Below, one piece after another: positions 1 through 64,000 of a DNA stretch of 64,000 nucleotides. Positions within the stretch are counted from its first letter, which is position 1. The number at the start of each line of letters is the position of its first letter. A model generated the notes under the pieces. That model did not search any database. It was not told the DNA's origin and was given only the letters and a program-made list of their open reading frames with translations. Made by a program: the position numbers and the translations under genes. The DNA comes from Cardiobacteriaceae bacterium TAE3-ERU3. GTDB lineage: Bacteria; Pseudomonadota; Gammaproteobacteria; Cardiobacteriales; Cardiobacteriaceae. The stretch covers positions 479,722 through 543,721 of the forward strand of contig JAHUUI010000001.1 in the NCBI GenBank assembly GCA_019218315.1, written 5' to 3'.

Positions 1-229
1 ACCACGCGACTTCCATCGTACACCCACTATCAGCAATACCCATCAAGTCACGGCCAAAATCGTAAGGCAAAATCAAGCAGGCATGTAAGCCCTGCGACCA
101 CCCTCGCTCCAAGCAAGTATCGAGCTGATCAAGCTCAGCGGCAGTCAGCGCTGTGGTGTATTGAAAGTCCGTATAAAGCCGAGCGCGGTTTTGATCCGCG
201 CTATCGAGTAAAGCAAAAGGTTTGATCAT
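1..229 (-). CDS. pabB: Aminodeoxychorismate synthase component I-like protein, N-terminal part
   Basis: Partial gene running off the left edge; 76 residues are visible, starting MIKPFALLDSADQN and including RARLYTDF and ACLILPYDFGRDLMG. This resembles the N-terminus of PabB-type aminodeoxychorismate synthases, which form 4-amino-4-deoxychorismate from chorismate for folate synthesis. The catalytic chorismate-binding region lies outside the window, so the call rests on the N-terminus only. Its ATG overlaps the stop codon of the upstream MFS gene (ATGA), which implies translational coupling. Confidence 0.55.
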   Translation of the reverse strand, partial: MIKPFALLDSADQNRARLYTDFQYTTALTAAELDQLDTCLERGWSQGLHACLILPYDFGRDLMGIADSGCTMEVAW

Positions 230-1359
230 GAAGCGGTTTTAGGTAAGCTCAATAAAGCGATCAATCCCAGCCCTGCTGTGCCCATGAGAAACAGCAAAAA
301 GGCGGTAAGACCGTAGTGTTGATAGACGATGCCGGGGACGAATGAACCATATACGCCACCGGAGTAATAAAAAGCAGTATAAAACGCATTGGTTAGTGCC
401 TTAGGGTAACGACTCTGCTTGTTCACTTCGGCGATGGCAACGCTGTGCAGCAAGAACATTGATGCACAAAAAATAAACAACACCACAAAAGTCAGGATGA
501 TGCTGTTGCCAAATAAAACCGTCATCGCGCTAATAAAGAGTACTGCAGCAAAGACAAGGCTACGCCGCAAGCCAAAGCGCCGCACGATTCGCTCTGCCAT
601 GACGGCAATCCCTGCACCAGTGATATAGCCGCTGTACATCAGCCCGGCTGTAAAGGTGCTGGAGTCGGGAAATGCCTGCTTGAGGATAAATGGCAAATAG
701 TTGAGCAAGCCGACAAAGCACGAAAAAAACGCAAATATAATTAGGTAATAAGTCAGTACGGTACGCTGGCGCAGCATATTGACCAGATCTTGTAATTGTG
801 GGCGCTGATAGGCATCTTTTGCTTGGTTGAGCGGTGATGCAGGTAGCATGACTGCCACAGCGAATAAAATACTCGCAATTAGCCAGGGATAGAGCTGCCA
901 CGCCAGCCATGTATCAAAAATGCCGGAGAGGAATCGGCCGAGAAAGCCACCAATAATGGTAAAGGCGATATAAAGAGACAGCGTTTTTTGGACACGATCA
1001 TTTTGATAAAGCAGCAGGCTGATGATCGCCGTGATCAATATCGGAATCAACGCACCTTGTATGAAGCGAATGACCAACAGCCATTCAAAGCCATGAATGG
1101 TCGCAAAAGCGACATTAGATAAGGCGAGGGCGATTAAAGCGTACCTAAGCAATGATGCAGGGTGAATATTGCCGAGTAAATAGCCATAAAAAATCGGGGC
1201 AATTGCCAGTGGCAATAATGCGACTGTGGTCAGCGTCCCACCTTCAGCAGTACTACGGCCGTATAGCTCTGCCAATTGCGGCTGTAACGGCTGCGGAATA
1301 TACAGCGTAATGAACGTACAAATGGTCGCCGTTAAGAGTAAAAATAAGCGTTTATTCAT
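226..1359 (-). CDS. MFS transporter (YnfM-like)
   Basis: A 377-residue, strongly hydrophobic protein with about 12 membrane segments in two halves, separated by a hydrophilic loop near residues 180-200. The N-terminus (TLYIPQPLQPQLAELYG) and the RFIQGALIP stretch after the third segment are typical of the YnfM/arabinose-efflux-like branch of the major facilitator superfamily. It should act in the inner membrane as a proton-driven exporter; the substrate cannot be told. It overlaps the AEC gene upstream and the pabB-like gene downstream by ATGA, so the three are probably one transcript. Confidence 0.85.
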   Translation of the reverse strand: MNKRLFLLLTATICTFITLYIPQPLQPQLAELYGRSTAEGGTLTTVALLPLAIAPIFYGYLLGNIHPASLLRYALIALALSNVAFATIHGFEWLLVIRFIQGALIPILITAIISLLLYQNDRVQKTLSLYIAFTIIGGFLGRFLSGIFDTWLAWQLYPWLIASILFAVAVMLPASPLNQAKDAYQRPQLQDLVNMLRQRTVLTYYLIIFAFFSCFVGLLNYLPFILKQAFPDSSTFTAGLMYSGYITGAGIAVMAERIVRRFGLRRSLVFAAVLFISAMTVLFGNSIILTFVVLFIFCASMFLLHSVAIAEVNKQSRYPKALTNAFYTAFYYSGGVYGSFVPGIVYQHYGLTAFLLFLMGTAGLGLIALLSLPKTAS

Positions 1360-2282
1360 GGTTTCATCAAGAGCAGAAGGAGGGATATGGTAAAAAACGA
1401 CAGGGTTGTGGCAATCATCAAAACCGCTGCGCAGCGTCTCTGATGACCAAAATACTGCCCGAGTAATGGCAGCATACTGCCAACAGGGACGGCTGCCAAG
1501 AGCACACCGGCAAAACGCATTTCCTCAGGTGCACCACATATCACTAGCATCAAATACACCAGTAATGGATGGACAAAAAGCGTACCAATACTGATTTGAA
1601 TAATATCAGGGATAGAGCCACGAATTCGCAGCCCGTACAAAATACCGCCGATATAAAACAAAGCAAGTGGCGCAGCAGTATCCGATAACATGCCGCTAAT
1701 CGTACCAATGATTTTAGGGGGCGAAGAACCACTGATCACAAAGGCTACTCCAGCCAACATGCCAAGAATAATTGGCTTTTTAAACAACTCTACGCCAATT
1801 CTTGCCAGCTTTTCCATGAGGTTACCTTTCTGCGTGGCAGATTCGGCCATAATCAAAAATAAAGGCACCATGATCATATTCTCAATCATGACATTGTAAG
1901 CAAGATAAACCCCGGCTGTAGGGCCGATAATCATCGCGAGAATGGGGTAGCCGATAAATCCGGTATTGGAAAATGAAGAGCCAAAGCCATTTAATGCAGA
2001 CGCAACGTATGTCTGCCCACGCATATAGTACGCAATCACAAAGCTGACGCCATAGGCCAACAGAGACCCAATAGCGTAAGCAAATACGTACGTCATACTA
2101 TTTAATTCATCAATGGAACGGCTCGAGATCGCGTGGAAAACCAACCCCGGCAAGGCAAACTTAACGACATATACACCTAAACTCTGTATATTTTCCGGGG
2201 TTACCCAGCCCAAACGAACGGAAATATAGCCCAGCGCAATCAAAAGATATACTGGAGCGGTGACGCCAATAACGTCAAGCAT
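1356..2282 (-). CDS. AEC family transporter
   Basis: A 308-residue protein with about ten membrane segments in two five-helix halves, the layout of the auxin efflux carrier (AEC, Mem_trans) family. Landmarks are an N-terminal VYLLIALGYISVRLG segment and the conserved GFIGYPIL stretch in the first half. Bacterial members carry organic anions such as malate or malonate; the substrate is unknown here. It is the first gene of the minus-strand set and diverges from eda across about 115 bp. A GAGG lies upstream of the ATG at 2282. Confidence 0.85.
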   Translation of the reverse strand: MLDVIGVTAPVYLLIALGYISVRLGWVTPENIQSLGVYVVKFALPGLVFHAISSRSIDELNSMTYVFAYAIGSLLAYGVSFVIAYYMRGQTYVASALNGFGSSFSNTGFIGYPILAMIIGPTAGVYLAYNVMIENMIMVPLFLIMAESATQKGNLMEKLARIGVELFKKPIILGMLAGVAFVISGSSPPKIIGTISGMLSDTAAPLALFYIGGILYGLRIRGSIPDIIQISIGTLFVHPLLVYLMLVICGAPEEMRFAGVLLAAVPVGSMLPLLGQYFGHQRRCAAVLMIATTLSFFTISLLLLLMKP

Positions 2283-2397
2283 AATAATTTGGCCTCGTGA
2301 TGATCAAAAGCTACGCCAGCTAAGCGAGAGATGAAACATGTGTTTGTAGTAGCATAGCGCAGGCAGATATCCGATTGCAGCAATTTTGGAGAATATA

Positions 2398-3022
2398 ATG
2401 GACAAAACGTTGTTTGAACAAAAGACCATCGTCCCAGTTGTCGTGATTCATGATGTGGCTCAAGCTGTTCCTTTAGCCGAAGCAATTGCCCGCGCCGGGG
2501 GGGAAGGCTATAGAAATAACTCTGCGTACACCCGCTGGCTTAGGTGCCATCGAAGCCATTGCCAAGAGTGATATCAATATTATCGTTGGTGCAGGCACGG
2601 TGCTGACCAAAGAAGCACTCGATGACGCAGTCGACGCAGGATCACAGTTTTTAATCTCTCCAGGGCTAAATAGCGATTTAGTCAAATACGCACAAGAAAA
2701 GAACGTCGTCATGATCCCCGGCATCATGACGCCCAGCGAAGTTCAAGCAGCAATGGCATTGGGCTTGGATACCGTTAAATTTTTCCCAGCTGAGCTGGGA
2801 GGCGGGGCAAAAATGCTCAAGACATTCGCCAGTGTTTATCCTAATATGCGCTTTATGCCCACCGGCGGTATTAGCCCCAAAAATCTTGCTGAGTACGCAG
2901 CACTGGATAATTTGGCTGCAATTGGTGGCAGTTGGATGTGCCCACAAGATGCATTAAACGCAGGGGATATGGGTAAAGTCGAAAAACTTATGCGAGAAGC
3001 ATTGCAACTAATTAATGGATAA
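2398..3022 (+). pseudogene. eda: KDPG/KHG aldolase, frameshifted in a run of seven G
   Basis: 2-keto-3-deoxy-6-phosphogluconate aldolase splits KDPG into pyruvate and glyceraldehyde 3-phosphate in the Entner-Doudoroff pathway. The start at 2398 follows TTGGAG with good spacing. The frame is intact to residue ~34, then a G7 run (2497-2503) shifts it; with six G the protein would read ARAGGKAIEITLRTPAG as in functional Eda. The +1 frame from 2498 continues to the normal end and keeps the Schiff-base lysine region (VKFFPAE) and the TGGI phosphate-binding loop. It may be a true mutation, a slippage-prone switch or a sequencing error. No edd is visible here. Confidence 0.85.
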
Positions 3023-3050
3023 ATTAATACATTAAACGGTCATCTATTTT

Positions 3051-3088
3051 AATAAAACAATAGCCCCATTTGGGGCTATTGTTTTATT
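3051..3088. terminator. Bidirectional terminator between eda and the DUF1328 gene
   Basis: A perfect 17-bp inverted repeat (3051-3067 and 3072-3088, loop ATTT) with a GC-rich AGCCCC/GGGGCT core and A/T-rich outer arms. It lies between two convergent genes and can terminate both. Confidence 0.85.
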
Positions 3089-3103
3089 ACTCAAAAGAAT
3101 TAC

Positions 3104-3262
3104 TTATTTTCGGCGACCAAAAATAAAAGATAACACAGCAAGAATCAGAAAAACGATAAATAATATTTTACCAATACCTGCCGCACCTGCCGCAATCCCT
3201 GTAAAGCCAAAAACTGCCGCGACAAGTGCAATAATGAAAAAGATAACTGCATACTGAAGCAT
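3104..3262 (-). CDS. DUF1328 small membrane protein (YtjA-like)
   Basis: A 52-residue peptide starting [20 protein letters not shown] and ending FIFGRRK, with two hydrophobic helices joined by a Gly/Ala-rich turn ([11 protein letters not shown]). This is the DUF1328/YtjA family of small inner-membrane proteins, often linked to stationary-phase or envelope stress; the molecular role is unknown. The start was set at 3262, after GTGGGG, because the upstream in-frame extension is unlike the family. Confidence 0.8.
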
Positions 3263-3501
3263 ATTTAAATCCCCACATTTTGATGGAATGAAAAGGCTAT
3301 ATCCCAGCTTGACAAAACCCAAGCACAGAACACAAATCCCAGCTTGATCTTACCACTTGATGAATCTTGCGTTATAAATAAAAATTAATAATAAAGATTA
3401 TTTGCATTAATAATAGAATTTAAATGAATATTAAATAATCTTAATTGAATATTTAAATAAACAAAATGTCATACCTGGTACGTATTTATTTTTTCCCTTT
3501 T

Positions 3502-3510
3502 TGCTATATT
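3502..3510 (+). promoter_or_regulatory. Possible extended -10 promoter for the DUF2383 gene
   Basis: TGCTATATT matches an extended -10 (TGnTATAAT) and lies about 30 bp before the start codon, within very AT-rich DNA (3340-3510). No good -35 is seen. Confidence 0.35.
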
Positions 3511-3539
3511 AACTGTGAACCATCAACCAGGAGTTAATG

Positions 3540-3974
3540 ATGACTAAACCAAATCATATCAGCGATATTATCGAAGTTTTAAATAGTGGTATTAAATTCT
3601 ATGAAAAAGGCATTGAGAAAGTATCTAATTCTGAGCTCAAAAGCGTTTTTCAGGAAATGATCAGCGAAAAGCAGAAAGCAATCTCAGCATTGCAGCCATT
3701 TGCACGTGAAGAGCAAGGTGAAGAAGAGCATGATGGCTCTGCGGCTGTTGCGATCCGTGAGAAGTTCACCCAGCTACTTAGCGTCTTTCAAGATGATGAC
3801 AAAGCGTACGTGAGTCAGCTTGAAGAAGTTGAAGATAAAGTCTTGGAAGAGTTCCGCAAAGCACTTAAAGATGAGCAACCTGCAGATTGCCAATCCGCGC
3901 TACGCTCCACTATGACAGATATGCGTGCCTGCCACGACAAAATGCGTTCACTCAAATTAGGCTTGGATGCTTAA
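3540..3974 (+). CDS. PA2169 family four-helix-bundle protein (DUF2383)
   Basis: A 144-residue, charged, helical protein. The N-terminal stretch with DIIEVLNSGIKFYEKGI matches the DUF2383/PA2169 family, ferritin-like four-helix bundles of unproven function sometimes linked to stress. Two adjacent ATG codons exist (3537, 3540); the second has the better distance to AGGAG (3529-3533). It is monocistronic, between AT-rich DNA and a strong terminator. Confidence 0.75.
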   Translation: MTKPNHISDIIEVLNSGIKFYEKGIEKVSNSELKSVFQEMISEKQKAISALQPFAREEQGEEEHDGSAAVAIREKFTQLLSVFQDDDKAYVSQLEEVEDKVLEEFRKALKDEQPADCQSALRSTMTDMRACHDKMRSLKLGLDA

Positions 3975-4007
3975 TTTGTAAGTACGCTTCCTTTAGCCAG
4001 GAAACTG

Positions 4008-4038
4008 AAAACCCCACGCCTAGCCACGTGGGGTTTTA
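4008..4038 (+). terminator. Rho-independent terminator
   Basis: ACCCCACG (4011-4018) pairs with CGTGGGGT (4027-4034), flanked by AAA upstream and TTT downstream, just after the DUF2383 gene. Confidence 0.75.
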
Positions 4039-4203
4039 TTTATGCCTGTATGAAAGCCAAATTTGGCCGCAACCACCTACCCAACAAGCTTTAGCGCAGA
4101 TCGCATAAAAAGATTACTTTTTTGTGGGTAAAAAGTAACGAAAGTATCCAGAAAACGCTATAATTGCCATAAGCAATCATCATAAAATAATCAGGAGAAA
4201 GGC

Positions 4204-5415
4204 ATGGCCAAGCCCCCGGTAAATAAAGCAAAGACAACTCAAGCAACCCGTCAGCGCAGTAAGAGTAATTTAGAAAAACGTGTCATAGAAGATCCTATCG
4301 AAACAATTGACCGCGTGGCTGACAGTGACGTAGAAACTCATGAGGTTGTCACTAAATCTGAGCGTGCACTCGATCGCAAAGAGGTGGCATTGCGTGATTT
4401 ACTGGAGCGCGACATGAAAGCCGGGAAGCTCGATGAAGTGGTCGAGCATCTTGATGCTTTTTTTGAAGGTGCATCGCCAGATGATCTGGAAATATTGCAT
4501 AAGCTATTCGTTAAGCACTCTTTGGCCAATATGGCACAAACGGGCGTCAAGTCTGATGATGAACTGGTCGATAATTGGCGCGAGGGTGTCTACCCATATA
4601 AAAACCGCATGCGCCGCAAGACCTATGAAAAGCAGAAATATCACTTGCAAGTCGAGCTACTCAAGCTACAAAAATGGGTTAAGGAGACTGGGCAACGTTT
4701 GGTCATCGTCTTTGAAGGGCGCGATGCAGCCGGTAAGGGTGGGACTATTAAGCGTTTTATGGAGCACCTGAACCCACGTGGTGCGCGGGTGGTGGCACTT
4801 GAAAAACCAACCGAACAAGAACAAGGGCAGTGGTATTTCCAACGCTACGTACAGCATTTACCGACCAAAGGCGAAATCGTATTATTTGACCGTTCTTGGT
4901 ACAACCGTGCAGGTGTCGAGCGCGTCATGGGCTTTTGCAACGACAATGAATATACCGAGTTCATGCGCCAAGTGCCTGATTTCGAGCGCAATCTCATTCG
5001 CAGCGGTATTTTTGTGATCAAACTGTGGTTCTCGGTCAGCCGCGACGAACAGCGCCGCCGCTTTAAAGAACGTGAGCAGCACCCACTCAAGCAATGGAAG
5101 CTAAGCCCGATTGATAAGGCCTCACTTGATAAGTGGGACGACTACACCGAAGCCAAAGAAGCGATGTTTTTCCATACTGACACCGCTGAATCACCGTGGA
5201 TCGTGGTCAAATCTGACTGCAAAAAGCGCGCCCGCCTGAACGCACTGCGCTACTTGCTACATAAATTGCCGTATGAGAGCAAAGATGAAGCGCAAATTGG
5301 CGCGATTGATCCTCTGCTGGTCGGCCGTGCCGGTGCGCTGTATGAAATCAACGAAGGCAAAATCAAAGCCGCAGTTGATCTCGACATCAAAGCAAACGGA
5401 AAGAGCAAGAAATAG
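4204..5415 (+). CDS. ppk2: Polyphosphate kinase 2
   Basis: PPK2 transfers phosphate between inorganic polyphosphate and nucleotides. The 403-residue protein has a basic, low-complexity N-terminus (1-30), a helical region to ~130 and the PPK2 kinase core from ~140. The core shows Walker A (FEGRDAAGKGG, ~170-180), Walker B with FDRSWYNRAGVE (~228-240) and the lid region with PLKQWKLSPID. Length and N-terminal extension fit class I PPK2 better than the short ~270-residue forms. A clear AGGAGAAA precedes the ATG. It appears monocistronic. Confidence 0.9.
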   Translation: MAKPPVNKAKTTQATRQRSKSNLEKRVIEDPIETIDRVADSDVETHEVVTKSERALDRKEVALRDLLERDMKAGKLDEVVEHLDAFFEGASPDDLEILHKLFVKHSLANMAQTGVKSDDELVDNWREGVYPYKNRMRRKTYEKQKYHLQVELLKLQKWVKETGQRLVIVFEGRDAAGKGGTIKRFMEHLNPRGARVVALEKPTEQEQGQWYFQRYVQHLPTKGEIVLFDRSWYNRAGVERVMGFCNDNEYTEFMRQVPDFERNLIRSGIFVIKLWFSVSRDEQRRRFKEREQHPLKQWKLSPIDKASLDKWDDYTEAKEAMFFHTDTAESPWIVVKSDCKKRARLNALRYLLHKLPYESKDEAQIGAIDPLLVGRAGALYEINEGKIKAAVDLDIKANGKSKK

Positions 5416-5432
5416 GTTAATCCAAAGTAACT

Positions 5433-5456
5433 GACAGTACTTTGTACAGTACTGTC
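5433..5456. repeat. Inverted repeat after ppk2, possibly a repeat remnant
   Basis: GACAGTAC (5433-5440) and GTACTGTC (5449-5456) form a perfect inverted repeat with an 8-base spacer. The word GACAGTACTTT...GTAC also occurs in the interspersed repeat near 11.2 kb (called R2 here), so this may be an eroded copy serving as a ppk2 terminator. Confidence 0.4.
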
Positions 5457-5612
5457 TTATCCAGCCACTACCATGAGTACAAAACCGCTAAGACATTAAG
5501 TTCTGTATTCATTGGTAGGGGTTACTTTGTTTGGGCTTTTTTATCATAGCTTTCCATAACCTCCGCAATAAAACATACAATACTCATCTCTACACACAGT
5601 AAGTGAGGGCTT

Positions 5613-6464
5613 ATGGATCATTTAGAGAAGCAGGAAAGTGCTCTTTTGCAAGAAAATTGGCCAGCAGAGTTCCCTAAGCCGGAAGTCATTAAAGCCATTG
5701 TCTGCTGCGATGTTGACGAGACGTATATTCCTCGGACAAGGGACAAATCTCGCGGCGGTATCGCTGCTTTGGAAGCCTATATCAATACACACGCAGAAGA
5801 TAAAGGCATTCTTTTGGGCTGGGTGACGGGCACAAATCTGAGCTCAGCTTGGCGCAAGTCCACAGATTATATTTCACGTAGCCCACACTTTATCTGTTGT
5901 AGCCTTGGCACTGAGTTTTACTGGGTAAAAGATGGCTCGCTTCACTCATCTGAAGCTTGGGCCGAGCGCATCAGGCAATCGGGGTACAACCAAGAAAAAG
6001 TAAGGGAAATTGTGGATACCCTATTAGAGAACGGTATGCCACTGGAAAAACAGCCTGAAGACTATCAAGGGCCGTATAAAGCCAGTTTCTATTATCCTGA
6101 AAATCCCAACATGGCTGAGGATTTTGCATTTATAGAAGAGCTCGCCAAAGACAAAAATATACGGGCTGTCTTCACGCGCTGTAATCCTGCTGCAGGTGAT
6201 CCTGCAGATACTTATGATGTTGAATTTATCCCGATCTGCTGTGGCAAAGACCAAGCCGTTTCTTTTCTTATCGATGAAACAGCGCTCACAAGGGAAGCTG
6301 TGATTGCATTTGGTGACAGTGCCAATGATTTCGCTATGTTTGCGCAAGCCGGACAAGGGTACTTAGTCGCCAACGCCGATAAATATGCGATTGAGCAATA
6401 CGGCAGTTGCCTTGAAGAGGCTTATTGTCATGGGATATTAAGTAAGCTGAAAGCGCTCATTTAA
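5613..6464 (+). CDS. HAD-superfamily phosphatase (Cof/sucrose-phosphatase-like, type IIB)
   Basis: A 283-residue HAD hydrolase. Motif I is CCDVDETYIP (31-40, with Asp33 nucleophile and Asp35), motif II is WVTGTN (70-75), motif III uses a lysine near 212 (CCGKDQA), and motif IV is FGDSANDF (233-240). The cap between ~90 and ~200 fits the C2 cap of type IIB HADs such as Cof-type and sucrose-6-phosphate phosphatases. It should remove phosphate from a sugar phosphate or similar metabolite; the substrate is unknown. TAAGTGAGGG precedes the ATG, and it converges on dld with a shared terminator. Confidence 0.8.
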   Translation: MDHLEKQESALLQENWPAEFPKPEVIKAIVCCDVDETYIPRTRDKSRGGIAALEAYINTHAEDKGILLGWVTGTNLSSAWRKSTDYISRSPHFICCSLGTEFYWVKDGSLHSSEAWAERIRQSGYNQEKVREIVDTLLENGMPLEKQPEDYQGPYKASFYYPENPNMAEDFAFIEELAKDKNIRAVFTRCNPAAGDPADTYDVEFIPICCGKDQAVSFLIDETALTREAVIAFGDSANDFAMFAQAGQGYLVANADKYAIEQYGSCLEEAYCHGILSKLKALI

Positions 6465-6467
6465 TAG

Positions 6468-6497
6468 AAAAAGGCGCTGAATCCAGCGCCTTCTTTT
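6468..6497. terminator. Bidirectional terminator between the HAD gene and dld
   Basis: Perfect 9-bp stem AAGGCGCTG (6471-6479) / CAGCGCCTT (6484-6492), loop AATC, with A-tract before and T-tract after it; lies between convergent genes. Confidence 0.85.
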
Positions 6498-6503
6498 TGA
6501 TGA

Positions 6504-8279
6504 TTAACGATCGTGATTACAGCCGCATCCGCAACCTTGCACGTCGTCGTCCTCTTCGCCTTCAACGTAGTGCTCAACCAGTGGCGCGGGCTTGTCGTCA
6601 GCCCAGTTTTTGACTTTGCTGGTCTTGCCGATGCCGGGGTTGAGTGAGTTGGTCGGGTCATTCTTTTTGTAGAATGCTTTGAGGTCGGCTTTGGCGAGGT
6701 AAAGGTGGCCAACGTTGTGTTCGGCCGGGTATTCCGCGCCGCGATCGTCAAAGAACTTGAGCAGGCGCTTTTTGAGATCATCAGCGTCGACGCCTTGTTT
6801 CAAGATGTAGTCCTGGTGCATGACGTGGCAGAAAAAGTGCCCGCAGTAGAGCTTGTCTTCCACGACGGCTTCGATGTCTGGCGGCAGGGTTTCAAACCAT
6901 TCTTCTTCGTTGCGGCGCAGGGCAATATCGAGCGCGAGAATGGCGCCGACTTTTTTGTGCTTCATGGCATGATAACGCTTGGCCGCACCGGCAGCGGCAA
7001 AACGGTGCAGGATCGCCATATCGCCTTCTTTTTCCGTGCAGGCGTGATAGCCGCCTTCGTGGGTGGTGAAGTATTCGTCGAGATAGGCCTTGGCCTGATC
7101 GATACCATCGTCTGCCATTTTCAGGATCAGGTGATGCTCGTATTTGTCGCGATATTCCTGCATGATTTTGGGCAGGTGCGACGGCAACAGATTCATGAAA
7201 AACTGGGTGACGCGATCCGAGAGATATTTGGGCAGGAAACCAAATTTACCGGCAATGCGGTCGACGTTGTTTTTCAGGGCAAAGAATTTGGGGATGTATT
7301 TCGAGCCGAATTTGCTGATCACGAGTACGGTGTCGCGGCCATATTTCTCACTGACATTGAAGTATTCACGGTGCATGTACTCACCGGAAATGGGCAGTTC
7401 GTCGAAGTGAGTGAGGATGTGGCGGCGAATGTCGCTGAGGTGTTTGGTATTGTTGGTGCCGATGTAGAGCACTTGCTCGCGCGGTGGTTTGGTGAAGGTA
7501 TCGATACGCACCGCAAAGACGATCAGGCGACCAGCCGAGCCGGATGCTTCATAGAGGCGGCGGCCATCGTTGTTAAAGCGTGCCGGGGTATCGGCATCGA
7601 CTTCACGCACGCGGTCGTGGTATTCATGATCAGAGGCGAGCTTTTGCAACTGCTCGACATCGTCTTGCGTATAGTCGTTATTTTGCAGGCGGGTAAGTAC
7701 GGTTTCGGGATCGTCACCGAGGTTGATGCCGAGATTGTTGTGGAAACGCAGTTGTCCGTCGGCATCGAGTTGGGCGTAGGCGGCCATTTCAGTGTAGGCA
7801 GGGCCACGACGAATCAGTGCGCCGCCGGAATTGTTACAAATCCCGCCGATGATCGATGCGCCGATACACGATGAGCCGATTACCGAATGTGGCTCACGGT
7901 CATGCGCTTCGAGGATGTCTTCAAGTTCAAACAGCGATGCACCGGGCAGGGCAACGGCCTGGGTCGCGTCGTTAATCAGGCGGATGCCTTTCAGGCGTAC
8001 GGTAGAAAGTACGACGACGTCGCGGTCATAGTCGCCAAATGGCGTCGAGCCGCCGGTGAGACCGGTGTTGGCGGCCTGGGTAATGATGATGATGTCGTGC
8101 TTGACGCAAGCTTGCGCGATTTGCCACATTTCAACCAGTGTACCGGGCTTGATCACCGCAAGTGCTGTACCAATGCCGAAGCGAAACCCTTTGCAGTATT
8201 TCGCCATTTTGGCTGGTTCGGTGATGACGTGTGCATCGCCAACGATGCGTTGCGCGTCCTGAATAATCGCGTGGCTCAT
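6504..8279 (-). CDS. dld: Quinone-dependent D-lactate dehydrogenase
   Basis: Membrane-associated flavoenzyme that oxidises D-lactate to pyruvate and passes electrons to quinone. The N-terminal FAD-binding type 4 domain has the signature GASIIGGICNNSGGALI and RRGPAYTEMA; the later part shows the Dld-specific membrane domain (GEYMHREYFNVSEKYG, FFMNLLPSHLPKIM). The chosen start (MSHAIIQDAQ) follows GGGGTAATGTC and gives 591 residues, slightly longer than E. coli Dld (571). The excess is partly a C-terminal tail, EEDDDVQGCGCGCNHDR, acidic then Cys-rich, which is not usual for the family. It follows nnrS by 62 bp on the same strand. Confidence 0.92.
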   Translation of the reverse strand: MSHAIIQDAQRIVGDAHVITEPAKMAKYCKGFRFGIGTALAVIKPGTLVEMWQIAQACVKHDIIIITQAANTGLTGGSTPFGDYDRDVVVLSTVRLKGIRLINDATQAVALPGASLFELEDILEAHDREPHSVIGSSCIGASIIGGICNNSGGALIRRGPAYTEMAAYAQLDADGQLRFHNNLGINLGDDPETVLTRLQNNDYTQDDVEQLQKLASDHEYHDRVREVDADTPARFNNDGRRLYEASGSAGRLIVFAVRIDTFTKPPREQVLYIGTNNTKHLSDIRRHILTHFDELPISGEYMHREYFNVSEKYGRDTVLVISKFGSKYIPKFFALKNNVDRIAGKFGFLPKYLSDRVTQFFMNLLPSHLPKIMQEYRDKYEHHLILKMADDGIDQAKAYLDEYFTTHEGGYHACTEKEGDMAILHRFAAAGAAKRYHAMKHKKVGAILALDIALRRNEEEWFETLPPDIEAVVEDKLYCGHFFCHVMHQDYILKQGVDADDLKKRLLKFFDDRGAEYPAEHNVGHLYLAKADLKAFYKKNDPTNSLNPGIGKTSKVKNWADDKPAPLVEHYVEGEEDDDVQGCGCGCNHDR

Positions 8280-8341
8280 GACATTACCCCGGTTGTGGAT
8301 CAAAGCGTTTTATTTTATACCAATCGCTTGCATGATTGAAA

Positions 8342-9454
8342 TCAATGCGGGGCGTTGTGACGGAAGATAATGAGGTAGCGTACGGCGTAAAGAATGAATG
8401 CGGCGCTGATCGCGAGGGTTGGGTAGAGATAGAGCGTGTTCATGCCGGGTTGGATATAGGCAAGAACAGCGCGCGAGATAGCAGCGGCGATAAGCAGCGC
8501 CATGGCGAGGCGGGTATCGGGATAGAAATGTAATTTTTTACCGCTGTGGCGCAATCCGGCAATTGACATGATGGTGATAATCATCAGTAGATACACGGCA
8601 ATAGCGAGGTAATGACGCACAAAGCTGAACCATTGTGGCGCGGCAAGCAGTGCATAGCCAAGTGCGCTATAGCCGAGCGCCATGCTCAAGCTCACCGCAT
8701 AATGGGCGCGGACATAGGCAAAGCGCAGCAGGCGGCGGTGATGCCAGTCGTTGAGGCGTGCAGCGAAACTCATGCCGGCAGCGAGGTACAGCCAGCCCTG
8801 AATATGCTGACTGGCAAACAGGCTGCACAGCGCGGCAATGCTCAAGACAATACACGAGATGTTTTTGTAATAAGGATTGGGCATAAACTGTTCGTCGTCG
8901 CGCTGGCCGTCTTCCAACGCCTGATTGCCGATGACGCGCCCGACACGGAAATTGGCCATGGCGACCGCAACAATCATGATGTCTACACTGCTGTGTAGCC
9001 AGCGGGCCTGATGGGTGAGGGCGTAGCCGATGGCGGTAGCGAGAATCAGGGCGAGGATATAGAGGAAGGCGGATTGTCGCCATGTGTGGGTACGGATAAT
9101 AAGGCGGGCAGCGAGCAGTAGCAGATAGAGCCAGAACAGACAGATAATCACCCCGCTGATATTTGCCCACGGCAAGGTGACGAGCGCGGCTGTCCACAGT
9201 CCGAACAGAGCGAGGGTGTGCGGCATAAAGTTCGGTCGCCAGCTGCACCACGAAGGCAGGGCGGTGAGCAGGAATCCGGCAAAAGCCGCACCGCCGGTAA
9301 GCTGGATAAAGGTAAAGGCGTGCCAGTGCAGGGGGAAATGTCCGGCGTATTGCGGCGCAAAGTTAAGGCTGAACCACGGCAGCAAGGCGACAAGCACCGC
9401 GAGGCAGGTCAGCGGGAAAAAGAGGCGAAACGGGTGTTGCAGGGTTTGACTCAT
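8342..9454 (-). CDS. nnrS: NnrS family haem/copper membrane protein
   Basis: A 370-residue integral membrane protein with about 12 hydrophobic segments. The N-terminus (HPFRLFFPL, then HWHAFTF) matches NnrS, a haem- and copper-containing membrane protein tied to nitric oxide and nitrosative stress responses. Histidines at the start of segments (HWHAF, and LRHSGKKLHF late) are plausible metal or haem ligands. It starts 6 bp after the ABC ATPase gene, so the two are co-transcribed. That pairing suggests the transporter brings in something used in N-oxide or respiratory metabolism (inference). Confidence 0.85.
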   Translation of the reverse strand: MSQTLQHPFRLFFPLTCLAVLVALLPWFSLNFAPQYAGHFPLHWHAFTFIQLTGGAAFAGFLLTALPSWCSWRPNFMPHTLALFGLWTAALVTLPWANISGVIICLFWLYLLLLAARLIIRTHTWRQSAFLYILALILATAIGYALTHQARWLHSSVDIMIVAVAMANFRVGRVIGNQALEDGQRDDEQFMPNPYYKNISCIVLSIAALCSLFASQHIQGWLYLAAGMSFAARLNDWHHRRLLRFAYVRAHYAVSLSMALGYSALGYALLAAPQWFSFVRHYLAIAVYLLMIITIMSIAGLRHSGKKLHFYPDTRLAMALLIAAAISRAVLAYIQPGMNTLYLYPTLAISAAFILYAVRYLIIFRHNAPH

Positions 9455-9460
9455 GATGTT

Positions 9461-10156
9461 TTATTTTGGCGGTTCGATATGGGTGAACAGCGGGCTTTGG
9501 GTTTGCTCGCGTATCCACTCGCTGTCGCGTTCACTATAGGGGCAGTCGAGCTGGATGTGGTGCGCGGTGGTTGCGGGTTTGCCGTCAAGGCGCAGGATTT
9601 CCTTGGCCATGATCACCGCTTCGTCGCGGTCATGCGTGACCATGCACACCGCCATGCCTTGTTGCTCGATGCGGTCACAGATGAGTTGCTGTAACTGCTG
9701 GCGCAGCTGGTGGTCGAGGGCGGAAAAGGGTTCGTCCATCAGTAGTAAATCGGGCTCGGTAATCAGGGCGCGGGCGAGGGCGACGCGCTGGCGCATGCCG
9801 CCGGAAAGTTCGTGCGGGTATTTGTCGTGGTCTTCTTCGTCCAGCCCCAAGAGGGTAAACAGATTGTGTGCCGTAGCTTTGTCTGCATGCGGATTGACCA
9901 GCAGTACGTTTTCCAGCGCGGTACGCCACGGCAACAAGCGCGGTTCTTGAAACAGATAAGCGGTGCGCGTGAAGCGATTGTCGATATTGCCACTGTCTAT
10001 GTCGAGTAATCCGGCGATGGAGCGCAGGATAGTGGTTTTGCCGCAGCCCGATGGGCCTATCAGGCACAGGCAGCCGCCCGCATCAAGGGTAAACGATACG
10101 TCGCAGATGATGGTGGTCATCATGATGTCGATATTGATGTGTTCGACTTTCAGCAT
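9461..10156 (-). CDS. ABC transporter ATP-binding protein (NitT/TauT type)
   Basis: About 231 residues. Walker A GPSGCGKTT, Q-loop FQEPRLLPWRTALENV, signature LSGGMRQRVALARAL, Walker B LLLMDEPFSALD and the switch His in VTHDRDEAV are all present. The Q-loop form (RLLPW) is typical of nitrate/taurine/sulfonate-type importers. I chose the ATG at 10156 (MLKVEHINID); a GTG at 10174 that overlaps the permease stop is possible but lacks a ribosome site. It couples the permease at 10171-10974 to ATP hydrolysis in the cytoplasm. Confidence 0.9.
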   Translation of the reverse strand: MLKVEHINIDIMMTTIICDVSFTLDAGGCLCLIGPSGCGKTTILRSIAGLLDIDSGNIDNRFTRTAYLFQEPRLLPWRTALENVLLVNPHADKATAHNLFTLLGLDEEDHDKYPHELSGGMRQRVALARALITEPDLLLMDEPFSALDHQLRQQLQQLICDRIEQQGMAVCMVTHDRDEAVIMAKEILRLDGKPATTAHHIQLDCPYSERDSEWIREQTQSPLFTHIEPPK

Positions 10157-10166
10157 GATCGCTCGG

Positions 10167-10182
10167 TGTTTCACGTGGAACG
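10167..10182. other. parS-like ParB binding site (site 1)
   Basis: TGTTTCACGTGGAACG, a 16-bp near-palindrome at the permease/ATPase gene junction. It matches the parS consensus TGTTTCACGTGAAACA at 14 of 16 positions. Confidence 0.6.
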
Positions 10183-10974
10183 TTGCGGGATGAGTAGGCG
10201 CTTGAGTGGCTCAAGAACGCCGTATTCTATCAGCATGATGATGGCAATAATGATGACGACATACGCCATCACGTCGGTGGTGTCGAGCATCGAACGCGCA
10301 TTGGCCAGTGCCGAACCAATGCCTTCGTTGCTGCCGAGTAATTCTGCCATAACGGTGATTTTCAGGCCGGTACCGGTGGCGACGATAATTGCGGGGAGCA
10401 ATTGCTGAGTCAGGTGCGGTAAATAAAGATGACGGATTCGCGCGCCAAGTGGCAAGCGGTATACGTCGAGCATTTCGCGCAATGGCGTACTGACGCTCAT
10501 CATACCCATCATGGCGGCAGCAAAAACCATCGGCAAGACGGTGATCGTCACCGTAAACACGGTACTCGCTGAGCCGATACCGAACCAGAACAGAGCGAGA
10601 ACGATCCAGATAATCGGCGGTGTGCCGAGCAGCATGGTGATTAGCGGGCGCAGCATCAGGCTTAAAGTACGACTGCTACCAGCAATCAGTCCGCCACTGA
10701 TGCCGCAGCCAAGCGCGAGCAGGATGCCTGTGCCGCCGCGCAGCATGGTGGTGGCGATGGTTTGCTGCCCGCTGTGTGCACTGATGATGCTTTGCACGCG
10801 CTCAAGTACGTTAACCGGCGACGGCATCAGCATCGCGCCGAGGCGCTCGTGGGCAAATTGCCACAGTGCGAGAAACAGGCACAAGGTTGCCAAAGCAGGA
10901 AAAATGCCCCAACAGTAATCGAGCATACGCCGTGGTAGTGGGGCATGCTGGATTTTGCCACGTTCAAATATCAT
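10171..10974 (-). CDS. ABC transporter permease (NitT/TauT type)
   Basis: A 267-residue inner-membrane protein with six or so segments and the cytoplasmic EAA-type loop for ATPase contact in the second half (TPLREMLDVYRLPLGARIRHLYLP). The N-terminal layout, with PSPVNVLERV after the first segment, is characteristic of SsuC/TauC/nitrate-type permeases. It partners with the downstream ATPase and presumably with the binding protein at 11352-12341, from which it is separated by a repeat-filled 377-bp gap. Confidence 0.88.
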   Translation of the reverse strand: MIFERGKIQHAPLPRRMLDYCWGIFPALATLCLFLALWQFAHERLGAMLMPSPVNVLERVQSIISAHSGQQTIATTMLRGGTGILLALGCGISGGLIAGSSRTLSLMLRPLITMLLGTPPIIWIVLALFWFGIGSASTVFTVTITVLPMVFAAAMMGMMSVSTPLREMLDVYRLPLGARIRHLYLPHLTQQLLPAIIVATGTGLKITVMAELLGSNEGIGSALANARSMLDTTDVMAYVVIIIAIIMLIEYGVLEPLKRLLIPQRST

Positions 10975-11032
10975 GGTTATTAATTATGGTTTGCCTCAAT
11001 TGCCTTTTATAGAACATGCTTTATGCGTCATT

Positions 11033-11076
11033 AAAAGGGACTACTCTGATCAATAAAAGGGACTACTCTGATCAAT
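11033..11076. repeat. Perfect 22-bp tandem duplication
   Basis: Two identical 22-bp units (11033-11054 and 11055-11076), each AAAAGGGACTACTCTGATCA followed by AT. They lie in the 377-bp gap (10975-11351) between the permease and binding-protein genes; the rest of that gap is filled by repeats R2 and R1. Confidence 0.85.
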
Positions 11077-11170
11077 GCTAAAAGCATACGGAGCACAGTG
11101 TAAGTGTAGCGGCGTATGCTTGTTCGGGTGATTAACGACCTTTTAGCCAAAGATCTTTAATCTTCATACT

Positions 11171-11248
11171 GTGTTGTGCTGTCTTGCTGTACTAAAGTAC
11201 TGTCTTCGCCAGCACGCCTTGTATGAAATTTAAAATCGTTCAGCTATA
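11171..11248 (-). repeat. Interspersed repeat R2, best copy
   Basis: About 78 bp. On the minus strand it begins TATAGCTGAACGATTTTAAA, then CATACAAGGCGTGCTGGCG, then GACAGTACTTTAGTACAGC. Partial, diverged relatives are found at 12450, 26703, 55803, 57184 and 61849. It has no coding potential. Confidence 0.6.
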
Positions 11249-11256
11249 GTAGGACT

Positions 11257-11337
11257 CTAGAAAAACGGTTACAGCACATAAAAACAAGGCATTGTTCTTG
11301 TTTTTATTTTTTGGTTACCCTGTGACCGTTTTTCTGG
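11257..11337. repeat. Palindromic repeat R1, copy A
   Basis: An 81-bp imperfect palindrome. Its ends, CTAGAAAAACGGTTACAG and the inverted CCAGAAAAACGGTCACAG, match at 16 of 18 positions; the centre AAAACAAG...CTTGTTTT is also an inverted repeat. It can form a long hairpin. Related copies lie at 19461-19533 and 24511-24592. Confidence 0.7.
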
Positions 11338-11351
11338 AATTAGGCCGTATA

Positions 11352-12341
11352 TCAGCTTGGCATGGTCCAGAACAGTTTCTCATCGGCCATTTTGCCGCCG
11401 GTAATCTTCGGGTTGAGTTGATACAGCACTTCAAAGAACGACAGAATTTCATCGCTGATATCAATCGCAGCTGTATTGCTCAGGTTCGAGTGCGGGATCG
11501 CAGCGGTGAGTACCGGTGCAGGAACTTCCAGTGCTTTGGTCGCTACTTCGGCGGCTTGTTTTGGATCAGCAGCACAAGTGCTGACGGCTTCGTCAAGCGC
11601 GCTGTTCAGCGTACTCAACAGTGCTTGCTGTTCATCATAGAATGCGCTGGTCGCGAGCAGACCAGCTTGCGGGATACGTGCCTCACCGCCCATGTAGCCT
11701 CCCCACAACTCTTGCAGACTCAGGTTACGCACCACATCGACATTCATCGACTTGCCTTTGATTTGTGCCATGCTTACCGCAGGTTCAGGTAGCAGGGCGA
11801 GGTCGGCTTTGCCACTCATGAATAGCAGCAATGCTTCCGGAGGGGTAGCGGTGTACTGAATGTCGATTTTGCTGATGTCGATATTGGCTTTTTTCAGTAG
11901 CGCTTGCAGGACGAGATCGGGCATATCCTGCTTGAATGGCATAACCAACTTTTTACCGACAAGGTCTTCGAGTGAGGTAACACTGTCGTTTTTACCGACG
12001 ATATAGAGCAAGCCAAACGTCATGATATTGAGCAAACCAACGTCTTGCCCCTGATTGCGGAAGTTGGCCGCAACGTAACTCGGTACCATCGTCAGCGGCA
12101 TCGACTTATTGGCAAGACCGGCGCGAAGCTGATCCGGGCTGCGCCAGGTTTGCGCGTGGATGCCGGGATAGGCTTTTTGCAATGCGGCATTTTGTGCAGC
12201 GAGCGCGAGTAACACGGTTGGCGCAACCGGTGGTCCCCACAAAACCGGTGCATTGTCAGCCGCAGCGAGCGACCATTGTGGCAAGGTGGCAAGTGCTGCA
12301 CCAGCAGCCCCGAATTTGGCAAATTGACGGCGATTAAGCAT
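11352..12341 (-). CDS. ABC transporter substrate-binding protein (NitT/TauT type)
   Basis: A 329-residue periplasmic binding protein. The start at 12341 follows AAAGGGAGAAAAGCC and gives MLNRRQFAKFGAAGAALATL, a signal peptide with a twin-arginine-like RRQF and cleavage near SLAAADN. The mature part has the two-lobed architecture of ABC-type nitrate/sulfonate/taurine receptors (TSLEDLVGKKLVMPF; GKADLALLPEPAVS). The ligand is not clear. It is upstream of the permease, ATPase and nnrS genes on the same strand, but the 377-bp gap with hairpin repeats suggests uncoupled or attenuated expression. Confidence 0.82.
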   Translation of the reverse strand: MLNRRQFAKFGAAGAALATLPQWSLAAADNAPVLWGPPVAPTVLLALAAQNAALQKAYPGIHAQTWRSPDQLRAGLANKSMPLTMVPSYVAANFRNQGQDVGLLNIMTFGLLYIVGKNDSVTSLEDLVGKKLVMPFKQDMPDLVLQALLKKANIDISKIDIQYTATPPEALLLFMSGKADLALLPEPAVSMAQIKGKSMNVDVVRNLSLQELWGGYMGGEARIPQAGLLATSAFYDEQQALLSTLNSALDEAVSTCAADPKQAAEVATKALEVPAPVLTAAIPHSNLSNTAAIDISDEILSFFEVLYQLNPKITGGKMADEKLFWTMPS

Positions 12342-12449
12342 GGCTTTTCTCCCTTTATGTAAACCTTCTGGCGTATCTATATGGCTAATTATCTTCGTAT
12401 TCATACAAGATGTGCTCTCTTTACCAGACTTTACCGTAGTAGCGATCTA

Positions 12450-12492
12450 CGTCAGCGCATTTCGTATGGAATGTAAAATCAATCAGCGATAG
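12450..12492 (-). repeat. Degenerate R2-like repeat
   Basis: On the minus strand, ACTATCGCTGATTGATTTTA then CATTCCATACGAAATGCGCTG resembles the R2 end. It sits in the 377-bp gap (12342-12718) between the binding protein and autotransporter genes, which otherwise holds no gene. Confidence 0.35.
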
Positions 12493-12505
12493 TCACGCCA
12501 ACCCT

Positions 12506-12524
12506 CAGTTAGGAATCATTATCA
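12506..12524. promoter_or_regulatory. Weak Fur-box-like sequence upstream of the binding protein gene
   Basis: AATCATTATC (12515-12524) equals the last ten bases of the classic Fur box, but the other half is poor. It is upstream of the gene starting at 12341. Confidence 0.2.
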
Positions 12525-12718
12525 TAAACGAAAATCAATCTTAAAGGCTTGATTAATGTCAATCGTTGCTAACCAAAAGGCCCTAGACTCTCGGGATACC
12601 CCTAAAGCCTAGAGCCTACAAATAGCCAATATCTATAAAATTATGTGACGCACAGGAATATCATAAAATCATCTGGGATCTCGAACCATTATATAGAAAA
12701 TGCCTTTATCTGGCTGTT

Positions 12719-15700
12719 TTACCAGGAGTAACGCAGGCCAATCTGACCACTACCACCACGACGGCTCTTGCCACCAAGTGTGTGGTAATACTGAGCACTT
12801 CCATAGAGAGTAGTATTGTCACTTAATGATACCTGCCCACCAACTCCAGCTTCTAACCAGGTGTCTTTTCCGATTTCTTCGCGAATATCTGTACCACCAA
12901 TTGTTACGGTAGCGGGAGAAAGTAACTCATGCACAACACTGGCTGTCATATACAAGTCTTTACCACTCGCTTTATCTATCAAACCAGCACGTACACCCAA
13001 TCGTGGTCGTAAACTATTACTGCCATATCCATCTATAGAAGATATTTCATCATTAAACGCACCGTACTTAGTCACTTGTGCAGTAAGTTGGGCTTGTGGC
13101 TCAACAAAGTAACCATCACCAAGGTCCTTATGCCAGCCTGCTTCAGCAGAAGCAGCAATACCCCAACCTTTATTTTTGGACTTGCCGCTATAAATATCTT
13201 TATATTGGTTATCCAGATAGTGCACACCACCAATCAAGTCAATATAGCTGCCCTGCTCATCAAAATGAGTGTAATACGCACCAGCAGACAAGATATTTGT
13301 ATCCACATTGCCAGTGAGAATAGGGGTATCAACCTCGGCCCGTTTGCGATCGAAGAAATCTGCATCACTATTGGCATAGCCCAAGTAAATACCAGTATGA
13401 CTGCGATTATTTTGATCGTCACGATTTATACCAAGATCCCAGCCAAATTGGATAAGCTGTGTATCTTGATCAAGATTAAACTGTTTTTTGCCTTCAAGTG
13501 AAAGTGATTCTGCGCGAATACGTCCCCATGCCTGATAATTATGCTCATCTAGCTTATTGATCTGCTGCTCCCCCATACGCTGATGCAAGTGATTACCAAG
13601 CATGCTGGATGTGGCCGCAATATTGGCATACTGTGCCATAACATATCCCGGAACAGCAGGGCGATAAACTTCCGGTACATACGGCTTAGGATCAGGCTTC
13701 AGGTTTGGTTTATGGTCAGGTTTAGGAGTTGGCTTAGGATCAGGCTTCTTGATATCAACAGGCGCACTTGTATCACTCCCTTTTCCACCACTGCTCTTAC
13801 GTCGACTTTGCAGATAAAACCCTTCACCTTTGAGGTGTGCAAGCGTGTTGTACTCATAACTTCCTGCTTGAACAGAGCCATCTAATATAAACGCATCATC
13901 AGATATATTATTACCGCTTGTTGCATTAGCAGTTGAAACCAACTCAATCCCTTTATTAGTCAGATCACCGACACCACCCTTATTAGCAACTTTTACCTTA
14001 GTGATGCCATCAACGTTGCCTTTAAGAACCAGTTTATCTGTCGGGCTAGAATAATCACCAAGTCTAGTGTTAAACAAAACTGTACCACCACCATGATAGT
14101 CGCCATCAATAGTCAGTTCGGTAAATTCATCTTTGCCATCACGACGCAAATTGAGCACGCCATCAGCCTGATCATTGTGCAAATCGCCATTGATGGTAAA
14201 TGATGATTTATCATCAGCATCAATGCTTAGTGTTGCGCCACTACCAATAAATAGACCACCAGCATTACTAGCAACACCTCCTTTGCCTACCTCAAGTTCT
14301 CTTCCTGAGAGGTTGAAGTCACTGTTAAGATTGATACGTTCCCAGTTCTTCAGATTATCACCAGAGAAGGTTGGTGCTGCACTGTAATCGGCAAAGGTAA
14401 GAATATCGAATTCATCATTAACATCAGTATTAATGCCACCGTTAATTTTGCCAATATTGCTTAAATCTGTATCTTTAAATGTTAGATTATCATTGCCGTC
14501 ATTGAGGTCAAACATAGTTTCTTGTACCGAAGAAGCTATTTTTGCTCGACCAATGATGGTATCTGAATGCCCTCCATCATTATATACAGCGGTCTTTGCG
14601 GTAATCTTTGCACCATCATTAATAAGAACTCTAGACATGCCTGTATCGTTTCGATTGGCATCCACTTGAGTAAGAGTATTAATAGCACGGTCATGGGCAC
14701 TAAGTGTACCTGCTATCTCAACGTTCACATCACCATGAGTCGATATAGCTGTAAGTGCATGGCTGTTACTCCCCTCCGCAACAACGCTACCTCCTGTCTG
14801 AATAATACTTGCCATTCCACCAGCTTCTGCAAATAGACCATTACTATAATCATCAGGATTTGGATTGCTACTGATGACCTTTACTGAACCAGCAGCCATA
14901 TTGATACTTGCTTTACCATTCTCACCAAGATGGCTAGCATAGGCACCACTATTTTTATTTCCTATTATAGTAATCGAGAGTGCTGATGCAGTTGCTTCTG
15001 GCTCATTTAAGTTGATAATAGCAGTGCCTTTTGCAGTCGGTTTTACATTTCCAATATTACCCGTTTCATCTCCAAATGCAGCTGCTATGCCATATGATTG
15101 ATCAGCGTTTATAGAAATTGACCCACCAGACATATTAGTTATTGCTTGTTGGTTCACATTCGTCTGAGTACCAGTAAGAAGAGCCAAAGCACCTGATGAT
15201 TTAATTGATTCAATAGAAGAATTATCACGCTCAATAGTTATATTACCTTCTTTGATATTAATGGAAGCATCTCCAACACCATTGTTCATGGCAAACAATG
15301 GGATAGACGTATTAGCATTGTGCAATAATATCTTTCCACCACTCATTAATACCCTAGCATTCCCTTCTTTTCCTGCTCCTCTTAGCAGACTAAATGCGCC
15401 AGAAGTACTACTAACATCACTAAAGGTAACCGTACCATTGCGTATCTCAATACTAGTGTCTCCGCTACCTCGTTGTTGATCTGCAAATAGACCTACTGCT
15501 TCCTTTGAAGGTCCTGTGATCGTAACATTTGGGCTATCAAATATAATTTTGGCATTACCATCTAGATTTATAGAGGCATAAATAGGTGCAACAAAACTGC
15601 CAGATTGGCTGCCTCCTTCAATAGTTGCCGTATCATCAGTGATGATATTGATAATAGATTCGCTATTAGGGCGGCTATTTCGAACCTCCGCCCAAACTGT

Positions 15701-16120
15701 ACCATATCCATTTTTGGTTGTTTTTATGCGCTTAAACCGATTAAGATTCAAAGTCAGACTTCTATCTTGAATATCATTGGAAGATAAGTCGGGATGCAAG
15801 ATAAAACCAGATGTATCAATATCAATGCTGCTATCATCAAGATTAAAAACAACAGAAGGGGCACCTAGCGTCTTGCTAAAACCGCTCGAAGCACTTGCGG
15901 ATGATATACAGGAATAAGTCTCAACACCATTGGTTGAAGTCGGTGTACACTCTATACCCGCATGAGCAGAGGGAGACAATACCGCCGCTATTGCAGCCAA
16001 GGACACTACACTAAATACTTTGATACTGGAACTACGTGTACTGTGGCTTTTACTTAGCTCACTCACTGCAACCCAAGAACCAAGAGCTTCATTCCATACA
16101 GTTTTATAAATGTGATTCAT
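12719..16120 (-). CDS. Type Va autotransporter with extended signal peptide
   Basis: A 1133-residue outer-membrane autotransporter. The start at 16120 (after GGGGAAATTA) gives MNHIYKTVWNEALGSWVAVS, the classic extended signal peptide region, then a hydrophobic core and cleavage near SAHAGIE. The Gly/Asn/Ser-rich passenger (~60-780) has many short strands ending in asparagines and fits a parallel beta-helix. A Pro/Lys linker (KPDPKPTPKPDHKPNLKPDP) precedes VMAQYANIAATSSMLGNHLH, as in pertactin-type proteins. The last ~270 residues form the barrel and end GQIGLRYSW with the expected terminal aromatic. Likely an adhesin or biofilm factor; no serine protease motif was seen. It is flanked by AT-rich gaps and looks monocistronic. 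Confidence 0.92.
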   Translation of the reverse strand: MNHIYKTVWNEALGSWVAVSELSKSHSTRSSSIKVFSVVSLAAIAAVLSPSAHAGIECTPTSTNGVETYSCISSASASSGFSKTLGAPSVVFNLDDSSIDIDTSGFILHPDLSSNDIQDRSLTLNLNRFKRIKTTKNGYGTVWAEVRNSRPNSESIINIITDDTATIEGGSQSGSFVAPIYASINLDGNAKIIFDSPNVTITGPSKEAVGLFADQQRGSGDTSIEIRNGTVTFSDVSSTSGAFSLLRGAGKEGNARVLMSGGKILLHNANTSIPLFAMNNGVGDASINIKEGNITIERDNSSIESIKSSGALALLTGTQTNVNQQAITNMSGGSISINADQSYGIAAAFGDETGNIGNVKPTAKGTAIINLNEPEATASALSITIIGNKNSGAYASHLGENGKASINMAAGSVKVISSNPNPDDYSNGLFAEAGGMASIIQTGGSVVAEGSNSHALTAISTHGDVNVEIAGTLSAHDRAINTLTQVDANRNDTGMSRVLINDGAKITAKTAVYNDGGHSDTIIGRAKIASSVQETMFDLNDGNDNLTFKDTDLSNIGKINGGINTDVNDEFDILTFADYSAAPTFSGDNLKNWERINLNSDFNLSGRELEVGKGGVASNAGGLFIGSGATLSIDADDKSSFTINGDLHNDQADGVLNLRRDGKDEFTELTIDGDYHGGGTVLFNTRLGDYSSPTDKLVLKGNVDGITKVKVANKGGVGDLTNKGIELVSTANATSGNNISDDAFILDGSVQAGSYEYNTLAHLKGEGFYLQSRRKSSGGKGSDTSAPVDIKKPDPKPTPKPDHKPNLKPDPKPYVPEVYRPAVPGYVMAQYANIAATSSMLGNHLHQRMGEQQINKLDEHNYQAWGRIRAESLSLEGKKQFNLDQDTQLIQFGWDLGINRDDQNNRSHTGIYLGYANSDADFFDRKRAEVDTPILTGNVDTNILSAGAYYTHFDEQGSYIDLIGGVHYLDNQYKDIYSGKSKNKGWGIAASAEAGWHKDLGDGYFVEPQAQLTAQVTKYGAFNDEISSIDGYGSNSLRPRLGVRAGLIDKASGKDLYMTASVVHELLSPATVTIGGTDIREEIGKDTWLEAGVGGQVSLSDNTTLYGSAQYYHTLGGKSRRGGSGQIGLRYSW

Positions 16121-16458
16121 TAATTTCCCCAAAAGTTATCTAATGGAAGAAATTTTATTAAAAAAACTTAACATCCGCAAGACTGCCATATAATATTTTT
16201 ATAAAAATCAATATTTTATTTTAAATACTTAGGCCTTTATTGATTTTAGACCTTAACCCAAACCTCATAGCTCATTGATTTTTATAATGATTAAAAAGCA
16301 TTCAGTTGAGGAGGTAATTATATATTGTATTTCTTTATTACTAATTCATATGAAAATATAAGCCATTTACAATGAGCAACATTACTCAATTATCTCATAT
16401 TGCAATATCCACCTACTATCTGTGATAGTAGAATGTTATTTTTTGAAGGTAAAGTGAA
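16121..16458. other. AT-rich intergenic region
   Basis: Divergent spacer between the autotransporter and dipeptidase genes. It is strongly AT-rich and must hold both promoters; I see no gene, and no clear operator. Confidence 0.5.
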
Positions 16459-17430
16459 GTGAAAAAATTCTGGTTTGCTGATGCCCATGCCTGCTTGCCG
16501 CTACGCGGTGAAACCGACATCAACCAACTGCGCCGCCATTACGACAGCGGCGTGCGCTATGTGTCTATCAACGTCGGGATGGATATGAATCCGCTCGATC
16601 AGGTGATGACGACCATTGCTGGATTCCGACGTCAGATTCGCAATACAGATTGGCTCGCGCTGGCCGGGACGCATCAGGACATTCTCGACGCCGCAGCAAA
16701 CAATCAACTCGCGGTCAGCTTCGATCTTGAAGGCTCACTGCCATTACTCGATACACCGGATATGGTCGAGCTTTATCACCAGCTCGGTGTACGCCAGATT
16801 CACCTTGCCTATAACCGCAATAACAGCGTTGCTGGTGGTGCGCACGACGCAGAATACGGCTTAACCAAGCTCGGTGAGCAGATGGTCGATGCCATTCATA
16901 CCAACGGTATTCTGATGGACTTGAGCCATTCGCAAGAACGTACCGCACTCGATATTTGTGCTTATAGCGGTGATCGTCCTGTGCTGTTCAGCCACGCCAA
17001 TCCGCGCGCGCTGGTCAGTCACGGGCGCAACATCACCGATGCAGCGATCAAGGCTTGTGCCGCAACCGGTGGCATCATCGCGCTCAACGGGGTAGGGCGC
17101 TTTATTGCAGATGAATCACTGCAACCGGAATCACTGTTGCCGCATATTGATTATGTTGTGCAGCTGGTCGGCGTTAAGCACACCGCGATTGGGCTGGACT
17201 ATTGCTACGACGATGGCGTCAGTGATCGTCCTGAAGGACTTGATCCCGGCTATTGGTGGCCGAAAGATGCCGGTTATGATCCTGTACATGGTTTGACTGG
17301 TAAATACGTTGCACCGGAAGGATTGCCGCGCATTGCCGAAGGCTTGAGCAAAATGGGCTACAGTGACGCGGATATACAAGCAATCATGCGCGATAATTTG
17401 CTCGATCTCATTAAGCGAGTTTGGCATTAA
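16459..17430 (+). CDS. Membrane dipeptidase, peptidase family M19
   Basis: A 323-residue protein of the renal-dipeptidase (M19) family, TIM-barrel zinc enzymes that cleave dipeptides. Visible ligands are His10 (in FADAHACLPL), Glu91 (SFDLEGS), His157 (MDLSHSQ) and His179 (LFSHANPR). The usual Asp of the first HxD motif is Cys12 here, which may mark a subfamily or changed metal use. The start is a GTG at 16459 after GAAGGT. There is no signal peptide, so it is probably cytoplasmic. Confidence 0.85.
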   Translation: MKKFWFADAHACLPLRGETDINQLRRHYDSGVRYVSINVGMDMNPLDQVMTTIAGFRRQIRNTDWLALAGTHQDILDAAANNQLAVSFDLEGSLPLLDTPDMVELYHQLGVRQIHLAYNRNNSVAGGAHDAEYGLTKLGEQMVDAIHTNGILMDLSHSQERTALDICAYSGDRPVLFSHANPRALVSHGRNITDAAIKACAATGGIIALNGVGRFIADESLQPESLLPHIDYVVQLVGVKHTAIGLDYCYDDGVSDRPEGLDPGYWWPKDAGYDPVHGLTGKYVAPEGLPRIAEGLSKMGYSDADIQAIMRDNLLDLIKRVWH

Positions 17431-17587
17431 TGTTACATTAAATAGGAAGTGCTCGGAATGGTGGTTATAGCCAAGAAAATATCGCCAGAATGAAGCCGCT
17501 CCTCTCGGCTTGCGTCAGCAAAATGAAATTTTCAGTAATTCATAAAGTGCTTACACGACATAAATCCATTTAATCAGTTGCGTAACT

Positions 17588-18433
17588 ATGAAAAAACCAC
17601 TCATTCTCGCCATGATATTGGCATTGACCACGACATTTGCCTTTGCCGATGCTACTGCCGACCAACTGGCACAAGCACAGACTCTCTATGAGGACGGCGA
17701 TTACGCTACTGCACTGGAGATTTGGTCACCGCTTGCCGAGCAAGGCAATGCTGAGGCACAAGGAAAGCTCGGCCTGCTCTATCAATATGGAGATGCTGTA
17801 CCACAGGACTATAACAAAGCGATTCAGTGGTATGAAAAGGCCACCGCACAGAATAATGCCGCTGCACAATTCTATCTCGGCTTTTTGTATGACGAGGGTT
17901 TGGGTGTGACGCAGGATTACGCCAAAGCACGCGAGTGGTACGAAAAATCCGCTGCACAAGGCAACGCGCAAGCGCAAAGCAATCTCGGCTTATTTTACGA
18001 TCAGGGTTGGGGCGTGGTGCAGGATTACAGCAAAGCGCATGATTGGTATGAAAAAGCCGCTATACAGGGTAATACCTATGCACAATATAATCTTGGTTTG
18101 TTGTATCAATACGGCGATGGCGTGCTGCAGGACTACGACAAAGCGCGTGAATGGTTTGAAAAAGCCGCTACACAGGGCGATGCCGATGCACAATATAATC
18201 TCGGTTTGTTGTATCAATACGGCGATGGCGTGCCGCAGGACTATGGCAAAGCGTATGAATGGTTTGAAAAAGCCGCAGCGCAGGGTGATGCCGATGCACA
18301 ATACAGCCTCGCTTTGCTTTATCAATACGGAGATGGCGTACTGCAGGACTACGGCAAGGCACGGGAATGGTACGAAAAATCTGCGGCACAAGGTAATAGC
18401 GACGCACAGGAAGCCTTGCAACGGCTACCGTAA
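17588..18433 (+). CDS. Sel1-repeat (tetratricopeptide-like) periplasmic protein
   Basis: A 281-residue protein with a signal peptide (MKKPLILAMILALTTTFAFA) followed by six Sel1-like repeats of 36 residues from about residue 52 to the end, each of the form AQGNADAQYNLGLLYQYGDG..QDY.KA..WYEKA. Sel1 repeats are helical scaffolds for protein contacts. Repeats 4-6 are nearly identical at the DNA level (108-bp period, ~18060-18390), which points to recent duplication and possible length variation. The function is unknown; it is monocistronic. Confidence 0.85.
   Translation: MKKPLILAMILALTTTFAFADATADQLAQAQTLYEDGDYATALEIWSPLAEQGNAEAQGKLGLLYQYGDAVPQDYNKAIQWYEKATAQNNAAAQFYLGFLYDEGLGVTQDYAKAREWYEKSAAQGNAQAQSNLGLFYDQGWGVVQDYSKAHDWYEKAAIQGNTYAQYNLGLLYQYGDGVLQDYDKAREWFEKAATQGDADAQYNLGLLYQYGDGVPQDYGKAYEWFEKAAAQGDADAQYSLALLYQYGDGVLQDYGKAREWYEKSAAQGNSDAQEALQRLP
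18060..18390 (+). repeat. 108-bp tandem repeats inside the Sel1 gene
   Basis: Three successive 108-bp units with long identical stretches (for example around CAATACGGCGATGGCGT), encoding Sel1 repeats 4-6. Such repeats can expand or contract by recombination. Confidence 0.75.
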
Positions 18434-18638
18434 TGCTACACCTACGCCTTTTGCAAACCCGTACTAATCGGCCACCAATCCTGCTTTGTGCACTGCCAGG
18501 AAGATTCTGACCCCATTCTAAAATACTGGCTATCATCGCTTTAAAATGAGGCTATGCTAACAAGCTGAAGTATCAGTGCATGTGGTGTGTTTAACTTAAT
18601 GAATCAAAACTTAATTACGTAACAATAATTCAGTATGA

Positions 18639-18670
18639 TAAGGCCATCTCTCTTTACAGGAATGGCCTTA
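18639..18670 (+). promoter_or_regulatory. Hairpin enclosing the yaaA ribosome-binding site
   Basis: TAAGGCCAT (18639-18647) pairs perfectly with ATGGCCTTA (18662-18670). The loop carries the AGGA Shine-Dalgarno, and the 3' arm ends on the first base of the ATG at 18670. This could limit translation initiation. Confidence 0.45.
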
Positions 18671-19449
18671 TGTATTTTGTCCTATCCCCCGCGAAAAGCC
18701 TCAACGAAAAAGACCATGCGCCCGTCAGCAAGTACACGCAACCGGCGTTACTTGAACAAGCAGAAAAGCTGATGGATGTATTACGCGAGCAAAGCCCGAA
18801 CGACTTGCAGCAGTTGATGAACATTTCCGAAGACCTCGCCATGCTCAACAAACAGCGCAATGATGAATGGCATACGCCGTTTACGCCTGATAATGCCAAG
18901 CAAGCGGTGTTTCTGTTTGACGGTGACGTGTACACCGGCATTGATGCTTATAATCTTACTGAAGGTTCGCTGGAATATTTACAAGAACACGTCGGTTTGC
19001 TGTCCGGCTTATACGGTATTTTGCGTCCGCTGGATTTGATTCAGCCGTACCGTCTTGAAATGGGTACCAAACTCGCCAACCCGTCAGGTAAGGATTTATA
19101 CGCTTATTGGGGTAAGCAAATCAGCAAGGAAATTAACCAGCGCATGCAGGGCGACGACGAGCCGGTATTGATTAACCTCGCATCAAACGAGTACTTCAAA
19201 TCCGTGGATAAAAAGGCCTTGGTCGCCAAAGTCATTACCCCGCGCTTTGAGGATGAAAAGGGCGGCAAGTACAAAGTCATCAGTTTTTACGCGAAAAGAG
19301 CACGAGGTATGATGGTGCGCTACGCCGCAAATAACCGCATCAAACATCCGGAAAAGTTGCAAAATTTTGATATGGGTGGCTACGCATTCCATCCAGCCAG
19401 CTCGGATGACAGCACTTGGGTCTTCCGTCGCCCGGCATCCGCACAGTAA
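18670..19449 (+). CDS. yaaA: Peroxide stress protein YaaA
   Basis: A 259-residue cytoplasmic protein matching YaaA/DUF328 along its length: [14 protein letters not shown] at the start, [23 protein letters not shown]-type core (near 115-140), and [16 protein letters not shown] near the end. In E. coli YaaA lowers intracellular free iron and DNA damage during hydrogen peroxide stress and binds DNA. The length equals the family norm. The ribosome site lies in a predicted hairpin. It is followed by repeat R1 copy B and a parS-like site. Confidence 0.93.
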
Positions 19450-19460
19450 TATAAGGCGCT

Positions 19461-19533
19461 CGTAAAACGGATACAGCAGATAAGAACAATATATTGTTCT
19501 TGTTTTTAGGTTACCCATAACCATCTTTGAAAT
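19461..19533. repeat. Palindromic repeat R1, copy B
   Basis: About 73 bp. It shares AAAACGG.TACAGCA near the left end, CATT/TATTGTTCTTGTTTTT in the centre and GGTTACCC toward the right end with copy A. It lies 14 bp from the parS-like site at 19548. Confidence 0.65.
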
Positions 19534-19547
19534 GGAGTTGTAGTCGA

Positions 19548-19563
19548 TGTTCCACGTGGAACA
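19548..19563. other. parS-like ParB binding site (site 2)
   Basis: TGTTCCACGTGGAACA, a perfect 16-bp palindrome, two symmetric changes from the parS consensus; 27 bp upstream of the start at 19591. Confidence 0.65.
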
Positions 19564-19590
19564 CAGCTGATAATCAGAAAAGGAATTTTG

Positions 19591-21864
19591 ATGAGCATTT
19601 TGCATTTGCATCCCAAGCTGAAAGCCGAACTCGATAAAGGCCATAAAAGTATTTTGGCTATTCTTGATGACCGCGATAGCAGCATCAAAAGAAACAGCGA
19701 CTCGACTGTATTCGAGCGCAATAACCTGATTGCACAAAACGCTTACCAACGCGCGTTGGTTGCCGAGTACTTTGGCGATATTACTGCTGCTTACGCCGCT
19801 GCCGAACGGGCTTACCGCCATAACTCGAATAACTTTTACCAGCATCCTGATTTGGTGCGTATCGCACTGGCACAAGACACCGAAGAAAGTCGTGCTTTGG
19901 CATTTGAAGTTGCCGAATATTTTGCCGGTCTGGTCGAGAGCATCCCGCCGTTTTGGGCAGATTGGGACGAAGATGCGCAGCATGCTGCCGTTGTTGCACT
20001 TCCCGACAATCATTATGACCCGACTGATGCCGCCGCGGCTGCAATGGATGCGCTGATGACCGCCGCAGCTGAGAAATATCCGGACATGCGCGTGTATTTC
20101 TACCGCAAAAATGCAGTGAGGCTGATTACCCATGAACAGGATTATGACGCTGCGCAAAAAATGCTCGATGAATGGCGCGCCAGCGGCATCAAACCCGATT
20201 ATTACGACCGCGACCAAAGCATGCTCTATTACGAAAGCGGACAAAATGAAGCATTGATTGCCCATTGGCAGGGGCGCGATGATGAACTGGCACGGCAGGT
20301 CTATCCCACCGCGTATTGGATGACGTGGGTAACGCGGATTCTCGCAGGGCAAACCTTACCCGATAACCTAACCCCGCCAACCTGCAACAGAGCCGATACG
20401 CTCTATACCGCTGCCACATGGGTACTCAATATCCATGATGATTTGGACGAAAATCCCGTCATCGACAAACAGCTCTTACGCCTCGGCATTACAATTGGCG
20501 AACACACCCTTAAACTCTATGAAGCCATTGAACAAGGCGCATTAAACGGCTACGCCTGTGATGCCCACGTTTATGCCATGCTGTGCCGTAACCTCGGCTG
20601 CCTGCATAACGACAATGACAACATCGAACGCTGCATCGAGCTTGCCGAACGCGGTTTTGCCTTGTCACCATTTATCGAAAACGGCTACGTTACCGTTGCT
20701 TATCCTTACGAGCTTGGGCAATACGAACGCGCTTTTGCCAATATTGGTAAAGTACGCAAAGCACTTGGTTCTTATATTGAGCCGCATGAACGCCGTAATA
20801 TCGGACGCCATGAACTGTACTGCTGTGCCAAACTGAACCGTCCTAACGATGCTGTTACTGCTTACCAACAGTACCTTACCCGTGAGGCCAAGCACCTTGA
20901 ATTGGTTGCGCTGTACAGCACCCATGTCATTGAAAGTATCGATGAATACCTGCCAGCTGATTTCAGCGAAGAACTCGAATCACACAACTATTTTCTTGGC
21001 TGCGTTAACGCAGCGATTGATGAATTGCGCGAAAAGCATCCCGAACATCCGGCATTGCTCACCATCAGGCTGGAAAATTGCGCCCGTGTTGGTGATGCAG
21101 ATGACGTTAAATATGTTGAAGAACAGACAAAATCCATCAAAAGCGTCCTTGCCCGCCGTGATCTCGACCCGTACAACCGCTTTATGATCGCGTTCAATCA
21201 GGGGTACCTCACTGTGTGCAAAAGCCAACAACAATCTCGCCTCAACCCACTACGCAAACGCACCTTGCAACAGGGCATTACTCAAATGCAAGACGCGCTC
21301 GCTAGCGCACCAAGTGATAAAAACCCCGTTTGGCTGCAACGCTTGGGCTTCGCGCATTTCCTGTTCGCGCATGTGCTTTACCATCTGAACCAGAATCAGC
21401 AAACGGCAATTGAACAGTACGGTAAAGCCCTTGCTTTGCTGCCGGATGGTGGCATACCGCTGCTTGACCTGTTTGCCGCGTGGCAGCTCAATACTGATAG
21501 CGATGACCTCAAAACCATCCGCTACCGCTACATCAAAGGGCAAAACGACAATGCACAACTGCAAGTATCGAGTGCTACCCATCCGGATTGGGAAACCCTG
21601 AATGTCGGTAAATACCAGGAATCTGTATCCGAACTAAATGAAGACCTGCATCCCAACTACCTGCGTATGGTTGCATACTTCCATCGCGGCGTACTGCTAC
21701 AAGATAGCGGCAATAGCAGTGAGGCAATAGACGACTTACGCCACGCATGGCGCATCAATCCATTTAGCGATGAAACTTCTTTTGTTATTGCCGCCACATT
21801 GAGCGCAATCGGCAGCGATGCCATACAAGCAGAATTGGATTATCACACCCGAATTCAGCATTAA
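19591..21864 (+). CDS. Large TPR-like repeat protein, unknown function
   Basis: A 757-residue, almost wholly helical protein without signal peptide or membrane segment. Repeated helix pairs with TPR character are seen, for example ALVAEYFGDITAAYAAAERA (~50-75) and a final TPR with YFHRGVLLQDSGNSSEAIDD. I could not assign a named family. The ATG at 19591 follows AAGGAATTTTG; a TTG three bases before it is less likely. It is followed after 47 bp by the DUF4209 gene, so the two may be co-expressed, although the latter is markedly more AT-rich. Confidence 0.7.
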   Translation: MSILHLHPKLKAELDKGHKSILAILDDRDSSIKRNSDSTVFERNNLIAQNAYQRALVAEYFGDITAAYAAAERAYRHNSNNFYQHPDLVRIALAQDTEESRALAFEVAEYFAGLVESIPPFWADWDEDAQHAAVVALPDNHYDPTDAAAAAMDALMTAAAEKYPDMRVYFYRKNAVRLITHEQDYDAAQKMLDEWRASGIKPDYYDRDQSMLYYESGQNEALIAHWQGRDDELARQVYPTAYWMTWVTRILAGQTLPDNLTPPTCNRADTLYTAATWVLNIHDDLDENPVIDKQLLRLGITIGEHTLKLYEAIEQGALNGYACDAHVYAMLCRNLGCLHNDNDNIERCIELAERGFALSPFIENGYVTVAYPYELGQYERAFANIGKVRKALGSYIEPHERRNIGRHELYCCAKLNRPNDAVTAYQQYLTREAKHLELVALYSTHVIESIDEYLPADFSEELESHNYFLGCVNAAIDELREKHPEHPALLTIRLENCARVGDADDVKYVEEQTKSIKSVLARRDLDPYNRFMIAFNQGYLTVCKSQQQSRLNPLRKRTLQQGITQMQDALASAPSDKNPVWLQRLGFAHFLFAHVLYHLNQNQQTAIEQYGKALALLPDGGIPLLDLFAAWQLNTDSDDLKTIRYRYIKGQNDNAQLQVSSATHPDWETLNVGKYQESVSELNEDLHPNYLRMVAYFHRGVLLQDSGNSSEAIDDLRHAWRINPFSDETSFVIAATLSAIGSDAIQAELDYHTRIQH

Positions 21865-21911
21865 TGCCGCGTATCCGTAACTTTAGATATAAATTAAGTA
21901 TGGAGTAATAA

Positions 21912-23654
21912 ATGGCTGTTCTTGAAGAATTTGATATGAAAGCAATATGCAGTACATTGACTAAACTAGAAGATACAGACTCATTCTGCGCTATGGCTCT
22001 TTTGTTTACATGTGAAGCACGAAAAAGTGAGAAAAATGGGGAAATTTCACGAACAGAAGCTTATCGGGTTTTATCTAGGGCGTGTGGATATGAAGTTCGG
22101 CCAACATCTGAATCTGAATTTTCACAATGGGATTACTGTAAAAAAATTGAATTAACAACCGAGGATATTCATTATCTTGAACAACTTATTCCTGTGGTTG
22201 CAACATATTCGTTAAAAGGACGATTAGCTGATTTATTATGGTTGAGCAAAAAACCTAGGAATAAAGAAGATGCTTTAACTGCTATCGAAGCATATACATC
22301 CATAGAAATCAGTGATGAGACATGGTGCCAATACGCCGAGCAATGTTACCACCGGGCTATCACCCTTGCTAAAAGTTTTAAAGGATTAAGTGATGATCAT
22401 TTAGAAACAATCCAAAATAATTTACTTATAGAGTTACAGAATGCCACAAGTGAACAGCGTTTTTATGGATATTTTTTAGCCAAGATATTATTGATTTATA
22501 AACTTGCCCAACCTAATACCGAGTGTGTGGCTGGATATTTAATTGAGCTTGGAGAAAAATTTATAAAAGAAAATGATTGGACTATAGCCGAAGATTATTT
22601 TAGGTTGGCAGCAAAATGGTATGAAAAAGATGGTCAGAAAGAAAGATGTTTTGAACTAATTACTCGTGCCGCAGATGTTTTTGTAGAGCATGGAACAAAA
22701 AGATTATCTAGTGGAGATAAACTGGCTGCTCTTATAATTTATAATCAGTCTATTGAAAAATACCGTCTAATACCTAAAGAGTTCCGTAAGCAACTGCATG
22801 TAGAAAGTAAAATTGATAGCGTTGAAAAATTGAGGAAAAACCTTCAAAATAATTTATCTATGGCAGACTTCAGTTTAATGGAAGTTGGTGACAATATTCC
22901 TAATCAATATCAAAAATATATAGAATCCATAAAAAATTTTAGTCAAGAGGAAGCTTGGGAGTTTATTATTAACCATCCAATTCCAGAAAAAGATAAGATC
23001 TACCAACAGGCTGCTAATAAACAATATAATAATCTTATCTGTCATATTGCTACTAATATGACTCTTAGTGATGATAAGAGAATAATTGGCATGTCCAACA
23101 CCTCTGATATGGGTGATCTAATACATAAAGCAAGTATTGAGTATTTTTCTTTATGGAGTGATATTTTTGTAAGTTCAGAATTGTTACCTGCGTTATCAAT
23201 ACTAAATTCAAAACCATTTCTAACAGAATCAGATTTTATTGATATGGCCAAACAATCAAAATATTTTCCATCTGATCGTGCAAATTTAGTTGGCAAAGGA
23301 ATTTATGCCGGTTATCAAGTTGATTTTGTTACAGCAATACACTTTTTAATACCTCAGATTGAACACATGGTTCGTATAAAATTACAAGAAATAGGCGTAA
23401 CAACAAGCAATACAGACTCACTTGGCTTAGAGCAAGAAAATGGATTAAGCACTTTGATGAAAAATCCTGAAGTTGAGGAGATCTTTGGTAAAGATGAAAC
23501 ATTTTATATTCAGGCTTTATTTTGTGATGGATATGGCCCAAATCTACGCAATAACCTTGCACATGGCTTACTAGATGAAAACTCATGCCAGTCCGCAAGT
23601 GCCAAACTTGCTTGGCTATTTGCTTTGCGTTGGGCAAATACATCAGAATCTTAA
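21912..23654 (+). CDS. DUF4209-type protein with C-terminal HEPN-like motif
   Basis: A 580-residue protein. The N-terminal ~330 residues are helical with TPR-like segments (AEDYFRLAAKWYEKDG). The C-terminal part (~470-560) has the DUF4209 hallmarks: an FLIPQIEHMVR helix, a Leu-rich stretch, IFGKDE, and FCDGYGPNLRNNLAHGLLD. RNNLAH (546-551) fits R-x4-H of HEPN domains, many of which are RNases in defence or toxin systems. The DNA is clearly more AT-rich than its neighbours, which suggests acquisition. A role in defence or stress is inference. Confidence 0.65.
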   Translation: MAVLEEFDMKAICSTLTKLEDTDSFCAMALLFTCEARKSEKNGEISRTEAYRVLSRACGYEVRPTSESEFSQWDYCKKIELTTEDIHYLEQLIPVVATYSLKGRLADLLWLSKKPRNKEDALTAIEAYTSIEISDETWCQYAEQCYHRAITLAKSFKGLSDDHLETIQNNLLIELQNATSEQRFYGYFLAKILLIYKLAQPNTECVAGYLIELGEKFIKENDWTIAEDYFRLAAKWYEKDGQKERCFELITRAADVFVEHGTKRLSSGDKLAALIIYNQSIEKYRLIPKEFRKQLHVESKIDSVEKLRKNLQNNLSMADFSLMEVGDNIPNQYQKYIESIKNFSQEEAWEFIINHPIPEKDKIYQQAANKQYNNLICHIATNMTLSDDKRIIGMSNTSDMGDLIHKASIEYFSLWSDIFVSSELLPALSILNSKPFLTESDFIDMAKQSKYFPSDRANLVGKGIYAGYQVDFVTAIHFLIPQIEHMVRIKLQEIGVTTSNTDSLGLEQENGLSTLMKNPEVEEIFGKDETFYIQALFCDGYGPNLRNNLAHGLLDENSCQSASAKLAWLFALRWANTSES

Positions 23655-23738
23655 TGTATAGACTATTAATATTGTATGCGGTAATGGCTGGCCATTAGCC
23701 TGCTTACCTACTTGTGGTCTAAAGCGAAAGGAATTGAA

Positions 23739-24389
23739 ATGCGCCTGAATGATCCGGCATTCAATAAAGAATGTTTAAAGGAAAATCCTGTTCAGCCAAT
23801 GAGCAGAACAGAAAAAATACTGCTAAACATTAGCGGTTATGTCTTATTGACGTGGTTTGTAGTCATATTGCTTTTGCCGACAGTAATAGAATATTTTGTC
23901 AACGTGGATGAATACATTGCGCAGTCTGATGACGTGACTATAAGTCCATACCAGTTGGTTAGCACAGAGCATTTTGTCGAAACTGGTTACGGCAAAAAGA
24001 GTGTTTATCTTATCAAAGCTGGCAATACTTTTTATGCTTTGTCTTATTATCAGAAATCGAAGAAAGATGTGGGTATATGGTGGAGAAGCGATCTGCAAAA
24101 GCATCACCGCGTCATCATCAAACTCAATCCGGTTGCTTTAAATAAACATCGCGGCACGCAGCAAGACCCGATTCCGGTACTCAATTTTGCCTTTGCACCG
24201 AACGAAGATATATGGGATGAAGAAAGCTACCGCTACAACGTGTTGGCGTATCGTGTACGCGAAGATATGCTGCATATTAAATCCTATTATTGGATATTAA
24301 ATGGCTTGGCGGTTATCAGCATGCTGATATTTTTTGTATTGATATTGAAAGAAAGGCATAGAGAGCATAAAGCGTTAAAGGGTAAATAA
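23739..24389 (+). CDS. Membrane protein of unknown function with two membrane segments
   Basis: A 216-residue protein with a short cytoplasmic N-terminus, one membrane helix at about 30-52 (LLTWFVVILLLPTVIEYF), a ~120-residue probably periplasmic domain rich in Tyr and charged residues, a second helix at about 180-205 (LAVISMLIFFVLIL) and a basic tail (KERHREHKALKGK). The start at 23739 follows AAAGGAATTGAA. Its family is not recognised. It follows the DUF4209 gene by 84 bp and may belong to the same accessory unit. Confidence 0.6.
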   Translation: MRLNDPAFNKECLKENPVQPMSRTEKILLNISGYVLLTWFVVILLLPTVIEYFVNVDEYIAQSDDVTISPYQLVSTEHFVETGYGKKSVYLIKAGNTFYALSYYQKSKKDVGIWWRSDLQKHHRVIIKLNPVALNKHRGTQQDPIPVLNFAFAPNEDIWDEESYRYNVLAYRVREDMLHIKSYYWILNGLAVISMLIFFVLILKERHREHKALKGK

Positions 24390-24401
24390 TGACCCAAATG
24401 C

Positions 24402-24417
24402 TGTTCCACATGGAACA
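24402..24417. other. parS-like ParB binding site (site 3)
   Basis: TGTTCCACATGGAACA; one base (CACATG for CACGTG) off the perfect palindrome at 19548. It lies just after the membrane protein gene. Confidence 0.5.
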
Positions 24418-24510
24418 CACTATATGCCCGTATATTGCAATGGCTGTGTACTGGCAAAATTGTGCAGGTTGCCTATATTTATGTTTCTGTTTCTGCGCTA
24501 CAATCCAATT

Positions 24511-24592
24511 CCATAAATACGGTCACGGTGTAACTAAAAAATAAAAACAAGAATAATCCCTTGTTTTTAAATGCTGTAACCGTTTTTCTGGG
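24511..24592. repeat. Palindromic repeat R1, copy C
   Basis: About 82 bp, inverted relative to copy A. GCTGTAACCGTTTTTCTGG at its right end is the inverse of copy A's left end, and it has central ATAAAAACAAG...CTTGTTTTTA. It lies between parS-like sites 3 and 4, which flank it within the 261-bp gap 24390-24650. Confidence 0.7.
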
Positions 24593-24617
24593 GTCCTCCT
24601 ATACAACCCATCGCTCT

Positions 24618-24633
24618 TGTTTCACGTGAAACA
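24618..24633. other. parS ParB binding site, exact consensus (site 4)
   Basis: TGTTTCACGTGAAACA, identical to the canonical parS palindrome known from B. subtilis and conserved across bacteria; 17 bp before the start codon at 24651. Confidence 0.8.
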
Positions 24634-24650
24634 TCACTCAAGGTACAACC

Positions 24651-26591
24651 ATGCATTATTCTTTGGCGCTTAGCAGCGAGTTACCGGACAAATCGTTACT
24701 CGATGAGTTTAAAAATATCGCGCTGGTACGTGGTGAATACATTTGTCGCAAGCATGGTGTGTACGTGACTACCGCTACATGGCGCTTGCACGCCAAAGCC
24801 TATTTATCGACTTTGCTCGACAGGGCAGATGGCAAGGCCGTGTGGTATCGCTTTACAGAATTGGAAACCTTTGAAGCCAACGTATTGGCAGGGTGCGACA
24901 AGGAAATCGACAGTGAAGCCAATCCGGTGATTGGTTTGCGCGGGGTTCGTCGTGCGCGGGCATTACCGGCTGCGTTTCAGCAAGAAATTGAGCTGATTGT
25001 CGCACTTCGCGAAAAGTATCCCAATCTGCATGTAATTATTCCGTTCGTCACCAATCCTGATGATATCCACTTTGTGCGTGACGCGTTACTCACTGCGGGC
25101 TATGACGGTAAAATTGCCGCAATGATTGAAACGCCAGCGGCACTGTTTCAGGTCGAGGCATGTATCGCGGCCGGTTTGTCACGTGTGGTTGTTGGCCTGA
25201 ATGATTTGTGTAGCACTTTACTCGCGAGTAACCGTTCCGGTCACAAAGATGATTACCTGCATCCAGTCGTTATTACGGCGCTAGAGCAAATTTGTCATGC
25301 CGCCGAACAGGCGAATATTGAAGTGGCGGTTGCCGGTTATTTGCCCGATGGGCTCATCACAAAGTTGCAAGCATTGGCGGTTGACGACGTGATTCTGCAT
25401 TATGCCCTGTTGCCTAAATACAACGTGGCGTACGAGGGTAGGGTAGATAGTGATCTGCTACTCAATATCAAGCGGCAAACACGGCGCCAGATTGCTGGGC
25501 GTTTGCAGCGAGTCGCGCCGTATGCACGAAGCAGGATGCAAGGATGGGCGATACCGATGGATGATGCCACACCGGCTATTGCCTTACTGCATCAAATCGC
25601 GAGTGGTTTTTCGGTGTATGGACGCAATCCATTGTCAAAACAGGAAAAAGCAGCATTAGAGTGGACAAAGTGGCAAGCGCAAATGGCATTTATCAGGCAA
25701 AGCATGATTTGTCATGGCGAAGCAATCAGTAGTCAGGAATGCCTCGACTATGAACAGCATCGTCAGCAAATAGAGCGTGAATTTGCCGCTCGTTTTGCGG
25801 CACAGGATGCGCTGTTGTTCCATTCAGCTGCAGAGGCAATGTCAGCAACCTGTACTGCGTTGAGCAGCCAAGGCAAAAAGATAGTGATCGTTAAGGATGG
25901 TTTGCATACGACATGGGCAAACAACATTGCAGCAGATTACTGCGATAAAGCTGAATTGCTTGCCGCACTCGAACGCGATCAGCCGCACGTCGTGCTATTG
26001 CAAGATAAAGTGGAAAATATCAGCGAGCTGTGTGCGGCATTTCCCGCTACGTTGTTTATCGTGAATGGCGACGTACTACATGAAAATGTCATCGGTATAA
26101 GCGGGTTTGAAGGGTTCTTGCCTGAACAACAGGCCGGGGTGATTTATGGCAATGCAATACTACTGCAATCAATCAGGGATCATGCACGGGAAAGCGGGCA
26201 ATTGATCAGTGACGCAGTATTGCCGTATTTCAGCGAACCACTCATCCGTACCGCCAAGCTGCAAGAAGAGATACAGGAAGGCAATGCTGCTGCTTTGCAT
26301 GACGCCTTACAGCAGCATTTACCCAAAGTATTTCATGTTACACGCAACGGCACAATATTGACCATTTCCCATCAGAATAATGATGCGCAGGCTTTGCATG
26401 CTCTACAACTGACATGGCAATCAGCTTATCAACAAAGCAGCAGAGATTGCTCGTCGACAACCCATTATCCGTATACGTATTTATCTATTGAAAAGAACGA
26501 CAACCCTGATCCAATGCTATCCCTGCATATTTTAGTTGGGCTTGAGCCAAAAAATATTTTACTTGATTTAAGTAAATCCATATCAGAGTGA
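24651..26591 (+). CDS. PEP-utilising-type TIM barrel fused to a degenerate PLP-fold domain
   Basis: A 646-residue two-part protein. Residues ~1-290 resemble the C-terminal barrel of PEP synthase/PPDK enzymes: VWYRFTELETFEANVL, NPVIGLRGVRRAR (Arg97, Arg100), PFVTNPDDIHFV, MIETPAALF (Glu160) and VVGLNDL (Asn184, Asp185). The catalytic G-x-C-G loop is replaced by VAGYLPDG (~227-234). Residues ~330-600 resemble fold-type I alpha-oxoamine synthases (AAQDALLFHSAAEAMSA; NGDVLHENVIGISGFEGF; AGVIYGNAILLQSIRDHA), but no lysine stands at the PLP position. The fusion may be a binding or regulatory protein; the function is unknown. The start follows CAAGGTACAACC and lies just after parS site 4. Confidence 0.6.
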   Translation: MHYSLALSSELPDKSLLDEFKNIALVRGEYICRKHGVYVTTATWRLHAKAYLSTLLDRADGKAVWYRFTELETFEANVLAGCDKEIDSEANPVIGLRGVRRARALPAAFQQEIELIVALREKYPNLHVIIPFVTNPDDIHFVRDALLTAGYDGKIAAMIETPAALFQVEACIAAGLSRVVVGLNDLCSTLLASNRSGHKDDYLHPVVITALEQICHAAEQANIEVAVAGYLPDGLITKLQALAVDDVILHYALLPKYNVAYEGRVDSDLLLNIKRQTRRQIAGRLQRVAPYARSRMQGWAIPMDDATPAIALLHQIASGFSVYGRNPLSKQEKAALEWTKWQAQMAFIRQSMICHGEAISSQECLDYEQHRQQIEREFAARFAAQDALLFHSAAEAMSATCTALSSQGKKIVIVKDGLHTTWANNIAADYCDKAELLAALERDQPHVVLLQDKVENISELCAAFPATLFIVNGDVLHENVIGISGFEGFLPEQQAGVIYGNAILLQSIRDHARESGQLISDAVLPYFSEPLIRTAKLQEEIQEGNAAALHDALQQHLPKVFHVTRNGTILTISHQNNDAQALHALQLTWQSAYQQSSRDCSSTTHYPYTYLSIEKNDNPDPMLSLHILVGLEPKNILLDLSKSISE

Positions 26592-26702
26592 CATGCATCT
26601 TTAGGATTGCCTTGAAATAGACAAGTCCTTGATAATAAGGCGTAGAAGGATTGGGCAGACTGGCACCAGTTTATGGCTGAATAATTTCAAATTGATACTG
26701 AG

Positions 26703-26776
26703 TCGTGCTGTCTTCTGTACTAAAGTACCTTCTTCGTCCGCAACCCTCTTATTAAAATATAAATGGTTCGGCGATA
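26703..26776 (-). repeat. Diverged R2-like repeat
   Basis: TGCTGTCTTCTGTACTAAAG and the following AGTACCTTCTTCG, then ATTAAAATATAAATGGTTCG, follow the order of the 11.2-kb R2 copy. It lies in the 233-bp gap after the fusion gene. Confidence 0.5.
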
Positions 26777-26824
26777 TGACAAAAGATATTGCTGAGGCCG
26801 CAGTAGTCTAGTGCACCCTTTATT

Positions 26825-27315
26825 TTATCGCCACTGTTCAGGGTTGCGTAGGGCAGCGGTAAATGTGCCGTAGGTTTCGCTGTCGAGTAGTTCGTGCAAC
26901 CGTTCCTGGGTTAAAGGAGGTTGCTTGCCGAGCAGCAAAGGCCATTGCAGGATATCCAATACGATTTGTGCGGCAGTCATGCTGCTTTCATCATTGAGCC
27001 ATTCAAGATAGCTTTGTTGGTATGCCTGTTCGCGCAATCGGCCCAGGATGGTTTCGACTTGTGCTTGTTCAGCAGGGCCGGCTAGAGCCAAAGCGGTAAA
27101 GTTCGGGTCTTCACTCCAGTATTCATATTCATGAATGACGAGATAATTCGAGCACACATACTGCATAACTTCGATGGGCTGATGTGCCAGAAATTCGTAG
27201 CCATTGTCAATGTTAACGGGCTGTGTCCATGCATGCGGCAATAGCGCCAGCCGTTCGGCAGGGGCAGAGTGAGAAATTCGAGTGCGGTATAGAGTGTGGG
27301 ATTGTTGTCATTCAT
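26825..27315 (-). pseudogene. Hypothetical protein, probably frameshifted near its N-terminus
   Basis: The likely start at 27315 reads MNDNNPTLYTALEFLTLPLP, but this frame then degenerates. From about residue 18 a second frame takes over (APAERLALLPHAWTQPVNID) and runs 138+ residues to 26825 with protein-like composition (YEFLAHQPIEVMQYVCSNYL; LLDSETYGTF). One missing base near 27250-27275, in C-rich DNA, would join them. Alternatively translation starts at the TTG at 27241 and no frameshift exists. The family is not recognised; size and acidity are like small immunity proteins. A parS-like site lies 14 bp upstream. Confidence 0.45.
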
Positions 27316-27329
27316 ATACTTTTATTGCA

Positions 27330-27345
27330 CGTTTCACGTGGAACG
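27330..27345. other. parS-like ParB binding site (site 5)
   Basis: CGTTTCACGTGGAACG, a near-palindrome with the CACGTG core and 13 of 16 matches to consensus, in the short leader of the hypothetical gene starting at 27315. Confidence 0.5.
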
Positions 27346-27413
27346 TTGCTGTCGGGTTTGGAGACTATTGATAGTCCAAATATGTGAAGTGTCTAAAATA
27401 TAGACAGCACCTG

Positions 27414-28220
27414 CTAAATGCGTCCCCATTCTGACCAAGAACCGTCATAGAGGCTAACTTTATTGATGCCTGCTTCAAGTGCAGCAAGTAAAACGATGCA
27501 GGCGGTTACGCCAGAGCCGCAATAAAAATACACATTGTCATTTGTATTAATAGCTTGTGCTGTAAAGAGTTCGTGTAATTCAGATTTTGTTTTGTAATGA
27601 CCATGCTCCAATACGCTGATAAAAGGAATGTTTATAGCCGTAGGAATATGCCCACTTTGTAGCCCTTGCCTTGGTTCAGGAATAATACCGAGAAAACGTT
27701 CATGGCTTCTGGCATCGACAATTTTGCTGCCTATCTGCTGTGATGATGCAGACAGATCACTTTTCTTGCAAACCAGCTCTGGCTGGTAAGTGGCTGTCCA
27801 GCTGGAAAGAGCTTTTGCAGATGAGGCTTGTGTTGATAATGGATATTTCTTAGCCAGCCATTCAGGCAATCCACCATCCAGAACAAACACACGTTTATGG
27901 CCAAATAGTTTACATAGAAACTACGCACGAGGTGATGAGTAAATGCCTTTGCTATCATAGATGACAATAGTTGAGTTCTGTTTGATGCCGAGCTTTCGCA
28001 TACCGGCTGTAAATTGCGCTGTATTTGGTATGGTATGTGGCAAGTCAGAATCTGAATCAGAAAAGTCGTGTTCAATATCAAAGATCTGAGCTTTGGGAAT
28101 GTAATACTCTGTCGCGCTATTATCGCCTTGAATACTGTCCATACTTGCGTCAAGCACAATCAGGTTGGGGTTATCCAGGTTTGCGACGAGCCAGTCACTG
28201 TTGACAAGATTACTGCTCAT
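27414..28220 (-). pseudogene. sseA: 3-mercaptopyruvate/thiosulfate sulfurtransferase with in-frame amber stop
   Basis: Two-domain rhodanese that would move sulfane sulfur from 3-mercaptopyruvate or thiosulfate to an acceptor. The N-terminal domain (MSSNLVNSDWLVANLDNPNL ... IVIYDSKGIYSSPRA) stops at TAG 27923-27921. The same frame then continues FLCKLFGHKRVFVLDGGLPE and on to the catalytic domain with CGSGVTAC. Homologues have Trp at the stop position (PRAWW..F), so one TGG-to-TAG change explains it. Both halves are otherwise intact, which implies recent loss, readthrough or a sequencing error. AAAGGAATCCCTC precedes the ATG. Confidence 0.85.
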
Positions 28221-28238
28221 GAGGGATTCCTTTATCAA

Positions 28239-28254
28239 TGTTTCACGTGGAACA
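28239..28254. other. parS-like ParB binding site (site 6)
   Basis: TGTTTCACGTGGAACA, one base from the exact parS consensus. It fills the gap between the stop of the beta-propeller gene (28255) and the sseA start (28220). Confidence 0.72.
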
Positions 28255-29391
28255 TTAAAAGCAGATATTATTGCTGCTATTCATGACGATGCGATAGGGT
28301 TGCTCAAGGGCGGGCAGATCGATGATGTGTCTAAGGGTGAGGCGTTGCAAGTCGTAAACGAATAGAGCATTTTGCCCACTACGTGTGAATAGGACATATT
28401 TGCTACTCCCGCTGATCCAAATATTCATAATGGGTTGATCAGTGGAAAAGTACTGCTCAGCAATAACGTCGAGCGTAGTGAAATCTCGGATTTGTAGACA
28501 ACCATCACCAGCGATAACCAGATATTTATCAAGCCAACCACTGCGCAAGTAGCGTGGGATGAAGTCAAGCTGTGTACTGATGATTTGTTCAGGACTATGC
28601 GGATCAAGATAGACGCGCAGTATACCGCCAAGAGTGGCAAAAGCAGCATGACCACTGTCGCTGATGTACGGGTCAATGAACAGAGTGTCGTCATCAGACG
28701 GAAATTGATCGAGCAGAATTTCACGTTCGGTATCGTAGAGATAGGCAGTATCACGATGGTAATCGGTAAAAGCAAGGATGGTGTTGGCTGGGTTAGTCAT
28801 ACCATGCGCGAAGCCATGTTCGCCGCCAACGGGAAGGGTTTGCCATTGCGGTTCGCGTTGAGGAATATGGATGGTTTTGATACCGTTGCTGCGTTGTTGT
28901 AAAACGCTGATATGACCGCTAATACTATTGATGACCGTAGAAAAATGAGCAAATTTCGCTTGAAAATGGTCAGGCAATATATCGAGGTTGCCGCTTTTAT
29001 AATCAAGAAGGGCAATTTGGCTTTCTAGGGCGACAATCAGCAAGCTGGTTTTGGGCAGGAAAAAGAGCCTATAGGCCGGGGTGGGTAAGTCGAAGTGGTG
29101 TAGCCGTTGGGTGGCAAGGTCATAAAGATATACGCCACTGATGATGCGATCGGTAAAAGCAAGGTAGGGTGCGTCTTTGCTGCTGGCAATCAGCTTGGGT
29201 AGGATAGGCAGGTCTAATATGCCAGTTTGTGTGCCACGCGTAATGTCGGCAATGGCAATAGTGTGGCGGATGATATCAGTAATGAAGGCGAGATTGGCGG
29301 GGCTATATTGTGCGCTATCAGCAAGGCTATATGGTGTCGCGAGTAGTGCACCGCTACCGATGGCAAACTGGAGCAGTTGGCGGCGCTGCAT
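28255..29391 (-). CDS. Periplasmic beta-propeller protein (YVTN-like; DUF1513-like)
   Basis: A 378-residue protein with a twin-arginine-like signal (MQRRQLLQFAIGSGALLATP), then repeated blade-like segments such as SSKDAPYLAFTDRIISGVYL, TTLDVIAEQYFSTDQPIMNI and SSKYVLFTRSGQNALFVYDL. These fit a YVTN/WD-like propeller; DUF1513, often found with iron-uptake genes, is a possible family. No enzyme residues were recognised. It follows the TlpA-like gene by 3 bp, so with it and the oxidoreductase gene forms an operon. Confidence 0.65.
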   Translation of the reverse strand: MQRRQLLQFAIGSGALLATPYSLADSAQYSPANLAFITDIIRHTIAIADITRGTQTGILDLPILPKLIASSKDAPYLAFTDRIISGVYLYDLATQRLHHFDLPTPAYRLFFLPKTSLLIVALESQIALLDYKSGNLDILPDHFQAKFAHFSTVINSISGHISVLQQRSNGIKTIHIPQREPQWQTLPVGGEHGFAHGMTNPANTILAFTDYHRDTAYLYDTEREILLDQFPSDDDTLFIDPYISDSGHAAFATLGGILRVYLDPHSPEQIISTQLDFIPRYLRSGWLDKYLVIAGDGCLQIRDFTTLDVIAEQYFSTDQPIMNIWISGSSKYVLFTRSGQNALFVYDLQRLTLRHIIDLPALEQPYRIVMNSSNNICF

Positions 29392-29394
29392 AGT

Positions 29395-29988
29395 TTATTC
29401 CACTTCGTGCAAGGCAACGAGGCAAGTGCCAAGTTGCTCACCATCGTGGATGGCTTGATTACGCGTACCGATGAGTTGGTTACCGTAGAAGACAGCATTA
29501 TATGGCAACCCTTGTGCATTGACGGTTTGCAGAATGTTTTCCGGTGCCGGCGTACCGATCAATTCGTATGGTGCGTCAATTTGTTCGGCAAATTTGCTGA
29601 TGATGTCGGGGCTATCCCCAAGGTTGAGCATGTCAATTGAGGCGGGGATGGTTTCGCCAAGCTCTACGAGGATGGGCAATTCTGCGCGGCACGGCGCACA
29701 CCAAGTCGCCCAGACGTTGACAAAGTGCACCGGCGACATATTGCTTAGATGGCTAAGCCCGAAGTCATCAAGGGTAATGGAACTGTCTGTAAGAGGGGTG
29801 AAAGTGGCTTTGCAAGCCGGGGCGTTTGCGATGGTGTGCTGTGCTTGTACGAGTTGTTCGGCTGTGGGCTGCTCTGGCAGCTGTGAAGATTCATAAGTAG
29901 CCGGATAAAAGGCAAACAGCAAGCCGCTCAGTAATGCTGGTGCCATATTGTTGGCAGGGTTAAAGAGCGTCAATAAGGACAGTAACAT
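29395..29988 (-). CDS. TlpA-like thioredoxin-fold protein
   Basis: A 197-residue protein with an N-terminal hydrophobic anchor or signal (MLLSLLTLFNPANN...LLSGLLFAFY) and a thioredoxin fold carrying WCAPC (~96-100) in FVNVWATWCAPCRAELPILV. TlpA/ResA-like proteins act on the periplasmic side, reducing disulfides for cytochrome maturation or copper handling. The cis-proline region appears as AQGLPYNAVFYG. The ATG at 29988 is preferred over a TTG at 29994. The stop of the oxidoreductase gene lies immediately upstream. Confidence 0.8.
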   Translation of the reverse strand: MLLSLLTLFNPANNMAPALLSGLLFAFYPATYESSQLPEQPTAEQLVQAQHTIANAPACKATFTPLTDSSITLDDFGLSHLSNMSPVHFVNVWATWCAPCRAELPILVELGETIPASIDMLNLGDSPDIISKFAEQIDAPYELIGTPAPENILQTVNAQGLPYNAVFYGNQLIGTRNQAIHDGEQLGTCLVALHEVE

Positions 29989-29990
29989 AA

Positions 29991-30938
29991 TCAATTCTCG
30001 TCAGTAATATCGAGTACGAGTTTGCCATAAGTACGGCCGCTTTCCTGTGCTTTGTGTGCTTCGCTAGCGTCGCACAAAGGATATTTTTGTGCGATGTGCA
30101 AGGTCAGGCTGCCATCAGCAAGGTGCGCGAGCAATTTATCGAGAGTGGCTGCATCGGGCTTGACGATGAAGCCGACAACATCAATGCCTTTGCTTTCGCC
30201 AGCGGCTTTGAGGGTCGGGACATGAATGCTCGGCAAGCAAATAGCACGACCACCATCACGTAAAGTAGCAAGTGCAGCAACACCAGCATCACCACCAACC
30301 AGATCAAGCAGTAAATCTGCTTCAAGTGATGGAAAGCCGTCACAATCGCGGTAGTTAATCCAATTTTCGATTGATACATACTCTTTAATCAAGTTGTATT
30401 TATCCTCTGATGCAATGACGCTGATGGTTGCGCCCGTTTTAGCGAGTAACTGCAAGGCAATATGCCCAACGCCTCCAGCCGGAGCACTGATGACTACGTG
30501 ATCACCAGCCTGAATATTGGCTTTCTCGATCAGCTGCCATGCGGTCTCACCAGCACACGGCAATGCACCTGCATGCTCTAATGAGACATTCTGTGGAACA
30601 TGCGCAAGTAAATCAGCTTGGACGCTCACATAACGAGCATAAGCACCACCATCAAAACTTAATGCACAAACACGATCTCCGACATTAAAACGCGGATCTT
30701 TACTCTCCACTACAATACCGGCGAGATCAAAGCCTAGAATAGCGGGCAAATCATCAGCAATTTTTTCTGCAGCCCAGCCAAGCCCAGCACGGGTTTTGCA
30801 ATCAATCGGATTAACACCTGCGAAGTGATTTTCAACCAGCACTTCACCTTCAGCACAGGTTGGGCATAGATAATCTCGATGAAAATTTAACTTTTCAGCG
30901 CTGCCAAAGGCATCAATAGTGATAGTGGGGTTGACCAT
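29991..30938 (-). CDS. Quinone oxidoreductase-like medium-chain reductase
   Basis: A 315-residue medium-chain dehydrogenase/reductase of the zinc-free quinone oxidoreductase type: GroES-like N-domain with HFAGVNPIDCKTRAG and LGFDLAGIVVE, then a Rossmann domain with APAGGVGHIALQLLAKTGA for NADPH. It should reduce quinones or enones, a detoxification role. The start at 30938 follows GGAGTGTTCT. A spaced inverted repeat, AGTACC...GGTACT, lies just upstream. It is first in a three-gene set with the TlpA-like and propeller genes. Confidence 0.85.
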   Translation of the reverse strand: MVNPTITIDAFGSAEKLNFHRDYLCPTCAEGEVLVENHFAGVNPIDCKTRAGLGWAAEKIADDLPAILGFDLAGIVVESKDPRFNVGDRVCALSFDGGAYARYVSVQADLLAHVPQNVSLEHAGALPCAGETAWQLIEKANIQAGDHVVISAPAGGVGHIALQLLAKTGATISVIASEDKYNLIKEYVSIENWINYRDCDGFPSLEADLLLDLVGGDAGVAALATLRDGGRAICLPSIHVPTLKAAGESKGIDVVGFIVKPDAATLDKLLAHLADGSLTLHIAQKYPLCDASEAHKAQESGRTYGKLVLDITDEN

Positions 30939-30990
30939 AGAACACTCCATTGAGGGATATCTCCTTATTATAGCGAGCTGAAAATTATTT

Positions 30991-31013
30991 AGTACCGATT
31001 GCCATTTGGTACT
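30991..31013. promoter_or_regulatory. Candidate operator upstream of the quinone oxidoreductase gene
   Basis: AGTACC (30991-30996) and GGTACT (31008-31013) form an inverted repeat with 11 bp between arms, 53 bp before the start codon. GTAC-type arms occur in operators of electrophile-sensing regulators, but no such regulator gene is seen nearby. The rest of the 349-bp gap (30939-31287) shows no convincing gene. Confidence 0.3.
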
Positions 31014-31287
31014 TGATACAAGATCATATACTCAGGTCAAAGATCATGACATACGGAAACACATTGGTTGATACACTATACTGCTCAAAAGCCAACCAAA
31101 TTCATATTCCTTGGTTTATGTATTTCCATACTCTATACACATACATCATCACTATCCAAACTCAAAATAAGTCACTCCATGTGAATTTCTTATCTACGAT
31201 ATGGAAATAGGCACAAGAAATGCTATTGCTGGAATCTTGATTGTTCTCTATTATCGATCACCTTACTGATTAATCGGAGTAATACCA

Positions 31288-32022
31288 TTGGATATACAGA
31301 AATATATAGAACGTATTGGCTTAGATCATACTCCTGACATCAGTATTCAGAGTTTAAGGCTACTACAAACTCAGCATCTCTTTTTCATTCCATTCGAGAA
31401 TTTGGATATACATAGCAACACGCCGATCAATCTTGATGAATCGGTGCTGTTCGAGAAAATCGTCACGCGCAAGCGTGGCGGTTATTGCTACGAACTCAAT
31501 GGATTGTTTTATAGCTTACTCGATGCATTAGGCTACGAGGTATGCCGTGTATCGGCACAAGTGCACCAACAAGGTGAGACTTTTGGTGAACCTTGTGACC
31601 ACATGGCGCTACTGGTCTCACTCGACGGCTGCGACTGGCTGGTTGATGTCGGCTTTGGTTCTTTTGCGCGCTACCCATTGCAGCTTGAGAGCGAAGAAAT
31701 ACAAGCTGATCCACACGGCAACTACCAAATCACGCCACATCGAGGACTTTATTTAGTCAGCGAAGATGGTAATCCCACTTATTTACTCGACCCGACTCCA
31801 CGAAAGCTGGCTGAGTTTGCCGCTATGAACCGATATCACCAAACCAGTCCTAAATCCTTTTTCACCAGTCAGCGCATGATCAGTCGCCCAACCGAACACG
31901 GCCGTATTACCCTGACTGACCAAGTGCTGAGGATCAGGGAAAACGGTAAGATAGAAGAAACGTCACTAAGTGATCCCATTCAGTTTGAACGAATGTACAC
32001 CAAGTATTTCAATACATTGTAA
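31288..32022 (+). CDS. Arylamine N-acetyltransferase
   Basis: A 244-residue NAT family enzyme that moves acetyl from acetyl-CoA to arylamines or hydrazines. The catalytic triad is visible: Cys67 in RKRGGYCYELN, His105 in EPCDHMALLV and Asp120 in WLVDVGFGS. The N-terminal motif FIPFENLDIH is characteristic. The start is a TTG at 31288, with CGGAG eight bases upstream; no ATG fits the family N-terminus. It is slightly shorter than the ~270-280-residue norm, with a reduced C-terminal domain. Monocistronic, next to two AraC regulator genes. Confidence 0.9.
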   Translation: MDIQKYIERIGLDHTPDISIQSLRLLQTQHLFFIPFENLDIHSNTPINLDESVLFEKIVTRKRGGYCYELNGLFYSLLDALGYEVCRVSAQVHQQGETFGEPCDHMALLVSLDGCDWLVDVGFGSFARYPLQLESEEIQADPHGNYQITPHRGLYLVSEDGNPTYLLDPTPRKLAEFAAMNRYHQTSPKSFFTSQRMISRPTEHGRITLTDQVLRIRENGKIEETSLSDPIQFERMYTKYFNTL

Positions 32023-32166
32023 TGAGCAGAAAATATAGCTGACTTATCCACCACATCACACATAAGATCATTGATGTCAAAATTTTGAGATATCATATTA
32101 AGATGACGCGGCAAATTAATCTTGTGTGCAATATGTACCTTTACTTAGATACACCAGACATGAAAA

Positions 32167-33288
32167 TCAGCTACCTATTGCTTGCTCACGCCACTCACTC
32201 ATAGTCATACCATAAGTTTTGCGGAAAATCTTCCCGACCTGACTTAAATCATCAAAGCCGCAGCGAGAGATCATATGCGAAAAAGACTCCATAGGGCTTG
32301 CCTTAATCAAACGAAGTAAGTATTCGAGTCGTAGCTTGGTCGCATACTTCGCCGGGCTGGTATCATAATATGCAAATATTTTATATAGTTGGCTGGTTGA
32401 GCAGCCAACTGCTTTTGCCAGTTTATGAATCCGTAGTGGCTGAGATATATGATTCAGCATATATTGCTCAGCTGCACTAAATTGTGCGGCGTACGATTTC
32501 TCTGAGTCTGAGGTACTTTTGTGTCCACTCAAGGCTTGGTTAGCCTCAAGGAGAATATGGTGGAGCATGGTTTCAACTTGCATCAACAATGCTTTTTTAC
32601 AAGTTTCATCGAGAGTTTGCCGTTGCTCAGCCAAAAACCTAATTCTTCCTTGGATAAATGGATAAAGGCTTGATTGCTTGATGAAGTTGGTCATTCTGTA
32701 TGGATCAGCAAAGCATTCTGGAGTTGAGTGGGGAAAATCATGGCGACATATTGGGATACGCAGTACTGCACCGGATCCAGCCTGATTTTTTAATGCGGAA
32801 ATATAGCGGCTATCGTAGAGCATGAAGTCATAATGATTTACTTTGATCGCCACTTCATCTTTAGCGCGATGGCTGCGCATAAGCTTAGCTTCCGCTTTGC
32901 TATTCAGGCTGAAATAAAAAGATAGCCAAAATAAATCCGCATCTGCATCATCAGTTTGCGTGAATGTACAATTTGCCGCATCATTAATACCCACACCAAG
33001 AATAATGCGCTTGGTAAAAGCAATTTCTACATCGACATATCCACTTTGGTTTTGCACTAAAGGCTCGACTTGTAACCCTTGGTAGACACTTGACAGATTA
33101 CTTCGCCAATAATCAAAGCGTTCTTTTTTGGGTAAAGCAGATGTAGAGAGGTGATGCGTACTGAAACCATCATGCAGCAGTGCTAGCCGCTGCTGCTCAC
33201 TTAATCTTTGCTGATTTTGTTCGAGGATAAGACTCAACATAATATTGCTTCTTTCAATGGAGGGCTTGCTATATTCTTCCGTACTCAT
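32167..33288 (-). CDS. AraC family transcriptional regulator (1)
   Basis: A ~373-residue regulator; an internal ATG at residue 17 could be the true start. The N-terminal part (RFDYWRSNLSSVYQGLQVEP) matches the AraC-binding-like domain found in FeaR-type regulators. The last ~100 residues are the double helix-turn-helix: IHKLAKAVGCSTSQLYKIF for the first reading helix and ISRCGFDDLSQVGKIFRKTYG for the second. It shares this layout with the gene at 33532-34575, so the two are paralogues. The regulon is unknown; the nearby surface-fibre locus is a candidate target. Confidence 0.85.
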   Translation of the reverse strand: MSTEEYSKPSIERSNIMLSLILEQNQQRLSEQQRLALLHDGFSTHHLSTSALPKKERFDYWRSNLSSVYQGLQVEPLVQNQSGYVDVEIAFTKRIILGVGINDAANCTFTQTDDADADLFWLSFYFSLNSKAEAKLMRSHRAKDEVAIKVNHYDFMLYDSRYISALKNQAGSGAVLRIPICRHDFPHSTPECFADPYRMTNFIKQSSLYPFIQGRIRFLAEQRQTLDETCKKALLMQVETMLHHILLEANQALSGHKSTSDSEKSYAAQFSAAEQYMLNHISQPLRIHKLAKAVGCSTSQLYKIFAYYDTSPAKYATKLRLEYLLRLIKASPMESFSHMISRCGFDDLSQVGKIFRKTYGMTMSEWREQAIGS

Positions 33289-33498
33289 AACTTTACAAAA
33301 TCGCAGTCTACGTATTCATGTTGCATGATCTAATTCCCTCACACCAGAGTAGGTTCAGATAGCGCAAATAAGTGAACGCTTATATTGGCATCCGAGCTTA
33401 TGGAGCAAAGGGTTGGTATCAATAATGAATAAAATCTATAAATACAAAAGTGTATGAGTATTAAAACACTTGTATCATTAGATAACCATCACTGGAAA

Positions 33499-33514
33499 TA
33501 GGTATATTTACCTA
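33499..33514. promoter_or_regulatory. Palindrome TAGGTA-TATT-TACCTA
   Basis: A perfect inverted repeat (6-bp arms, 4-bp spacer) between the two AraC genes. TAGGTATATTT from it recurs at 40039-40049 upstream of the hfaA-like gene, with an inverted partial copy near 40133. It may be a regulator-binding site. Confidence 0.35.
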
Positions 33515-33531
33515 AAAATCAATAAGCATTG

Positions 33532-34575
33532 TTATGGTTCTGAGGATTCATGCTGTATCTGCTTCCGGTAGCTGCTCATACTGACGCCATAATGTCTTTT
33601 AAATAGCTTTCCAGCCTGATCAATATTATTGAAACCGCACTGATAAACCAGTGTTGAGATATGCTGGTTTGCAAAACTCTTTTTGCTGAGCAACTGATGA
33701 AGCTTTTCAAGCTTAAGGCGGATAATGTGTTGGTAGGGTGTCGTATTGCAATGAGTGAAAGCACGAAACAATGTGGCTCTTGATGTACCTAGTGCATCAG
33801 AAAGGTCTTCTGGCTTCAAAGGCCGGGACATCTGATCCAAGATATATTGCTCAGCCGCAAAATAGAGGCCTCTATAGTGCGTTGCAGCCATACCCTCTAG
33901 ATCATCTTTCTGCACCATAGCACTGAGAATATTTTGTAAGATCTCTTCCAGAATTTGAATGGCACACTGGAAAAGGAAAAATAACGATGCCTCATCTGCT
34001 TCCTTTATAATACGCTGTAATTCAAAAAGATGTTGCTGTAAAAGTGGAAAAAGGTTGTGTTGACGGATAAGTGCTGTAGCTAATTCAGGGTTAAGCTGTT
34101 GCCATACACGATACTTTTCATGATCAGTATTTTCTATTGAAAATTGCCAAAGAATACCTTTTCCTGCCGATGACTTAATAGCAAATTCATATCGCTCATC
34201 AAAAATATAAAAATCACCAGCGCTGTAGGATGTCTTAATCTGTTTTTGATTGATGAAGTGCGTTGTTTCGCCATGTATTGTGATTGGGAAATAAAGACAT
34301 AACCAGAATGGCTTTACATCATCATGATGGGCTCCCTGAAAATGATAGACCGCATCAGCGGTATTGATCATTGCCAAAACATGCTGATCAAATCTACAGA
34401 CCGATGCAGATGCCTGAAAATCAGAACAAGGCTTTGCTTGTTTAATTTGCAATCTGGGAAAGATAGTGTTGATCATCTCATGCCATACACGGAAACGCTT
34501 TGATTCAGGCACATCATGCGTATCCATATATTGATATTGTAACGATTTACTATCTGAATTTATGTTGCTGAACAT
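33532..34575 (-). CDS. AraC family transcriptional regulator (2)
   Basis: A 347-residue paralogue of the regulator at 32167-33288. The sensor domain begins after MFSNINSDSKSLQYQY with ESKRFRVWHEMINTIFPRL. The C-terminal AraC helix-turn-helix pair is seen in PEDLSDALGTSRATLFRAF and YQCGFNNIDQAGKLFKRHYG. The chosen ATG at 34575 has AAAGGAAAA upstream; a TTG 33 bp earlier is an alternative. It is transcribed in the same direction as the surface-protein locus, 316 bp downstream of it. Confidence 0.85.
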   Translation of the reverse strand: MFSNINSDSKSLQYQYMDTHDVPESKRFRVWHEMINTIFPRLQIKQAKPCSDFQASASVCRFDQHVLAMINTADAVYHFQGAHHDDVKPFWLCLYFPITIHGETTHFINQKQIKTSYSAGDFYIFDERYEFAIKSSAGKGILWQFSIENTDHEKYRVWQQLNPELATALIRQHNLFPLLQQHLFELQRIIKEADEASLFFLFQCAIQILEEILQNILSAMVQKDDLEGMAATHYRGLYFAAEQYILDQMSRPLKPEDLSDALGTSRATLFRAFTHCNTTPYQHIIRLKLEKLHQLLSKKSFANQHISTLVYQCGFNNIDQAGKLFKRHYGVSMSSYRKQIQHESSEP

Positions 34576-34852
34576 AAAGTGCTTTTCCTTTATCTCGATA
34601 CTTACCAAAGAACAAGGCGATTTGTATAGCGTATCGCTTATATATCGCTAGGAAACTTTGCATTTCAATAAGAGCAATGCTTGAAATGTTAAGTTCTACA
34701 TACAGTATGGCATGGGGATGAGACGCAATATGAACATTTGAGAATTTTGGCCACATCCACTCCAATATGGGCTATTTCGATAAAAAATTAAGGTTCTTAC
34801 CAAGAAATCATATAAACATCCACCAACAGAGATGTTTGCGTCTGCTAAATAG
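34576..34852. other. Intergenic region upstream of AraC regulator 2
   Basis: About 280 bp between the surface protein terminator and regulator 2. It should hold the regulator promoter. No gene or repeat was recognised. Confidence 0.4.
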
Positions 34853-34883
34853 AAAAAGGGAAGAGCATGGCTCTTCCCTTTTT
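34853..34883. terminator. Strong terminator of the hfa-like locus
   Basis: A 14-bp perfect stem (AAAAAGGGAAGAGC pairing with its inverse) with a 3-base loop, 8 bp beyond the stop of the large surface protein gene and T-rich on the minus strand. Confidence 0.88.
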
Positions 34884-34891
34884 TGTCGGGA

Positions 34892-37800
34892 TTAATTTCC
34901 GCTGCGAATAACGCTGCTGATTGAAGCAGCGTTGCCAACAGCCGAAGCCATAGCACTGTTGCCGTACAAAGTAGCACTAGCTACACCATTTGATCCTGAT
35001 GCATCACGGATAATTTGGCTGCTGTCGTTGCGGGCAATAACATCGCCTGCATTAACTTGAGTATTAGTGATCTTTGTATTGATGCTATTGCCATCAACGC
35101 CGGCATTGACAACCATATTATTCACTACATTGTTACCAGCAGCGTAGACGTTACTGCGGTTATTAAGGATACGGCTATCAGAACCATTCAATCCTGTATT
35201 GGTACTGTTAATACTGGTTGCAGCATTGAGCGTTGCGCTAATTGCAGCATCATTCTCTTGATTATTATCAATAATGAATAAGTTATTGTTCCCAGTATTA
35301 AGCGCTGTGCCACTACGTACTGCCAAAATATTCTCACCATAGTTACCGCTGGCTTTACTGTTCAGAACATTATTGGCAACGGTGAATGAATTTGAACCTG
35401 CTGCATTCTGTGAATTGACTGAAATACCATACTTGCCGATTTCCAGTGTTGACGAGACGCTGCCAATCCCGGTTGATTGCTGGTTGGTGATGCCTGAATT
35501 AGACTGTGCATTTAACACTGTGCCTGAGCTTAACTCGCTACGGTTAATAGCATAGTTCGCACGAGCATCAGAGCTCACTGCATTACCTTCCAGCGTCAGA
35601 GTATTGTTACCAGTAACTCCGTCGGTAATATCGGCTAATAGTTCGCCAATACGAACATTGGCTTTAGCTTCAAATCCATCAGATGTGCTCTGGCTATTGA
35701 ACAAACTCACTGGTGCAGAAACCGCCAGGTTAGTTGCGCCAGAGACTGCTTGTTTATTCATCGCCAGATTGTTAATAGCCAAGCTACTCACATTGTTCTT
35801 GAGAATATTTTGAGTCACACCATTACCACGCTGCATAATGACACCAATTCGCTCGATATCATTATTGGCGCTAACTTTGCTGTTGTGCCCCTCTTGGGTG
35901 CTACTCAATAGGGCTTCGGTAGCAATTTCAGCCTGACCAGCATTGGCTACTAGTGACATATCATTGTTAGCTCTATTGCCTTTAGCATCAGCGAACAGCT
36001 CGTTATTATTAACATTCTGCTCATCTTGTGCTCTCAGTACCGCAATACCGATACGGTCTGAAACAAGGTTGCTGGCATTGGTCTGGCGATTCATGCCAAC
36101 TGTCTGTTTATTCGTCAAAGTAGCCCGGTTTCCTGATAATTCAGTACCTTTAGCAGAGAGTACGTTAGATGATTGGTTTTGAAGCGCATTACTACTGACG
36201 GTATTGTATTGAACAGTATTTTTATGAGAGTCATTTGTTAATTTACTCTCATTAAAGACCATAATGCCCTTGATCGTATTCGTCGCTGATGTAAGGCTGT
36301 TAGCGTTACTCTGCTCGCTCATCTGATCATTGCTAATGCTAAGTGTATTATTGCGAAGCGCACCTGCTGAAGAGGCGGTCACTGCATTTGCACTATCGTT
36401 ACCCAGACTATTAGCGCTGACAAGGTTTTTGGTTACTACATTATTAGAGCCAATATTTTGGGGAGCTACGATCCCAACATATTTAACAGTATTACTGCTG
36501 GTTGTAACACCTTCTGCAGCTATAAGCTGATCATTTTCACTTCTGATATTACTACCAGCAATACTTCCAGCAAGGCTTGTTACAATAGTGCGGTTGTTTG
36601 CACTGTTGGTTTTGGCCAATGCTTCCAGGCTATTGTTGCCAATAACGTTACCATCATTGTTAACTTGACCTGCTTTGATGCCCAGTAATCCAACTGTATT
36701 TTGAGCTTCACTCTTGTCGCCACGGTATTCCTGAACATTCTTATGAGTTGCTTCAAGTTGCTCAATACTATTTGCTGTGCTGGCAAGCTCGTTGCCTGCA
36801 CTATTGTGCATGACCCGCGCTGAAATTTGGTTACCTGAAACAGTACCAGCAGCACCGCCAAGATTATCAGCTTGAATACCGAGAACATTCGCAATTGTGT
36901 TATGAGCATCGGTATCGACTGAGTCACTCTTCTGCTTATTTTCCAGGCCAATTTTGCCAGCAGTCAGGCTGGTGGTGGCATTTAATGTCGTGGCATTGCT
37001 TGCTAGGTTATTACTGGCCGCTGACTCAAATACGTTGCCATTGATATTTAGCGTCCGAACGCTAGTGATGTTGTTAGCTGAAATACCCAGATTATCTACA
37101 TGTGAGCTAGCTTTGGTAGCATGATTGCTGCTCTCTTGTTGGCTTAGTAAAGCCAAGTTTGATCCTGCAGCACTGGTGCCAGCTTTGACAAAAAGGCTGT
37201 TACTGGCTGTGTTGTCAGTCGCATTGATTCTGACCTTGTTGTTATTGATATTTAGCTCAGCGCCTGTGCTGTTCGCAAGCTCGGCACCAAGTGTGGTGAT
37301 CCTGCTATCAGACGTATTCTCAGCCTTGCTATTTTGATTATTGCTCAGTTTCGCCTCAGCATTTTTCTGTTCTGAAACAGTGTTCACTTTTGTATCATTT
37401 ACAGCACTATTGGCATACGTTGTTGCACTATGCTTGTTATCCGAAACATTGGCAACGAGTGCGTCAATTGCATTACTAGACTTGATGCCAGTCATATCTG
37501 ATTTGGATTGCGCACGAATAGCCGCTGTATTATCGGTAGTTTGATGATTGCTAATTTTCGAAGCCGGAGTGCCTGTTTGAGCATTAATACTCAGAGCATG
37601 AACAATCGAAGCATTATCAGCGCTATTGCCTGTTGAAATAGCTTCGCGCTGGTTATCATTGACATCGGCTGTAACAGAGTTATGCTCAACTTTAGTGACC
37701 GTTAAGCCCTGACTAAAAGCAGTAGTATTACCTAAGCTTCTCTGTATGTTTGTAATTGCGCTATTATTTTCTAAGGCGATAGCCGGAGTATTTACTTCGG

Positions 37801-38056
37801 ATGTTGCGTTAATCTCGTTCGCCCGCGCATTTGCGCTGGCAGTATTCTTATACTGTGTCAGTTTTGCATTAAATTGACTATTTTCGTTTTTAAAACTACT
37901 CAGCTGATTAGCTTCTTCAAGCTTGGAGCTGATTTGATCATTTCTGATCTCGGAACCGATTTTAGTTTCGGCTGAAGCATGGCTGATGCTCAGTGCAGCA
38001 ATTGCACCAACTATCAGACGGACGCAAACTTTTTGCTTTGTGTTAAGCTGTTTCAT
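34892..38056 (-). CDS. Large repetitive surface protein, HfaD-like adhesin
   Basis: A 1054-residue secreted protein. The start at 38056 (after AAGGAGAATCCTC) gives a signal peptide, MKQLNTKQKVCVRLIVGAIA, with cleavage near SHASAETK. The rest is very rich in Asn, Ser, Ala and Thr, lacks Cys, and carries about 14 imperfect repeats of ~60-75 residues around a core like NN.V.A.A.GN.A.N (for example NELFADAKGNRANND, VLNSKASGNYGENI), often preceded by a short IGI/LGI strand. No beta-barrel, YadA anchor or LPXTG is present, so export probably uses the CsgG/HfaB-like pore encoded just upstream. The order small protein-HfaB-large protein matches hfaABD of Caulobacter, where HfaD helps anchor the holdfast. 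Confidence 0.7.
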   Translation of the reverse strand: MKQLNTKQKVCVRLIVGAIAALSISHASAETKIGSEIRNDQISSKLEEANQLSSFKNENSQFNAKLTQYKNTASANARANEINATSEVNTPAIALENNSAITNIQRSLGNTTAFSQGLTVTKVEHNSVTADVNDNQREAISTGNSADNASIVHALSINAQTGTPASKISNHQTTDNTAAIRAQSKSDMTGIKSSNAIDALVANVSDNKHSATTYANSAVNDTKVNTVSEQKNAEAKLSNNQNSKAENTSDSRITTLGAELANSTGAELNINNNKVRINATDNTASNSLFVKAGTSAAGSNLALLSQQESSNHATKASSHVDNLGISANNITSVRTLNINGNVFESAASNNLASNATTLNATTSLTAGKIGLENKQKSDSVDTDAHNTIANVLGIQADNLGGAAGTVSGNQISARVMHNSAGNELASTANSIEQLEATHKNVQEYRGDKSEAQNTVGLLGIKAGQVNNDGNVIGNNSLEALAKTNSANNRTIVTSLAGSIAGSNIRSENDQLIAAEGVTTSSNTVKYVGIVAPQNIGSNNVVTKNLVSANSLGNDSANAVTASSAGALRNNTLSISNDQMSEQSNANSLTSATNTIKGIMVFNESKLTNDSHKNTVQYNTVSSNALQNQSSNVLSAKGTELSGNRATLTNKQTVGMNRQTNASNLVSDRIGIAVLRAQDEQNVNNNELFADAKGNRANNDMSLVANAGQAEIATEALLSSTQEGHNSKVSANNDIERIGVIMQRGNGVTQNILKNNVSSLAINNLAMNKQAVSGATNLAVSAPVSLFNSQSTSDGFEAKANVRIGELLADITDGVTGNNTLTLEGNAVSSDARANYAINRSELSSGTVLNAQSNSGITNQQSTGIGSVSSTLEIGKYGISVNSQNAAGSNSFTVANNVLNSKASGNYGENILAVRSGTALNTGNNNLFIIDNNQENDAAISATLNAATSINSTNTGLNGSDSRILNNRSNVYAAGNNVVNNMVVNAGVDGNSINTKITNTQVNAGDVIARNDSSQIIRDASGSNGVASATLYGNSAMASAVGNAASISSVIRSGN

Positions 38057-38105
38057 GAGGATTCTCCTTACTGGGTTCATTAAGTCATCCGTATGGATGG
38101 GGTAT

Positions 38106-38154
38106 GGGATTCAGGTGAATCCCGGGTGGGTTATTGGAGCGGGTTCAGCGCTCC
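38106..38154 (-). promoter_or_regulatory. Two tandem hairpins between the hfaB-like and hfaD-like genes
   Basis: GGGATTC-AGGT-GAATCCC (38106-38123) and GGAGCG-7 nt-CGCTCC (38136-38154) form two short GC-rich hairpins in the 194-bp spacer. Neither has a U-tract, so mRNA processing or protection is more likely than termination. Confidence 0.5.
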
Positions 38155-38250
38155 GGACGTGGGAACTGTTTCATTCGATCTATACACCATCATTTTTGCT
38201 GCGAAGCTCTATCAAGCTGTAAAGATGGAATGGCATTTAAGATCATTTGA

Positions 38251-39159
38251 TTACTCTGTAGTCTTTTGTTGTGCTGGTATAAAGGCATTCTGAATACAGC
38301 TGTAACTGCTGATGCCGGTCACACCGGACAGTAATTCAAGTACAGATGTTTCAATCGTGGTCCGCACACCAAGCTGAATAGGCTCAATATTGCGCTCACC
38401 AACATTGATATCAAAAAGATTACTGCCAAAGAAGCGGAAGATGCCAAGGCCCGTCTCGTAGCCAGTGATCTGCTTCTGCAAGCTACTGGTTTTGACTACT
38501 GCAAGTGTTTTTGTATCGACCAAGCGCAGGTCAACGCCAATATTCATCGTAAATATTCTTGCTTTTGGCCCTATTCCCGAAACCGAGACTTGGCCACCGC
38601 CGGACTGGATGTTGTAGTTCAGCTCTGTAATACCGCCGACTATATAGTAGTCCGACTTTAAGATACTGCCACCGTGATAAGGCAGCCAATTAACGCCTTC
38701 AGAGCGGCCTTCTGCTGTAGTTAGATTATGCTGGTTACCATCACCGAGCTGGCGCTTATCGATGTAACCTAATTCACGCTCTGCTATATCAGGATCAAAG
38801 CGTTCGCGAATCTGAATTGGATAGCCAATTTTACCCAGTGCAGAGTAAACCATCAGTGATCCACCCTGAGTAATGGCGTGGCCTTCATCCTGGTTATACT
38901 TGCCGGTATAGTCTTTTACATTCCCAACAGCAACGGAGACAACTGGCGTATGATTTGCCCGTAATGCATTGGCATAACAACTAAAAGCACTTTCAACTGG
39001 CGTGATATTATTGCGTGGCTTTGTGCCAATTAGCACAGGTGCTTCACCTTTTTCATAAATGATCCCTTTAGGTGCTGTAGCACAGCCACTAAGCAGCACA
39101 GTTGCTGTGACCATCGACATAATCAAGGTACGTTTTTTGCGAATCGATACAAATTTCAT
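38251..39159 (-). CDS. CsgG/HfaB family outer-membrane lipoprotein
   Basis: A 302-residue lipoprotein with signal MKFVSIRKKRTLIMSMVTAT and lipobox LLSGC. CsgG-family features include VSVAVGNVKDYTGKYNQDEG near the N-terminus, QGGSLMVYSALGK, YYIVGGITELNYNI, DLRLVDTKTLAVVKT and a C-terminal ELLSGV helix. CsgG proteins form nonameric outer-membrane pores that export curli; HfaB is the holdfast-anchoring member. The start at 39159 follows GAAGG. It begins 17 bp after the small secreted protein gene and precedes the repetitive protein gene, its likely export client. Confidence 0.85.
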   Translation of the reverse strand: MKFVSIRKKRTLIMSMVTATVLLSGCATAPKGIIYEKGEAPVLIGTKPRNNITPVESAFSCYANALRANHTPVVSVAVGNVKDYTGKYNQDEGHAITQGGSLMVYSALGKIGYPIQIRERFDPDIAERELGYIDKRQLGDGNQHNLTTAEGRSEGVNWLPYHGGSILKSDYYIVGGITELNYNIQSGGGQVSVSGIGPKARIFTMNIGVDLRLVDTKTLAVVKTSSLQKQITGYETGLGIFRFFGSNLFDINVGERNIEPIQLGVRTTIETSVLELLSGVTGISSYSCIQNAFIPAQQKTTE

Positions 39160-39175
39160 GGAGATTGCCTTCAAA

Positions 39176-39787
39176 TTAGTTTAGTGCGCCGCGAAATTCA
39201 CAAGCCTGACCACCATTCGTCGTTACACTTTGATGACCACTGTTGCTTTGTGTGCTATGTCCGCTCTGTGAAGTTTGACCATTGCCTGCATTAATGACTC
39301 CACCATTTGCACTGGAAGGTGAGTGATCTACACTGGCGGAAACACTGCCCGTATTGTTTTGCCTGTTCGTATCTGTAGATGAATTTTGTTCATCACCCGC
39401 TTTACTGTAGCTATTGCCGGCACTGTCTGAATTACTATTGGCGCTAACCGGAGCTTGAGGAGAAGAAGTCTGTGCTGTTTGTGCAATCTGGCTCTCATTC
39501 GCTTTAGCCGTAGGCTGGAATTGGCAGTTGATTTGCTTATCGATGTTATTCGTGATGTTGGTGACAGTCTTGAAACCATCGTAATAACCGCCTTTTTTCT
39601 TTTCCATCACATCCAAAACGAGCATTTTGTTCGCTTTGTCAGCATTACTTTCAAACTGCCACGGGGTGTTTTCATTCGACCACCCACCAGCAGCATAAGC
39701 AGGTACAGAAAGAGAAAAAGTAATTATTCCGATAATAGCAATATGTTTTACCTTAATTGCTGACGGATAAAAATCATAGTTTGTCAT
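39176..39787 (-). CDS. Small secreted protein, HfaA-like position
   Basis: A 203-residue protein with an N-terminal hydrophobic signal ending SVPAYAAGGW. The first mature part has a defined-looking motif (SNENTPWQFES, LDVMEKKKGGYYDGF, TNITNNIDKQINC); the C-terminal ~110 residues are low-complexity Ser/Asn/Gln/Thr and end CEFRGALN, leaving two cysteines (INC and ACEF) that could form a disulfide. Position, secretion and composition fit an HfaA- or curlin-like subunit, but I see no clear sequence match to HfaA. The ATG at 39787 follows CGGAG. Confidence 0.55.
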   Translation of the reverse strand: MTNYDFYPSAIKVKHIAIIGIITFSLSVPAYAAGGWSNENTPWQFESNADKANKMLVLDVMEKKKGGYYDGFKTVTNITNNIDKQINCQFQPTAKANESQIAQTAQTSSPQAPVSANSNSDSAGNSYSKAGDEQNSSTDTNRQNNTGSVSASVDHSPSSANGGVINAGNGQTSQSGHSTQSNSGHQSVTTNGGQACEFRGALN

Positions 39788-40453
39788 TACCAACTACTCC
39801 GAATTGAATGTCGCGCTACTTTAACGAGATATCATAATTGGCAGTTAGTAAAAAATTCTATGCTTGTCGCATATCCGTTTCAAACGGCTATTAATTGGTT
39901 ATTAATCAGATGCAGTGAGAGTATCGTATAAGACTATATATTTCATGCTATCACAATGAAATAAATAATATTAATCTGCGCATATTGTATGTTTTAACAG
40001 TACGTGATGGAGAGTGGATCAGAGAAATATAGCCGAATATAGGTATATTTTATTATTAATCAAAAATTAATAAATGAATTGATCAAGCTATACGTAAATC
40101 ACTGTATTCAGGTATGGCATATTATTTATTCATACCTATATACTATTAGGTTTATTTGTACAAACTGAACCAATAGAATATTCAATAATAATAAACAATA
40201 GGACTAATTAAAGGGGAAGTGCTCTTAATGACAGCGTACAGATGGTGGTCGCATTGCAACCATCAGTGATGGTGGAGAGTTGCTATGAAGCAAATTCGGT
40301 AGCTGGTAGCGGCTTGTTCAATATCTAAAGAAGCTGCTTATTTTGCACGTGCGTGGTTAGGGCTGTAATACTGGCGATAAGCTGCAATAGCTGCACCTTA
40401 TCGCCAGATTGCCCCACTGACAGGGCCGTAACGGCGGCTTAACTAGCCCTATG
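39788..40453. other. AT-rich regulatory region between the hfa-like locus and glgP
   Basis: A 666-bp region without a convincing gene. It holds TAGGTATATTT (40039-40049), an inverted TATAGGTATG copy near 40131-40140, a perfect 15-bp palindrome ACCATCAGTGATGGT (40259-40273) and the glgP terminator candidate. It must contain the promoter of the hfa-like operon. Confidence 0.5.
40371..40407 (-). terminator. Possible terminator after glgP
   Basis: CTGGCGATAAG (40371-40381) and CTTATCGCCAG (40397-40407) form a perfect 11-bp stem with a 15-base loop, 47 bp beyond the glgP stop. No strong U-tract follows. Confidence 0.5.
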
Positions 40454-42910
40454 TTATTTGAATAAAGGTGGAATATCGTCGATAGGCTTGATATGCCAAA
40501 TATTTTCAGCGTAGTCACTGATCGAGCGATCTGATGAGAAGTAACCCATCTGTGCAATATTGGCGATCATAGCTTGGCGCCATGCTGCTTTGTTACGGTA
40601 GCGCTGATCCACTTGATGTTGCGCATCGACGTAGCTACGGAAGTCAGCCAGTGCCTGATAATAGTCGCCATGGCCTTGAATCGTGTTGGCATAGCGAGTT
40701 GGCTCATCAGGGCTGAACGTACCACGGCTGATCGCTTTGATAACATTGCGCAGCTCGCTATCACCATCCATATAATCCATCGGGAAATAACCATTAGCAC
40801 GAATAGATTCAACTTGGTCCACAGTATTACCGAAGATGAAAATATTGTCGTCGCCAACGGCATCTTTAATTTCCACGTTAGCGCCGTCGAGCGTGCCGAT
40901 GGTGAGCGCACCATTCAAAGCAAACTTCATATTACTGGTGCCTGATGCTTCAGTGCCGGCAAGAGAAATTTGCTCGGACAAGTCAGCTGCTGGGATGATG
41001 ATTTGCGCAAGGCTGACGCTATAGTTTGGCAAGAACACCACTTTGATCAAATTACGAATACGCTCGTCATTATTGATGACGTTAGCGACGTCGTTGATTA
41101 AATGAATAGTCTGCTTGGCGGCATAGTAAGCAGATGCTGCTTTACCAGCGATGATGAACACACGCGGTAACCAATCAGCCTCAGGATTGGCGAGAATTTG
41201 CTGATAGCGATGCACAATGTGCAATACATTCATGGTCTGGCGCTTGTATTCATGGATACGCTTGATTTGGACGTCAAACAGCGCATCCGGGTTGACCGTA
41301 ATATCCATCGTTTCCTGAATATAGTCCGCTAGGCGCTGCTTGTTGGCACGCTTGACGTCTGCCATCTGCTGCTGAAACTCGCTGTCGTTCTGCCACTCAA
41401 GTAATCCCTTGAGTTCAGGCAAGTTGTTACGCCAGCCATCACCAATCTTGTCATCAATCAATGCAGAGAGTCGTGGATTTGCGAGTGCAATCCAGCGCCG
41501 AGGGGTCACGCCATTAGTGACGTTGGTAAACCGCTCAGGGAAAATACGCGCAAAGTCAGCAAAGATTGACTGGCGCATTAGCTCCGAGTGTATTTTTGCT
41601 ACACCATTTATTTTATGCGAACCCACAACGGCAAGCCATGCCATGCGTACGTTACGGCTACCATTTTCATCAATCAATGAGACACGGCGAATCAGATCAA
41701 TATCACCGGGATATTGATCATTGACCATTTCCAGAAATACTTTGTTGATCTGGAAAATAAGGCTTAGGTGGCGGGGCAGCAAGCGGCCAAGCATATCTAC
41801 TGGCCATGTTTCCAACGCTTCGCTCATGAGGGTATGGTTGGTGTAAGAAAAGATACTTTGCGCCATTTCCCACGCACGCTCAAAGTCATAGCCGTGCTCA
41901 TCAATCAGTAGGCGCAGCAATTCAGGAATAGCAAGTGCCGGATGGGTATCATTTAAGTGGATAGCCACTTTATCAGCAAGATTATCGAGGCTCTCATTCA
42001 TCCGTAAATGGCGCTCAACGATGTCCTGCAGGGATGCTGAACACAGAAAATATTCCTGCTTAAGGCGTAGCTCGCGGCCAATCGCAGTCGAGTCATCCGG
42101 ATAGAGTACGCGCGACAGGTTTTCCGAGCTATTTTGCTTTTCTATCGCTGCAAAATAATCGCCGCGGTTAAACGACTCGAGGTTAAAAATATCACTGGCG
42201 TGGGTTGACCACAGGCGCAAGGTATTGGCATAGCCATTGTCATAGCCGGGAATAATTTCATCAAAACCCAGCGCAATGATATCTTCGGCCTCATACCATT
42301 TCTGCTTGCCTTGCTCTTCCTGAACGTAGCCGCCAAAACGGATGCGATACCGCTTACTCGGGCGCACGAAATCCCAAGGTGAACCTTGCTCAAGCCAAGT
42401 ATCAGGTTGTTCAACTTGTTGCCCATCGACGATTTCCTGACGGAACATACCGTATTCATAGCGAATGCCGTAACCCATCGCAGGGATTTTCAGGGTCGCC
42501 AATGAATCAAGGAAACAGGCTGCCAAACGACCTAGACCACCATTGCCAAGGCCGGGATCGCGTTCTTCAGTGATGACCTGATCAAAATTGATGCCTAACT
42601 CGTCGAAGGCATCACGCATCAAGGTGTAAACGTCTGATGCGATCAATGCATTGGACAACGTACGCCCCATCAGGTATTCCATCGACAGGTAATAGACGTA
42701 ACGATGCTTTTCATCAATCTGTACGCGGCGTGAGCGAATCCAGTTTTCGGCAAGAAGATCACGCACAACATATTGAGCAGCAGTCATCCAATTGCTCGGC
42801 TTGGCATTGCGCGGATCGCAGCCAAGGGTAAAAATCATTTTATAGACCAGCGCATTTTTTATTGACGCCACATCAGCAGTTGGCTGACGATATGAATAAA
42901 CAGCATTCAT
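40454..42910 (-). CDS. glgP: Glycogen/maltodextrin phosphorylase
   Basis: An 818-residue cytoplasmic enzyme that releases glucose 1-phosphate from alpha-1,4-glucans. Family hallmarks include [17 protein letters not shown] near the N-terminus, [20 protein letters not shown], and the PLP-binding lysine in [19 protein letters not shown]. Length equals the norm (~815). AGGAACACAATTAA precedes the ATG. It is the last gene of the glycogen cluster but is separated from glgA by nhaC and from nhaC by a terminator, so it likely has its own promoter. Confidence 0.95.
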
Positions 42911-42990
42911 TTAATTGTGTTCCTGTATTTGTCCCTGACAAAAAAGCGTGCTTATCGTAACACGGCATTTTGTTACATATCGATATAAAA

Positions 42991-43015
42991 AAGCCAGCCA
43001 CTAAAGTGGCTGGCT
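42991..43015 (-). terminator. Terminator of the nhaC-like gene
   Basis: AGCCAGCCAC (42992-43001) pairs with GTGGCTGGCT (43006-43015), loop TAAA; on the minus strand it is followed by a run of six T. Confidence 0.88.
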
Positions 43016-43034
43016 GAGGGTGCAAAATAAAAAC

Positions 43035-44588
43035 TTATTTTGCCTGATCATCTGCAAGAGCATGATCGCCCAAGTCTTTTATATCTTCTTCCATGGCTGC
43101 CCATTCACGGCGCTCCTCATCGCTCGCCTTGGGCGAGAACAAGCCGGTAAAGCCGTAAAAGATACCGATAACAGGTGCAAGCCAGCAAGCAAAAGCAAGT
43201 GGAATATAGAGTAGATTTTCCATATTTGAGCCATCGATAATGCCAAGGCCCAGTGCGGTAATACAGAAAGCACCACCTGCATTCCAAGGGATCAGCGGGC
43301 TCATCAGCGTACCGCCTTCTTCAAGGCCACGAGACAAGTTCAGGGTCGAATAACCGATACCGCGATACAGTGGCGCAAACATACGCCCTGGCAATGCAAT
43401 CGAGATGTACGGATCACCAGCAATCATGTTGGTCAGGAATGCAGTGCTGATTGCAGATGACTGCACTGCACCAAAGCTGCGCAACTTGGTGATGATCGCG
43501 TTGATCACTGCTTCAAGGCAGCCAGTACGCTCCAATGCGCCACCAAAGCCAAGGGCAAGCAGCATCAGTGAAATCGTCCACATCATCGACTGAATACCAC
43601 CCTTATTAAGCAGCGTATCTATATTCTCAACGCCGGTATCAATTGAGTAGCCATTTTGTGCATAGACGAACAAGTTATTAACTGTCACGTTGTCCTGCAT
43701 CACCATGCCGACCAATCCACCGACGACGACACCGGCAAAGAGTGACGGCAATGGCGGCTGCTTGAGCAAGGCAAGCACCAAAACAACGACTGGCGGGATC
43801 AGCAACCAAACCGAAATATTAAAATTCGCTTCAAGTGTCGCAACAATTTCATTGATGGATTCAAGTGAGACTTTGCCACTGCCAACCAATTGGAAACCGA
43901 CCACAAGGTATATGATCAGTGCAATGAGCATTGCCGGAATTGTGGTTGGCAACATATTGCGAATATGATCAAATACGTTGGTACCGGTTACTGCAGGTGC
44001 AAGGTTAGTGGTATCGGAAAGTGGTGAAATCTTATCGCCAAAAAATGCACCAGATACGACAGCACCAGCCGTCCAATACATCGGAATATCAAAGCCGCTA
44101 CCAATACCCATCAACGCGAGGCCTACTGTACCAACCGTACCCCAGCTGGTGCCAAGAGAAACGGAGATAACAGCGCAAACCAGCATTGCTGCTGCGAGGA
44201 AGTATTGTGGGCTAATCAATTCGAGGCCGTAATAGATTAGAGCCGGCACCGTACCGGAAGAAATCCATACACCAATGATCATCCCCACCACGATTAATAC
44301 CGCGAGTGACGGCATCGAAACGTGAATAACGTGGAAGACACCTTCGCGCGTTTCCGCCCAAGAAGTGCCGTTATAGAGCCCCATTAAAGCAGTAAAAGCA
44401 ATACCGAAAGCAAGTGGAATATGTGGCGCAAAATGGCCAAAATAAAAAAGCTGAAGCATCAGCACGCCGAGCGTCAGAACAATCGGCAATAACGCCATCC
44501 ATAACGGTGGCAAAGAAGAAACTGCCGGCTTATCGCCTAGCGAAACTTCTTCTTGTAGTTCATGTGGACTGGGTTTTCCTTGAGGCAT
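43035..44588 (-). CDS. nhaC: NhaC family Na+/H+ antiporter
   Basis: A 517-residue inner-membrane protein with about 11-13 segments. Family signatures include SLGTSWGTVGTVGLALMG, SGAFFGDKISPLSDTTNLAP and GGALERTGCLEAVINAI. NhaC exchanges sodium for protons; related NhaC-fold proteins swap malate and lactate, so the substrate is not certain. The start at 44588 follows AAAGGGAAAATT; the ends are acidic (EEDIKDLGDHALADDQAK). It sits between glgA and glgP, an unusual place, with its own terminator. Confidence 0.88.
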   Translation of the reverse strand: MPQGKPSPHELQEEVSLGDKPAVSSLPPLWMALLPIVLTLGVLMLQLFYFGHFAPHIPLAFGIAFTALMGLYNGTSWAETREGVFHVIHVSMPSLAVLIVVGMIIGVWISSGTVPALIYYGLELISPQYFLAAAMLVCAVISVSLGTSWGTVGTVGLALMGIGSGFDIPMYWTAGAVVSGAFFGDKISPLSDTTNLAPAVTGTNVFDHIRNMLPTTIPAMLIALIIYLVVGFQLVGSGKVSLESINEIVATLEANFNISVWLLIPPVVVLVLALLKQPPLPSLFAGVVVGGLVGMVMQDNVTVNNLFVYAQNGYSIDTGVENIDTLLNKGGIQSMMWTISLMLLALGFGGALERTGCLEAVINAIITKLRSFGAVQSSAISTAFLTNMIAGDPYISIALPGRMFAPLYRGIGYSTLNLSRGLEEGGTLMSPLIPWNAGGAFCITALGLGIIDGSNMENLLYIPLAFACWLAPVIGIFYGFTGLFSPKASDEERREWAAMEEDIKDLGDHALADDQAK

Positions 44589-44868
44589 AATTTTCCCTTT
44601 TTTCGAAGTAAAATCAGCGCGTAATCCTAACATAGCAGGATTAACTGAAATTCATACTGTGCCGAAAATCAAGGAAAGGAAGGGATTTTAAAAATTTGAT
44701 TAATAATTATTTGGAAAATAATTATATGAAATTTATAGGAATTTAAGATGCGGAAAATATGTACTATTTGTCATATTCCATCCATGTTTTCTGCGTTAAT
44801 CACGATAAAAGATGAGCAAAAAGCGTGAAAATAATGAATTGAATGATGTTGTTTCAACACACAAACAC

Positions 44869-46278
44869 TTATTTCTCATACAAGGCGAGATATTGCTGTG
44901 CTGCTTTGTGCCAGCCAAAATCCTCACCCATTGCACGGCGCTGCATCGTCTGCCATTTACGCGGCTGCAGCCAAATATCCACTGCACGCTGATAAGCGTC
45001 CACTAAATCGCTCGAAGTTGCTTGATCAAAAACAAACCCTGTACGACCATCAAGCACACTGTCACCCAACCCACCAATACGACGTACTAACGGCAATGTG
45101 CCATAAGCCATTCCGTAAAGCTGGGTCAATCCACATGGTTCAAAACGACTCGGGACAGCAATCAAATCACCACCAGCCATCATGCGGTGAGACAGTGCTT
45201 CGTCATATCCAATATACACACCAATACGACCCGGATGAGCCGCTGCCGCGCCTTCAAATGCTTCACTCAATGCAGGCTCGCCGCTGCCGAGTATGGCAAA
45301 CTGGGTATTGCCCATATCCAGCATCGTCGGCAAAGCCGCCAATAGCAAATCAATACCTTTTTGCTCGGTTAAACGTGAAACAAGGATCATAAGCAGTGCA
45401 TTTTTATCTTCTTCAAGACCAAAAAAGCGCTGCAACTCCAGTTTATTCGCACGTTTATTGGCAACGAGCTGGCGAGCATTGTAGTGATGGGTTATGGCAG
45501 GATCATGCTCAGGAGACCATATGCCCGGATCAATACCATTTAAAATGCCGTGCAAGCGGTGCTGTCCGGCACGCTCAGCAAGTAGGCCATGCAAGCCACA
45601 ACCGCCTTCAATATGGGTAATTTCCTGCGCATAAGAAGGGCTGACTGTAGTGATCTCATCAGCGTAGTAGAGCCCTGCTTTGAGCATCGATAGCTGACCA
45701 TTAAATTCCAGCCCGTGAACATCAAACATTCGCCATGGCAGGGCAAGCTCTGGAACATGTGCGGCATCGAAAAGCCCCTGATAAGCCAAGTTGTGAATCG
45801 TAAAGATCCGCTTGACCGGGCTTTGCCAATGCGCGAGATAGGCGCAGGCAAGCCCGGCTTGCCAATCATGCGCATGCAGAACGTCCGCACAGCCCCACCA
45901 TTCATCCATACCCGCTGCGAGTGCTGCGCCAAACCAGCCTAACAGGGCAAAGCGATACACATTATCTGCATAATCATGATAGTTCGCATCGTGATAAGGG
46001 TTACCTTTACGCGCAAAAAGGTGGTGGGCATCAATCAAATATAATCTCACGCCATGATAGTCCACACTGCGCAGTGCAACGCCGCCTGCAAAAGTAGACA
46101 GCTCACGGATAATCGGCGCATCGGGAAGTTGTTCGGCTACACTTGGATAGTACGGCAAAACCAGGCGTACATCATGGCCGGCTTGAGCCTGAGCCCAAGG
46201 CAAAGCACCGACCACATCAGCTAAACCACCAGTCTTAATCAGCGGATAACATTCCGATGCAACATGCAAAATATTCAT
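44869..46278 (-). CDS. glgA: Glycogen synthase
   Basis: A 469-residue GT5 glycosyltransferase that extends alpha-1,4-glucan from ADP-glucose. KTGGLADVVGALP (~15-27) is the ADP-glucose-binding loop; the C-lobe shows SRLTEQKGIDLLL and the ExxE-like RFEPCGLTQLYGMAYG. Its ATG overlaps the glgC stop (ATGA), so translation is coupled. Length is within the normal range (~477). A 280-bp gap without visible gene separates it from nhaC. Confidence 0.95.
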   Translation of the reverse strand: MNILHVASECYPLIKTGGLADVVGALPWAQAQAGHDVRLVLPYYPSVAEQLPDAPIIRELSTFAGGVALRSVDYHGVRLYLIDAHHLFARKGNPYHDANYHDYADNVYRFALLGWFGAALAAGMDEWWGCADVLHAHDWQAGLACAYLAHWQSPVKRIFTIHNLAYQGLFDAAHVPELALPWRMFDVHGLEFNGQLSMLKAGLYYADEITTVSPSYAQEITHIEGGCGLHGLLAERAGQHRLHGILNGIDPGIWSPEHDPAITHHYNARQLVANKRANKLELQRFFGLEEDKNALLMILVSRLTEQKGIDLLLAALPTMLDMGNTQFAILGSGEPALSEAFEGAAAAHPGRIGVYIGYDEALSHRMMAGGDLIAVPSRFEPCGLTQLYGMAYGTLPLVRRIGGLGDSVLDGRTGFVFDQATSSDLVDAYQRAVDIWLQPRKWQTMQRRAMGEDFGWHKAAQQYLALYEK

Positions 46279-47540
46279 GATTGAGATAATGCCTCCAGCA
46301 TTGATGTCGTTACCAATGTAACGCCGCCCTCACTAACGCGGAAGCGCTGGCGGTCGAGCCGATGATCAACGCCAATTTCCATGCCATCTGGAATGACGCA
46401 CTCATGATCAATAATGCAGCGCTTGAGTGTGCAGCCTTTACCAATTTTGACCTGTGGCAAAATAATACTTTCTTCAATACGACAACCATCTGCCACTTCA
46501 ATACCATTAAACAGAATTGAGCTGCGAATATCACTATTATGTACGATATTCCCACCAGGAATCAGCGCATTAGTGATAGAAGCCTGACTGTTTTTATTGA
46601 AAAAATAGCGTGTTGGCGTATTTTGAGGGAATGTCGCACGGATTGGCCATTTACTGTCAAACAAATCCAGTGGCGATTCCTCACTGATCAGGTCCATATT
46701 CGCTTGCCAATAGCTATCAATAGTACCAACATCACGCCAATAAACTGGTTCATTATCACCATGCACGCAAGAACGCTCAAAAGGATGGGCGTACAGGCCA
46801 CCATCTGCCAATGCATGTGGAATAATATTTTTACCGAAGTCGTGCTGGCTCTTATCGTCCTTCACATTCTCAATCAGCAACTGATAGAGATAATCTTCAT
46901 CGAAGACGTAAATACCCATAGAGGCTAAAGATTGCTGGTCATTGCCCGGAATCGTTGGTGGGTTATCCGGCTTTTCCATGAAGTCGGTCACCTTGTAGTC
47001 TTCATCAATAGCCATAACGCCGAACTGATGCGCTTCATGCCGCGGCACTTCAATGCAGCCTACCGTACATTTCGCACCTGTATCGATATGATCAAGCAGC
47101 ATACTCATGTAGTTCATCTTATAGATGTGATCGCCAGCGAGAATAACCACATATTTAGGCTGGTAATGTGAGCGCATTACTTTGGCATTCTGATAGACCG
47201 CATCTGCAGTACCACGATACCAAGTATGATCATCAAGCTGCTGGCGGGCGGGAAGCATGTCGATAAATTGGCCGCGCTCATGTGGCAAAAAGGACCACCC
47301 ACGCTGAAGATGACGCAGCAGTGAGTGCGCAGCGTACTGCGTAATTACGCCAATTTTCAATAAGTTGGAGTTTAGGCAATTGGATAATGGAAAATCGATA
47401 ATGCGCCAGCTGCCGCCAAAATAAACAGCGGGCTTAGCGCGCTTATCGGTAAACTCATGCAAGCGCGAACCGCGTCCGCCCGCCAAAATCAAAACCAGTG
47501 TGTCATCAGCAATCTGTTGGATTTCTCGGGCGCTACGCAT
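46275..47540 (-). CDS. glgC: Glucose-1-phosphate adenylyltransferase
   Basis: A 421-residue enzyme making ADP-glucose from ATP and glucose 1-phosphate, the committed step of bacterial glycogen synthesis. The nucleotidyltransferase core has LILAGGRGSRLHEFTDKRAKPAV and FGGSWRIIDFPLSNCLNS; GTADAVYQN and DHIYKMNY are also present. The C-terminal left-handed beta-helix follows from ~300. GAGGATATAACT precedes the ATG. A 101-bp gap separates it from glgX and it overlaps glgA. Confidence 0.95.
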   Translation of the reverse strand: MRSAREIQQIADDTLVLILAGGRGSRLHEFTDKRAKPAVYFGGSWRIIDFPLSNCLNSNLLKIGVITQYAAHSLLRHLQRGWSFLPHERGQFIDMLPARQQLDDHTWYRGTADAVYQNAKVMRSHYQPKYVVILAGDHIYKMNYMSMLLDHIDTGAKCTVGCIEVPRHEAHQFGVMAIDEDYKVTDFMEKPDNPPTIPGNDQQSLASMGIYVFDEDYLYQLLIENVKDDKSQHDFGKNIIPHALADGGLYAHPFERSCVHGDNEPVYWRDVGTIDSYWQANMDLISEESPLDLFDSKWPIRATFPQNTPTRYFFNKNSQASITNALIPGGNIVHNSDIRSSILFNGIEVADGCRIEESIILPQVKIGKGCTLKRCIIDHECVIPDGMEIGVDHRLDRQRFRVSEGGVTLVTTSMLEALSQS

Positions 47541-47641
47541 AGTTATATCCTCATGTACTTATTGACTATATATATTATACCATTTTAGGCATTTCATATT
47601 TAAAAACAGTCCTTAATAATATTAATACATTGTTTAAAATA

Positions 47642-49639
47642 TTATTTTTTTAGTACTGTTATGCCAATCCCATCAGTGCTGTAGGTAGAGTCGTTGTAAA
47701 CGGCACAACCGTATTCAAGTTTTGGCTGCCAATTACCTTCGGGTAACTGGAATGTTTGGGGCGCTTTTTTGCCATTAATCAGTAGCAGCCACTGCTGATC
47801 CAGTAACAATTGCAATGCTTTAGTATCAGCGCTTTGCCAATCTTCATCTTTCATCGCCTCACCGTTGCAATTCAGCCACTCGGCATTCTCCGCATGCCAC
47901 CAATCATCATGACCACTAAATGCAGCAATTTCACGGCGCACGGCCAATAGTTCGCGTACGTACTGGCTACGCTCAAGATTGGCTTCATTCCAGTTCAGCC
48001 ACGTCAGCTCGCTGTCCTGACAATAAGTATTATTGTTGCCTTGCTGGGTATGCCCGATTTCATCACCGGCCAGCAACATCGGCGTGCCATTACTCAAGCA
48101 CAGTGCCGCAAGTAACGCCCGTGCACTGGCTTCTCGGGCATCATTAATAGCCGGATCATCGCTAAAACCTTCCACACCATGGTTAAAGCTGATGTTCTCA
48201 TTATGGCCGTCGCGGTTGTCTTCGCCATTGGCTTCATTGTGTTTTTCGTTATAACTGACGAGATCTTGCAGGCAAAAGCCATCGTGTGCGGTAATGAAGT
48301 TGATGCTGGCATGTGCTGGGCGGTCATTGTGGTTAAAGATATCTGATGAACCGGCAATGCGCGTCGATAGGGCGCCAAGGTTGCCACTTTCATGCAGCCA
48401 GAACTGGCGCATATCATTGCGATAGCGGTCATTCCACTCACCAAAGCGGCCGGGAAATGCGCCAAGCTGATAACCACCTAGGCCAATATCCCACGGTTCG
48501 GCAATCATTTTGCATTCGCTTAAGATCGGATCTTGATAAATCGCTTGGAAAAATGCCGCTTCTTGGCTGAATGCAGGTGTACGACCAAGCACACTGCCAA
48601 GATCGAAGCGGAAGCCATCCACATGGCACTCTTCAGCCCAATAGCGCAGGCTGTCAGTAATCCAGCGCGTGGTGTGCACTTTGGCGGCATTGACGGTATT
48701 ACCGCAGCCAGACCAATTCTCGTAATAACCTTCCGGTGTCAGCCAGTAATAATTGGCGTTGTCGATGCCTTTTTGGCAGAACATCGGGTCATCAATACCT
48801 TGCTCGGCGGTGTGGTTATAAACCACGTCCATAATCACTTCGATACCGGCGGCGTGTAGCGCTTTAACCGCTGCTTTGAATTCATTGATTGCCGTAACAC
48901 TGTTGCCATCAGTAGCGTAGCGTGGGTCGGTCGCAAAATGCCCGAGTACGTTATAGCCCCAATAGTTCGTCAGGCCATGGGCTTGTAAATGCGCTTCATC
49001 GAGGTGGTGGGTAACGGGCAACAACTCAACCGCAGTAATGCCCAAATCTTTCAGGTATGCAATCACACTTGGGTGCGCAAGCCCGGCAAAGGTGCCGCGC
49101 TCATGCTCCGGCACGTCCGGATGGCGTGCGGTCATGCCCTTGACGCTCATCTCGTAGATAACCGTCTTGGGCCAAGGTGTACGCAAGCGCTGATCGCCTT
49201 CCCAATCAAAATCATCATTAGCGACGACGATGGATTTAACCGCTTTATCAGCGTTGTCGCGAGGATCTGCGTGGTGATACCACAGGCGCTCTTCATCGCT
49301 GCCGTAGCTTGGATGACCCACCAGCGCTTTAGCATAAGGATCACACAGCAGCTTTTGCGGATTAAAATAATGACCCTGTTCAGGATTGGTCTCACCGTGA
49401 ACACGGAAGCCATAAAGCTGACCAGCTTGAACATTGGGCACGAAGCCACGCCAGATATGGTTGGCGCGCTCGGTGATTGGCAACCGGGTTTCGTTGCCAT
49501 CGGCATCGAACAGGCATAGCTCAACGCCGCTGGCGTGTTCGCTGTACAGTGCGACGTTGATGCCGTCCTGCCCGTGCTGATGATCAAGGGTTACGCCAAG
49601 CGGTGCGGATAGGCCGCTGAGTACGGTGTATTCGGTCAT
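47642..49639 (-). CDS. glgX: Glycogen debranching enzyme
   Basis: A 665-residue GH13 isoamylase-type enzyme that removes alpha-1,6 branches from phosphorylase-limited glycogen. An N-terminal CBM48 domain (~10-110) precedes the barrel, with DVVYNHTAEQG, the nucleophile Asp in HVDGFRFDLGSVLGR, the acid Glu in MIAEPWDIG and the third Asp in INFITAHDGFCLQD. Length is near E. coli GlgX (657). It starts 4 bp after the lipoprotein gene. Confidence 0.95.
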   Translation of the reverse strand: MTEYTVLSGLSAPLGVTLDHQHGQDGINVALYSEHASGVELCLFDADGNETRLPITERANHIWRGFVPNVQAGQLYGFRVHGETNPEQGHYFNPQKLLCDPYAKALVGHPSYGSDEERLWYHHADPRDNADKAVKSIVVANDDFDWEGDQRLRTPWPKTVIYEMSVKGMTARHPDVPEHERGTFAGLAHPSVIAYLKDLGITAVELLPVTHHLDEAHLQAHGLTNYWGYNVLGHFATDPRYATDGNSVTAINEFKAAVKALHAAGIEVIMDVVYNHTAEQGIDDPMFCQKGIDNANYYWLTPEGYYENWSGCGNTVNAAKVHTTRWITDSLRYWAEECHVDGFRFDLGSVLGRTPAFSQEAAFFQAIYQDPILSECKMIAEPWDIGLGGYQLGAFPGRFGEWNDRYRNDMRQFWLHESGNLGALSTRIAGSSDIFNHNDRPAHASINFITAHDGFCLQDLVSYNEKHNEANGEDNRDGHNENISFNHGVEGFSDDPAINDAREASARALLAALCLSNGTPMLLAGDEIGHTQQGNNNTYCQDSELTWLNWNEANLERSQYVRELLAVRREIAAFSGHDDWWHAENAEWLNCNGEAMKDEDWQSADTKALQLLLDQQWLLLINGKKAPQTFQLPEGNWQPKLEYGCAVYNDSTYSTDGIGITVLKK

Positions 49640-49643
49640 TTAT

Positions 49644-50381
49644 TTACCTTGAAGAAGGGTTAAATTTAGGATGGTGCTGAATGCCGCAAATTTCGCCGGC
49701 AAGAATGCGTACTTGCTTGGCAACATCCTGCTGATTGGTCTTGCTCACGTCTTGGTTATTAATGTCTGCGTCGTAATTGTGGCGCAGGATATCTTGCTTG
49801 GTGATGCGGTAGTCGTTGCGGTCAATCTTGCTTTCGATCACCGTCGCAAGTAATGCTTTGTCGCTCTCGTAGTAATTAGTGACGCTTCTCACAGAAATCA
49901 CATCACCTTGCTCAAAAGCAGTGCAGATAGGAGTTTGAGATTGATAACGGATGGTTTCAAGAATGCCCTCACCCTGAGTATAGACGGTGATATTGTGCGC
50001 CTGCCTTAGCTGAGCCATGGCCGCGTCATCTTCGTACATGCTAACCGGCTGCTGCGTATCGCCATTAAGCATAATGGTACTGATGACGACATCATTGGGC
50101 TTAATACCTGAAGCATAGACAGGCCCGATAAGCTCTTGTGTATATAAATCCCCCTCTAAGGGCACTTTACGCCGTGCTTCACCGATATGCTGACCACGCC
50201 TGACCGCTGCTTGAGCAGATTGACCGGGCTGAACAATTTCAACATAGCTAATTTCCTGCAAGCTGCCGTCATTCTCAAAATACGGGCGCCAAAAGATACC
50301 GGCTTCATCAAGGCGATGATCAGATACGGCGCAGCCAGCCAAAATGAGCAGAGACAAGAGTGTGTAACTTTGTTTTTTCAT
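49644..50381 (-). CDS. Lipoprotein of unknown function inside the glycogen operon
   Basis: A 245-residue protein with a lipoprotein signal (MKKQSYTLLSLLILAGCAVSDHR; lipobox LAGC). The mature part is rich in short strands (EISYVEIVQPGQSAQAAVRR, GIKPNDVVISTIML), with a Lys/Asp/Asn-rich C-terminus and three other cysteines. I do not recognise a family. It begins 3 bp after the malQ-glgB stop and ends 4 bp before glgX, so it is firmly in the operon, yet it should reside in the envelope while all the other products but NhaC are cytoplasmic. Confidence 0.7.
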   Translation of the reverse strand: MKKQSYTLLSLLILAGCAVSDHRLDEAGIFWRPYFENDGSLQEISYVEIVQPGQSAQAAVRRGQHIGEARRKVPLEGDLYTQELIGPVYASGIKPNDVVISTIMLNGDTQQPVSMYEDDAAMAQLRQAHNITVYTQGEGILETIRYQSQTPICTAFEQGDVISVRSVTNYYESDKALLATVIESKIDRNDYRITKQDILRHNYDADINNQDVSKTNQQDVAKQVRILAGEICGIQHHPKFNPSSR

Positions 50382-50384
50382 AAC

Positions 50385-53300
50385 TTATACGGACTCGTGT
50401 AAGAAATACAATGCGCCAAGTGCGGGAATATTGAGCTCAAGTGATTGTCCTGCATGGTGTGCTGGTACTGCGTCAGTATGGACGATACCACCATTACCGA
50501 CTTGCCCACTGCCAGCATAAATATCGGCATCTGAATTGAGAATTTCGCGGTAAGCACCCGCTGCGCCAACGCCAATGCGGTAGCCATTGCGTACCACCGG
50601 CGTCATGTTCACCACGATCAATAGGCGTTGGTTACCGTGGATGCGCTCAAATGCGAACACTGATTGCGCATTGTCATCAACTACGCGCCACTGGAAGCCA
50701 CTTGGGTCATCATCACCGGCAAATAACGCACTATGGTTTTGATACACAGCATTGAGATCAGCCACCCAACGCTGCATACCGCGATGCCACGGGCCATGCT
50801 CTTCGCTGAGCAAGAACCAATCAAGGCTGTCGTCTTCATTCCACTCACGGCCTTGGGCAAATTCATCACCCATAAACAGCAGCTTTTTACCCGGGTGCCC
50901 CCACATGAAGCCGTAATACGCACGTAGATTGGCAAATTGCTGCCAGCAGTCGCCGGGCATACGCCCAATCAGCGAGCGCTTACCGTGCACGACTTCATCA
51001 TGCGACAGCGGCAAAACAAACGATTCGCTGTATTGATAGGCCATGGCAAAGGTCATCAAATGGTGCTCATGCTGGCGATAAATCGGGTCGAGCTGCATGT
51101 AGCGCAAGCTATCGTTCATCCAGCCCATGTTCCATTTAAAAGTAAAGCCGAGGCCGCCATCCTGGCTCGAATGGGTCACGCCGGGAAATGACGTCGATTC
51201 TTCAGCGATGACCATGGCCTGTGGGCATTGCTCATGCAAGACGGCATTGGTGCGGCGCAGGAAGTCAATCGCTTCAAGGTTCTCGCGCCCGCCGTATTGA
51301 TTAGGTATCCACTCACCATCTTTGCGGCTGTAGTCACGATAGATCATCGAAGCTACAGCATCGACGCGCAGGCCGTCGAAGCCAAAGCGCTCAATCCAAT
51401 ACAGCGCACTACCGACAAGGAAATTGCGCACTTCATTGCGCCCAAAGTTGTAAATCAGCGTATTCCAATCCTGATGATAGCCTTCGCGCGGGTCAGCATG
51501 TTCATAGAGGTGTGTGCCGTCAAACAAGGCAAGGCCGTAGTCATCAGTCGGGAAGTGCCCGACGACCCAATCGAGTAACACGCCAATACCGGCATCGTGC
51601 GCGCGTGCGATCAGGCGGCGTAATCCTTCGGGGTCGCCAAACCGTGCCGTTGGTGCATAAAGCCCGGTTGCCTGATAGCCCCACGAGCCATCAAACGGAA
51701 ACTCACTGATCGGCAGCAGCTCGATGTGGGTAAAGCCCATTTCCTGCACGTATGGAATCAGTTCATCGGCAATTTGGTCGTAATTGAGCCAGTAATGATT
51801 TTCGGTATTGCGTCGCCACGAGCCTAGATGCACTTCATAAGTGCTCATTGCCGCGTCGCGCTGGTTGGCGTGCTCACGCTCCGCACGCACTTCAACTTTC
51901 GGCGGCAAGCCGCGGACAATCGAGGCGGTATCAGGGCGCAATTCGGCGGCAAATGCGTACGGATCAGCCTTGAGGCGGATCGCACCATTGGCGTCCAGTA
52001 GCTCAAATTTATATTTCGCACCAAGCTCAACGTCGGGAATAAAAATATCCCACACACCACTGCCGCTGTGCTTACGCATGCTGTGAATGCGACCGTCCCA
52101 GCCGTTGAAATCACCGACAACCGAAATGCGTTGCGCATTTGGCGCCCAGACGGCAAAGCGCACGCCTGCGGTTTCTTGGTGCGCCATCGGGTGCGCGCCA
52201 AGCTGCTCATAAGGGCGCAAATGCTGGCCTTCACCAAGCAACCACAAATCGTATTCACTCAAAGCACTGGTGAAACGGTAGGGATCATCAACGCTGATGC
52301 TTTCGCCATTGCGCGTAATGTGCAAGCGGTAGGTATTCGTCCAATGTGGCAAGCAGCCAATAAAGAAACCGCGATCATCAACTTGCTTTAACGCATAGGC
52401 ATGATCATCTGTCAGTATGTGCACCCGTTCAGCGCCGGGGGCAAGAATGCGTGCGATCGCACCATCATTACTATGGTGAACGCCGAGCCATGAAAAAGGA
52501 TCTTGCAAGCGCGCGAAGAACGCATTGTCAATCTGATGACGGTCGTAGTCTGATATTGCATGAGCCATCGTTACCTCCTCGGCAGTGCGGCGGGCAGCGC
52601 TGATAGTGTGCCACAAATTGCCGTCTTGCAGGGAAGAGACCGCCGCCGGCATTTTTAATCGCCAGTTACGGTAGCCCTCGACGACGCCTGGAATATTGCT
52701 TGAGGCACTGATGCCAAACAAGTTCTCCAGCTGCACGCTGACCAGCTGTGCACCACCAATTGCCAACGCCTGCATCAGGCGGATATGTAGCCCCTGATTA
52801 TCTTCCTCATCGCTACTTTCAGCGATACGCAGCAAGTGCTGTAGCTCTTGCTTACGTGCAGTGGTCAGTTCACGGTAGCCTTCATCATCAATCATCATCA
52901 GTTGATGTAATACATCGAGATCGGTGTGGCGCAGATAACCGGCAAGCGGCGGCAAATCGTGCGTCCCAAGGGTCGCGAGTGAGCGCGATGGATACTCATC
53001 CGGCATGCTGTCCTGCTCAAAATAGGCCACTTTATAGGTATAGACGCCGTATTCATCGAGCAGGGTACGTACTTCCGGCGGCACAATACCCAAGTCTTCG
53101 CCAATCACCACGCACTTCGCGCGCTGGCTTTCCAAAGCGAGAATCGCCATCATCTGCTCAATCGGATAATGCACATACGCACCGTGCGCAGCGCTCTCAC
53201 CAAACGCAACCCACCACAGCCGATACAGTGCCATGACGTGATCAATACGCAGCACCCCATAATGGCGCATATTTTCGTGCAGCAAGCGCTGCCAGGCAGC

Positions 53301-54533
53301 GCAGCCATCTTCGAGCATGATGCGCGGGTTGAGCGGTGGCAATTGCCAGTTTTGCCCCAGCGGAGTGAATGCATCGGGCGGTGCACCAATTGAGGCGTCC
53401 AATGCGTATTGCTCACGCCCGAACCACACATCCGCACTGCCGCGTGCCGCACCAACGGCGACGTCCCCGTAAAGGCCAAGGCTCATGCCTTGCTTTAATG
53501 CCGTGCGCTGAATGGTGCCGAGGCGCTGATGCAGTAGCCATTGCAGCCAGCAGCGGTAATCAATCGCGTCCTGATGTTCCTTAATAAAAGCAGCAACCGC
53601 ATCGCTATTCACATCACGATATTCCTCCGGCCAGCCAAGCCAGCCACTGGTCGATGCAAAATGGTTATCGAGTGCTTGGAACAGCGCAAAATGCTGTAGT
53701 GAGCGACCATGTGCGGTACAAAAAGCAGCGAATGTGTCCCGCTCATCATTAAAGCGATCATCACTGCAAAACGTTTCCCACGCCAACGATAGCGCCTCAT
53801 TTTTCAGCGTCCAAACGGCAGTGTAATCCACCCAGTCGCCATCACGCGCCTGCTTGAGTAAGCGCTGCGTCTCTGTGCCTTGCCACCATTTTTGCGCCAC
53901 TTCACTGGCGCGAAAAGCCGCGACGTTATCTACATCGAGATAAACCGGATTGAGCCAATAACGCGACGCAGGGCTGTATGGGCTAGCACCTTCAGGATCG
54001 GCACCAAACAAAGCGTGCAGTGGATTAATGCCGATAAAATCAACGCCTTTGGCGGCAAAATTCTCTACCACCTCATCCAAATCTGCAAAATCACCAATTC
54101 CCCAGTTACGCTCACTGCGTAAGCTATAAAGCTGTAGCGTCACGCCGCTGAGGCGCTTGCCTTCAGCCAAAACCGGATGCTCAAACGTGCGGCGTGGTGC
54201 GGCAATCAAGCATACTTGCCCAGCATCACTGCGCAGGGTGTAGTAACCCATCGCCAAAGGCGGTAACTTCCAGCAGCCATCTTCGGCTTGAGGCAGTGTA
54301 GTTAATAAATGCCCTTGCTCATCATAGACCGACACATTTTCCGAAGCAGCAAATGGAAACGTGAGATTGGCCTGAGTATTGGCCGTCACTGACAGCGTGG
54401 TCAAAAAAGCCCCGGCAGGTGGCTCGCTAAGCATCGCGCTCAATGCCGCATATACTTCCGGTTCAGTCTCCAACCAAGCGCCATCAAGGGCATGGTAGCC
54501 ATCGGCGATAAGATTCTCAGGCGTATTGGTCAT
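50385..54533 (-). CDS. malQ-glgB: 4-alpha-glucanotransferase / branching enzyme fusion (MalQ-GlgB)
   Basis: A 1382-residue single frame. Residues 1-655 are amylomaltase (GH77), which disproportionates malto-oligosaccharides; catalytic residues are visible as Asp431 ([10 protein letters not shown]), Glu479 (VIGEDLGIV) and Asp526 (GTHDLPPL). Residues 656-1382 are the branching enzyme: CBM48-type domains, then GH13 with Asp1058 (GLRVDAVAS), Glu1111 ([10 protein letters not shown]) and His1178/Asp1179 ([10 protein letters not shown]). Counted from Met656 these are 403, 456 and 524, almost E. coli GlgB numbering (405, 458, 526). A GAGGAGG lies 5 nt before that ATG, so free GlgB may also be made. 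First gene of the glycogen operon. Confidence 0.93.
52566..52580 (-). promoter_or_regulatory. Internal ribosome-binding site and start for stand-alone GlgB
   Basis: On the minus strand GAGGAGGTAACGATG: a near-perfect Shine-Dalgarno 5 nt before an in-frame ATG at 52568. It would start a 727-residue GlgB, the normal length of that enzyme. Confidence 0.75.
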
Positions 54534-54599
54534 ATTGTATTCTCGTTAGATGGGTACTGGCAGTTGCCTATCATATACGAACATATCCAAAGTGGCGCA

Positions 54600-55652
54600 C
54601 TATTGCGCTGTGGCTTGCTGCCACTCTGCGTAAGGGAAAGGCGTTCCCGTACTAATGCGCTGCCAAAGCTGCTCAAAGCGCATACCGTAATCGCCGCCGC
54701 CCATTACTTTTGGCAGCATTTCAGTCGGAATGCGTTGCCACTCGCCATCTCCGTCGCGCTCAGCAAGGGCAAAGCGGAAGTAGGACTTGCCGTTGGTATC
54801 CATGCGTTCATCCTGGACGATTAAGCGGCCATCTTCTTCGACCACATCAATCCAGTTATCGGTAAACCACTTGAGGCGCTGCACATCAGGATCGTCAGCC
54901 ATCATCGCCAGCAATTCGGGATGATGCGGCATCTTGCGATATTCAGCCGGGCGATCATCAAGCAAGCCAGTCATGACCTCATAGCGATTACCCGCGTCAT
55001 CATCGACAAGCACCTGCCACAGCACGGTATTGATCGGCATCGGCATCGATTTCATACGTGTGATGTTAATGCCTGCATGTGCCATTGCATCGCGGGCATT
55101 GCTCTCAGCGATGTTTTTTGCGACCACGCTGAACGCGAGATAGGCGCAAGAAAACGCCAATGCCGCTACCGATAACACATGCGTCCAGCGGCGATAACCA
55201 AACAACAGCCCGGCAACAGTAGCGAGCAGCATCGGCACGGTATAGACGGGGTCAACAATGAAAATGGTCGCCCAGCTTTCCGGCACCCAATCAAACGGCC
55301 AAAATAGCTGCGTCCCGTACACGGTGAAGCTGTCGAGAATCGGATGGGTAATCAGCACCAGCCACAATACGATAAACAGCCGCCTGCCAGAATAACCGCG
55401 CTCTGGCTTGGGTTTGTACTTGCAAATCAGCCACGCGAGGAGTGCTGCAAAAGCGGTGATGACAAAAACCGAATGAGAAAATCCACGGTGCGTGGTCATT
55501 GCGGTGATCGGGTTGTCGTAGCGGATGAGCACGTCCAAATCAGGCAGAGTCGCCAGCGCTGCACCATATAAATAGGCTTTTCGTCCCTGATACTTGCCCA
55601 GCCCTGCACCCTGAATCGTCGCACCAAGCACCGCTTGGGTAACTGAATCCAT
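54600..55652 (-). CDS. YdjM/DUF457-type membrane-bound hydrolase
   Basis: A 350-residue inner-membrane protein. MDSVTQAVLGATIQGAG and TLPDLDVLIRY at the start, HRGFSHSVFV and LITHPILDSFTVYGTQ are the conserved His/Asp motifs of the YdjM/YfhO-like metal-dependent hydrolase family. About five membrane segments lie in residues 1-190; the C-terminal ~150 residues form a soluble domain. The substrate is unknown; E. coli ydjM is LexA-regulated, but I see no LexA box here. It is separated from malQ by 66 bp. Confidence 0.82.
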   Translation of the reverse strand: MDSVTQAVLGATIQGAGLGKYQGRKAYLYGAALATLPDLDVLIRYDNPITAMTTHRGFSHSVFVITAFAALLAWLICKYKPKPERGYSGRRLFIVLWLVLITHPILDSFTVYGTQLFWPFDWVPESWATIFIVDPVYTVPMLLATVAGLLFGYRRWTHVLSVAALAFSCAYLAFSVVAKNIAESNARDAMAHAGINITRMKSMPMPINTVLWQVLVDDDAGNRYEVMTGLLDDRPAEYRKMPHHPELLAMMADDPDVQRLKWFTDNWIDVVEEDGRLIVQDERMDTNGKSYFRFALAERDGDGEWQRIPTEMLPKVMGGGDYGMRFEQLWQRISTGTPFPYAEWQQATAQ

Positions 55653-55802
55653 TTACTTAATCCATTGAGATATGAGCGGATATATTAATGAAAACAGTTG
55701 CCAACTTCCTGCTTGGACGCTTACCATCTCTTAGGAAACACCGATTAACTACTTGCTCACGCCACACTACCTGATGTGTTACTCGCTCAGCTGACTATAC
55801 AA

Positions 55803-55862
55803 CTGGGCAATTTTAAAATTTATAACAAGGTGTGAGAGCCTACATTGGCGCAGACGGTGCAA
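55803..55862 (+). repeat. Diverged R2-like repeat
   Basis: CAATTTTAAAATTTATAACA followed by AGGTGTGAGAGCC and GGCGCAGACGGTGCA parallels the order AAATTT..ACAAGGCG..GACAGT of R2, in the gap between the YdjM-like gene and the small orphan. Confidence 0.4.
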
Positions 55863-55900
55863 TAAGAATGATGCATGAATTTTAAAGGCGAATTAAGTTA

Positions 55901-56239
55901 ATGATAGAGCAACAAGTCAAGATCCTGAACGACATAGTTCATGAAATTCACCGTCAAAGTGAAGCCGAGTACGACTCGTTTAGATTTGAATACAAATTTA
56001 ATCCGGATGAAGAATGGTCACAGTATGGTGTTTACTTCATAAGAAATGGTCTGGAAGCGTTATCACAAAACATGGATTACGATGAAATAACAAGAAATTG
56101 TGAAAAACTGCATGCTGAAATACAAGCACATGCAGGGGGTGATTGGCGTAAATTTGTCTTAACGCTTGATGAAAACATGGAAGTTAAAACAAAATTTATT
56201 TATGAAGTTCAGTCGTGTATGGATGATTTTGCAGAGTAA
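55901..56239 (+). CDS. Small acidic protein, possible immunity protein
   Basis: A 112-residue acidic protein with alpha/beta composition (FRFEYKFNPDEEWSQYGVYF; RKFVLTLDENMEVKTKFIYE). The closing strand-turn-strand pattern resembles YezG/DUF600-type immunity proteins against nuclease toxins, but I cannot confirm this. There is no signal peptide. The DNA is AT-rich. No toxin gene is adjacent; the next reading frame (56319-56429) is only 36 codons. Confidence 0.5.
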   Translation: MIEQQVKILNDIVHEIHRQSEAEYDSFRFEYKFNPDEEWSQYGVYFIRNGLEALSQNMDYDEITRNCEKLHAEIQAHAGGDWRKFVLTLDENMEVKTKFIYEVQSCMDDFAE

Positions 56240-56318
56240 AATATACTAGACATACCCTTAGATAAACAAAAACAATCACTGCGCAAATGTACCATGCGCT
56301 GGTTTGGGAAATAGCCAG

Positions 56319-56429
56319 ATGACATCTGAGAAAATTAAAGCAGCAATTGATGTTGCTTTGATACCTCCGTCTTCTCAGGTTGAGGATTTAGCCAAAGCCA
56401 TAAATAATAAGCGCAATAGTTTTGCATAA
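56319..56429 (+). CDS. Very short ORF (36 codons), remnant or small protein
   Basis: MTSEKIKAAIDVALIPPSSQ, then a helical, charged end (DLAKAINNKRNSFA). No Shine-Dalgarno of note precedes it. It follows the orphan immunity-like gene in the same direction and may be a gene fragment. Confidence 0.25.
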   Translation: MTSEKIKAAIDVALIPPSSQVEDLAKAINNKRNSFA

Positions 56430-56489
56430 AACATCCGTTATTCCAGTTAGATACAATACGATTTCACTTTGTTCGTGCGAGGGGTATTC

Positions 56490-57188
56490 ATGACTTTCTC
56501 TATTCACAGCGAACCGCATTTCAGCAATCGCAATAATTGGCTGCGCGCGGCAGTACTCGGCGCGAATGATGGCCTGATTTCAACCTCTAGCCTGTTGGTC
56601 GGCGTTGCTTCGGCGGCAACCGATAGCCAGACGCTGCTACTCACCGGCCTGGCTGCATTGACTGCGGGGGCACTATCGATGGCAGCAGGGGAATATATAT
56701 CCGTATCATCGCAAGCCGATACGGAAAAAGCCGACCTCACAAAAGAAGTACACGAGCTGACCCACAATGCAGAGCAAGAACTGATCGAGCTGACCACAAT
56801 TTACGAGCTGCGCGGGTTGGATCACGATTTGGCGCGGCAAGTCGCGGTGGCATTGACCGAGCACGACGCATTAGGCACACATGCCCGCGATGAAATTGGG
56901 CTTACCGAAGTCAGTGAAGCCAAGCCGTTACAAGCAGCATTTGCCTCGGCATGTGCTTTTATTGCGGGTGCAATTTTGCCCATTTTGGCTATCGTGCTGT
57001 TGCCGTTGCAGGGCATGGTGTGGTCTTTGGCGATATTAACCGTAATTGGCCTCGCTATACTTGGCTTTGTGTCCGCACGTTTGGGCGGCGCACCAGCCAT
57101 ACCTGCTGTGCGGCGTATCGTCACGTGGGGCGTGTTGGCGATGCTCGCAACTTCTGCTATTGGGTATTTTTTTGATGCGATGCTATAG
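56490..57188 (+). CDS. VIT1/CCC1 family metal transporter
   Basis: A 232-residue membrane protein with five or so segments. Hallmarks are AAVLGANDGLISTSSLLVGV (first helix with the metal-coordinating Asp) and the second-helix AGALSMAAGEYISVSSQADTE. A cytoplasmic, Glu-rich metal-binding loop spans ~90-150 (EQELIELTTIYELRGL). The family moves iron or manganese, usually out of the cytoplasm. The start at 56490 follows GAGGGG. It converges with the cytochrome b561 gene. Confidence 0.88.
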   Translation: MTFSIHSEPHFSNRNNWLRAAVLGANDGLISTSSLLVGVASAATDSQTLLLTGLAALTAGALSMAAGEYISVSSQADTEKADLTKEVHELTHNAEQELIELTTIYELRGLDHDLARQVAVALTEHDALGTHARDEIGLTEVSEAKPLQAAFASACAFIAGAILPILAIVLLPLQGMVWSLAILTVIGLAILGFVSARLGGAPAIPAVRRIVTWGVLAMLATSAIGYFFDAML

Positions 57189-57240
57189 CTGATTGATTTT
57201 AAATTTCATACAAGGCGTACCGGCGCAGACAGTACAACGC
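57184..57240 (+). repeat. R2-like repeat
   Basis: TATAGCTGATTGATTTTAAA then TTTCATACAAGGCGTACCGG then CGCAGACAGTACAACGC; the clearest second copy of R2. It overlaps the last codons of the VIT1 gene. Confidence 0.6.
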
Positions 57241-57276
57241 GGGATGAACGTTAAAGGTGATGAGCTATATAGAAAA

Positions 57277-57303
57277 AAGCCCCGTGGTTTGGCCACAGGG
57301 CTT
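57277..57303. terminator. Terminator between the VIT1 and cytochrome b561 genes
   Basis: AAGCCCcGTGG pairs with CCACaGGGCTT around loop TTTGG with one mismatch; on the minus strand it is followed by six T, so it ends mainly the cytochrome gene. Confidence 0.82.
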
Positions 57304-57312
57304 GTGCCGTCA

Positions 57313-57867
57313 TCAGGAAACGTATTTGCCCATAATACGGCGCATGGTGCCGTCTTTATCGACAAAGTGGTGCTTGTACGCGCCTGCAATGTGCAGCGCT
57401 ATTGCCACAACCATCACCGGCAGAAGTGCGCCGTGAATATTGTTCGCAATACCGGCAAATTGTGCATTGATTGGTGCAGGCTTGCCATCTGCGCCAATAT
57501 TGGCGGCAATGATTTGCAGGTCGAATAGATCTAATCTACGTCCGCCGAAGTAAGACATCAGCATACCGCTAATCGGGAACAACAATGTGCCGATAATCAG
57601 TACCCAAAAGATTACTTTGGAAAGAGTCATTTCCCACTTTTTGTACTCATTAACATGCGGCGGTATGCCTTGTATGGCACGCCAGATGACACGCACCAAA
57701 ATGATGGCAAAAAGAATAATGCCGATGGATTTGTGAATAGGGTAAAGATAAGCGGTTTCTCTGCTCATGTACGCGCCGACGCACATCATGGCGATGATGC
57801 CGATGGCGACGACCCAATGCAGGACGACGGTTATCAAGGACAGTTTATTACGGGTATCTGCTGACAT
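57313..57867 (-). CDS. Cytochrome b561
   Basis: A 184-residue four-helix membrane cytochrome. Haem-ligand candidates are the His in LITVVLHWVVAIG, in LYPIHKSIGI, in ANNIHGALLPV and in IALHIAGAYKHHFVDKDG; the last is the usual family ending. It probably takes electrons from ubiquinol and may help handle superoxide. It diverges from the iron-type ABC operon across ~190 bp that hold a Fur-like site. Confidence 0.9.
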   Translation of the reverse strand: MSADTRNKLSLITVVLHWVVAIGIIAMMCVGAYMSRETAYLYPIHKSIGIILFAIILVRVIWRAIQGIPPHVNEYKKWEMTLSKVIFWVLIIGTLLFPISGMLMSYFGGRRLDLFDLQIIAANIGADGKPAPINAQFAGIANNIHGALLPVMVVAIALHIAGAYKHHFVDKDGTMRRIMGKYVS

Positions 57868-57881
57868 GTGACCTCATGAAT

Positions 57882-57900
57882 GTAAATAATATTGTTTATC
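57882..57900. promoter_or_regulatory. Candidate Fur box
   Basis: GTAAATAATATTGTTTATC matches the 19-bp Fur consensus at 13 positions by eye, and the overlapping GTTTATCATAAAC is a perfect 13-bp palindrome. It lies between the b561 gene and the iron-type binding protein gene. Confidence 0.5.
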
Positions 57901-58058
57901 ATAAACAACAGGTTATCCTGATGCCGCATTATTATAGCCACGCGCCCAACCCGCCATCCTATTCTGTTATGTAATACACCATGACGCCGATCGACATATT
58001 CCTGAAACAGAGCTGGACTAGAGTGACGCTCTTTTGAAGTAACAGGTCAGAGGATCTT

Positions 58059-59024
58059 ATGCGCTTTTTATCTTGTGTGATTGCGGCGGTGTGCGCCAAT
58101 ACAGTATGGGCAGCAGATTTGGTGCTTTATACCAGCCAGCCAAATGAGGACGCCCAGCAAACAGTCGATGCGTTTAACAAAGCACATCCAGATATTGAAG
58201 TTGAATGGGTACGTGATGGCACTACTAAGCTGATGGCGAAGTTGCAAGCCGAGCTGCAAAGTGGCGTAGTTAATCCAGACGTCCTGCTGATTGCCGATGC
58301 GGTCACAATGGAAGCATTGAAGCAAGACGACCGCTTGGCACCTTATCAAAGCGCCGAAGCAGAAGCTTATGACGAATCGCTTTACGATGCTGAAGGCTAT
58401 TACTACGGTACCAAGTTGATCACTACCGGCCTGGTGTACAACAACCGTGCGGCCGAGCAGCCAGCCGCTTGGCAAGATTTGACCAAGCCTGAGTACGACA
58501 ACCTGATTGCGATGCCATCGCCTCTCTACTCCGGTGCAGCGTTGATTACCCTATCAACTCTGACCAGCAACCCTAAATTGGGCTGGGACTACTACCAAGC
58601 GTTGGCCGATAACCACGCAGCGGCACAAGGCGGCAATGGTGGGGTACTCAAGGACGTCAGCGCCGGTAGCAAAGCCTACGGCGTGATCGTTGATTATCTC
58701 GCGATTCGTGAAGCGCAAAAGGGCGCGCCAATTACCTTCGTTTTCCCGCAAGAAGGCGGTACAGCCGTGACTGAACCGGTTGCGATCATGAAAGACGCCA
58801 AGCACCGTGGAGCGGCTGAGAAGTTTGTCGACTTCCTCTTGTCACAAGACGGGCAAGCACTGGTGTTATCGCAAGGTTATTTGCCCGCACGTGAAGACCT
58901 CGGCGTACCCGAAGGCTTCCCGGCACGTGACCAGATCAAGCTGATGCCATTCGACGCAGCAGCGGCACTGGAAAACAGCGAAGCCGACAAGCAGCGCTTT
59001 GGCGAAATTTTCTCCACACAATAG
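58059..59024 (+). CDS. Iron-type ABC transporter substrate-binding protein
   Basis: A 321-residue periplasmic protein with signal MRFLSCVIAAVCANTVWAAD. The mature start DLVLYTSQPNEDAQQTVDAF matches the Fe3+-binding FbpA/FutA/AfuA group; DYLAIREAQKGAPITFVFP and GAAEKFVDFLLSQDGQALV are also typical. The Tyr-rich region DAEGYYYGTKL may supply ligands. Ferric iron is the likely ligand, but the related 2-aminoethylphosphonate and putrescine groups are hard to exclude by eye. A Fur-like site lies upstream. Confidence 0.82.
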   Translation: MRFLSCVIAAVCANTVWAADLVLYTSQPNEDAQQTVDAFNKAHPDIEVEWVRDGTTKLMAKLQAELQSGVVNPDVLLIADAVTMEALKQDDRLAPYQSAEAEAYDESLYDAEGYYYGTKLITTGLVYNNRAAEQPAAWQDLTKPEYDNLIAMPSPLYSGAALITLSTLTSNPKLGWDYYQALADNHAAAQGGNGGVLKDVSAGSKAYGVIVDYLAIREAQKGAPITFVFPQEGGTAVTEPVAIMKDAKHRGAAEKFVDFLLSQDGQALVLSQGYLPAREDLGVPEGFPARDQIKLMPFDAAAALENSEADKQRFGEIFSTQ

Positions 59025-59037
59025 TCAAGATCAATAT

Positions 59038-59076
59038 AGGCGCGGCATGTCATGGGCATGGCCGCGCCTATTTTTT
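59038..59076 (+). terminator. Attenuator-type terminator between binding protein and permease genes
   Basis: AGGCGCGGC (59038-59046) and GCCGCGCCT (59061-59069) form a perfect 9-bp stem with a 14-base loop, followed by ATTTTTT. As it lies inside the operon it should lower permease/ATPase expression relative to the binding protein. Confidence 0.82.
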
Positions 59077-59089
59077 GGAACGCATCAAT

Positions 59090-60814
59090 ATGATCAATAG
59101 CATAGCCCTGGAGTCTGGTACACGCCGCCGGTGGTCACCATCAACATCACGGCTGCCTGTATTGCTGCTGTGGTTGGCCGTTCTCACCCTGACGTTATCG
59201 CCAACCTTGATGCTGCTATGGACAGTGATCAAGCAATTTCCGGTGCTGCAAAATGTCTTGCAGGACGGCGCGACCTGGCGCGCCACTTGGCACAGCCTTT
59301 ATACCTCAGCCTTGGCAACCTTGATTTCGCTGGTTTTGGGTAGCGCGGTGGCGTATATCGTCGTCCTGACCGATATTCGTGCCAAAGCGCTATGGGTATT
59401 TGGGCTGATGCTGCCGATGATGATTCCGCCGCAAGTGACGGCATTGGCTTGGCTACAACTGTTCGGCCCGGCCAGCCCGTTGCTCAATACGATCGGTATC
59501 GCACCGCCTTTGGGTAGTCCACAGCCGCTTTACAGCGCCGGCGGCATTGCTTTACTGATGGGCATTCAACATGCGCCACTGGTGTTCATGGCGCTACGCA
59601 GTACGCTGGTGCATTTACCACACGCACAAATCGAAGCCGCGCGCATTTCCGATGCGTCACCACGGCGGGTATGGCTGGAGACAATTTTCCCGCTCAGCCG
59701 TGCGGCACTGATTACCGGTGCGGCACTGGCATTCGTTTCCGCGCTGGGCAATTTCGGCATTCCTGCCATGCTTGGTATTCCGGTTTCCTATTACGTCTTA
59801 CCGACCTTGATTTATCAGAAAATGGCTGGATACGGCACAACGGTTCTGGCGCAAGTCGCGTCGCTGTCGATGCTGATTGGTGTGATTGCACTGCTCGGTG
59901 TGGCATTGCAACAATACTGGCTGAACCGCAGTAGCTATCAGCTGCTCGGCCACAGCGGGCGCAGTCATTCGCTGAAGCTGGGGCGTTGGCACTGGCCGGT
60001 GATGCTGGGCTTGGCGCTGTTGCTGACTTTGATTTTGCTCGTGCCACTAACCGCATTGGTGGTCAGTTCGCTGGTCAAGGCGTTGGGCATGCCGCTCAAT
60101 GCACAGACCCTGAGTTTCACAGCCTATCTGGAAATGTTCACCCGCCAAGGCGCGACCATACGCGCTTTTGGCAACAGCCTGTTTCTGGCAACCGCTGCTG
60201 CGGTCATTCTGATGCTGCTGTCGGTGCCGATTGCTCTGTGCCTGCGTAACTGGCGCGGCTTGCAACGCAACGTATTCACCGCTGTGGTCGATCTGCCTTA
60301 TGCACTGCCCGGCATCGTACTCGCCATCGCCTGCATTTTGTTATTCGTGCGTCCATTGCCACTCATCAACATCAGTCTTTACGGCACCTTGAGCATCATC
60401 CTTATTGCGTATGTGATGCGCTTTCTCGCCGTAGCACTCAAGCCGGTGCTCAGCGCCGTCGAGCAGCTCGACCCGACTCTTGAGCGCGCAGCGCGGCTGG
60501 CCGGCGCAAACCGCTGGCAACGCTTGCGCGATGTGGTGTTGCCATTGATTGCGCCATCGGTATGCGCGGGCGGATTACTGGTGTTCCTGATTGCGGTCAA
60601 TGAGCTGACTGTCTCGGCGCTGCTGTGGAGCGTTGGCAACGAAACCATCGGCGTGATGATCTTTAACCTTGATGAAAGCGGCAACAGCGTTTTGGCTGCG
60701 GCGGTATCGGTCGTGGTCGTGGCGATGGTCATTGCGCTGATGCTGCTGTTATCACTGCTGTCGCGCTGGCTGCCGGCCGGCGTGATTCCGTGGCAAACCA
60801 GTGAGGAGAAATAA
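59090..60814 (+). CDS. Iron-type ABC transporter permease with two fused permease domains
   Basis: A 574-residue membrane protein of about 12 segments made of two BPD_transp_1 domains, as in FbpB. Each half has an EAA loop: EAARISDASPRRVWLETIFPL in the first and ERAARLAGANRWQRLRDVVL in the second. The start at 59090 (MINSIALESG) is favoured over a TTG 15 bp earlier. Expression is probably reduced by the terminator in front. It is followed by the ATPase gene after 2 bp. Confidence 0.9.
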   Translation: MINSIALESGTRRRWSPSTSRLPVLLLWLAVLTLTLSPTLMLLWTVIKQFPVLQNVLQDGATWRATWHSLYTSALATLISLVLGSAVAYIVVLTDIRAKALWVFGLMLPMMIPPQVTALAWLQLFGPASPLLNTIGIAPPLGSPQPLYSAGGIALLMGIQHAPLVFMALRSTLVHLPHAQIEAARISDASPRRVWLETIFPLSRAALITGAALAFVSALGNFGIPAMLGIPVSYYVLPTLIYQKMAGYGTTVLAQVASLSMLIGVIALLGVALQQYWLNRSSYQLLGHSGRSHSLKLGRWHWPVMLGLALLLTLILLVPLTALVVSSLVKALGMPLNAQTLSFTAYLEMFTRQGATIRAFGNSLFLATAAAVILMLLSVPIALCLRNWRGLQRNVFTAVVDLPYALPGIVLAIACILLFVRPLPLINISLYGTLSIILIAYVMRFLAVALKPVLSAVEQLDPTLERAARLAGANRWQRLRDVVLPLIAPSVCAGGLLVFLIAVNELTVSALLWSVGNETIGVMIFNLDESGNSVLAAAVSVVVVAMVIALMLLLSLLSRWLPAGVIPWQTSEEK

Positions 60815-60816
60815 TT

Positions 60817-61848
60817 ATGGCAGGATTGACCGTCACCAACTTGAGCAAGATTTATGGCGACAGCAAAGCGGTTGATAACGTCTCGCTGGAAATTGCCGAT
60901 GGCGAGTTCCTCGCCCTGATCGGACCATCCGGTTGCGGCAAAACCACGCTTCTACGCCTACTCGCCGGATTTGAAGTGCCTGATGGCGGGCAAATCCACA
61001 TGGATGGCGAGGTTATCAGCGATCCGGCAAATAACCGCTTTACCCCGCCTGAAGCGCGGCAAATGGGCATGGTGTTTCAGGCATATGCCCTGTGGCCGCA
61101 CATGAGCGTGGCGGAAAATATCGCCTATCCGCTGAAAATACGCGGCTTGAACCGCGCAGAGCGTGAGGCAAAAGTCGTGCAAGCATTGGCACAAACCGGG
61201 CTCGAAGGGCTCGGTGATCGTCAGCCAAAAGACCTGTCCGGCGGTCAGCAGCAGCGTGTGGCACTCGCACGCTGTCTGGTGGCAGAACCGCACGTCATCC
61301 TGCTCGACGAACCGTTGGCCAACCTCGACAAACACTTGCGCGCGAGCATGGAGGAAGCCTTCCGCCGCATCCATCAGGAAAGCGGGGTGACGTTCGTCTA
61401 TGTCACCCACGATCAGCAGGAAGCGATGGCACTGGCTGACCGCATTGCTGTCTTGCATCAGGGCAGCGTGCAGCAATGCGCGCGCCCCGAAGCGCTTTAC
61501 CGCGAACCGGCCAACGCGTGGGTCGCGCAGTTTATTGGTGAAGGCAAGGTCATCCATATTCCCGCCACCAGCGCCGGGCAGCATATTGAAAGTAACGACC
61601 CGAATGGCTTGATGCTGAGCCAGCCAGCACAAGCATCAACGCTGGCGCACGTCCGCCCGACCCACGTCACCCTCGGCGAAGGCAGCATGATGGGCAAAGT
61701 TATCTCTTGCGTTTATCGCGGTGAACGCTACGCAGTAGAACTTGACCTCGACAACGGCGATACCTTGCTCGCCTACGACCAACAGGCAAGAACCCGCGGC
61801 GATGTGGTGCCATTTCGTATTGATAAAGTTTGGACGCTGAGCCAATAA
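60817..61848 (+). CDS. Iron-type ABC transporter ATP-binding protein
   Basis: A 343-residue ATPase with Walker A GPSGCGKTT, Q-loop VFQAYALWPHMSVAENIAYP, signature LSGGQQQRVALARCL, Walker B VILLDEPLANLD and H-loop VTHDQQEAMALADR. The C-terminal ~100 residues form a TOBE-like domain (LAHVRPTHVTLGE; GDVVPFRIDKVWTL). Such CUT1/Fbp-type ATPases serve iron, phosphonate or polyamine uptake. GAGGAGAAATAATT precedes the ATG. It is the last gene of the operon. Confidence 0.92.
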   Translation: MAGLTVTNLSKIYGDSKAVDNVSLEIADGEFLALIGPSGCGKTTLLRLLAGFEVPDGGQIHMDGEVISDPANNRFTPPEARQMGMVFQAYALWPHMSVAENIAYPLKIRGLNRAEREAKVVQALAQTGLEGLGDRQPKDLSGGQQQRVALARCLVAEPHVILLDEPLANLDKHLRASMEEAFRRIHQESGVTFVYVTHDQQEAMALADRIAVLHQGSVQQCARPEALYREPANAWVAQFIGEGKVIHIPATSAGQHIESNDPNGLMLSQPAQASTLAHVRPTHVTLGEGSMMGKVISCVYRGERYAVELDLDNGDTLLAYDQQARTRGDVVPFRIDKVWTLSQ

Positions 61849-61888
61849 GTTATAGCTGATTGATTGTAAATGTCGCAAGACAGCATAA
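61849..61888 (+). repeat. Short R2-like repeat
   Basis: GTTATAGCTGATTGATTGTA then AATGTCGCAAGACAGCA; its left part matches the copy at 57184 almost base for base. Confidence 0.45.
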
Positions 61889-61970
61889 AGCGATATGAAG
61901 TGATAGAGTGAAGTAACCTCATAAAAATAAATGATAAGATTGGTAGCTATCCAGAATACCAAAATTAAAA

Positions 61971-62393
61971 ATGAGACATTTAAAAGAGTTAACGGCAGCC
62001 AGTGAAAAATTAAAAATAAATGCATCTTGCATTATAGGTGATGATGCAAAGAGATATATTGATGAAGTTTTTTCTAAATTTAATCCCGAGAAAATAAGAG
62101 GACATTTGAGCATTGGTAAAGATTCGATGTCTATTGATGCTGAAATTTACGATTTGAATTTTTCAAAAGTTTTGCCAAAAACCAAGGGTTATATATTTTT
62201 TGAGCAAGATCTTTATAATAAAAATAGTGTTTATGTAATCGATGACTTGTCACTACTATACGACGTAATGCAAGAATGCTATGGAATGGAATACTTCGTT
62301 TCTAATGAGAGTTTAGACTTTCTAATATCTGTCAATTGGTATGTCATACAATGCTTGGGTAAAGCACAGCAATATTTGCGTTTGCTCAATTAA
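61971..62393 (+). CDS. Hypothetical protein, AT-rich orphan
   Basis: A 140-residue soluble alpha/beta protein (MRHLKELTAASEKLKINASC; GYIFFEQDLYNKNSVYVIDD; SNESLDFLISVNWYVIQCLG). I do not recognise the family. Its size, high AT content and solitary position resemble orphan immunity proteins, but that is inference only. No clear Shine-Dalgarno is seen. The 160-bp gap downstream to the cpdA-like gene contains nothing I can name. Confidence 0.5.
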   Translation: MRHLKELTAASEKLKINASCIIGDDAKRYIDEVFSKFNPEKIRGHLSIGKDSMSIDAEIYDLNFSKVLPKTKGYIFFEQDLYNKNSVYVIDDLSLLYDVMQECYGMEYFVSNESLDFLISVNWYVIQCLGKAQQYLRLLN

Positions 62394-62555
62394 TTATTTG
62401 TCCCTGAGCATAATAACTTCCAGGTATATGTTGCCCGCCTGGTTGGGGTATGGTGTTTTACCACCAATCTATTGATAGATTTGATAGTGGTTATAACAAT
62501 ACTTAAATTGGTTTTAATACCTGCAAACTGTATAAAGTTTAGAGGTGGTTAGCTA

Positions 62556-63362
62556 TCAATAAAATGGCTGTCGCTCGACGCTGAGATTCAGCGGGCGATA
62601 ATGAGTTACGATTTCCGAGCCAAAGCAGGCGTGCAGCAGTACGCCCGGTGGCTCAAGGCGGTAGTGTGGCGGTGCATCAGCACTGAAATTCAAATCGACT
62701 TGATGCGCGCAGCCCGGCGCGGTCATCACCAGTGTATTGGCCCACTGTGCCACGCAGTAGCGATGCACATGCCCACACAGCACGCGCTTGACGTGCGCGT
62801 GACGGCTGACGATCGCCTCAAATTGCGCCAATCCGCCGCGTAGTGCAGCGCTGTCCATGTGGTCGATACCGATTTCGATAGGCGGCTGGTGTACGGCTAT
62901 GACGGTTGGCTTTCCGGTGAGTTGTTGTAGCTGTTGCTCAAGCCAGTCGAGCTGGGCTGGATCAAGATAGCCCGCACCTTCGCCTTCGCGCAGTGCATCT
63001 AGCCCAATGATCGCCAATGGATAATCATTGACGCACCAATCAAGCTTGCCATCAGCGGGCAGGTAAGTATGTGAGGGCAACGCCTGACGCAGCAATTCGC
63101 GCCGGTCGTGGTTGCCAGTAATGACGTACACTGGCAAATCCAGCGCATCGAGCATCCCGCCGAGTTCGGCATAAACCGCCTCATTACCGCGCTGCACCAA
63201 ATCACCTGAAATCAGCAGTGCATCAATGCTCGGCGTGTGATTGCGCACGCTTTGCAGCGCCGCATACCACGGCGCCCGCGTATCAATGCGCCCGTACGCC
63301 AGTTTCTCAGGCACGGTTAAGTGTAAATCGCTGATTTGGGCGAGCAAGAAGTCCGGTGTCAT
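62556..63362 (-). CDS. cpdA: CpdA/Icc-like metallophosphoesterase
   Basis: A 268-residue calcineurin-type phosphodiesterase with the full metal-binding set: QISDLHL, ISGDLVQRG, ITGNHDRR, VIAVHQPP and LCGHVHRYC. The length and spacing fit the class III cyclic nucleotide phosphodiesterase group (CpdA/Icc, 3',5'-cAMP hydrolysis), though other phosphodiester substrates are possible. The ATG at 63362 is preferred over the TTG at 63368. It diverges from the glpQ-like gene. Confidence 0.82.
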   Translation of the reverse strand: MTPDFLLAQISDLHLTVPEKLAYGRIDTRAPWYAALQSVRNHTPSIDALLISGDLVQRGNEAVYAELGGMLDALDLPVYVITGNHDRRELLRQALPSHTYLPADGKLDWCVNDYPLAIIGLDALREGEGAGYLDPAQLDWLEQQLQQLTGKPTVIAVHQPPIEIGIDHMDSAALRGGLAQFEAIVSRHAHVKRVLCGHVHRYCVAQWANTLVMTAPGCAHQVDLNFSADAPPHYRLEPPGVLLHACFGSEIVTHYRPLNLSVERQPFY

Positions 63363-63557
63363 GATCAACTCATATTAAAAAGTACTCATGATAGCTACGT
63401 AGTGTTTCCGCAATATAGCGTAAAGCGGATATATTTCTGCAACAGATCGCGATTACATTACGAATAAAAGCAGCATGCTCATAATTTGGTTACGCCATGC
63501 TTTGCCTGCTGTTGATACCTGTGATCTTGTGATTGTCCCCATAAACCGGAGCAAAAG

Positions 63558-64000
63558 ATGAAAAAACATGTTGTATTAATGTTGGCGGGCTTGGCTAGTG
63601 CAGCCTATGCGGCAGATTATGCCCCAATCAAAGCCTATACTTATGGCCCGCGGCCGTTTTATCTGATTGATGATTTACAGGACGGGAAATTAAAAAATGA
63701 ATTGATGGCATGCAGCGGACAAACGCCTGAGCGCAGTATGTTCTCGATTGCCCATCGCGGCGCTCCGTTACAATTTCCCGAGCACACGCGCGAATCCTAC
63801 CTTGCCGCAGCACGTATGGGTGCGGGCATCATCGAGTGTGATGTGGCATTTACCAAGGATAAAGAGCTGGTTTGCCGTCATGCACAAAATGACCTGCACA
63901 CCACAACCAATATTCTCGCCACACCACTGGCAGAAAAGTGCAGCACACCATTCCAGCCGGCTGAATACGGCAGCGATGGTGAACTGGTCAAGGAAGCCAC
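63558..64000 (+). CDS. Glycerophosphodiester phosphodiesterase, N-terminal part
   Basis: Partial gene running off the right edge; 147 residues are visible. Signal peptide [20 protein letters not shown], then the GDPD catalytic start [18 protein letters not shown] (His-Arg) and [15 protein letters not shown] (Glu, Asp metal ligands), then [15 protein letters not shown]. The extra N-terminal block before the catalytic domain and the [12 protein letters not shown] motif suggest the larger secreted GlpQ type. It releases glycerol 3-phosphate from glycerophosphodiesters in the periplasm. CCGGAGCAAAAG precedes the ATG. Confidence 0.88.

Follow-up and report, generated by a model that had tools for sequence, protein, structure and literature searches.

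In textbook accounts, phosphoenolpyruvate (PEP)-utilising barrels move phosphate by a mechanism that needs two parts, a cysteine and a mobile histidine domain. The role of the cysteine as the proton donor to the enolate, and the roles of the ligand residues, are established knowledge from enzyme I of the PTS and from pyruvate phosphate dikinase (PPDK). The protein described here is encoded in a 64-kb stretch of DNA (the window), and its N-terminal barrel resembles the PEP-binding domain of PEP synthase (8a8e, 9dae and 2ols) in its fold (Z 25-28 over ~250 residues) and in the positions of the PEP and metal ligands. However, the window protein lacks the ATP-grasp and phospho-histidine domains of PEP synthase, has an alanine in place of the cysteine and carries an extra fused C-terminal half. 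The likeness to enzyme I and PPDK extends to the barrel superfamily and the ligand set, but the phospho-histidine swivelling domain, the cysteine and the PTS context are all missing. A Pantoea protein of 308 residues, WP_161973544.1, has the same Ala-Gly-Tyr (AGY) signature as the window protein; it differs in having no C-terminal PLP-like half and in belonging to a biosynthetic-looking cluster. The C-terminal half is closer to the alpha-oxoamine synthases (BioF and kin) than to control proteins and possibly shares the order of elements in their small domain. However, it has no lysine in residues 454-535, the lysine region is apparently shortened, and its match to the BioF model, 15.7 bits, falls far below the family cut-off of 426.

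The gene was delimited by its open reading frame, translation and codon usage:

24651-26591, + strand: whole gene, PEP-type barrel with a C-terminal half resembling a PLP fold (646 aa)

The reading frame is uninterrupted over 646 codons, with an AAGG motif 5' of the ATG start. Codon usage of the whole gene (GC3 0.48, CAI-like value 0.69) falls within or near the values of the neighbouring genes; on the CAI-like scale the N-terminal half scored 0.72 and the C-terminal half 0.67, with 0.67-0.78 for the reference genes of the window. The gene stands alone, preceded by genes for TPR and DUF4209/DUF7380 proteins and followed by a rhodanese-like ORF on the opposite strand, and no Rfam RNA was found in the 64-kb window or in the gene leader. 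The host genome is 2.4 Mb in size and, judging by its relatives, probably belongs to a gammaproteobacterium of the Cardiobacteriales. It also carries ordinary PEP-synthase-sized and enzyme I-sized genes, so the barrel fusion is not their replacement. In the sister species the gene is absent, and the neighbourhood at the syntenic site is not conserved.

The initial annotation had described the first half of the protein as a PEP-utilising barrel and had suggested a profile search against PF02896 and a structure prediction with fold search as checks. Both bore the description out. PF02896 was matched over residues 20-231 with 70.5 bits against a cut-off of 22.8 (E 1.8e-19), and the domain is a member of this family. 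The best NCBIfam match of the barrel, NF005057 (E 5.8e-19), reached 67.6 bits, below the equivalog cut-off of 598. The full-length AlphaFold run, with an input alignment of eight family sequences, gave a well-formed barrel over residues 1-260 (pLDDT mostly 70-95) that was poor at about residues 71-100. The closest structural matches to this barrel in the PDB were the PEP-binding domains of PEP synthase (9dae_A, Z 28.2; 2ols, Z 26.5), followed by PPDK and enzyme I (both Z about 25). No phospho-histidine or ATP-binding domain was detected in the protein with Pfam, and the chain begins at the barrel:

24651-25490, + strand: PEP-utilising (beta/alpha)8 barrel of the stand-alone type, without an N-terminal phospho-histidine domain, residues 1-280 (PF02896, AlphaFold, relatives P0002, L060, L062 and L064)

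The ligand positions were compared in one alignment of 59 sequences, comprising 7 members of the family to which the barrel belongs and 52 conventional relatives:

24729-24731, + strand: R27 (VRGEY), position of a PEP-ligand Arg; Arg in 7/7 of the family and in the 14/14 conventional relatives aligned that far
24843-24854, + strand: W65-Y66-R67-F68, invariant in the family; R67 is the position of a PEP-ligand Arg, WY..F is family-specific
24933-24953, + strand: GLRGVRR, residues 95-101; R97, position of a PEP-ligand Arg, in 59/59; R101, family-specific, in 7/7 of the family versus 1/52 others
25128-25130, + strand: E160 (MIETPAA), position of a metal-ligand Glu; Glu in 59/59
25200-25205, + strand: N184-D185 (GLNDL), positions of the ligand Asn and metal-ligand Asp; invariant, 59/59
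25233-25235, + strand: R195, a further Arg of the phosphate pocket; invariant, 59/59
25332-25340, + strand: A228-G229-Y230, replacing the catalytic C-G-E; Ala in 7/7 of the family versus Cys in 52/52, Tyr in 7/7 versus Glu in 46/52

The initial annotation had described substrate-binding Arg, Glu and Asn-Asp as retained; R27, R67, R97, E160, N184, D185 and R195 are all present, and the catalytic cysteine that it had reported missing is replaced by Ala228. The conventional relatives aligned across the WYRF motif all have Arg at R67, and most have Ile/Leu in place of Trp/Tyr. Besides W65, Y66, R101 and Y230, the residues that mark the family in this alignment are E75 and N77. The annotation had also called the barrel apparently catalytically altered; the cysteine is indeed gone, but the change proved to be a fixed signature of a family and not the decay of one protein. 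Because the Cys-to-Ala replacement is fixed in a barrel family that occurs in bacteria and archaea, a change of chemistry is more plausible than a loss of activity. The cysteine and the histidine domain were both tested for and both were absent; consequently, the protein is not a PEP synthase, an enzyme I or a dikinase.

The best stand-alone relative found on plasmids, Pantoea agglomerans WP_161973544.1, is annotated as a 'putative PEP-binding protein' and is 31% identical to the window protein across residues 1-280 (E 2e-39). A DNA pattern, WYRF ... GLRGxRR, was built from features common to these two proteins and scanned against 84,980 genomes. It was found in 16 contigs, 7 of which held true barrel relatives by tblastn: four Roseomonas MAGs, Lactococcus raffinolactis, one Woesearchaeon and a second Pantoea. 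Complete stand-alone genes encoding ~285-310 residues occur in four unrelated lineages (Pantoea, Roseomonas, Lactococcus and Woesearchaeota), which argues that the barrel works alone. The barrel gene of one Roseomonas MAG (L063) has a stop inside the usual start region. In whole-genome searches, family members scored E 1e-102 to 1e-138 while conventional PEP enzymes reached only about 1e-21 to 1e-23, a clean gap. No further clear members were found among 369 gammaproteobacterial genomes, and within the Pantoea family the barrel occurred in 1 of 392 genomes. In the maximum-likelihood tree, the Cys-less barrels were set apart from the conventional enzymes by a branch supported at 99/99; the internal branches of the family are long, and relations within the family are unsure. 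The alignment and the tree indicate that loss of the cysteine defines a small, rare family of stand-alone barrels in bacteria and archaea. No description of such a family was found in the literature, judged by title and abstract.

The neighbours of the family barrels vary from lineage to lineage. In the Woesearchaeon (L064:4366-7437), a threonine-dehydrogenase-like gene, the Cys-less barrel and an intact PLP enzyme of the class I/II aminotransferase family run in one direction and overlap end to end; the closest model of the PLP enzyme is GntC (E 1e-75, below its cut-off). The cluster shared by the two Pantoea strains consists of a ~70-aa ORF, a PP-loop ATPase, a thymidylate-kinase-like protein, the barrel, an FAD/NAD(P) protein, a phosphodiesterase-like protein, a CobD-like PLP enzyme, an M28 peptidase, a luciferase-like enzyme, an amidase and a transporter. 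The short ORF upstream of the barrel (L031:9614-9823 and L179:5294-5557) ends in 16 residues, YGIETICGASCETGAQ, that are identical between the strains, while much of the remainder is variable. The locus has the appearance of a cluster for a ribosomal peptide or related product, apparently one not described before. In Lactococcus, ABC exporter genes lie upstream of the barrel and a Cof-type HAD phosphatase directly downstream, and no PLP gene is nearby. The sole neighbour noted in Roseomonas, a convergent sugar-aminotransferase-like gene, may be unrelated to the barrel. That two lineages have PLP enzymes close to the barrel, and that the window protein has a PLP-like domain fused to it, is suggestive of a functional association, although the lineages are few.

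The remainder of the window protein comprises the following features:

25491-25604, + strand: predicted helix and linker joining the two halves, residues 281-318 (pLDDT mostly under 45)
25605-26588, + strand: C-terminal half, residues 319-646, weakly like fold-type I PLP enzymes and most like alpha-oxoamine synthases (NCBIfam, shuffle z-scores)
25767-25949, + strand: stretch matched by PLP-family models, residues 373-433 (Ala/Glu racemase, cystathionine gamma-synthase, BioF; NCBIfam E 0.0012-0.0046)
26010-26255, + strand: lysine-free region, residues 454-535, expected site of the Schiff-base lysine after an Asp strand (FIVNGD, 469-474) (lysine census)
26277-26585, + strand: predicted helix-strand-strand-helix-strand-strand-helix, residues 543-645 (full-length AlphaFold, pLDDT roughly 57-76, lower at 599-621)

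Eight weak NCBIfam matches were obtained for the C-terminal half (E 0.0012-0.14). Seven were to PLP families, six of these over one and the same stretch of ~50-75 residues (within ~360-435), and the top matches were to L-Ala/Glu racemase (E 0.0012), cystathionine gamma-synthase (0.0041) and BioF (0.0046). A reversed copy and four shuffled copies of the same half gave no match at E 1. In local alignments, the mean shuffle z-score was 1.7 for 14 alpha-oxoamine synthases, 0.7 for cystathionine-type enzymes and 0.2 for the remaining aminotransferases, compared with -0.2 for 14 control proteins, the test proteins being related and the scores hence not independent; the alpha-oxoamine synthase of the same genome gave 3.1. 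An alpha-oxoamine synthase profile scored 5.2 bits, a value exceeded by 2 of 300 shuffles and only suggestive. AlphaFold modelling of the isolated half gave a mean pLDDT of 41, and the Foldseek matches (E > 0.03), which were de novo designs and H-NOX, are meaningless at such a pLDDT. The helix-strand-strand-helix-strand-strand-helix order recurred in this model at lower confidence; it corresponds to what we take, from BioF, to be the order expected for the last ~100 residues of a fold-type I small domain.

The C-terminal half thus appears probable, by sequence comparison, to be a fold-type I PLP fold that has lost its lysine. The initial annotation had likened it to an alpha-oxoamine synthase: the weak NCBIfam matches and the shuffle z-scores agree with that assignment, but the Pfam search that it had also suggested for this half matched no family and the AlphaFold model of the half was unusable. 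Provided that the weak alignment holds, the Schiff-base lysine should lie ~30 residues past the pyridine-binding Asp strand, within the lysine-free region, and the lysine would indeed be absent, as the annotation had stated. Visual inspection suggests that the strand and loop expected to bear it have been deleted and the region shortened. No homologue of the C-terminal half was found in 32 genomes of the order, in 398 genomes of the phylum or in the plasmids searched. A match in L034 to a flavodoxin-like ORF was due to chance, another in L074 was an unrelated locus, and the PLP enzyme of the Pantoea cluster was ruled out as a homologue, showing no BLAST homology. Searches of the plasmid, phage, viral and GTDB collections, at the sensitivity applied, and of genome samples from the order, class and phylum found no full-length relatives. 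As far as these collections and samples reach, the window protein appears to be the sole fusion of the barrel with this C-terminal half, in keeping with the initial annotation, whose author knew of no described protein of such architecture.

Since the barrel keeps the PEP and Mg2+ ligands while the histidine acceptor and the proton donor are missing, the economical reading is that the enolate or the phosphate is used in some other way. We tentatively favour, with somewhat less than even confidence, a Mg-dependent enzyme of the small stand-alone-type barrel family that would use PEP-derived enolate or phosphoryl groups unconventionally and carry a non-catalytic C-terminal half. The barrel would bind PEP, or pyruvate plus phosphate, together with Mg2+ at the ligand positions of PEP synthase and enzyme I, and a metal-bound pyruvate enolate would be formed from PEP. 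Either a small molecule would then accept the phosphoryl group, or the enolate, left unprotonated, would attack an electrophile, for example an aldehyde, to give a 2-oxo acid that a PLP enzyme could convert; the two outcomes seem about equally compatible with the residues. The second route fits the dehydrogenase, barrel and PLP enzyme gene set of the Woesearchaeon, and PEP carboxylase provides a precedent for the capture of an enolate from PEP (PMC8100219). The C-terminal half would not itself be a PLP catalyst. Lacking the lysine, a PLP fold would form no internal aldimine and could act as a structural, binding or heterodimerisation module, perhaps one for dimerisation or product handling derived from an alpha-oxoamine-synthase-like partner. 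Points against this overall reading are that Tyr230 could take over the role of the cysteine as acid, that the gene neighbours vary between lineages and that the Lactococcus barrel has no PLP gene close by.

One branch of this explanation, a PEP-dependent phosphotransferase that phosphorylates a metabolite-sized acceptor or a distinct carrier protein without enolate capture, is unlikely when taken by itself. In this case the enolpyruvate would be released and tautomerise in water without the help of a cysteine, and the arginines of the phosphate pocket are all kept. Phosphatase, kinase-like and phosphodiesterase genes lie beside the relatives, but the neighbouring phosphatases may be unrelated. 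A non-catalytic sensor of PEP, pyruvate or oxaloacetate, in which the barrel binds the ligand and the PLP-like half signals to a partner, would also account for retained ligand residues combined with the loss of the cysteine and of the expected lysine, and no biosynthetic neighbours were seen among the window genes scanned. This distinctly unlikely reading is opposed by the lack of any DNA-binding, kinase or other output domain in the protein by Pfam, and by the loss of the cysteine in stand-alone barrels that have no fused half. Moreover, an enzyme is favoured over a pure sensor because the relatives of the barrel sit with enzymes (PLP enzymes, a dehydrogenase and a phosphatase).

That the gene is decaying, a functionless fused remnant, is improbable. 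None of the relatives sampled, the sister species among them, has the gene, and its C-terminal half has no homologue in the collections searched and lacks the expected lysine; however, the frame is open throughout, codon usage is host-like in both halves and every barrel ligand is kept. It is more improbable still that the barrel is a pyruvate aldolase of the HpcH/HpaI type that merely resembles a PEP enzyme. HpcH/HpaI aldolases also lack the cysteine, they appear further down the fold list, and PF03328 was matched at residues 128-224 (E 4.7e-5), but with 23.2 bits this match is below the cut-off of 25, in contrast to the score for PF02896. The fold is likewise nearer to the PEP enzymes than to citrate lyases, malyl-CoA lyases and pyruvate kinase (Z near 20), and the phosphate-binding arginines are kept.

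Returning to the unconventional PEP enzyme, a more specific form of it is possible, though rather doubtful: a new class of PEP-dependent enzyme in specialised metabolism, working with PLP partners, in which the enolate is captured on a carbon electrophile or the phosphate passes to a metabolite. In the window protein, the barrel would then be joined for good to a domain that descends from such a PLP partner but has lost its lysine. A family that spans bacteria and archaea, keeps every PEP ligand and has fixedly lost both catalytic parts would imply unexplored PEP chemistry, and the operon partners in Woesearchaeota and Pantoea hint at the products.

Several other features of the window were observed. 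The DUF7380/DUF4209 protein gene (21912-23654, + strand) has a GC content of 0.34 and a GC3 of 0.22, versus ~0.5 around it, with a CAI-like value of 0.61, and is probably a recent acquisition. The rhodanese-type, mercaptopyruvate-sulfurtransferase-like gene (27414-28238, - strand) is split between 27921-28238 and 27414-27890 in different frames and is apparently broken by a frameshift. A 1062-aa ORF (34892-38080, - strand) that matches no Pfam family at E 1e-5 adjoins a CsgG-like gene, and an autotransporter of the type V secretion pathway, with an autochaperone domain and an extended signal peptide, is encoded at 12719-16132 (- strand).

Follow-up and report, generated by a model that had tools for sequence, protein, structure and literature searches.

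The window, the whole 64,000-nucleotide stretch of DNA from Cardiobacteriaceae bacterium TAE3-ERU3 that was analysed, contains a three-gene locus which we assign to a divergent variant of the HfaABD type; no description of such a locus beyond Caulobacterales was found in the literature searched, which covered few subscription journals. Judged from sequence, and with a probability of roughly 0.62, the CsgG/HfaB-family protein B would be a pore that exports a small protein (A) and a giant repeat protein (D), and these would form a surface fibre or adhesin and not, in this bacterium, an anchor for a Wza-exported holdfast. The locus is made up of three intact ORFs in the order A-B-D on the minus strand (39787-34892), with the following features:

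39176..39787, minus strand: A, a 203-aa secreted protein in the HfaA position, with a Sec signal peptide, conserved cysteines 88 and 196, and NxQxNxG motifs
38251..39159, minus strand: B, a 302-aa outer-membrane lipoprotein of the CsgG/HfaB family and predicted pore, with Pfam and NCBIfam matches
34892..38056, minus strand: D, a 1054-aa secreted giant with 15 repeats of ~68 aa and an HfaD-related C-terminus
34853..34883, minus strand: intrinsic terminator 3' of D, with a 14-bp perfect stem, a 3-nt loop and a T run
38081..38250, minus strand: 170-nt spacer between B and D, with three predicted RNA hairpins and without a T run
39855..39883, minus strand: promoter-like site 5' of A, TTGAAA-17-TAGAAT, weak, such sites being no commoner than in shuffles

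Starts were chosen by ribosome-binding sites (39787, 39159 and 38056 for A, B and D, respectively), that of A agreeing with the boundary in the sequence-only reading; the starts in the mechanical ORF list are set slightly earlier. The Sec signal peptides of A and D and the lipobox of B (LLSGC) were judged by eye. The single strong terminator claimed to lie under the trio was confirmed as a perfect inverted repeat of 14 bp which, read along the minus strand, is followed by a run of T. The spacer between B and D (RNA fold z-score -3.27) is present in a single copy in the genome and matched no family in an Rfam search, and conservation of hairpins between B and D in relatives was not seen in a rough test. 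The spacer might tune how much D is made relative to B, and its hairpins may mean that D is transcribed or controlled separately from B. The locus is closely followed by two similarly sized AraC-family regulators, encoded one after the other in the same orientation (32167-34608), which may or may not control it.

By sequence, B is much nearer to HfaB than to CsgG, with a match of 1.5e-67 (227.6 bits) to the NCBIfam HfaB model (NF037935), below its curated cut-off of 300 bits, versus only 4.7e-12 for the CsgG equivalog model. The Pfam CsgG family was matched at 4.9e-18 (65.6 bits), above its cut-off of 20.8 bits, and CsgG structures matched B by sequence at 2.6e-10. For comparison, a canonical set was drawn from 60 genomes of the family of one Caulobacteraceae MAG, in 42 of which HfaB was found over the cut-off; 30 canonical loci were fetched, and the small protein and HfaD (~415 aa) could be extracted from 25 of these. 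Relatives of the window protein scored 196-222 bits against NF037935 and Caulobacter-type HfaB 342-455 bits, and the two sets were split by one branch of the tree (94/94; 200/200 bootstrap trees), placing B, on sequence grounds, in a clade separate from Caulobacter-type HfaB; the long branches of this tree make any reading beyond the split unsafe.

The 15 units of D are spaced 64-74 aa apart and follow a pattern of roughly LSNxQxS...IxxLGIxA...VxxNxVSAxAxGNxAxNxLxVxA. A model of these units scored the giants of relatives at a mean of 31.6 bits, while shuffled and reversed versions of the same giants gave no match (means of -98.6 and -124.8, respectively), and when the last 360 aa of 38 giants were aligned, N and Q positions at a spacing of ~70 proved invariant. 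The AlphaFold model of the D C-terminus, computed with the alignment of these 38 giants, was all-beta and appears solenoid-like (pLDDT 80.9, pTM 0.80). VIA-align returned generic beta-solenoids and helices, with beta-helix and solenoid chains at the top of its ranking (highest Z 9.1; CsgA 7.6), and we read the modelled fold as that of a generic beta-solenoid, which does not establish any particular named fold. Foldseek returned no row at E 0.001 or better for the D model; its top row was FapC (E 0.074, not significant), a likeness to the Fap amyloid that is set against a difference in the pore, which in the window is of the CsgG family and not FapF, the pore of the Fap system.

The kinship of D with HfaD was found at the C-terminus. 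When the final 90 profile columns of the two proteins were compared, the match reached 85.6% (E 5.6e-6) and a score of 34.0, which none of 60 column permutations equalled (highest 17.7), and on this evidence the C-termini of D and Caulobacter-type HfaD are homologous. This was the informative comparison; a single D-repeat model gave only an 8-column match to HfaD. For A, the profile likeness to HfaA was confined to a 13-residue motif, which was equalled by one of 60 permutations, and an N-terminal likeness found by eye (EN..D.AN..D.I) was dropped after 23 of 100 column permutations reached it, so that homology of A and HfaA was not demonstrable from these sequences by tests that were weak or negative. 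The structure model of A was too poor to use (pLDDT 49.7). Curated families (Pfam and NCBIfam) gave no match for A or D, PDB profile searches with either protein matched no chain, and plain HMM searches of the relatives of A and D with canonical HfaA and HfaD models returned no matches.

Profiles also linked the small and the large proteins to each other. Canonical HfaA and HfaD matched (88.7%, E 2.6e-6; loci L079-L108), and A and D matched weakly (19.7%; score 31.0, with permutations reaching at most 14.7), so that A, D, HfaA and HfaD may all be built on a single module. Low-complexity composition is the main worry in all of these profile matches, and column permutation controls it only partly. 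A module common to HfaA and HfaD would fit the joint assembly reported for the Caulobacter-type proteins, and it predicts their co-assembly.

A neighbourhood survey of relatives of B, of the kind that had been suggested for CsgG homologues, showed the trio to be kept together in all loci long enough to reveal it. A contig scan with an alignment of B from the window and from a Variovorax plasmid yielded 57 loci (B 45-60% identical) from Variovorax and other Burkholderiales, Novosphingobium and other sphingomonads, Aureimonas, Caulobacteraceae MAGs, an Arenicella MAG and others; Gammaproteobacteria in the GTDB sense includes Burkholderiales. A search for a 16S gene of the window organism found none. 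In each of the 57 loci the gene immediately before B encodes a homologue of A (weakest 4e-12); some of these had seeded the A model, but the most divergent, L060, L062 and L064 (7e-30 to 4e-12), had not. Exactly two cysteines, counted from a QxNC motif onward, are present in all 59 A sequences. Linkage of D was counted in the 46 loci with more than 3 kb of downstream sequence: in 41 a D-type protein was placed downstream of B by an automatic rule, in four more a giant occupies the same place with a mechanical ORF start that runs up into B, and in the remaining locus (L064) a D-type giant lies upstream of A. L060 shows this upstream position as well, on a contig that stops shortly beyond B. By sequence, wherever a locus is long enough to show D, the protein belongs to this one repeat family. 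In many relatives B is extended by an OmpA-like tail (a weak match, E 0.03-0.04) that the window protein lacks, and in several of them EAL proteins and two-component regulators are encoded nearby.

A close counterpart is a plasmid locus of Variovorax paradoxus VAI-C (CP063168.1), where the same trio (B 53-55% and A 34% identical) is annotated as an 'S-layer family protein' and hypothetical proteins; it differs from the window in the OmpA-like tail on B (weak match), a D of 1574 aa, and adjoining EAL and CRP-family genes. Close HfaB was not found in the sampled members of the window's family and order, nor in a class sample, and the locus was therefore likely, though unproven, acquired by horizontal transfer; the tree gave no supported placement of the window B with a donor group.

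The likeness to hfaABD put forward in the sequence-only reading holds for the gene order (the small secreted protein first, then the CsgG-type lipoprotein and the repeat protein), for B, where homology is clear, and for D by its C-terminal profile, but for A it is limited to the short motif. Apart from B, which lies in its own clade and under the HfaB cut-off, the window locus departs from canonical HfaABD in the length of D (1054 aa versus ~415 aa), in the two conserved cysteines of A, which most extracted HfaA sequences lack, and in the genome around it, which has no Poly_export protein. That genome (2.41 Mb, rated 100% complete) was also searched for other known systems, and genome-wide it contained no Curlin_rpt (PF07012), no CsgF (PF10614), no CsgG other than B, and no Poly_export protein (PF02563; Wza-type), the last with a search that does match in the Caulobacter control. 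The reported lack of holdfast-polysaccharide, CsgB and CsgF genes extends from the window to the whole genome as far as Poly_export, Curlin_rpt and CsgF are concerned.

Given these absences, neither a curli system nor a Wza-exported holdfast suits the window genome. HfsD is a protein of the Wza/Poly_export type. In Caulobacter, holdfast is exported by HfsDAB (PMC6707917), and with no Poly_export protein in its genome a Wza-exported holdfast is unlikely in the window organism. A true polysaccharide anchor like Caulobacter HfaABD could still operate on a polysaccharide that leaves the cell by some path independent of Wza/HfsD, or on an LPS-linked glycan; B and D are homologous to anchor proteins, the gene order is the same, and Poly_export proteins were found in 15 of 17 searched genomes that carry the trio, so that members of the family may have an anchor role. 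In the window organism, where a genome rated 100% complete lacks Poly_export and the only polysaccharide genes beside the locus are glycogen-type enzymes, we consider such an anchor unlikely. The earlier claim of a system distinct from holdfast accordingly fits the window genome and is less secure for the family.

The claim of a system distinct from curli is supported by the genome-wide absence of curlin repeats and CsgF. Curli and the window locus share a CsgG-family pore and repeat proteins with regularly placed N and Q, but the D repeat is ~68 aa long and of another pattern. A variant curli, with B as CsgG and A and D as unusual curlins, would agree with the fold family of B and with the appearance of CsgA among the solenoid-type chains (Z 7.6), and is very improbable against the missing curlin repeat and CsgF and the far stronger match of B to HfaB than to CsgG. 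Slightly less improbable, but still very unlikely, is that D is an adhesin secreted by a type I, two-partner or autotransporter route and merely adjoins A and B. Such routes are common for large secreted repeat proteins, and the 170-nt hairpin-bearing spacer does separate D from B; D, however, showed no domain of those systems in Pfam and NCBIfam and carries a Sec signal peptide, and it stays linked to A and B in Alpha-, Beta- and other Proteobacteria, including the loci that have D upstream.

What is established is the gene content, the conserved linkage, the repeat family, and homology for B and the C-terminus of D; from these we infer export, fibre formation and adhesion for the preferred reading, a protein fibre or adhesin exported through B. 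By homology, B would oligomerise as a CsgG-like lipoprotein pore in the outer membrane; A and D would reach the periplasm via Sec and would then cross B unfolded, export through B being suggested by the lack of any other known export domain and by the trio being kept together wherever visible. Outside the cell, D would fold as a long beta-solenoid-like rod of 15 repeats, which A, with its related NxQxNxG motifs, might join or nucleate, and the two together would remain attached to the pore, making up a fibre or adhesin on the cell surface. HfaA and HfaD of Caulobacter need HfaB for their location at the surface (PMC6707917), and a CsgG of unchanged size is proposed to secrete curlins of as many as 22 repeats in unfolded form (PMC3521004).

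How the holdfast is retained by the Hfa proteins has yet to be worked out in detail (PMC6707917), and a relative of the Hfa apparatus in a 2.4-Mb genome without a Wza-type exporter would offer a setting in which the protein part can be studied alone. Together with its relatives, the locus enlarges the CsgG family by a set of loci whose presumed substrates are very long and mostly annotated as hypothetical or 'S-layer family' proteins. Quite tentatively, these loci could represent a second widespread CsgG-dependent fibre lineage built on one N/Q module (A, D, HfaA and HfaD), with holdfast anchoring as one specialised use of a protein-fibre system able to work without polysaccharide.

Several of the surveyed loci depart from the common layout. 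In the Rhizobiaceae MAG (L064:4351-5754), the D upstream of A and B has 467 aa and ~5 repeats, near the size of canonical HfaD, and is a possible intermediate, and in Allopusillimonas ginsengisoli (L009:11519-19453) two D-family giants follow B in a row. Vibrio alginolyticus plasmids (L007:7983-8798) carry another CsgG/HfaB-family gene beside parA/parB-type genes; small hypothetical proteins accompany this gene, none annotated as a giant follows it immediately, and it may represent yet another kind of CsgG locus. One Caulobacteraceae MAG (L051, genome G057) contains, besides the trio, adjacent CsgG-like and CsgF genes on another contig, and both systems can thus share one genome.
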